From: a virus
Virus record (IMG/VR): IMGVR_UViG_3300020459_001052
Coordinates: 1-21,813 of that record
Strand: one strand, 5' to 3'
DNA length: 21,813 nt
The notes beneath the pieces are model-generated. The model did not search any database. It was not told where the DNA came from and was given only the letters and a program-made list of their open reading frames with translations. The translations under genes were made by a program, and so were the position numbers. This document shows, in pieces, positions 1-21,813 of this stretch; position 1 is the first letter of the stretch; every line of letters starts with the position of its first letter.

Positions 1-859
1 TAAACTCCGTTGAAAATAGATAACCTGCTCCTATTCTATTTCTCAATGGAACTTGCAATATCCATCCATTATCTGTAGCTTCTGACGTAGTAGTAACTGG
101 TATCGTTTTATGTTCACGAAAAATTGGATTTGGAATACACCTATTTAAAGGCAACCAATCACTTGTATCTAACCACTTATTATTATCTAACTTTTTAAAG
201 AGTAATTTACTAAAACCTGTGGCATCAATAAAGAAATCACCATCATACTCACCTTTATTACCAATTACTTGTTGTATATGCCCATTTTTATCCTTAGTAA
301 TATCTACAATTATATCATCGATGATGGTGAGTCTATCTTTATATTTCTCAAGTATATACTTACTAGTCAATACTCCATCTATGTGAAGAGTATAAGAACC
401 TTCATTAAAAATATTTAATGGAACTTTATTTTCCTCTAGTATATTATTACCATAAGTATCATCATTATCATAGCAACCATTTACTACTCCATACGCTCCT
501 TCAAATCCATAACTATTCCATCTATCAGCTAAACAAGCAAAAGGATGATAGAAATGACTACCATCCCCAGTCCAATTTTTAAACTTCAACCCTAATTTTA
601 CTGTTGCATTACAATTTTTGATTAATTCTTCTGGAGTTATCCCAACACGTTCTAAATACGTTATCATCATCGGTGTTAGACTCTCACCTATACCTATATT
701 CGGCTTTGCATGATTATAAACAACTGATACTTTGACTGAATCCCCCCAATACGCCTTTAACCAAGTTGAAACTATTGCTCCTGCTGTTCCTCCACCGACT
801 ACTACGAATTTATAGGGAGCACTCCTTCTACTTAGAGATCTTTTGTACTCTCCCATCAT
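1..859 (-). CDS. Flavin-dependent tryptophan-halogenase-like protein, C-terminus cut by window edge
   Basis: About 286 residues are readable before the frame runs off the left edge. Residues 20-27 form the FAD-binding glycine loop (VVGGGTAG). Residues 56-64 carry the second halogenase signature GIGESLTPM. K88, in the stretch ATVKLGLKF, aligns with the lysine that forms the chloramine or relays hypohalous acid in PrnA. The family hallmark WxWxIP is present only as W266-I-L-Q-V-P271, so the second tryptophan is leucine. Flavin halogenases use FADH2, O2 and halide to halogenate aromatic rings, and cyanophage members are known (VirX1 of phage Syn10 is a halogenase). The substrate cannot be read from the sequence. 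The start ATGATG overlaps the stop of the upstream 43-residue gene, so translation is probably coupled. Family assignment is firm; catalytic competence is less certain because of the altered motif. Confidence 0.9.
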   Translation of the reverse strand, partial: MMGEYKRSLSRRSAPYKFVVVGGGTAGAIVSTWLKAYWGDSVKVSVVYNHAKPNIGIGESLTPMMITYLERVGITPEELIKNCNATVKLGLKFKNWTGDGSHFYHPFACLADRWNSYGFEGAYGVVNGCYDNDDTYGNNILEENKVPLNIFNEGSYTLHIDGVLTSKYILEKYKDRLTIIDDIIVDITKDKNGHIQQVIGNKGEYDGDFFIDATGFSKLLFKKLDNNKWLDTSDWLPLNRCIPNPIFREHKTIPVTTTSEATDNGWILQVPLRNRIGAGYLFSTEF

Positions 860-987
860 CTAATAATACCCAATTTGCGTTTAAGTGATTGAAGTCTTGC
901 TTTTGCTTGCTTCATTGCAACAGGACTTTTAGGTGACTTAGTGTTGCGACCTCGTTTTCTCGGTGTTTCGTGACTTTTGAGGTGCAT
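856..987 (-). CDS. Small basic protein (43 aa), unknown function
   Basis: A short frame runs from ATG at 987 to TGA at 856 and encodes 43 residues, very rich in Lys and Arg (segments PRKRGRN, ARLQSLKRKLG). There is no membrane segment or cysteine. The composition suggests a nucleic-acid-binding or ribosome-associated peptide, but no family is recognised. It is the first gene after the consensus promoter at 1008-1036, with an AGGG ribosome-binding sequence eight to twelve bases before the ATG. Its stop overlaps the halogenase start (ATGATG), so it could act as a leader that couples translation of the halogenase. The gene is supported by the promoter, the fit between its two neighbours and the clean overlap. 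Confidence 0.65.
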   Translation of the reverse strand: MHLKSHETPRKRGRNTKSPKSPVAMKQAKARLQSLKRKLGIIR

Positions 988-1007
988 CGTCTTGCCCTGT
1001 TGTGTGT

Positions 1008-1036
1008 ATTATATATGGTTTATTCCTCCTTGTCAA
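1008..1036 (-). promoter_or_regulatory. Consensus sigma70-type promoter for the 43-aa gene and halogenase
   Basis: On the minus strand TTGACA (1036-1031) and TATAAT (1013-1008) are both perfect hexamers with a 17-base spacer. The -35 box lies inside the last codons of the 2OG oxygenase gene. The expected transcript would start near 1001, giving a leader of roughly 14 bases before the ATG at 987. A perfect promoter here implies expression by host RNA polymerase, probably early. Confidence 0.8.
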
Positions 1037-1637
1037 GTCTTCTAGAATTGAAATGAGGTAAATGTTTTCTCATAACATCAGGGTTATCTATGAAAACCCT
1101 AAAGACAAGTGTATACCTAAAAGCATATCTATCCAAAGGGGCAAGACCTCTATGAGGTACCTGGCCAGGAAAGATAATCAATCTACCTGGAATATAATCA
1201 TGCTGCTCTACAACTTCATCACCGTCTAACAGTTGAAATTGACCACCCCATTCAGATTTCCATTTAGTATTAGTCATGAGCATGATGGTCCATTCATTCT
1301 CTTTACTACCATCTATATGAGTAGTACCATCCTGACCATAATATTGAAGATTAAAATCCATCCTCCTAAGAAAAAGAGAAGAATTAAAAACCTCTTGTTC
1401 TATAATAGCAAAAGTATCAAAAAATTTACTAGATTCTTTATGTAAGGTTTCAACTCGATTGAGTCCATCTCTATCAAATATACATTCACCAAATAGTCTA
1501 TGACTACCAATCCTTCCATGAGGAAAGGAAATTGGATTTGCTACATTGGTCGCTTTAACTGGAATTTCCAGTATAGTATGTTCAAGATCTGCAAGATATT
1601 GCATATCAAACAGATCATCAATCACATATGCAATCAT
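1020..1637 (-). CDS. 2-oxoglutarate/Fe(II)-dependent oxygenase (prolyl-4-hydroxylase type)
   Basis: A 205-residue protein with the double-stranded beta-helix signature of 2OG-Fe(II) dioxygenases. It has H107-I-D109 as the first two iron ligands, H162 in PGQVPHRG as the distal histidine, and R174 in RYTLVF as the likely 2-oxoglutarate carboxylate binder. WGGQFQL (130-136) and PGRLIIFPG (150-158) are the usual core strands. The length matches the compact phage and bacterial P4H-like enzymes. Such genes are common in cyanophages, where the substrate (protein, nucleic acid or small molecule) is mostly unknown. The start overlaps the stop of the preceding 73-residue gene by four bases (ATGA), so both are in one operon. 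Fold and cofactors are well supported; the substrate is not. Confidence 0.88.
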   Translation of the reverse strand: MIAYVIDDLFDMQYLADLEHTILEIPVKATNVANPISFPHGRIGSHRLFGECIFDRDGLNRVETLHKESSKFFDTFAIIEQEVFNSSLFLRRMDFNLQYYGQDGTTHIDGSKENEWTIMLMTNTKWKSEWGGQFQLLDGDEVVEQHDYIPGRLIIFPGQVPHRGLAPLDRYAFRYTLVFRVFIDNPDVMRKHLPHFNSRRLDKEE

Positions 1638-1855
1638 TTTTCATCAGTTGCAATTAATTCCTTTTTAAATTCCTCTACCTGACTCATAACTTCTTCATCT
1701 ATAGGTGGACCAGACTGAATCATAGGACTCAATAGAGAAACAGATCCATCTTCCTGTACAATTCTCCATACAGTACGATTTCTAGTACACATAGCCAACA
1801 TAAAGGGCAAATTACTTTCTGCCTCTTTTTGTGTTACTTCTTGAATGTCAACCAT
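1634..1855 (-). CDS. Conserved-type small protein (73 aa), unknown function
   Basis: A 73-residue soluble protein. The first half holds the hydrophobic stretch LPFMLAMCTRNRTVWRIV and the second half is acidic and probably helical (EEVMSQVEEFKKEL). No catalytic motif or transmembrane segment is evident. The start codon touches the stop of the upstream 64-residue gene (shared base at 1855), and its stop overlaps the oxygenase start by four bases. It is therefore a genuine member of the three-gene operon expressed from the promoter at 2066-2094. I do not recognise the family. Confidence 0.75.
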   Translation of the reverse strand: MVDIQEVTQKEAESNLPFMLAMCTRNRTVWRIVQEDGSVSLLSPMIQSGPPIDEEVMSQVEEFKKELIATDEK

Positions 1856-2049
1856 TACTCAACTGATGCAATTTGATACGTGCGTTGCTCTGGATCAGTA
1901 ACTGCTTCAATAGTTTGTACTGTTTCAGCAAATCCTTCGGATCCTTCTCGATCCCATTTCCAAGCAACAGTTCTTAGTTCACCCTCATTTGATTCGAGAG
2001 TAACTTCTCTAGTTGAGAAATTGATGTAAACGTGTTCCAATTCAGACAT
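1855..2049 (-). CDS. Small protein (64 aa), unknown function
   Basis: A 64-residue, acidic, soluble protein starting MSELEHVYINF and ending QIASVE; alternating polar and hydrophobic residues suggest beta strands. The ATG at 2049 is preferred over the in-frame TTG at 2055 because GGAGGT lies eight bases upstream of the ATG, an excellent ribosome-binding site. It is the first gene after the sigma70-type promoter at 2066-2094 and is followed without a gap by the 73-residue gene and the 2OG oxygenase. No family is recognised. Confidence 0.78.
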   Translation of the reverse strand: MSELEHVYINFSTREVTLESNEGELRTVAWKWDREGSEGFAETVQTIEAVTDPEQRTYQIASVE

Positions 2050-2065
2050 CCTCAACTACCTCCGT

Positions 2066-2094
2066 AGTATAACATGGGATATGGGTGCTGTCAA
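2066..2094 (-). promoter_or_regulatory. Sigma70-type promoter for the three-gene oxygenase operon
   Basis: Minus-strand TTGACA (2094-2089) and TATACT (2071-2066) are separated by 17 bases, with TGT immediately before the -10 box (extended -10). The 11 bases TTGACAGCACC starting at the -35 box are identical to those of the gp32 promoter at 16842. It lies just beyond the stop of the gp5-type gene, so it restarts transcription after the tail block. Confidence 0.8.
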
Positions 2095-4641
2095 CTAGTT
2101 CAAGAAAATAGATCCAGCAGTGACTTTACAGGTTGCACCAGCAGTCAAAGTCATTACACCTGCTGCACAAGTTAATGAAATCGCACCTGATGCACAGTTT
2201 ATTGTAGCAGCACCTGACGCTACATTGACCGCCCAAGCACCAGCAGCAACATTCATTGAAATACCTGCTGCAGCAGCATTGAAGACCATTGGTCCTGGTG
2301 TCGTTGCTGTAAATGGTGGTAAACCACCTGCCATTGCTGGTGTTTGTACGAATGTTATAGGTCCACCAACAGTACAAGTATAACCACCCAATCCAATAGG
2401 ATTAGTAATATTAACTGCCTGTGTTAGTGTTTTGGTATTCATTGTGATAGCATTACCAGCATTAATCACAAACTCACCACCAGAGAAAGTTGAAGTTTGA
2501 CCTAAGTTCTCATATGTACTACAAGCAACCTTCATATCTCTCATTCCAAACTCTCCAGCGATGCAATTCAATTTGAAATCAGCACCATTAACCGCAACAT
2601 CCAAATCTGATCCAAATGCTATGGTATGCTTTTGAATCTTATCCTTATCTTCTGCATCTTTACCTTGTGCATCAGCTTGCTTAGGAGCACCTTGAGCATT
2701 CATAAAGAATCCACCACCAACTTCGAGATGGCAGTCACCAGTAACTTTTAAACGATAGTCACCATCGATAGTCCTACAATAATCCCCATCAACAGTTTTA
2801 CAATCATCACCATGCACTTCTTGAGTATGGTTATTGGGATATGAAGTATGGTCAGCAACAAAGTTTCCCTCTTGTTCAGGTGATGAAGATGCATTTTTCT
2901 GTATATAAGCAGCTACTTGTGCTTGAACTTCTTCATCAGTAAGATCAGGATTTTGCTTCCTAATCTCTGCAAATGCCTTATGTTCTGCTAATGCTGCATT
3001 ATTCTGTTTAATTGATGTAGTTGTCTTACCAGAAGCATCCTTAACAATAGTTGCTTGTCTTCCTGGTGTTCCCATCTGAAGATTATAAGCACCATTAACA
3101 AAGTTTTTAGCAGTTGTTAAATATTGATCTGCTTCTTCAAAGAATGAATCTAAGAATCCACCACCAGAAGATTTTCCACCAGTCGCACTTCCATCACCAC
3201 AAGAACCAAACCCACTACCTAATGGTAATGCTGCTAATGCTTCTGGAGTACAAGATGTAGTACCAAAGAAAGGATACCACCCAACATCAGCTTTACCACC
3301 ATGTGCTTCACGATTGCAACCAAAATCAAATAAACTAAGGAAAAATGTCAATATTCCAACCAATCCACTAATACCATTACTTACAACATCCATACCTTGA
3401 CTGAAGATTTTACTTCCCTTTTCCCACATCTCAATAATTTCTTTTGCCTTACCTCCCAAATTAGCAAGGTTTTTTACTGATTGAATGATACCTAAAACTT
3501 GACCAAGAATACTTTGCACTGAACAAATAATTGAATCAATAACATCTTGGACACCTTGAAGAGCTGCTTCTGCTTTAGAAATAAGACCTTCAACAATTCC
3601 ATCAATAATACCAGTTAAAGCACTTATAGGATTATTAATAAAGTCTATGATTTTATTATCAATACCACAGATAACACTCAATATAGCACTAAGTGCAGAT
3701 TTAATAGCAGCAAAAGTTACACCTGGAATACCAAGGAATGATGTACCCATTACTGCTGCATCAGTAATTTTCTGCACAAGTATATCAAGTTCTTGTCTAA
3801 GAGCTGAAACAACTTGAGCAAACACCGCACCCATAAAGTTTTTAATCTTTCCTAGCAGTTTATCTAATGTTACAACTTTATTCTCAATAACATCAATAAA
3901 ACTACCATCATCAGCTTTGACTAAGTTACCAGCAGATGCTGCAAGATCTTCCAACAAATAAGTTAGTTTATATTCTAATAACTTAATAGGACCACCAGTA
4001 CCTGATGCAGTAGGAATAGGTTTAGATGGTGTTGTAGGTTTCTGAGTATTAAAACTAGATCCATTAATACCAGGAGCAGTTCCTATACCATAAGGAGATC
4101 CTGGACCTCCTGGTCCATCACCTTGACCTGGGACTGTTCTAAGACTATTACCATCTATTTTAGATTCATTCTGTTTATTTGTAGTACTAGTTGATCCTGG
4201 AACTTGAGTAGATGCATTAGCTTCTATACCATCTGGTATCTCCTCACCTGTCAACATAAACTTCTTATCTGTATCCGTTTCACCCTTCCTTACTCGCAAT
4301 ACACCCATAACAACAGGCATTTGTGCTGACTCTCCATCCATGAAGAATCCCATAACAATTGCACGAGGTTGCAACTGTCCAGAAGATTCACCTTGTAAAT
4401 CATTACCAGCTTGACAAGTATGTTGTAATACTGTTGCCCAAGGTAAATTTTCTGTTGGTAAATTTGAAACTGATGAACCTTGAGGATTTGTGTAATAATT
4501 GATTATACGTACTCTAACCCTATTACAATTTAATGGATCTTCATTAGATTCAACTTCACCAATCCACCAGTAGAATCCATCCTTACCAGCGAAAGATGTA
4601 CTCTGCTCATTTATAATACCATCAACTGTAGCTGAACTCAT
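2095..4641 (-). CDS. 5: gp5-type baseplate hub/tail spike protein (OB fold plus beta-helix)
   Basis: 848 residues. Residues 20-118 look like the gp5/VgrG OB-fold that caps the hub (FYWWIGEVE, RVRVRII, LPWATV, MGFFMDGESAQMPVVMGVL). A Gly/Pro/Thr linker follows (about 140-215), then a long hydrophobic, helical stretch (about 220-440) and a Gly/Cys-rich segment. Octapeptide repeats of the form VxGDxxxx run from about 609 to 641, the signature of the T4 gp5 triple-stranded beta-helix. The C-terminus is a second repetitive strand region rich in Ala, Gly, Thr and Cys. I find no lysozyme domain between OB fold and helix, unlike T4 gp5. The product should form the membrane-piercing spike on the gp27-like hub. 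It is preceded by a late-type box at 4663-4670. The assignment is strong; the role of the central helical domain is unknown. Confidence 0.88.
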   Translation of the reverse strand: MSSATVDGIINEQSTSFAGKDGFYWWIGEVESNEDPLNCNRVRVRIINYYTNPQGSSVSNLPTENLPWATVLQHTCQAGNDLQGESSGQLQPRAIVMGFFMDGESAQMPVVMGVLRVRKGETDTDKKFMLTGEEIPDGIEANASTQVPGSTSTTNKQNESKIDGNSLRTVPGQGDGPGGPGSPYGIGTAPGINGSSFNTQKPTTPSKPIPTASGTGGPIKLLEYKLTYLLEDLAASAGNLVKADDGSFIDVIENKVVTLDKLLGKIKNFMGAVFAQVVSALRQELDILVQKITDAAVMGTSFLGIPGVTFAAIKSALSAILSVICGIDNKIIDFINNPISALTGIIDGIVEGLISKAEAALQGVQDVIDSIICSVQSILGQVLGIIQSVKNLANLGGKAKEIIEMWEKGSKIFSQGMDVVSNGISGLVGILTFFLSLFDFGCNREAHGGKADVGWYPFFGTTSCTPEALAALPLGSGFGSCGDGSATGGKSSGGGFLDSFFEEADQYLTTAKNFVNGAYNLQMGTPGRQATIVKDASGKTTTSIKQNNAALAEHKAFAEIRKQNPDLTDEEVQAQVAAYIQKNASSSPEQEGNFVADHTSYPNNHTQEVHGDDCKTVDGDYCRTIDGDYRLKVTGDCHLEVGGGFFMNAQGAPKQADAQGKDAEDKDKIQKHTIAFGSDLDVAVNGADFKLNCIAGEFGMRDMKVACSTYENLGQTSTFSGGEFVINAGNAITMNTKTLTQAVNITNPIGLGGYTCTVGGPITFVQTPAMAGGLPPFTATTPGPMVFNAAAAGISMNVAAGAWAVNVASGAATINCASGAISLTCAAGVMTLTAGATCKVTAGSIFLN

Positions 4642-4662
4642 TTGTCTGAGAATGTTTAAATT

Positions 4663-4670
4663 TATTTATG
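4663..4670 (-). promoter_or_regulatory. Late-type promoter box (CATAAATA) for the gp5-type gene
   Basis: Minus-strand CATAAATA matches seven of eight bases of the T4 late element TATAAATA. It overlaps the stop codon of the upstream 65-residue gene and lies about 22 bases before the ATG at 4641. There is no TTGACA-like -35 box. The position and match suggest gp33/gp55-type late transcription of the spike gene. Confidence 0.6.
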
Positions 4671-4863
4671 CAGGTCTGCTGTAGATCTCATCATGATACA
4701 TCTCCATGTAAATCAATGGAGGAAAATCAGGATCTATATTATTAACTATTAATTTAGAAAGAGGATGATAACGACCTGACTTGTCATCATACAACATGAC
4801 CTCAGAGTCTAATTCAGATTCTTTAAGAAGACCTATCTTATCTCTGAGTTCTCTATAATTCAT
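4666..4863 (-). CDS. Small acidic protein (65 aa), unknown function
   Basis: A 65-residue protein starting MNYRELRDKIGLL. The pattern is a short N-terminal helix, an ESELDSEVMLYD segment, then a beta-rich tail. It resembles small phage and bacterial proteins of the pattern 'Y-x-E-L, L-x-x-E-x-L-D-x-x-V', which have no assigned function. It starts right next to the stop of the CpeT-type gene and is followed by the late-type box of the gp5-type gene. It is probably co-transcribed with the CP12-like and CpeT genes. Confidence 0.65.
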   Translation of the reverse strand: MNYRELRDKIGLLKESELDSEVMLYDDKSGRYHPLSKLIVNNIDPDFPPLIYMEMYHDEIYSRPA

Positions 4864-5319
4864 TTAATTACCTCGTTTAAATTTATATAGTGAATCTCCA
4901 CCAAAGATCTTATTACCTTCAGCATCTTCACCTCGGTCTCTACTATTAAGACCATCTCCAGTTAAATGAATCTCAGCAATAAGTTTAGCACCTCTGACAA
5001 TACACTTATCTTCCGATAAGAGTTTCCCATGCCAACCATTATCACTTCTTTTAAAGATCATATCACAAGATTCACATCTTGTCCACTCAAGATCATAATT
5101 CTCAACAATTACTTCAGTATCAGATATCTCTACAATTTTATGATTTCTTTGTCTATAAGGTTTATTGGGTCCATCTCTTCTATAATAGTTCTTAGATCTA
5201 TACCCACCATCAATCTCTTCCCACGAAACACACAGTTGAGCATATACCGTAGGATTTGATTGTGCTTGTCTTATATTATTATAATTTCCTAAAAGGTATT
5301 CTTCAAAATCACTCGTCAT
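4864..5319 (-). CDS. cpeT: CpeT/CpcT-type phycobiliprotein lyase (phage form)
   Basis: 151 residues from the internal ATG at 5319; a longer in-frame start at 5355 would add 12 residues that overlap the previous gene and look non-conserved. Family marks are in order: FEEYLLGNYNNIRQAQSNP (5-23), PYRQR (54-58), a CxxC segment (82-85), a glycine/tryptophan turn (GWHG), C106, DRGED (128-132) and the closing FGGDSLYKFKR. CpeT/CpcT proteins are beta-barrel lyases that attach or carry phycoerythrobilin or phycocyanobilin for phycobiliproteins. Phage CpeT (from P-HM1) has been studied and is shorter than host proteins, as here. In the last motif the usual tryptophan is phenylalanine (IFGG). It follows the CP12-like gene with an 11-base overlap, suggesting one host-metabolism cassette. 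Family assignment is confident; whether it still transfers bilin is not known. Confidence 0.85.
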   Translation of the reverse strand: MTSDFEEYLLGNYNNIRQAQSNPTVYAQLCVSWEEIDGGYRSKNYYRRDGPNKPYRQRNHKIVEISDTEVIVENYDLEWTRCESCDMIFKRSDNGWHGKLLSEDKCIVRGAKLIAEIHLTGDGLNSRDRGEDAEGNKIFGGDSLYKFKRGN

Positions 5320-5575
5320 ACACTCTACATTCAAAAGCATCAGGATGATTGTCACAATAGACTTCTAAATGTGAATCTTCATGCCTCGTATGGTAATCAT
5401 TAATCTTACCATCATTACTATCTACTTTATCATCCTTATGATATTCATCATACTCTGCATGGACATCTTTTAGATCTGCCTCAGAATACTCCAACATGCC
5501 ATGATTAATATGTTCTTTATGGTCTTTGGGATCAAGATAAACTTCATGATCTAAATCGTGTTGTTTTTGGGTCAT
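5309..5575 (-). CDS. CP12-like protein with only the C-terminal GAPDH-binding motif
   Basis: An 88-residue, very acidic and histidine-rich protein, probably disordered. Its last 18 residues (LEVYC to the end) match the C-terminus of cyanobacterial CP12. C74 and C83 are eight residues apart, with P78, E82-C83 and the closing RVYDE; the consensus is CxxNPxxxECRxYxD, and the Asn is His here. In CP12 this loop forms a redox disulfide and enters the active site of GAPDH. The middle CP12 signature AWDxVEEL and the N-terminal cysteine pair are missing. CP12 genes are known in cyanophages and are thought to damp the Calvin cycle and favour NADPH for phage nucleotides. The gene lies head-to-tail with the CpeT-type lyase. 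The C-terminal match is specific; full CP12 function is inference. Confidence 0.72.
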   Translation of the reverse strand: MTQKQHDLDHEVYLDPKDHKEHINHGMLEYSEADLKDVHAEYDEYHKDDKVDSNDGKINDYHTRHEDSHLEVYCDNHPDAFECRVYDE

Positions 5576-5598
5576 AATTAAAAGTGTATCTGCTCAAT

Positions 5599-5606
5599 TA
5601 TTTAGA
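5599..5606 (-). promoter_or_regulatory. Promoter-like elements before the CP12-like gene
   Basis: Minus-strand TCTAAATA (5606-5599) resembles the late box. Directly upstream is a TATAAT hexamer (5613-5608) without a good -35 partner. Either could start transcription in the 41-base gap between the gp27-like gene and the CP12-like gene, which would let the CP12/CpeT cassette be controlled apart from the hub genes. Confidence 0.4.
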
Positions 5607-5616
5607 TATTATACTA

Positions 5617-7011
5617 TTAAGTTGGGTTTTGTGGTATTGAATCTCTGTAAACCAACATTTCTGTATCCATACTCTTTCCATCATACTTATGTCTAACTGC
5701 TGCAATAACATACCTACCACTATACTTTTTATCTCTTACCATCTTATCACCCTTTAGTTTCGTTGCAGGGATATTGATATCTACACCATATCCAGCATAT
5801 AGATCTACATTTCCAGGAACAGTTACTAACAACTGAAGATTCTTAAGTGACTGCACTCTTAAATGCTGATAGGCAGTCATTGGTGCTGTATTATTATAAA
5901 CCTGTGTGTCTGCCTTTGATCCTGCAGGATCAAATATTCTATTAGGTTTTAAAACATATTTAATTCTTCTTGGATGTAAAACCATTCCCTTAGTGGCACT
6001 TCCATATGATTCTACTGGATTAGCTCCACCTCTAATATGAGACATCTTAGACCACTCATCTGATATAGTAGTTACATATGTTGGTCCTGCAGTATTATGC
6101 TCTGGTGATACCTCAGAATTTGGAATAGCGATTGGATCTAAAGCAACTACATTAACTGCCCATGCACCATTTCTCATCCCACGTAGATAATTAGTTTCTT
6201 CTGGAAATACTATTGTCTTAATTCTTAAATGATCATTTCCTATATCATCACTTTGTTTAGGTTCATAACTATACCGATATAACCTTGCTACACCTTGTGT
6301 TGTATCAGTCTCAGTATCATAATCTTGATTATTAACATCCTCAATTATTTTATCAATAGATTTAAAATGAAATCCGAAAGTATTTTCCCAGAATAAGTAT
6401 CCATTTTGGTTATCACCTCTAACAGATCTTTGTCCTATCCAATAAATTGTATCAAATGCTCTCCAGTTAGTAGCAATAAACTTATGATCATTATTAGAAT
6501 CTTCAATATAAACCTTCTTCCTAGTTAATTTTCCACTACCTCCATCTGGTTGACCTTGCATACCACCCTTACCTAAAAGATATGTAACTAAATCTTTTGC
6601 TCTATTTGAACCAGAATCTTTAAATATTACCTCAGATGCACCAAATATATTAGTACATTCATTAAGTAAAAACTCATAACTTACAGCTTTTACCATATAT
6701 GCCTCTGCATTACCAGATCTTGCTCTACTATCAATAGAATATGTAACAAGAGACCATGCTTTAGTTCCTGTAGATGTATCAATTCTAATTATCCATTCTT
6801 CACTACCAGTAAAGGTATTAATTAATCCTGCACTATCTTGTAGAACAATTTCTGCAGAAATACCTGCACTATCAATACCTTCAACAATATTACATGCCAT
6901 AACAAAATCTTCTAAACTGTTTGCACCGTCAGCGTTTTGCAAATATTGTCCATCTCTCCTAATTTTAAGAGAAAAACTTACGTCACTAGCACTTTGTCTT
7001 GTTATTGGCAT
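5617..7011 (-). CDS. 27: Baseplate central hub protein, gp27-like
   Basis: 464 residues. The layout resembles T4 gp27 and phage-tail hub (gpD-like) proteins: an N-terminal strand domain with SLKIRRDG and an EDF...CNIVEGID segment, a tube-like beta domain (EEWIIRID, NAEAYMVKAVSYEFLLNE), a middle region reporting on the host interface (FIATNWRAFDTIYWIGQRS, NGYLFWENTFGFHF), and a C-terminal barrel (AGYGVDINIPATKL, GRYVIAAVRHKYDGKSMDTEMLVYRDS). The hub connects the tail tube to the gp5-type spike; the spike gene lies three genes downstream. The start ATG overlaps the stop of the lysin gene (TGATG at 7011). T4 gp27 is somewhat shorter (about 390 residues). Sequence identity to gp27 is low by eye; architecture and location carry the call. 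Confidence 0.7.
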   Translation of the reverse strand: MPITRQSASDVSFSLKIRRDGQYLQNADGANSLEDFVMACNIVEGIDSAGISAEIVLQDSAGLINTFTGSEEWIIRIDTSTGTKAWSLVTYSIDSRARSGNAEAYMVKAVSYEFLLNECTNIFGASEVIFKDSGSNRAKDLVTYLLGKGGMQGQPDGGSGKLTRKKVYIEDSNNDHKFIATNWRAFDTIYWIGQRSVRGDNQNGYLFWENTFGFHFKSIDKIIEDVNNQDYDTETDTTQGVARLYRYSYEPKQSDDIGNDHLRIKTIVFPEETNYLRGMRNGAWAVNVVALDPIAIPNSEVSPEHNTAGPTYVTTISDEWSKMSHIRGGANPVESYGSATKGMVLHPRRIKYVLKPNRIFDPAGSKADTQVYNNTAPMTAYQHLRVQSLKNLQLLVTVPGNVDLYAGYGVDINIPATKLKGDKMVRDKKYSGRYVIAAVRHKYDGKSMDTEMLVYRDSIPQNPT

Positions 7012-9107
7012 CAGTTAAACACCTTTAGAGGATTGTTTCCAGAATTCAATGCAGCAATCAAATCCTGAGTATGTGCATTACCAGTTGGCAACACAGTTGG
7101 TTTTTTACTCTTTGCTGCATTTTCTGCTGAAGCAGTTTGCTCTGCATGTTTAGCAGCAACTGCTTTAACCTTTTCATTAGCAGCCTGAGCAATTTGTTGG
7201 ACTTGCTGAATCATAGTAACTTGTGCTTGCTTCTTCTCTGTCTTTGCAGCATCAACCTTTTCCTTCTCTTCCTTTATAGTCTTTGTGCTACCCATTGATC
7301 CTGATGATCCATCTGAAGTAATATTAGCCAATTGTTCTTTTATTCCAACAGGATTAAATGCTGAGCTAAGAGAAGATGATAAACCAGAAAGTCCATCTAA
7401 TGCTCCTTGAGTTCCACCTGAAAACGCATCTTGAAATCCCTTAATAAAAGTTTCCCAAGGATTTACTGGTTTAGTATCTTCAGATTTGGAAGTACCATCA
7501 GACTTAAGTTCTTCACTCTTGACAGGTTCAATCAATTTATCTGCGAGTTTAGTTGCTTTAGGTTCAACAGCTTTGATACCAGCATAGTTTGTCAGTAAGG
7601 TTTTCAATTTAGCAGGAGCCTTACTGTCAGTCATATAATTTTCACGGAATAACTGATCAGCACCAGCAGAGGCATCAGATGCATTATTAACACCCTTATA
7701 TCCTTTCCAATCTTTATACCAACGGTTCACTAAGTAATTAGTTGCCTCTTGAGCACTCTCAAAGTTTTTAAATTCTGCATCTTGAGGAACAACTTTTCCA
7801 TTCACTTCTTCCCAAGTTGCACTTGTTGTTCCACCAGTGCCAGGCACTGCTTTGAGTCCGTAATAATTATGCTTACCACCTACTGCTCTACCCCAATCAG
7901 ACTCATTAGCAAACTGTGCAGCAACTAAATTGGGATACTTAGCACCTGCTTTCTCTGCCATACCTTTAATTTGTGCCCACTTCTCTTCATTGGTTCCGTC
8001 AATGTCAATTTGACCACCTTCAGCAAAACCTGGATTTAAATTACCACCAAAGAAGGTATCCATATTAAATCCCATATTCTGACCTTCGCTCATTCTTTGA
8101 CCCATTAAACCAGGATTATTTCTGGTTGCTGGTGTATCAACAGGAACTACAAAACCACCACCTGATTTCTGTGCAACATATTCTGTGCCATGACCAATAA
8201 ATGAAGTAGTTTTACCACCATCTAATGATACTGGATATCCAGTCATTGGACCTTGTATCCAACCACCTTTTGCCATTTCAGGCGTTTCTGCGTCTACACC
8301 ATCTTTACCAGCTTCACCTTGAAGATCTTCTTTAGTCATGGCCTGATAAGCTAATAGACCACCACCTATAAGTAGACCAGCTACACCTGCTCGTTTCAAT
8401 GAACTTTTCAATTTCTTCTTACTCCCTGTCAAAGTTTTAATGAGTAATTTAAATACTGTACCAATATCTTCTAATATCTTTAATGGATTTGTCAACCATC
8501 TAATTGCAATAAACAATCCTGCAAAATCAGCAAGTCCTCCAAGTAAACTCCCTAATTTTTCCCACCAATTTTTAGAAGGATCAAAGAAGGTGTATAAATT
8601 ATCAATTAATCCAACTATCCTATCGCCAAGAAAGGTTGATACTGCTTTAAAAAATTTACCTAAAACCTCTATAGTCTTCTTTATTTTAGCAGTATTCTCA
8701 GGATTTGACAACCATTGCATAATAGGTTGAGCAAGAGCCAAGGTCATAAAATCTTTAAACAGATTAAATATCCCTTCCAAGAAACCAGGCATTTTTGGTC
8801 CTTCTAACTCTTCAACCTCTACAATTTCTTCGTCATCATCAGTTTGCGGTCCTGTAAATTGTGGAGCAAATCCAGTATCCACATCAGCACTTATACTCTC
8901 AAATACACGCCTTTGTGTTTCAACAAAATCCTTAAGAACATTTCCAATTGAATTTATAGTAGATCCCTGATTATTAGTTGCTTCTATATTTTTATTCAGA
9001 GATTCAACAAGACTTTTCTGTGCTTTATCACCTGTACGAGCTTTCTCAGGTTTTACAAACTTGTAAAAATCTATCTTTGCTGGTTTTTTAGCGACAACTT
9101 TTGGCAT
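7011..9107 (-). CDS. Large tail protein with GH73-type peptidoglycan hydrolase domain
   Basis: 698 residues. Residues about 1-220 are paralogous to the protein encoded upstream (shared YKFVxP near the start and WLSNPENT at 132-139), followed by a short hydrophobic segment (241-253) and Gly-rich loops (MAKGGWIQG, FAEGGQI) of the kind seen in tail-length proteins. Residues about 372-510 form a glucosaminidase domain of the FlgJ/GH73 type: AAQFANESDWGR with catalytic E402, then NYYGLK (414-419), then WYKDWKGYKG. The tail is Ser/Ala/Lys-rich coiled coil (about 625-665). The enzyme would cut the cell wall during DNA entry. This fits the absence of a lysozyme domain in the gp5-type spike of this phage. 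Start and stop are both overlapped by neighbours. The hydrolase domain is confident; structural placement is inferred from gene order. Confidence 0.8.
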   Translation of the reverse strand: MPKVVAKKPAKIDFYKFVKPEKARTGDKAQKSLVESLNKNIEATNNQGSTINSIGNVLKDFVETQRRVFESISADVDTGFAPQFTGPQTDDDEEIVEVEELEGPKMPGFLEGIFNLFKDFMTLALAQPIMQWLSNPENTAKIKKTIEVLGKFFKAVSTFLGDRIVGLIDNLYTFFDPSKNWWEKLGSLLGGLADFAGLFIAIRWLTNPLKILEDIGTVFKLLIKTLTGSKKKLKSSLKRAGVAGLLIGGGLLAYQAMTKEDLQGEAGKDGVDAETPEMAKGGWIQGPMTGYPVSLDGGKTTSFIGHGTEYVAQKSGGGFVVPVDTPATRNNPGLMGQRMSEGQNMGFNMDTFFGGNLNPGFAEGGQIDIDGTNEEKWAQIKGMAEKAGAKYPNLVAAQFANESDWGRAVGGKHNYYGLKAVPGTGGTTSATWEEVNGKVVPQDAEFKNFESAQEATNYLVNRWYKDWKGYKGVNNASDASAGADQLFRENYMTDSKAPAKLKTLLTNYAGIKAVEPKATKLADKLIEPVKSEELKSDGTSKSEDTKPVNPWETFIKGFQDAFSGGTQGALDGLSGLSSSLSSAFNPVGIKEQLANITSDGSSGSMGSTKTIKEEKEKVDAAKTEKKQAQVTMIQQVQQIAQAANEKVKAVAAKHAEQTASAENAAKSKKPTVLPTGNAHTQDLIAALNSGNNPLKVFN

Positions 9108-11110
9108 TACTTACTAAGCAAAGGTGAAGGTCTTGTTACAATTACTTCTGCAGGACTATTTATTGGTACCGCAGTAGGTACTGCTTCTGCAAACGCAATT
9201 GGAATTGGAATTGGAACAGATTCAATATCATTAGACATCATAGCAAATTCTGCAGAGAATGAAGGAATACGTTTCTTCTCTACCCTCTTAAATGGTGATG
9301 CTGGAGAAACTCCACCAACTGAAGTTGGGTTTATAGATGATATTGAAGACTGACCATATTTACTGGCAGATCCTATTAAACCACCCATTGCCTTCCCTTC
9401 TATACTTTCAGTTGCATCAATCTTTTCTAATTGACCCTTTTCACCCTTTTCACCACCAGTAAGCATACTAATAATTTGTCCTAAATCGGGCAATTTACTT
9501 ATAACACCCTCTATCTTACCTTTAGCAGCAGTTGCACCAGGTACCAAATCTATCAAACCTTCTTCTGCTCCCATTACAGTTTCAGGAAACATATCTCTAC
9601 CAAACATATAAGCATCAAGTGCTAAAGAACCTGGCCACATACCAGCAATATCCAATGCTCCAGATACAGATTCAATTATACCTCCAACTAAGTCTCCACT
9701 AGCAAATCTATCATATGCAAAAAGTATATTAATAAGACCACCAATCCAAGGCAATGCTTTAGCACCCATTTTCTTAGCAATACTTGCAGCACCATCAAGA
9801 GACTGAAGACCAATTTTCTTAAGCAACTTCTCCAAACCAGGAATCTTCATTAGATTCTTCATTAATGAATCTTTCAAAGCTAAAATAGGTTTTAAAGCTG
9901 GTTCCAAAAACTCCATAAGAGGAGTCATTATCTTTTTACTAATACCATCCTGTACATTTTTAGCCTGTTTACCAAACCAATCGCCAGCAGCTTTTGTTGC
10001 ATTATCATATTGATTTCTTAAACTTTGACCAAAATTGGCCATCCGTTTCATATTATCATTAAAACCTTTAACAGCCCAATCACTCACAGAATCAATAAGA
10101 TCACCAGTAGCAGTTGTTATTTTATTCCACCAACCACTCTTAGGTTTTACACCTTTAATCTTTCTTGCTTGAGTAAGTGCGTCTTTTACTGTGGATCCAC
10201 CTTCTCTTGCCTTTTTAAATGCACGTATCTGATCATCATCTAAACCCAAATCAGAAAGTTTAATTTCTGACTTAAGTTTATTTCTTATAGTGCCATCAGG
10301 ATCAATTATCTGTTTCTTTTTTACCTTTTTATAATTACCATCACCATCTACTCCACCACCCTTATTCTTTTGTCTATTATTCAATTCATCTCCATCTGGT
10401 CCTTTGAAGGGGTTTATATCTGATAACAGACCAGAAAGCCAAATAATATCATTAATTAATGAAAATGGATTCAGTAGATACTTTATTCCTGCAAGACCTA
10501 CTAATAGTTCTCCAAAACCCTTTAACCTCTCCCAAAAACTAGCTTCACCATCTATTAAAGTAGTAAATCCTTCAAGAACATTATTAGCAAAACCTCCCAT
10601 CCATTTGGCTAAAGTGCCAAATACCACACCTGCTTTTTCAACAGTAGATTTGAGTTTCTCAGTATTAGCAGGATCCTTCATCCAATCAAGAAGTTCTTTA
10701 GCTATAACTAATCCAACAATATCCTTTAAAAAATTAGCAAGTGGTGCGATAGTTTTATTAATCCATGCTAAAAATGGATTCTCTATCTCTTCTATTTCTT
10801 CTTCTTCCTCATCTGTAGGTTCGGGTTTATCAGATGTAGTTGTTCCAGGTTTCTTACCTTCCTGTCTATTCTCTGCTGCTAAATCCCTCTGCCTTCTTAT
10901 CTTCTTCTTCTTTTGCTTTTTTTGTTCATTCAAGAACTTCAAATATGAATTATTACCTGATACAATAACTTCTAATGTTGCTCCAATCCCTTCTACAGTT
11001 TTTCCAATCCTATTCTGAGCAACTAAAAGGTTACCCGAAGCTTCAGTCGCAGGAGTAGCAGATGCTGCCACGACTGGACTCACAAATTTATAGGATTTTA
11101 TTTTAGCCAC
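9107..11110 (-). CDS. Large tail protein, tape-measure or hub-like, paralogue of the tail lysin
   Basis: 667 residues starting with GTG at 11110, with AAGGAG ten bases upstream. Order: YKFVSP start, Lys/Arg-rich coil (64-75), a run of glutamates (101-110), an amphipathic to hydrophobic region (112-230) containing WMKDPANT (143-150), a basic linker, and a second hydrophobic region (about 425-560: ALPWIGGLINILFAYDRF and neighbours) ending in a MGGLIG loop. Residues 109-220 align with 102-211 of the next gene without large gaps. It lies directly after the putative frameshifted gp26 pair. In long-tailed phages that position is held by the tape measure protein; in T4 gp29 (590 residues) holds the related place. 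A tape-measure role is inference; a virion structural role is well supported by context. Confidence 0.65.
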   Translation of the reverse strand: MAKIKSYKFVSPVVAASATPATEASGNLLVAQNRIGKTVEGIGATLEVIVSGNNSYLKFLNEQKKQKKKKIRRQRDLAAENRQEGKKPGTTTSDKPEPTDEEEEEIEEIENPFLAWINKTIAPLANFLKDIVGLVIAKELLDWMKDPANTEKLKSTVEKAGVVFGTLAKWMGGFANNVLEGFTTLIDGEASFWERLKGFGELLVGLAGIKYLLNPFSLINDIIWLSGLLSDINPFKGPDGDELNNRQKNKGGGVDGDGNYKKVKKKQIIDPDGTIRNKLKSEIKLSDLGLDDDQIRAFKKAREGGSTVKDALTQARKIKGVKPKSGWWNKITTATGDLIDSVSDWAVKGFNDNMKRMANFGQSLRNQYDNATKAAGDWFGKQAKNVQDGISKKIMTPLMEFLEPALKPILALKDSLMKNLMKIPGLEKLLKKIGLQSLDGAASIAKKMGAKALPWIGGLINILFAYDRFASGDLVGGIIESVSGALDIAGMWPGSLALDAYMFGRDMFPETVMGAEEGLIDLVPGATAAKGKIEGVISKLPDLGQIISMLTGGEKGEKGQLEKIDATESIEGKAMGGLIGSASKYGQSSISSINPTSVGGVSPASPFKRVEKKRIPSFSAEFAMMSNDIESVPIPIPIAFAEAVPTAVPINSPAEVIVTRPSPLLSK

Positions 11111-11294
11111 TAACTTGTTGCTCCTTGTAACGTCTTTCCTCTTCCTTAAGGAATGTTATCAACATATTAACGTAAATTTCCTTCTCCCAAGGCATCAAGT
11201 TTTCAATATATTCAATATTCCACTTGTGGTGGTGCATTAATGCAAAATTAGCCTCATAATAAGTTCTTAAATTATTGTGTAGAAGGGCTACCCG
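11103..11294 (-). CDS. Second frame of a gp26 frameshift product (tail assembly chaperone extension)
   Basis: This frame encodes 63 residues beginning RVALLHNNLRTYYEANFALM and ending QQVSG, with TAA at 11103. It has a compact conserved-looking core (YYEANF, HHHKW, MPWEKEIYV, FLKEEE) typical of small partners of phage tail assembly chaperones. The frame is open only from 11312 and has no ATG, GTG or TTG before the ATG at 11237, which would remove the first 19 residues and has no well-spaced ribosome-binding site. A -1 slip of ribosomes on the gp26 message at TTTTTTC (11300-11294) enters exactly this frame and would give a 299-residue fusion. It sits where T4 has gene 51, but I do not claim homology to gp51. 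Its end overlaps the GTG start of the next gene by eight bases. Confidence 0.7.
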   Translation of the reverse strand, partial: RVALLHNNLRTYYEANFALMHHHKWNIEYIENLMPWEKEIYVNMLITFLKEEERRYKEQQVSG

Positions 11295-12001
11295 AAAAAA
11301 CTGGTTAATCCCTCAAGCACAACTTCAGATTTCACTTTTGTTTTGGGGTTGGTCACTTCAACAGTGTGTGATAACTTAGGCATTGTTTCAAAAAAGGTTT
11401 GAACCATTTGAAACTGCTTGGTATTCATATCACCAAAGAATTCCATTAATTCTTTCTTTGGTTGATCCTTGCATGGATAAACTTGCTGAGAATCAGCAAT
11501 ACTTTCAGCACAACCTGCTGCAAGTTCAAATATTTGATCCATATCAGTTACACCTTCACCTGTAAAGTTTGATTTAACAAACATATCCAAACTAGGATAA
11601 CCCATAGTTAATATAACTTCATCACTCAATTTAAGAGTTTTAGTATGATTTGGATCTTTTTTAACTTCAATTTCATCTAATGGAATTGAAACTTTCACTG
11701 CAGTTTCATTATCATCAGGACATGTAACAGACACATCCACATTCTCACCAACAGATCTGGTGCGAATTTTCAAGAAAAGAAATTCAATATCGAATGTAGA
11801 TAGACTATTTACACTCTTCATATTAGTGCATGATAAAAGAATGTTCTTAACTGCGTTAATTAAATCTTTTTGCTCACCTGTTTCCATTGCAAGAAATAGA
11901 AGTTTTTCTTCTTTTACTAGAAATGGTCTATATTTAACAGTTTTACCAGACGAAGGTAATTTTAAATGATATTCAGGTACATTTAGCTTTGGTAATGCCA
12001 T
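11288..12001 (-). CDS. 26: gp26-type baseplate hub/tail assembly protein
   Basis: 237 residues in the zero frame. It starts MALPKLNVPEYHLKLPSSGK, followed by VKYRPFLVKEEKLLFLAMET, a central SxFDIEFLFLKIRTRSVGE segment and a strand domain with TCPDDN. The helical C-terminus ends LEGLTSFFG. This matches the T4 baseplate protein family (gp26; 208 residues in T4), which acts in building the central hub. Its last codons contain the slip sequence TTTTTTC preceded by GAGGG, so a fraction of ribosomes probably continues in the -1 frame. The next genes are two large tail proteins, the usual clients of tail assembly chaperones. Family assignment is firm. Confidence 0.87.
   Translation of the reverse strand: MALPKLNVPEYHLKLPSSGKTVKYRPFLVKEEKLLFLAMETGEQKDLINAVKNILLSCTNMKSVNSLSTFDIEFLFLKIRTRSVGENVDVSVTCPDDNETAVKVSIPLDEIEVKKDPNHTKTLKLSDEVILTMGYPSLDMFVKSNFTGEGVTDMDQIFELAAGCAESIADSQQVYPCKDQPKKELMEFFGDMNTKQFQMVQTFFETMPKLSHTVEVTNPKTKVKSEVVLEGLTSFFG
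11294..11314 (-). promoter_or_regulatory. Putative programmed -1 ribosomal frameshift signal
   Basis: In the gp26 zero frame the codons are AGT TTT TTC GGG TAG, so the heptamer T TTT TTC (11300-11294) fits X XXY YYZ and both tRNAs can re-pair after a -1 slip. A Shine-Dalgarno-like GAGGG (11314-11310) lies nine bases upstream, a spacing like that of the stimulator in E. coli dnaX. Downstream, GGG(TAG)CCC and GTAG/CTAC allow only weak hairpins. The zero-frame stop comes two codons after the slip site. Confidence 0.7.
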
Positions 12002-12023
12002 ATAAAGTTCAATTCAGTAATTA

Positions 12024-12031
12024 TATTTAGG
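12024..12031 (-). promoter_or_regulatory. Late-type box (CCTAAATA) before gp26
   Basis: Minus-strand CCTAAATA at 12031-12024 overlaps the stop of the tube-like gene and lies about 22 bases before the gp26 ATG at 12001. It matches six of eight bases of TATAAATA, and the same octamer occurs before gp4 (13255-13262). It is suggestive only, because TAA stop codons in AT-rich DNA make such matches by chance. Confidence 0.35.
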
Positions 12032-12806
12032 AGTTATTCTGATCTTGTTGTAGATCTGCTGTAACACCAGTTTCACCTGTTACGAGATAAGATCTACCTA
12101 AGTTGTCAATAGTGTCAGCACCATAGAATCTATATCTCTCATAGAAGAATCCAATATCAAGTTTTAATAAAGATGCTTGCTCATTATTCAATGCCATTGT
12201 TCCAATATTCATTGGAAATGCATTTCTTATATCATATATACCAACTAACTGATCATCCCTATATCTCTCAACATCAGATATCGCAACTCCAATCTTCCTT
12301 AAGAAAGCTTTAACTGCATCAGGTAGTGTTATCTTTTCTCCTCCACCTCTCTCCCATTTGAAGATATAAAGATGAGGGCAAGTATAATTCTCATAATAAT
12401 CAGTCATCTGATTTGAATCAGGAGACATGAGATGAACCCATCTTTCAAAAATCATCCTAGTCTTATGGTTTCTAGGTAATGTAAATGAAATGTTTATTTG
12501 ACTGAATGAAGATGATGTTGCATAGTTATATGCTGATCCAATATTCGTAATTGATGCTGTAGTTACTTGCTTACTTGGTAAATTAACTGTATCAGCATAC
12601 AAATTCAAATATTTGGCATTATCACCAGTTTCCAACAAATACTTACTAGTAGGATAATAAAAACCTGACCTAAAAACAATAGGTGTGCTAAATTGCACAG
12701 AATATCTATTACTGAAGCTAGGGTTATTGTTATTACCCTTAAACCATTCAGAGAATTCGGTTAATCTTGCTCTAGGTGTTTGCTTAGATGCTCCGTTTAA
12801 ATCCAT
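12027..12806 (-). CDS. Tail tube-like protein (gp54/gp19 fold)
   Basis: 259 residues. The pattern is that of T4 gp19-type tube subunits: an early strand (NRYSVQFSTPIVF), a loop with VNLPSKQV, the long strand SFSQINISFTLP, a helix (RMIFERWVHLMSP), YYENYTCPHLYIFKWERG, and the closing pair VGIYDIRNAFPMNIGTMALNNEQASLLKLDIGFFYERYRF. In T4 the gp54 tail tube initiator has this fold and works next to gp48, which is encoded close by on the opposite strand. A tube initiator is therefore the most likely role, with another baseplate-proximal tube protein as the alternative. It lies four bases after gp4 and shares its transcript. Confidence 0.62.
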   Translation of the reverse strand: MDLNGASKQTPRARLTEFSEWFKGNNNNPSFSNRYSVQFSTPIVFRSGFYYPTSKYLLETGDNAKYLNLYADTVNLPSKQVTTASITNIGSAYNYATSSSFSQINISFTLPRNHKTRMIFERWVHLMSPDSNQMTDYYENYTCPHLYIFKWERGGGEKITLPDAVKAFLRKIGVAISDVERYRDDQLVGIYDIRNAFPMNIGTMALNNEQASLLKLDIGFFYERYRFYGADTIDNLGRSYLVTGETGVTADLQQDQNNS

Positions 12807-12810
12807 AGTT

Positions 12811-13239
12811 TTAGATCTTTAATTCCTTCTCAGTTATTATCATAAATTTCCAATTATGGTCTTTGCAGAATTCGGTTGCTGCTTTCCACTTTGCACTATT
12901 TACACTCCAAGTAACAACTTCACGAATATAAGTCTTAGTAATTTTCTTTTGAGTTTTAGGTTCTTTCGTCTGTCTGAATGGTTTTACTTCAATTAGATAT
13001 TTTTTGTTAGCAATTTTTACATAAAAATCGGGAAAATATCTATGTCGTTTACCATCAGTAGGAGAAATGTAAGGAATTGCAATTTCCTCACTACCCCACT
13101 CAGCCACAGAAGGTGTATCATCACACCATCGCATGAATTTATATTCCCAAGATGACCTATAAATGATATTTTTTGGATCACCTTTATACTTTCTTGGTCT
13201 CGAAGGTGTATAACGACCCTGATACCTCATAAATAACAT
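12811..13239 (-). CDS. 4: gp4-type head completion protein (TnsA-like nuclease fold)
   Basis: 142 residues from ATG at 13239; an in-frame ATG at 13230 (giving MRYQGRY) is equally possible and leaves more room for a late-promoter leader. Motifs: KYKGDPKNIIYRSSWEYKFMRWCDD, HRYFPDFYVK and LIEVKPF. E32, D71 and E84-V-K86 sit where TnsA/PD-(D/E)XK nucleases have their metal-binding residues. T4 gp4 is about 150 residues and closes filled heads so that tails can join; its nuclease activity is suggested by the fold. The gene is divergent from gp48 with a 22-base gap. The family call is strong. Confidence 0.87.
   Translation of the reverse strand: MLFMRYQGRYTPSRPRKYKGDPKNIIYRSSWEYKFMRWCDDTPSVAEWGSEEIAIPYISPTDGKRHRYFPDFYVKIANKKYLIEVKPFRQTKEPKTQKKITKTYIREVVTWSVNSAKWKAATEFCKDHNWKFMIITEKELKI
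13228..13235 (+). promoter_or_regulatory. Late-type promoter box (CATAAATA) for gp48-gp53
   Basis: Plus-strand CATAAATA at 13228-13235 matches seven of eight bases of TATAAATA and is identical to the box before the gp5-type gene. A start about six bases downstream would give a leader of about 20 bases before the GTG at 13262. It lies within the first codons of the divergent gp4 gene. Confidence 0.55.
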
Positions 13240-13254
13240 AGTAAGTGCTGATTC

Positions 13255-13262
13255 TATTTAGG
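13255..13262 (-). promoter_or_regulatory. Late-type box (CCTAAATA) for gp4 and downstream hub genes
   Basis: Minus-strand CCTAAATA at 13262-13255 is the only promoter-like sequence upstream of gp4. With the plus-strand box at 13228-13235 it makes a back-to-back arrangement in which each promoter overlaps the start region of the other transcript. Confidence 0.45.
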
Positions 13263-14314
13263 TGGCTTCTACAATTCTCAAATATCCATTAAAAGCCCCT
13301 GTTGAAGGAGACTATCTTGATAGTGAAGATGCTCCCACAGGAAGAACCGATTATTTAAGGATACAGAGGTTTAGAACAAACTACGCACAATCCCAAAATG
13401 GGTATGGTGGCGATAATCTTCCAAACAATAACGTTTCTACATCTTTAAGTCCCAATATTGCATATTTGAATATACCTCCTGGTCTAACTACTAGTTACCA
13501 AGCGGATTATGATCAAATCAATATGGGTACTCTTGGTGTTCTAGCAGCACAAACTGCTGCTGGTATTGCTGGTGGTGGAAATGCAACAGATACAATTACA
13601 TCATCATTACAATCAGCAGCATCATCGGCATTTCCAGAAATGGCGTATAATAAAGGTGCTTCAATTACTCAAAGCCTTGGATCAACACTTGGTATGGATA
13701 CAGGTGTTACTGGTGGTGCATTACAAGCACTAACAAAGGGAAGGATTATGAATCCTTTTACAGAGCAAGTTTATAATGGAATTCCTTTTAGGAATCACAC
13801 TTTTGACTTTAAAATGTTTGCTCGTAATAAAAAAGATGCAGAATCTATTATGAGTATTATTAAATACTTAAAAATGGGTACTGTGCCTTGTCTTGGAGAT
13901 GCAGATGCTGGAGAACTTGACTTATTATCACAAGGCACTAGTGGAGATGGTACCACTACTAGTAATGGTAATACTAATGGATTTACTGCACAAACTACTA
14001 CAGGTCAAATTAACACATCTGGTAGATTCCTATTAGTCCCAGATAAGTTTTTATTAGAATTTGTAAGAATGGATCCAAGAACAGATTCAATTACAAGATT
14101 ACCACATTATAGATTCCATCCATGTGTTTGCACTAATGTTACTGTAAATTACACACCAGATGGTCAATATGTATCTTTTAAAGATGCTATTGCAGATTTA
14201 TCATATGATGAGACTACAGGATCAAGACAGTTACTTGTACCTGCTGTCCAACTAACTCTAAATTTCTCAGAGACTAGAATTATGACTAAACAAGATGTAA
14301 TTGCTGGATACTAA
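13262..14314 (+). CDS. 48: gp48-type baseplate tail tube cap/initiator
   Basis: 350 residues from a GTG start, the only start before a long stretch without ATG. Residues 1-50 are polar, then a Gly/Ala-rich segment (about 90-155). The tube-like core follows: NPFTEQVYNGIPFRNHTFDFKMFARNKKDAESIMSIIKYLK, RFLLVPDKFLLEFVRM, YRFHPCVCTNVTVNYTPDGQYVSF, and a closing LVPAVQLTLNFSETRIMTKQDV. T4 gp48 (364 residues) shares this plan, with the 'RSTEDLMAIINIYQYF' helix and final ITMREI strand at matching places. gp48 tops the baseplate and starts tail tube growth with gp54. The stop is two bases before the gp53 ATG. The family call is good despite low identity. Confidence 0.82.
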   Translation: MASTILKYPLKAPVEGDYLDSEDAPTGRTDYLRIQRFRTNYAQSQNGYGGDNLPNNNVSTSLSPNIAYLNIPPGLTTSYQADYDQINMGTLGVLAAQTAAGIAGGGNATDTITSSLQSAASSAFPEMAYNKGASITQSLGSTLGMDTGVTGGALQALTKGRIMNPFTEQVYNGIPFRNHTFDFKMFARNKKDAESIMSIIKYLKMGTVPCLGDADAGELDLLSQGTSGDGTTTSNGNTNGFTAQTTTGQINTSGRFLLVPDKFLLEFVRMDPRTDSITRLPHYRFHPCVCTNVTVNYTPDGQYVSFKDAIADLSYDETTGSRQLLVPAVQLTLNFSETRIMTKQDVIAGY

Positions 14315-14316
14315 AA

Positions 14317-15204
14317 ATGGCATATTTCGATCAATTACCAACTGTATTTGTTGCAGATTCGGGTCAAGAAGAAAAAGTAAAGTATAAAGAAGTAAAAAAC
14401 ATCTTTAGACGAGTAATTCTTCCTGAAAAGATGGCAAAATATGCCACTCTGTTTAATGAATATTATATTCCAGATGGAATGAGACCTGATATGGTCGCAC
14501 AAAAGTTTTATGGTGATCCAGAGTTAGATTGGATTATTTTACTATCGAACAATATAACTGATATATACACTCAATGGCCAAAAAGAGAAAATGCGTTAAA
14601 TGACTATGTTGCTAATACTTACGATGATCCAGATTCAATACATCACTGGGAAACTATGGAAGTAAAAAGTGGCGATATAGTAATAGCAAAAGGTGGTATT
14701 GAAGTTAATGAATCTTATAGGGGTATTGATATAGACGGAAATGCTTTAGCTAAGGAATTATCAGTATATCCAGTAACAAACTATGAACACGAATCTTACT
14801 TAAATGAAAAAAGTCGGTTAATTTCAATACCAACAAGTAGATTAGTTGATTTCTATGAAGAGCAATTTAAGGATTTAGTTGATTATCAACCTCATGACGA
14901 AGTTGATGACTTTGGACGTAAAAAGACACATATTTCACTAGCATCTGCATTCTTGGATAGAGATGCATTTAGAAGAAGTGCGTTATCTAATATACAAGCA
15001 GCAATCTCTAATACTAGTGGAAATGTCACATTTGACTATGGAGATGGAAATATCGTACAAGGAGTTGTTGGTACTACCACTGTTACTAGTGTTGTTGATA
15101 ATACAGTTACTACTACAAACACTGCTGCTACCACTACCACTACTACAACAACATCCACTACTACATCCACTACTACAGACACTTCTAGTGGATCTGGATA
15201 CTAA
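14317..15204 (+). CDS. 53: gp53-type baseplate wedge protein with threonine-rich tail
   Basis: 295 residues, longer than T4 gp53 (196). The N-terminus holds the family core: VKNIFRRVILPEKMAKYATLFNEYYIPDGMRPDMVAQKFYGDPELDWIILLSNNITD (about 26-82), with the LysM-like 'DGxRPDxVAxKFYGDPxLDWxILLxN' segment. Residues 110-225 are mixed strands and helices. Residues 253-289 are almost all Thr, ending SSGSGY. gp53 joins baseplate wedges to the hub. Translation probably depends on gp48, because no clear ribosome-binding site precedes the ATG. The threonine tail is encoded by a trinucleotide repeat and looks like a recent, variable addition. Confidence 0.87.
   Translation: MAYFDQLPTVFVADSGQEEKVKYKEVKNIFRRVILPEKMAKYATLFNEYYIPDGMRPDMVAQKFYGDPELDWIILLSNNITDIYTQWPKRENALNDYVANTYDDPDSIHHWETMEVKSGDIVIAKGGIEVNESYRGIDIDGNALAKELSVYPVTNYEHESYLNEKSRLISIPTSRLVDFYEEQFKDLVDYQPHDEVDDFGRKKTHISLASAFLDRDAFRRSALSNIQAAISNTSGNVTFDYGDGNIVQGVVGTTTVTSVVDNTVTTTNTAATTTTTTTTSTTTSTTTDTSSGSGY
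15073..15185 (+). repeat. ACT/ACA trinucleotide repeat encoding the poly-Thr tail of gp53
   Basis: The 3' end of gp53 is an imperfect (ACN)n tract, mainly ACT and ACA with scattered TCC, GTT and GCT codons. It gives runs of up to eight threonines. Mixed codons argue that it is maintained as protein; the trinucleotide nature makes it prone to slippage. Confidence 0.75.
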
Positions 15205-15217
15205 AAACCCTACAGAC

Positions 15218-15249
15218 AAAAAAATACCCCGACTTTTTTTCGGGGTTTT
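15218..15249. terminator. Bidirectional rho-independent terminator between convergent units
   Basis: The stem CCCCGA (15227-15232) pairs with TCGGGG (15240-15245) around a T-rich loop. Four T residues follow on the plus strand and seven A residues (15218-15224) precede it, giving a U-tract on the minus strand too. It lies between the gp53 stop (15204) and the end of the convergent minus-strand gene (15280), so it can end both transcripts. Confidence 0.85.
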
Positions 15250-15279
15250 CTGTGAACTAAAAGTTGAATAATATATGAA

Positions 15280-15483
15280 TTATTCTTGCATTGGGCTACC
15301 AGTCCTGTATCGTTCGTTGACTAACATAGATTCGATTTCTAGAATATAATTTGTATTATACCACCGAGATTCTTTAATATCATCCATAGCCATAGATGCT
15401 GCACATCTCTGTTGTAACTGACGTTGTTGTTCTACTGGGAGTGGCGGTTGTTGATCATTATGTGTGTAATAATCTCCTGACAT
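15280..15483 (-). CDS. Small soluble protein (67 aa), unknown function
   Basis: 67 residues from ATG at 15483, starting MSGDYYTHNDQQPPLP. The first part is Gln/Pro-rich and the second part is a probable helix pair (EQQRQLQQRCAASMAMDDI, YILEIESMLVNERYR). An in-frame ATG at 15531 would add 16 residues but lies in the loop of the preceding terminator, so I reject it. A TATAAAATA box (15516-15508) upstream gives it its own possible late promoter. It converges on gp53. I do not recognise the family. Confidence 0.62.
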   Translation of the reverse strand: MSGDYYTHNDQQPPLPVEQQRQLQQRCAASMAMDDIKESRWYNTNYILEIESMLVNERYRTGSPMQE

Positions 15484-15507
15484 TGGATTGTGTTGAATTC
15501 TACACAC

Positions 15508-15516
15508 TATTTTATA
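15508..15516 (-). promoter_or_regulatory. Late-like box TATAAAATA before the 67-aa gene
   Basis: Minus-strand TATAAAATA (15516-15508) is one inserted A away from the T4 late consensus. It stands between the terminator of the gp32 unit and the ATG at 15483, where a promoter is needed if the terminator works. Confidence 0.4.
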
Positions 15517-15520
15517 TGAG

Positions 15521-15542
15521 AAAACCCCCATAAAGGGGGTTT
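15521..15542 (-). terminator. Rho-independent terminator of the gp32 transcript
   Basis: AAACCCCC pairs with GGGGGTTT around a five-base loop. On the minus strand it is followed by TTTTCTC. It lies 28 bases after the stop of the secreted histidine-rich gene, at the end of the gp32 unit. Confidence 0.8.
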
Positions 15543-15569
15543 CTTTATACTATCTTTCGGTTTGATCAA

Positions 15570-15854
15570 TCAATCGTAACGATGAATATGATCTCGATAG
15601 TAGTGATGGTAGTGGCGATGAGGGTCATGATACTTTCTGTAACAGGACACTCTCACTTGCTCATAATAATAGAAAATGTGTCCTTCTGGGTTCCTTGATT
15701 CTCTGTAAACATTATCATAACACACTCTTCTACCATGATAATGGCGATGATCGTGATGACTTTCTTCTACAAAGGGTTCCCAAAACTCTTTCCATGTTAA
15801 TGCGTTAGCAGGTGATGCTAACGTTAACAGAGCCAGAGGTATCAGGAACTTCAT
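15570..15854 (-). CDS. Secreted histidine/tyrosine-rich small protein
   Basis: 94 residues. Residues 1-19 are a clear Sec signal peptide (MKFLIPLALLTLASPANA, cleavage expected after ANA). The mature part of about 75 residues contains 13 histidines, in clusters (SHHDHRHYH at 32-40 and a denser stretch from 76 to 91), many Tyr and Arg, and two cysteines (C45, C71) that could form a disulfide in the periplasm. The composition suggests metal binding (Zn, Cu or Ni), though there is no known domain. It overlaps the gp32 stop (TAATG) and so is co-expressed with gp32 at high level. Function is unknown: metal capture at the envelope or a lysis-related role are only guesses. Confidence 0.75.
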   Translation of the reverse strand: MKFLIPLALLTLASPANALTWKEFWEPFVEESHHDHRHYHGRRVCYDNVYRESRNPEGHIFYYYEQVRVSCYRKYHDPHRHYHHYYRDHIHRYD

Positions 15855-16771
15855 TAGTCTTCTTCAGCAAGTTGTGCAAAGTAAGACAATGTATCCTCAT
15901 TCGACTCTACTGGTGATGAAGCGACTGCTTTCTCTCTAAACTCAGAGACTTCTTTACCCCAAGGTTTAGCAACTACCTCTTCCTGTGACTCATCAACAAC
16001 AGGTGCTGGAGCAATAGGTGGAGCTACTTTACCAAGTACAAGATTCAAACGAGCTTGTAGTTGTTCAAAGGTCTTAAAATTCTTAGGATCTTCAAACTCT
16101 GCAAGAGGATATGCTTGTTTCCAAATTTCCTCTAATGCCTTATCATCCTCCAGTAGAGGTGAAGGTGCAGCAAATTCAGACTTATCATAATTCCAATAAC
16201 CATCAACCTTGCGGATCTTTAGTTTGAAATTAGCACCAGTCCAGAAATTAAATGGATCTAGTGGTGTCTCATCAGCAAATGCAGGTTGCATTGCTTCAAT
16301 AAGTTTGTCAAAGATTTTCTTTCCAAACTTATAAAGGAATACTTTTCCTTCATTCTCTGGATGAGCAGGGTCACTTACAACATAGATGTTAGAGTAGTAA
16401 GAAAGCTTACGCTTCTGTGCTCTAGCAGTTGCCTTGTCTTGTTCACGACCACTGTTCCAAAGACCTCTATTCAAATCAGATACTGGATCTTCTTTACCAA
16501 GAGTAGTTAGTGAGTTTTCAATGTACCACTGACCACCAGGTCCTTTGAAAGCATGTGACCATACTTTTGCCCAAGGCATATCTTCTCCGTCAGGAGCAGG
16601 AAGGAAACGAACTACTGCGTAACCGTTTCCAGACTTATCCAACTCTGGTTTCCATAGTCTCTCATCGGGACCGCTAGAAGCTTGTGGTTGGTTAATCTTT
16701 TCGATCTCTCTAGTCAACTTAGCAAGAGTATCCCCCTTACTAGATGCCTTCTTGAGTGATGCGAATGACAT
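15854..16771 (-). CDS. 32: gp32-type single-stranded DNA-binding protein
   Basis: 305 residues, close to T4 gp32 (301). The N-terminus (MSFASLKKASSKGDTLAKL) is the basic cooperativity region. The core shows KSGNGYAVVRFLPAP, KLSYYSNIYVVSDPAHPENEGKVFLYKFGKKIFDKL and DPFNFWTGANFKLKIRKVDGYWNYDKSEF, all diagnostic of gp32. The tail is acidic (ESNEDTLSYFAQLAEED), the surface used to recruit replication partners. The whole protein has no cysteine, so the zinc site of T4 gp32 (three Cys and one His) is absent. GGAG lies eight to nine bases before the ATG. Expression is driven by the promoter at 16814-16842. The call is certain. Confidence 0.95.
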   Translation of the reverse strand: MSFASLKKASSKGDTLAKLTREIEKINQPQASSGPDERLWKPELDKSGNGYAVVRFLPAPDGEDMPWAKVWSHAFKGPGGQWYIENSLTTLGKEDPVSDLNRGLWNSGREQDKATARAQKRKLSYYSNIYVVSDPAHPENEGKVFLYKFGKKIFDKLIEAMQPAFADETPLDPFNFWTGANFKLKIRKVDGYWNYDKSEFAAPSPLLEDDKALEEIWKQAYPLAEFEDPKNFKTFEQLQARLNLVLGKVAPPIAPAPVVDESQEEVVAKPWGKEVSEFREKAVASSPVESNEDTLSYFAQLAEED

Positions 16772-16813
16772 AATCGTATTCTCCGTATTGTGTGTATGAA
16801 TTGCTACTGAGTA

Positions 16814-16842
16814 ATCGTAGCATACTATTTAGGTGCTGTCAA
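16814..16842 (-). promoter_or_regulatory. gp32 promoter (sigma70-type, with embedded late-like box)
   Basis: Minus-strand TTGACA (16842-16837), a 17-base spacer and TACGAT (16819-16814) with an upstream TG (extended -10). The spacer itself contains CCTAAATA (16833-16826), a late-like octamer. The start would be near 16807, giving a leader of about 36 bases with a good ribosome-binding site. The leader is short compared with the autoregulatory pseudoknot leader of T4 gene 32, and I see no pseudoknot. Confidence 0.78.
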
Positions 16843-16843
16843 G

Positions 16844-17173
16844 CTACTCATTAATCTCATTCCTTGCAGCTTTTTCAAGAGTGTCTATCATAGCATCTAA
16901 ACACTCAAACATATCTTTATAACCAAATGCATTAGTCAATGCATTAATTCTTTCTTTCATATCAGCTGCCTCTGGATCTTCTGCAGCAGACAATGATAAA
17001 CGTGTATAAAATGTTCTTTGCTTGTCAATTAAAACTTTACAGTCATCTATATGTTCCAACCTATCTGATTGTTTCATCTTACCTAACTGTGCTGTCTTAT
17101 GAGCAACGTATTGATAAGTGTCAAATATACTTTGCAAATCTGTTTGCACTTGATCTGACTGGAAGAAAGTCAT
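16844..17173 (-). CDS. DUF1825-family protein
   Basis: 109 residues, largely helical. The start MTFFQSDQVQTDLQSIFDTYQ and the later QLGKMKQSDR, LIDKQRTFYTRLSLS and FGYKDMFECLDAMIDTLEK follow the pattern of the cyanobacterial family DUF1825 (about 108 residues; host members begin MxFFDS-VQ-E and end M-TLERMK). No function is established. It is placed between gp33 and gp32, where T4 has gene 59 (helicase loader), and the start overlaps the gp33 stop by four bases. Co-expression with replication proteins suggests a nucleic-acid or replisome-linked role, but this is only context. Family membership is from remembered motifs. Confidence 0.8.
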   Translation of the reverse strand: MTFFQSDQVQTDLQSIFDTYQYVAHKTAQLGKMKQSDRLEHIDDCKVLIDKQRTFYTRLSLSAAEDPEAADMKERINALTNAFGYKDMFECLDAMIDTLEKAARNEINE

Positions 17174-17433
17174 AAAGGTAATACTCCTTTGGATGTTTTT
17201 TTCATGTAATTAAATTTCTGTGCCTCATGCTTCAGTCTTTCTTTCAATGGTTTAGATAAAAGTTTTGGGACACTATCTATTTCAAGATCATTTTCATTAC
17301 AGTAAGTAACTACTGCTTCAATGTATGATATCAAACCATTACTGGTTTTAACTAACCTTTCAATCTCCATTGAAAACTTCGCTGATGTCATGAAGTTCTC
17401 TTCAGGATTATCTTTTTTCTTATCCTTTGGCAT
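17170..17433 (-). CDS. 33: gp33-type late transcription co-activator
   Basis: 87 residues from the ATG at 17433. The frame extends upstream to 17526, but that part overlaps the nuclease gene and is not conserved-looking. After a charged start (MPKDKKKDNPEEN) comes the gp33-like core: SMEIERLVKTSNGLISYIEAVVTYCNENDLEIDSVPKLLSKPLKERLKHEAQKFNYM. It parallels T4 gp33 (IEKMVEEFGMSYLEATTAFLEENSI, then a helix before the EA motif). gp33 ties the sliding clamp to host RNA polymerase to activate late promoters. Gene order (33, DUF1825, 32) mirrors T4 33-59-32. It overlaps the nuclease gene by 14 bases. Confidence 0.82.
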   Translation of the reverse strand: MPKDKKKDNPEENFMTSAKFSMEIERLVKTSNGLISYIEAVVTYCNENDLEIDSVPKLLSKPLKERLKHEAQKFNYMKKTSKGVLPL

Positions 17434-18097
17434 TAGAGAACTCTTCGATATAGGATTTAAGCAATTGTAAATAGTCATCAAGATTGTACTTTTGGAATAC
17501 TTGGATTGAACCATCTTCAACCGCAATTAATGTAACGATCTTCTTCACTTCAATACCAGATCTTTCAAGAAACATTGCTGCGTATGCAGTCTCTTGCACA
17601 TAGTAGTGCTCGATGTATTGTTCTTGTTTCTCTTTAGTTGAAGTTTTAAAATCAATCACTGCTAACTCACCATCAAACTCTGCAATGCAGTCTACTCGAC
17701 CAGCGAGTCCAAGGTAATGTGAGTATAAGAAAGTTTCTAAGCAGTGGATGTTATCAATGCGATCAAGAGTAGTCTTGGCCGACTGAAACATTCTAACAGA
17801 CAATGGATTATTTGCCAAGTATCTATCAGTATTCAAATCATCTTTGAAATAATCTTCAGCAAGGGAATGAAATGCTGTGCCTCTTTGTGTAGCACGTGCT
17901 GTAATTCTATTAGCTTCTGTTTCACCTATCTTCTTTCTCCAACCAGCAAAGAAAGCAGCATTTTTAAATGATGTGATTGATGTTACACTTGGATAGTATT
18001 TATCCGCACCTGGTATGGGATAAAACCTTACCCCATTCTCACTCACTGGCTCAACATCAATCTCTTTGAGCGGTACATCAATAAAATTAAATGGCAT
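17420..18097 (-). CDS. RecB-family PD-(D/E)XK exonuclease
   Basis: 225 residues with the complete motif set of RecB-like nucleases: GTAFH (H77), E121, GRVD (D136), VIDFK (D149, K151) and QETAY (Q168, Y172). The small size and YYPSVTSIT start resemble the MGME1/Cas4-like single-domain exonucleases. It would degrade DNA ends in recombination, repair or host DNA breakdown. It starts on the PhoH stop (TAATG at 18097) and overlaps gp33. The active-site set is intact, so activity is likely; the precise substrate is unknown. Confidence 0.85.
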   Translation of the reverse strand: MPFNFIDVPLKEIDVEPVSENGVRFYPIPGADKYYPSVTSITSFKNAAFFAGWRKKIGETEANRITARATQRGTAFHSLAEDYFKDDLNTDRYLANNPLSVRMFQSAKTTLDRIDNIHCLETFLYSHYLGLAGRVDCIAEFDGELAVIDFKTSTKEKQEQYIEHYYVQETAYAAMFLERSGIEVKKIVTLIAVEDGSIQVFQKYNLDDYLQLLKSYIEEFSNAKG

Positions 18098-18867
18098 TAG
18101 AAACCTAGATTATATTTGGCAATTAGATAGGCTTTAACAAGACCTGATCTAACAATGTCATCGATACCAAATTCTACACAAGTAAAGTCTTGCATTGACT
18201 GAAGTATCTGTATGAAGTCTGACATACCAGACTTCTCATGCTCCCTAGTAAGATCTGATTGAGTTACATCACCACAGAACATAATCTTAGAGTCTTCTCC
18301 TATACGAGTAATCATAGAGTCTAACTCATGGAAATTCAAGTTACTAAATTCATCTACAATAACGATAGCGTTATCAAGAGTAACACCACGAATAAAACTT
18401 GTAGACCAGAAACTAATTGTTTGCTGTGCTCTGAGGTTATCATATAACATTTCAAATGAATTGTCATCAGGCATACTAAACATATACCTTACCATGTTTT
18501 TATAAGGTACCTGATAAAGCATGGACTTATCTTCATGGTCACCTGGTAGGAAACCAATCTCTCTAGTAGGAACTAAAGACCTTACAATGTATATCTTATC
18601 ATATGGTGTAGTTTCGTCAAGTACTTCCTTTAATGCAAGATACAATGTAATAAAAGTCTTACCCGTACCAGCAGCACCATGCAATAGTATGTTTTTGCCT
18701 GAATTATAAGAGTCAAAAACAATCTCTTGATTTGGTGTTAATGGTTTGATAGGTACCATATAGGAACTATCAATAGGTTTCTTTCTTTTCATGTGCTTCG
18801 GGCTCATGCCGCTAATGGCTGCTTTACCATTACCGTTACCGTTAGTTTTCTTTCTTGCTCTTGGCAT
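18097..18867 (-). CDS. phoH: PhoH-like P-loop ATPase
   Basis: 256 residues. A basic Asn/Gly/Lys-rich N-terminus (1-30) is followed by the PhoH core: TPNQEIVFDSY, Walker A GAAGTGKT (64-71), VRSLVPTREIGFLPGD, the YxNLRAQQTISFWSTSFIRGVTLDNAIVIVDEF stretch with Walker B IVIVDE (168-173), and MFCGDVTQSDL. PhoH proteins are predicted RNA-acting ATPases related to helicase domain 1. The gene is widespread in marine phages, but its role there is unsettled; a link to phosphate stress has been suggested. Both ends overlap neighbours, so it is in the middle of the operon. Confidence 0.93.
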   Translation of the reverse strand: MPRARKKTNGNGNGKAAISGMSPKHMKRKKPIDSSYMVPIKPLTPNQEIVFDSYNSGKNILLHGAAGTGKTFITLYLALKEVLDETTPYDKIYIVRSLVPTREIGFLPGDHEDKSMLYQVPYKNMVRYMFSMPDDNSFEMLYDNLRAQQTISFWSTSFIRGVTLDNAIVIVDEFSNLNFHELDSMITRIGEDSKIMFCGDVTQSDLTREHEKSGMSDFIQILQSMQDFTCVEFGIDDIVRSGLVKAYLIAKYNLGF

Positions 18868-19097
18868 TATGTAAACCTACTCAAGTTTGCACGAGGATGT
18901 TGTTCCTGTACTTTGGACATCACCTCTTTAAATCCATCATCCATTTTAGGTTTGCCATATGTGACACCACCTACACCAGCAGTCCAGTCTTTATCCCAGT
19001 CAGGATTATCCTTTCTCCACTGATCATACTCTGTCATTGTCATAGAGAGTTCTTTCTTCTCTTGAGTATTCTTATTTATTACAGGATAGGTAGGCAT
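18867..19097 (-). CDS. FmdB-like small protein without zinc ribbon
   Basis: 76 residues starting at ATG 19097, which shares its first base with the ThyX stop (TAATG); a longer frame to 19142 lies inside ThyX and is rejected. MPTYPVINKNTQEKKEL is the FmdB-type opening (MPTYxxxNxxTGE), followed by MTMTEYDQWRKDNPDW and DDGFKEVMSKVQEQHPRANLSRF. FmdB proteins normally carry two CxxC pairs; here there is no cysteine, so the zinc ribbon is lost, as in other T4-like cyanophage homologues. Function is unknown; a regulatory role is only suggested by family name. Confidence 0.7.
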   Translation of the reverse strand: MPTYPVINKNTQEKKELSMTMTEYDQWRKDNPDWDKDWTAGVGGVTYGKPKMDDGFKEVMSKVQEQHPRANLSRFT

Positions 19098-19819
19098 TAT
19101 TCTATTCGTAGTGAAGGTTGTAGGTCTGACCAATCTAAGCATCGGTCTTCAGATTCAACTTGGCAATCGCATTCTTCTTCTGGACACCAACCAAGTGCAT
19201 CAGCAATGATAGGAAACTCACAAATGAATTGTTGTTTACACAACTCAGCAATTTGCATGTGCTCCTTCTGAGTGCCATGTGAAGAACGTAATTCTATATA
19301 GTGCATCCATGATCTAACAGAGCCAGTCATATAGAGTTTAGTAGGAGTAGCAAGAGGTAATACAAATCTTGCACACTCCTTAGCAACACCAGCATCAAGC
19401 ATCTCTTTATATAATTTCATCCCATCTACAAAATGCTTCTGCATCTTGCTATTAAAATCTTGAACAACAAGAGGACTTAAATCATCAATACTATTCTGAC
19501 GATTCTTATCATCCTGTCTGCGTAGATCTGGTAAAGGAATCTCTTTAGCAAGCATACTACTATCAGCATACCTTTGAGAAAACTCTTGGAAAGTAAACGA
19601 TCTATGACGTAGTATCTGTGCAGCAAGACCACGTGTAGTCTCAATCTGCAACGTCATATGTGCTTGCTCAAAGATAGACCAATGACCATGCTTAATACAA
19701 TACTTTAATAAACCAGCAACCTTTGGATTGTCTTGGTTGTTTGGATTAGATACTCTAGCAACATATCCAATAGTTTTCTCAGCGTCAGGAGTGACAGAGA
19801 CTAAACATACTTTACTCAT
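19097..19819 (-). CDS. thyX: Flavin-dependent thymidylate synthase
   Basis: 240 residues. The ThyX signature RHRx7S is present as R71-H72-R73 to S81, followed by QRY, and the dUMP/flavin-binding elements EQAHMTLQIET and SVRSWMHYIELR are in place. ThyX makes dTMP from dUMP with FAD, NADPH and methylene-tetrahydrofolate, and replaces the ThyA (td) enzyme of T4. This fits phage demand for thymidine in an AT-rich genome. After the core there is a Cys-rich acidic tail (CPEEECDCQVESEDRC) of unknown purpose that could bind metal. The start overlaps the upstream membrane-protein stop by four bases. Confidence 0.95.
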   Translation of the reverse strand: MSKVCLVSVTPDAEKTIGYVARVSNPNNQDNPKVAGLLKYCIKHGHWSIFEQAHMTLQIETTRGLAAQILRHRSFTFQEFSQRYADSSMLAKEIPLPDLRRQDDKNRQNSIDDLSPLVVQDFNSKMQKHFVDGMKLYKEMLDAGVAKECARFVLPLATPTKLYMTGSVRSWMHYIELRSSHGTQKEHMQIAELCKQQFICEFPIIADALGWCPEEECDCQVESEDRCLDWSDLQPSLRIE

Positions 19820-20127
19820 GATTTAACATTAGGATTTTTAAATAAAATAATAGACATCAATAGCAATCCCCACGATTTAAAGTAACCTATTACAGGGAGT
19901 CCAAAGATTGCTGGCATTAACCAATTCCATAGTAGCATAAACCCTACAGGAACTACAACTAATGCACCAATTACAACACCAACTTTGTTAGCAGTAGATC
20001 TAGGCTTCGGTGTAACCTCTTCCTCTTCTACTTTCTCCTCTGCTCTACGATCTAAGTAGACGGTGGTTGCTTTTTGTTCTTTGGTTTGTTTTCTTTTTTG
20101 GAATTTTTTGAAGGGGCTGCTGTCCAT
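19816..20127 (-). CDS. Small membrane protein with two transmembrane segments
   Basis: 103 residues. The N-terminal half is very basic, then acidic (residues 1-45). Two hydrophobic spans follow: about 48-67 (VGVVIGALVVVPVGFMLLWN) and about 79-96. The stretch LWNWLMPAIFGLPVIGYFKSWGLLLMSIILF resembles a small inner-membrane domain (LWNWL-P-IFGLP-I-W-A-GLLLLS-ILF) seen in many bacteria, without assigned function. Its first 76 bases overlap the end of the preceding gene in another frame, which is unusual in length for this operon; no later ATG would keep the protein intact. It could be exported to the plasma or thylakoid membrane. Confidence 0.7.
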   Translation of the reverse strand: MDSSPFKKFQKRKQTKEQKATTVYLDRRAEEKVEEEEVTPKPRSTANKVGVVIGALVVVPVGFMLLWNWLMPAIFGLPVIGYFKSWGLLLMSIILFKNPNVKS

Positions 20128-20309
20128 AATTTTGGGTTGACTCTACCGTTAGTTTGTTTAAAAGATTTAAAACCTTTCTTGTATAAGTCATAGTAATAAT
20201 CAAAGATTCTAACTTGAGAATCTGCTATTACTAAATCATATTTGGGATCATTACCATCCACATAATGAACAAGATAAGCAGTATAAGGTAACGACTTATC
20301 ATCTGCCAT
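20052..20309 (-). CDS. Small protein (85 aa) with lysine-rich tail, unknown function
   Basis: From the ATG at 20309 the product has 85 residues; a start at 20357 is possible but would overlap the previous gene. It starts MADDKSLPYTAYLVHYVDG, then DLVIADSQVRIFDYYYDLYKKGFKSFKQTNGRVNPKLW, an alpha/beta pattern, and ends in a disordered tail of Lys, Asn, Pro and Ser. It looks like a conserved cyanophage protein, but I cannot name a domain. The Lys-rich tail is encoded by the region that also encodes the Lys-rich start of the next gene. Confidence 0.65.
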   Translation of the reverse strand: MADDKSLPYTAYLVHYVDGNDPKYDLVIADSQVRIFDYYYDLYKKGFKSFKQTNGRVNPKLWTAAPSKNSKKENKPKNKKQPPST

Positions 20310-20338
20310 CTTAGGATCACAATTCGCATGAAGAATCT

Positions 20339-20803
20339 TCAAGAACGACCACCCCATTGAATAGATGGAAACGCTTCAGACACTACTGCCTTAGTGATAC
20401 GCTTATACTTTTTGTTTAACTGTCCATCCTTAACTAGGACAAGAAGTTCTGCTTCTTCAGCAGAGAGTCCTTCTAAGAGTTGTACAAACATAGACTCTCT
20501 TCTTAAAGAAGGAAGTTTAGCACCACCCTTAAAGAATCTATAGAATCCTTTAGACTCATGCTCTAGTCGTGTGTGATCAGTACCTACAGGTGCATCATTA
20601 GGTGTGTATGGTACCTCACCCTCTGGCATCAGAGATATAACAGAATCATCAAAGTTTATAATCAGTATCTGACGTAAACCCGACGAGTTATTTTCTCTGA
20701 GTATTTTAATTTTTTCTGCTTTAGTCTTAGCATTACTAACCTTTCTAAGAACCTCAGAAATTAATAGTTTGCTACCACTATTATATGTTGCTTGTTTAGC
20801 CAT
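20339..20803 (-). CDS. Conserved T4-like cyanophage protein (154 aa), unknown function
   Basis: 154 residues, soluble. Recognisable stretches include LISEVLRKVSNAKTKAEKI at the start, RQILIINFDDSVISLMPEGEVPYTPNDAP (residues 44-72), and LRRESMFVQLLEGLSAEEAELLVLVKDGQLNKKYKRITKAVVSEAFP near the end. This arrangement is widespread in T4-like marine phages (I recall it as DUF6433, from memory). The C-terminal 'LLEGLxxxEAxLLxxVKD' looks like an interaction helix. The function is unknown. It sits between two small membrane or unknown genes in the thyX-phoH-gp33 operon. Confidence 0.75.
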   Translation of the reverse strand: MAKQATYNSGSKLLISEVLRKVSNAKTKAEKIKILRENNSSGLRQILIINFDDSVISLMPEGEVPYTPNDAPVGTDHTRLEHESKGFYRFFKGGAKLPSLRRESMFVQLLEGLSAEEAELLVLVKDGQLNKKYKRITKAVVSEAFPSIQWGGRS

Positions 20804-20817
20804 AGTTTAAATCCAAA

Positions 20818-21045
20818 TCATTCAGTGTCATCTTCTAAGTCATCTTCGGGATAGGTTGTGCGAAGATAGATTAACTCATCATGTATGATGTTTCCATTTT
20901 CATCCAGCATTTCTGGATGAATCACACCTTTAGCATAGGCAGCGTTTTCGATGTAATCTTCAACGTATCCTTTTGCTAACCATGATACCGTAATACCAAG
21001 TATAAAAGCACCAACTATTCCTAGTACAACGAGTGCAATTTCCAT
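20818..21045 (-). CDS. Small single-span membrane protein with acidic tail
   Basis: 75 residues. Residues 3-25 are a transmembrane span (IALVVLGIVGAFILGITVSWLA), and the rest is a soluble acidic tail ending PEDDLEDDTE. GGGAG lies six to seven bases before the ATG at 21045, a strong ribosome-binding site. The orientation would place the tail in the cytoplasm or thylakoid stroma. The family is unknown. Confidence 0.72.
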   Translation of the reverse strand: MEIALVVLGIVGAFILGITVSWLAKGYVEDYIENAAYAKGVIHPEMLDENGNIIHDELIYLRTTYPEDDLEDDTE

Positions 21046-21065
21046 AAGTATCTCCCAGCTATTTT

Positions 21066-21073
21066 TATTTAGA
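21066..21073 (-). promoter_or_regulatory. Late-like box (TCTAAATA) at the end of the glutaredoxin gene
   Basis: Minus-strand TCTAAATA (21073-21066) overlaps the glutaredoxin stop codon and lies about 21 bases before the next ATG. It is the same octamer as the one before the CP12-like gene. A chance match around a TAA/TAG stop is possible. Confidence 0.3.
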
Positions 21074-21305
21074 TGAGATTTTGTTCTCTCAAATATCTTA
21101 CTGTGTCAGTACAACCACCAAGTTTCTTACCATCCATTATTACTTGAGGAAATGTGGATCCAGATCCAAACTCTGTATAGAATGATTGTCTTCCGAAATC
21201 TTGATCTAATACCTTCTCGGTAAAAGTATATCCCTTAGCTGATAGTACCTGCTTAACTTGTGTGCAGTATGGACAACCACCACGTGTGTATACAGTGAAA
21301 TTCAT
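21069..21305 (-). CDS. nrdC: Glutaredoxin
   Basis: 78 residues, the normal length of phage and cyanobacterial glutaredoxins. The active site is C11-P-Y-C14, the cis-proline motif is TFP (51-53), and the glutathione-binding GGCTD is at 63-67. It would reduce ribonucleotide reductase and other disulfides for dNTP synthesis, alongside ThyX in the same operon. It is the first gene after the promoter at 21326-21354. The name nrdC is by function; T4 nrdC is a thioredoxin-like homologue. Confidence 0.93.
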   Translation of the reverse strand: MNFTVYTRGGCPYCTQVKQVLSAKGYTFTEKVLDQDFGRQSFYTEFGSGSTFPQVIMDGKKLGGCTDTVRYLREQNLI

Positions 21306-21325
21306 AAGAACATATTGTTTTTGAA

Positions 21326-21354
21326 ATTATAGCATAAAAAAGGAGGGGTCGCAA
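21326..21354 (-). promoter_or_regulatory. Promoter of the glutaredoxin-thyX-phoH operon
   Basis: Minus-strand TATAAT (21331-21326) is perfect, with TGC directly before it (extended -10). TTGCGA (21354-21349), four of six bases to TTGACA, lies 17 bases upstream. The -35 hexamer is inside the loop and stem of the terminator of the preceding gene. Confidence 0.72.
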
Positions 21355-21362
21355 CCCCTCCT
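21336..21362 (-). terminator. Rho-independent terminator after the exported beta-barrel-like gene
   Basis: AGGAGGGGT (21341-21349) pairs with ACCCCTCCT (21354-21362), a perfect nine-base stem with the loop CGCA on the plus strand. On the minus strand it is followed by six T residues. It closes the 21409-21804 gene and separates it from the glutaredoxin operon. Confidence 0.9.
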
Positions 21363-21408
21363 GTATGTTCCGATTGTAGAGACCGCACGAACGATGTCTC
21401 AATCCTAT

Positions 21409-21804
21409 TTAGAATGTGAACTTAGCACCGATTTTAGCACCCCAGTTACGGATGGTGTCGCCATCGCTGTCTTCGCCAGCAGTAGCACCAGAAAGCTCAG
21501 CATAGACTCCTAGATCTTCGCTAACAGGTACAGATGCACCGATCTTACCAGAGATTTCTGTCTCTGTATCGTCAGCAACTTCTGAATGAACTAGTGAAGG
21601 ACCACCTTGGACATAGTAAGCAATGTTTCCTGTAGCACCTACTGTACCTTCGTAACCGATATGTACATCTGTAGTTGCTGCAGAATAGTCACCATCAGGA
21701 TATGAAAGGTTAGACTCTACATTCACGTATGGACCAGCAAAAGCTGCACCAGCGAGAAGGAATGGAGATGCTGCAACAGCAGCGATTGTTGATTTGATTG
21801 ACAT
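21409..21804 (-). CDS. Exported small beta-barrel-like (porin-like) protein
   Basis: 131 residues. Residues 1-23 form a signal peptide (IKSTIAAVAASPFLLAGAAFA, cleavage before GPYVN). The mature part has alternating strand patterns with aromatic ends (YVNVESNLSYP, DVHIGYEGTV, NIAYYVQGGPSLV, EISGKIGASVPV, LGVYAELSGAT, NWGAKIGAKFTF). The last residue is Phe, as in outer-membrane beta-barrel proteins recognised by the BAM machinery. The size would give about six to eight strands. The gene has its own terminator, and by eye a richer GC content than its neighbours. It could insert into the host outer membrane or be a virion protein with a porin-like fold. Upstream control lies outside the window. 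The export signal is clear; the barrel is inferred. Confidence 0.75.
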   Translation of the reverse strand: MSIKSTIAAVAASPFLLAGAAFAGPYVNVESNLSYPDGDYSAATTDVHIGYEGTVGATGNIAYYVQGGPSLVHSEVADDTETEISGKIGASVPVSEDLGVYAELSGATAGEDSDGDTIRNWGAKIGAKFTF

Positions 21805-21813
21805 GATTGTTTT

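Follow-up and report, generated by a model that had tools for sequence, protein, structure and literature searches.

The gp26-like gene of this viral DNA is followed by a small open frame in the -1 phase that begins without a start codon, and the question raised by this locus is whether the two frames are separate genes or parts of one. In the window (the whole stretch of DNA that was analysed, 21,813 nucleotides) and its relatives, the sequence evidence points strongly to one answer: gp26 and the following frame are very probably a single tail assembly chaperone gene, whose long form would be made by a -1 frameshift.

Slip site and reading frames

The gp26 ORF matches the PF12322 profile almost from end to end (E 1.8e-72, positions 2-218 of 219) and also matches phrog_150 (E 9.8e-83). 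Its 3' end on the minus strand reads CTT GAG GGA TTA ACC AGT TTT TTC GGG TAG, which contains both elements pointed out in the initial annotation, an in-phase TTTTTTC before the stop codon and GAGGG nine bases further upstream (Table 1). The gp26 site is the only in-phase TTTTTTC in the 30 ORFs of the window, which together contain 6,813 codons.

The -1 frame reads RVALLHNNLRTYYEANFALMHHHKW... and its 63 codons span 11294-11106, with a TAA codon (11105-11103) overlapping the next gene, which starts with GTG at 11110. Scanning of this frame for ATG, GTG or TTG before the ATG at 11237, which is located at +53 from the gp26 stop, gave none, and the frame reading agrees with the initial description of 63 residues that are startless up to that ATG.

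Table 1. Coordinates of the features at the gp26 locus.
Feature	Coordinates	Strand	Evidence or remark
Tail-tube-like gene directly upstream of gp26	12027..12806	minus	phrog_45 tail tube, E 4.3e-46
gp26 ORF, 237 aa; putative short tail assembly chaperone (TAC-N), zero-frame product	11288..12001	minus	PF12322 and phrog_150 matches
Shine-Dalgarno-like GAGGG, 9 bases 5' of the heptamer; probable stimulator	11310..11314	minus	
Slippery heptamer T TTT TTC	11294..11300	minus	In phase for tandem -1 slippage
gp26 stop codon TAG	11288..11290	minus	One codon past the heptamer
-1 frame extension, 63 codons and TAA; putative C-terminal domain of the long chaperone (TAC-NC), elsewhere annotated gp51	11103..11294	minus	phrog_634
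First in-frame ATG of the -1 frame	11235..11237	minus	Probably an ordinary Met codon
Large gene downstream of gp26; its position alone makes it a tape-measure candidate	9107..11110	minus	phrog_790 'endolysin', E 7.5e-98

A plausible course of translation is that the majority of ribosomes would terminate at the gp26 stop codon and release the short form, while in a minority the tRNA-Phe on T TTT TTC would re-pair one base back and enter the -1 frame. The long form would then be 299 aa, composed of gp26 residues 1-236 and the 63 residues of the extension. Base pairing of the upstream GAGGG with 16S rRNA probably promotes this step. In E. coli, U UUU UUN heptamers slip less readily than A AAA AAG, a comparison that did not include UUC (PMC5009743).

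Conservation of the heptamer among relatives

The 123 gp26 loci that we collected from phage records and viral contigs were reduced to 81 by dereplication at 85% protein identity. The gp26 terminus has the form T TTT TTN in 80 of these (77 TTC, two TTT and one TTG), and the slip site is therefore not missing from the relatives. In an alignment of the loci of T4-like cyanophages, TTTTTTC is kept in the same phase and the frame upstream of 11237 stays open, and slip site, phase and open frame extend beyond these to phages of Vibrio, Aeromonas, Pseudomonas, Stenotrophomonas and Sinorhizobium. Because both the signal and the frame are kept in more than 100 relatives, their combination is far beyond chance. 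The sole exception among the 81 is Vibrio phage Kuja (L119 1180-2123), in which a single-copy PF12322 gene has CTT TTT in place of the heptamer and the -1 frame is open.

Conservation acts on the codons as well as on the encoded residues. The codon before the heptamer is AGT, TCT, GCT, GAT, AAT or GGT, so that the residue varies between Ser, Ala, Asp, Asn and Gly despite a third base that is always T; from codon usage this constant T has a log10 probability of about -17.5, under an assumption of independence that the loci do not satisfy. Elsewhere in these genes, only one of 101 internal Phe-Phe pairs is encoded by TTT TTC and none by T-TTT-TTN, and Fisher tests of terminal against internal Phe-Phe codons give 3e-46 and 2e-53, values that are overstated inasmuch as the sequences are related. 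One of the two peptide patterns used for collecting the loci presupposed a terminal FF, though not the choice of codons, and TTTTTTC is present in all 26 of the full-length loci that were gathered without use of the C-terminus.

Identity and coding of the second frame

The -1 extension is related to phrog_634, the baseplate hub assembly catalyst gp51 (E 5.8e-29, profile positions 58-117), and by tblastn it matched 559 phage records, in which the homology usually begins at the first residue past the slip. Of 76 complete extensions, 24, with that of the window among them, have no ATG, GTG or TTG in the 40 nt past the gp26 stop. For the stretch from the slip site to the usual Met position, pN/pS in these 24 extensions is 0.32 (0.21 for closer pairs), and third codon positions change most (2278 vs 1299 and 1034). 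The residues upstream of the ATG at 11237 had initially been described as coding-like, and this impression is upheld by values of 0.21-0.32 ahead of the first ATG; judged by these patterns, the startless stretch can hardly be made without a frameshift. That the second frame has decayed, or that the break is a sequencing error, with nothing translated beyond the gp26 stop, has virtually no probability given pN/pS values well below 1 and an identical arrangement in more than 100 records.

A start at 11237 was considered and rejected. The Met is not conserved (relatives such as L037 and L055 have Ile) and the spacing to the nearest Shine-Dalgarno-like sequence, a GAGG 14 bases away, is poor.

Alternatively, gp51 could be a separate small protein with its own start, translated by reinitiation or coupling past the gp26 stop and never fused to gp26. 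Such a protein is suggested by the ATG at +5 from the gp26 stop in 25 of the 76 dereplicated relatives and by the distinct CDS listed in GenBank records, but we regard it as very unlikely: the 24 extensions that lack a usable start over more than 40 nt nonetheless encode a peptide under purifying selection, the heptamer is kept with or without the ATG, and the codon-level conservation of the heptamer is left unexplained. A possible start for the second frame exists in the complete extensions other than these 24, and the homologues with an ATG just past the gp26 stop keep the heptamer as well. In relatives with the +5 ATG, frameshifting and a separate start may both be in use.

Upstream element and downstream RNA structure

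A Shine-Dalgarno-like tetramer begins 12-13 nt 5' of the heptamer in 76 of 80 loci, and the element persists where the encoded Glu-Gly is replaced by Lys-Gly or Arg-Gly (AAAGGG, AGAGGG). Its mean pairing energy with the anti-Shine-Dalgarno sequence is -6.94 kcal/mol; synonymous resampling gives -5.86 kcal/mol on average, and none of the resampled sets reached the observed value.

On the 3' side of the heptamer, folding is on average stronger than in synonymous controls (mean z -1.27, SE 0.18). A universal downstream RNA structure was nevertheless rejected, since the helices differ from clade to clade and perfect simple hairpins 3' of the heptamer show no excess, occurring in 54 of 75 loci against a control of 49.7 (SD 4.3). 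The structure predicted at this position in the window is weak. One clade of 14 sequences has an 11-bp hairpin that starts five bases 3' of the heptamer and shows compensatory changes on both sides at three pairs, 96% of the cells being paired. The stem (alignment A5 columns 13-43, e.g. L020) includes the +5 ATG, a position that also speaks against a separately started gp51, and in this clade the apparent gp51 start codon may in part be a by-product of the structure.

The same long product could arise by RNA polymerase slippage on the T6 run, where one extra U in the mRNA would lead into the same frame, and the presence of a homopolymer run is compatible with this. However, the run is just six T long and shows no lengthening, a C following it in 77 of 80 loci, and a Shine-Dalgarno-like element at fixed spacing together with clade-specific hairpins are elements of the kinds that stimulate ribosomal frameshifting; we therefore hold polymerase slippage to be highly improbable and a ribosomal -1 frameshift to be the better account.

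Relationship to T4 gp26 and gp51

T4 gp26 and gp51 are paralogues that both match PF12322, with E values of 8.8e-64 and 3.9e-52, and the C-terminus of T4 gp51 also matches phrog_634. In hhalign comparisons the gp26 profile aligns to residues 6-188 of T4-type gp51 (E 1.6e-10) and the extension profile to residues 207-246 (E 4e-7), so that by profile alignment T4 gp51 is colinear with gp26 and its frameshift extension, in the same order. A T4-type gp51 that is itself a colinear fusion is a further point against gp51 as a separate small protein. T4 gp26 also has a weak match to the gp28 PHROG (phrog_1140, E 9e-4; T4 gene 28 is at L034 6349-6879), and a remote relation of gp26 and gp28 is possible.

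Genomes with one and with two PF12322 copies differ at the slip site. A single copy is present in S-SM1, S-PM2, S-RIM8, KVP40, phiM9, Ah1, Aeh1, Milchi, Yut3, Kuja, P-HM2, AS-zj and pf16, and among these 13 the -1 frame extension is found in all and the slip site in 12. Two copies are present in T4, 44RR and EC-F2, the three two-copy genomes checked, and the heptamer is absent at the end of the short genes of these three and of Acinetobacter phage AB1I1T. A separate full-length gp51 gene is not seen in the window, which is a 21.8-kb fragment, and the related complete genomes have a single PF12322 copy. Because PF12322 copy number and heptamer presence split together, short and long chaperones would be provided by frameshifting in one set of genomes and by gene duplication in the other.

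We note that Enterobacter phage EC-F2 (L127 2501-3794) has the long gp51-type gene side by side with the short gp26-type gene on one strand, and that the short gene lacks the N-terminal part of PF12322.

On these comparisons the pair would be a tail assembly chaperone of the lambda G/GT type, encoded by one gene with a frameshift here and by two genes in T4. A likely evolutionary scenario is that the Shine-Dalgarno-like element, T TTT TTN and a lineage-specific hairpin constitute the general, and probably ancestral, route to the long chaperone in T4-like phages of cyanobacteria and several proteobacterial hosts, and that T4 and its close relatives replaced it by a duplication into 26 and 51, the ancestral direction being drawn from the distribution. 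What can be read from the sequences is the signal with its phase, an open -1 frame under selection, a T4 gp51 that is homologous and colinear, and the split in copy number; that frameshifting occurs, how efficient it is and what role it has in assembly we infer.

Gene neighbourhood and fold

The genes that flank gp26 are listed in Table 1. The equivalent of the tail-tube-like gene is noted in the KVP40 record as a duplicated tail tube protein. Two large genes lie adjacent to one another at 7011-9107 and 9107-11110 (minus strand), with N-termini common to phrog_790, 1200, 13530 and 2588, and by sequence they look like paralogues; the gene at 7011-9107 carries a glucosaminidase domain, PF01832.

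An AlphaFold2 model of gp26 is of good quality, with a pLDDT of 83.8. Searching this fold against the PDB placed the HK97 tail assembly chaperone 2ob9 third; no other top hit had a higher probability than its 0.33, but the E value of 1.3 is not significant. No solved homologous structure was found by sequence search, and neither the gp26 nor the T4-type gp51 model had a significant fold match; a third fold search gave as its best hits viral relatives that either had no name or carried the annotation of gp26-like hub proteins.

Annotation of gp51 in public records

GenBank records give gp51 as a separate CDS from arbitrary internal starts, located approximately 8 to 95 bases past the beginning of the gp26 stop codon (5508 in ACG-2014a, 6504 in S-RIM8, 7178 in S-SM1 and 10265 in P-HM2), and in Ah1 and AS-zj it is unannotated. 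The initial expectation that the second frame is easily missed by annotation is thus correct for some genomes, which omit it, but not for the many cyanophages in which gp51 is annotated, from varying downstream starts. Such cyanophages count among the most abundant viruses of the sea, and in many of their records gp51 is wrongly bounded or missing.

Cyanophage and vibriophage gp51 have been described as lacking the first ~200 residues of T4 gp51, and gp51 was stated to be absent from Aeh1 (Sullivan et al. 2010, PMC3037559). Aeh1 does carry the frame, directly after GAT TTT TTC GAC TGA. The ancestral-signal scenario, if true, explains both the 'truncated' cyanophage gp51 and the reported absence from Aeh1.

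Comparison with known systems

The initial annotation knew of no description of such a frameshift for T4-type gp26. This requires amendment. In the literature collection searched, no match was obtained for a frameshift in connection with the hub assembly catalyst. Vladimirov, Gautam and Davidson (2022, Virology 566:9-15) reportedly identified the tail assembly chaperones of T4-like phages. A passage in PMC10885494 says of that study that some T4-like phages have separate short and fused long genes, and one in PMC12846349 attributes to it the finding of poly-T slip sequences in the short chaperone genes of T4-like phages. The type of gene is already known, and so, probably, is the poly-T site in T4-like phages; added here are the quantified codon-level conservation, the Shine-Dalgarno-like element, the clade hairpin, the copy-number dichotomy and an explanation of the misannotated gp51.

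The arrangement resembles dnaX in having a Shine-Dalgarno-like element about nine bases 5' of an X XXY YYZ heptamer and, in some relatives, a hairpin a few bases 3' of it. It differs from dnaX in that the hairpin of the window is weak or absent and in that the frameshift would yield a longer product rather than a shorter one. In phage Adele of the Vandenendeviridae/Andersonviridae, too, the short chaperone gene ends in a poly-T slip motif and the downstream frame is misannotated as a gene, although its motif is GTTTTT and it belongs to another phage lineage (PMC12846349).

As with lambda gpG/gpGT and its counterparts of the P2, Mu and HK97 type, the locus is preceded by a tail-tube-like gene; the large genes that follow it are putative tail genes. 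The PF12322 chaperone family, the T TTT TTC slip site and the upstream Shine-Dalgarno-like element distinguish this locus from lambda. In lambda the short form coats the tape measure and the extension of the long form recruits tail tube subunits (PMC5009743); by analogy, the tape measure protein here would carry a coat of many short and few long chaperones, and the C-terminal extension of the long form would recruit tail tube subunits. T4 gp26 belongs to the family of the short form, and the long form has a colinear counterpart in T4 gp51, but T4 encodes the two by separate genes, one on each strand, and has no slip site. The frameshift has been stated to be conserved in long-tailed phages 'except T4' (PMC5009743), and gp26/gp51 as one frameshifted chaperone would account for this exception. 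Such a reading gives the T4-like phages the short and long chaperone logic of lambda, with gene duplication and recoding doing the same job within one family.
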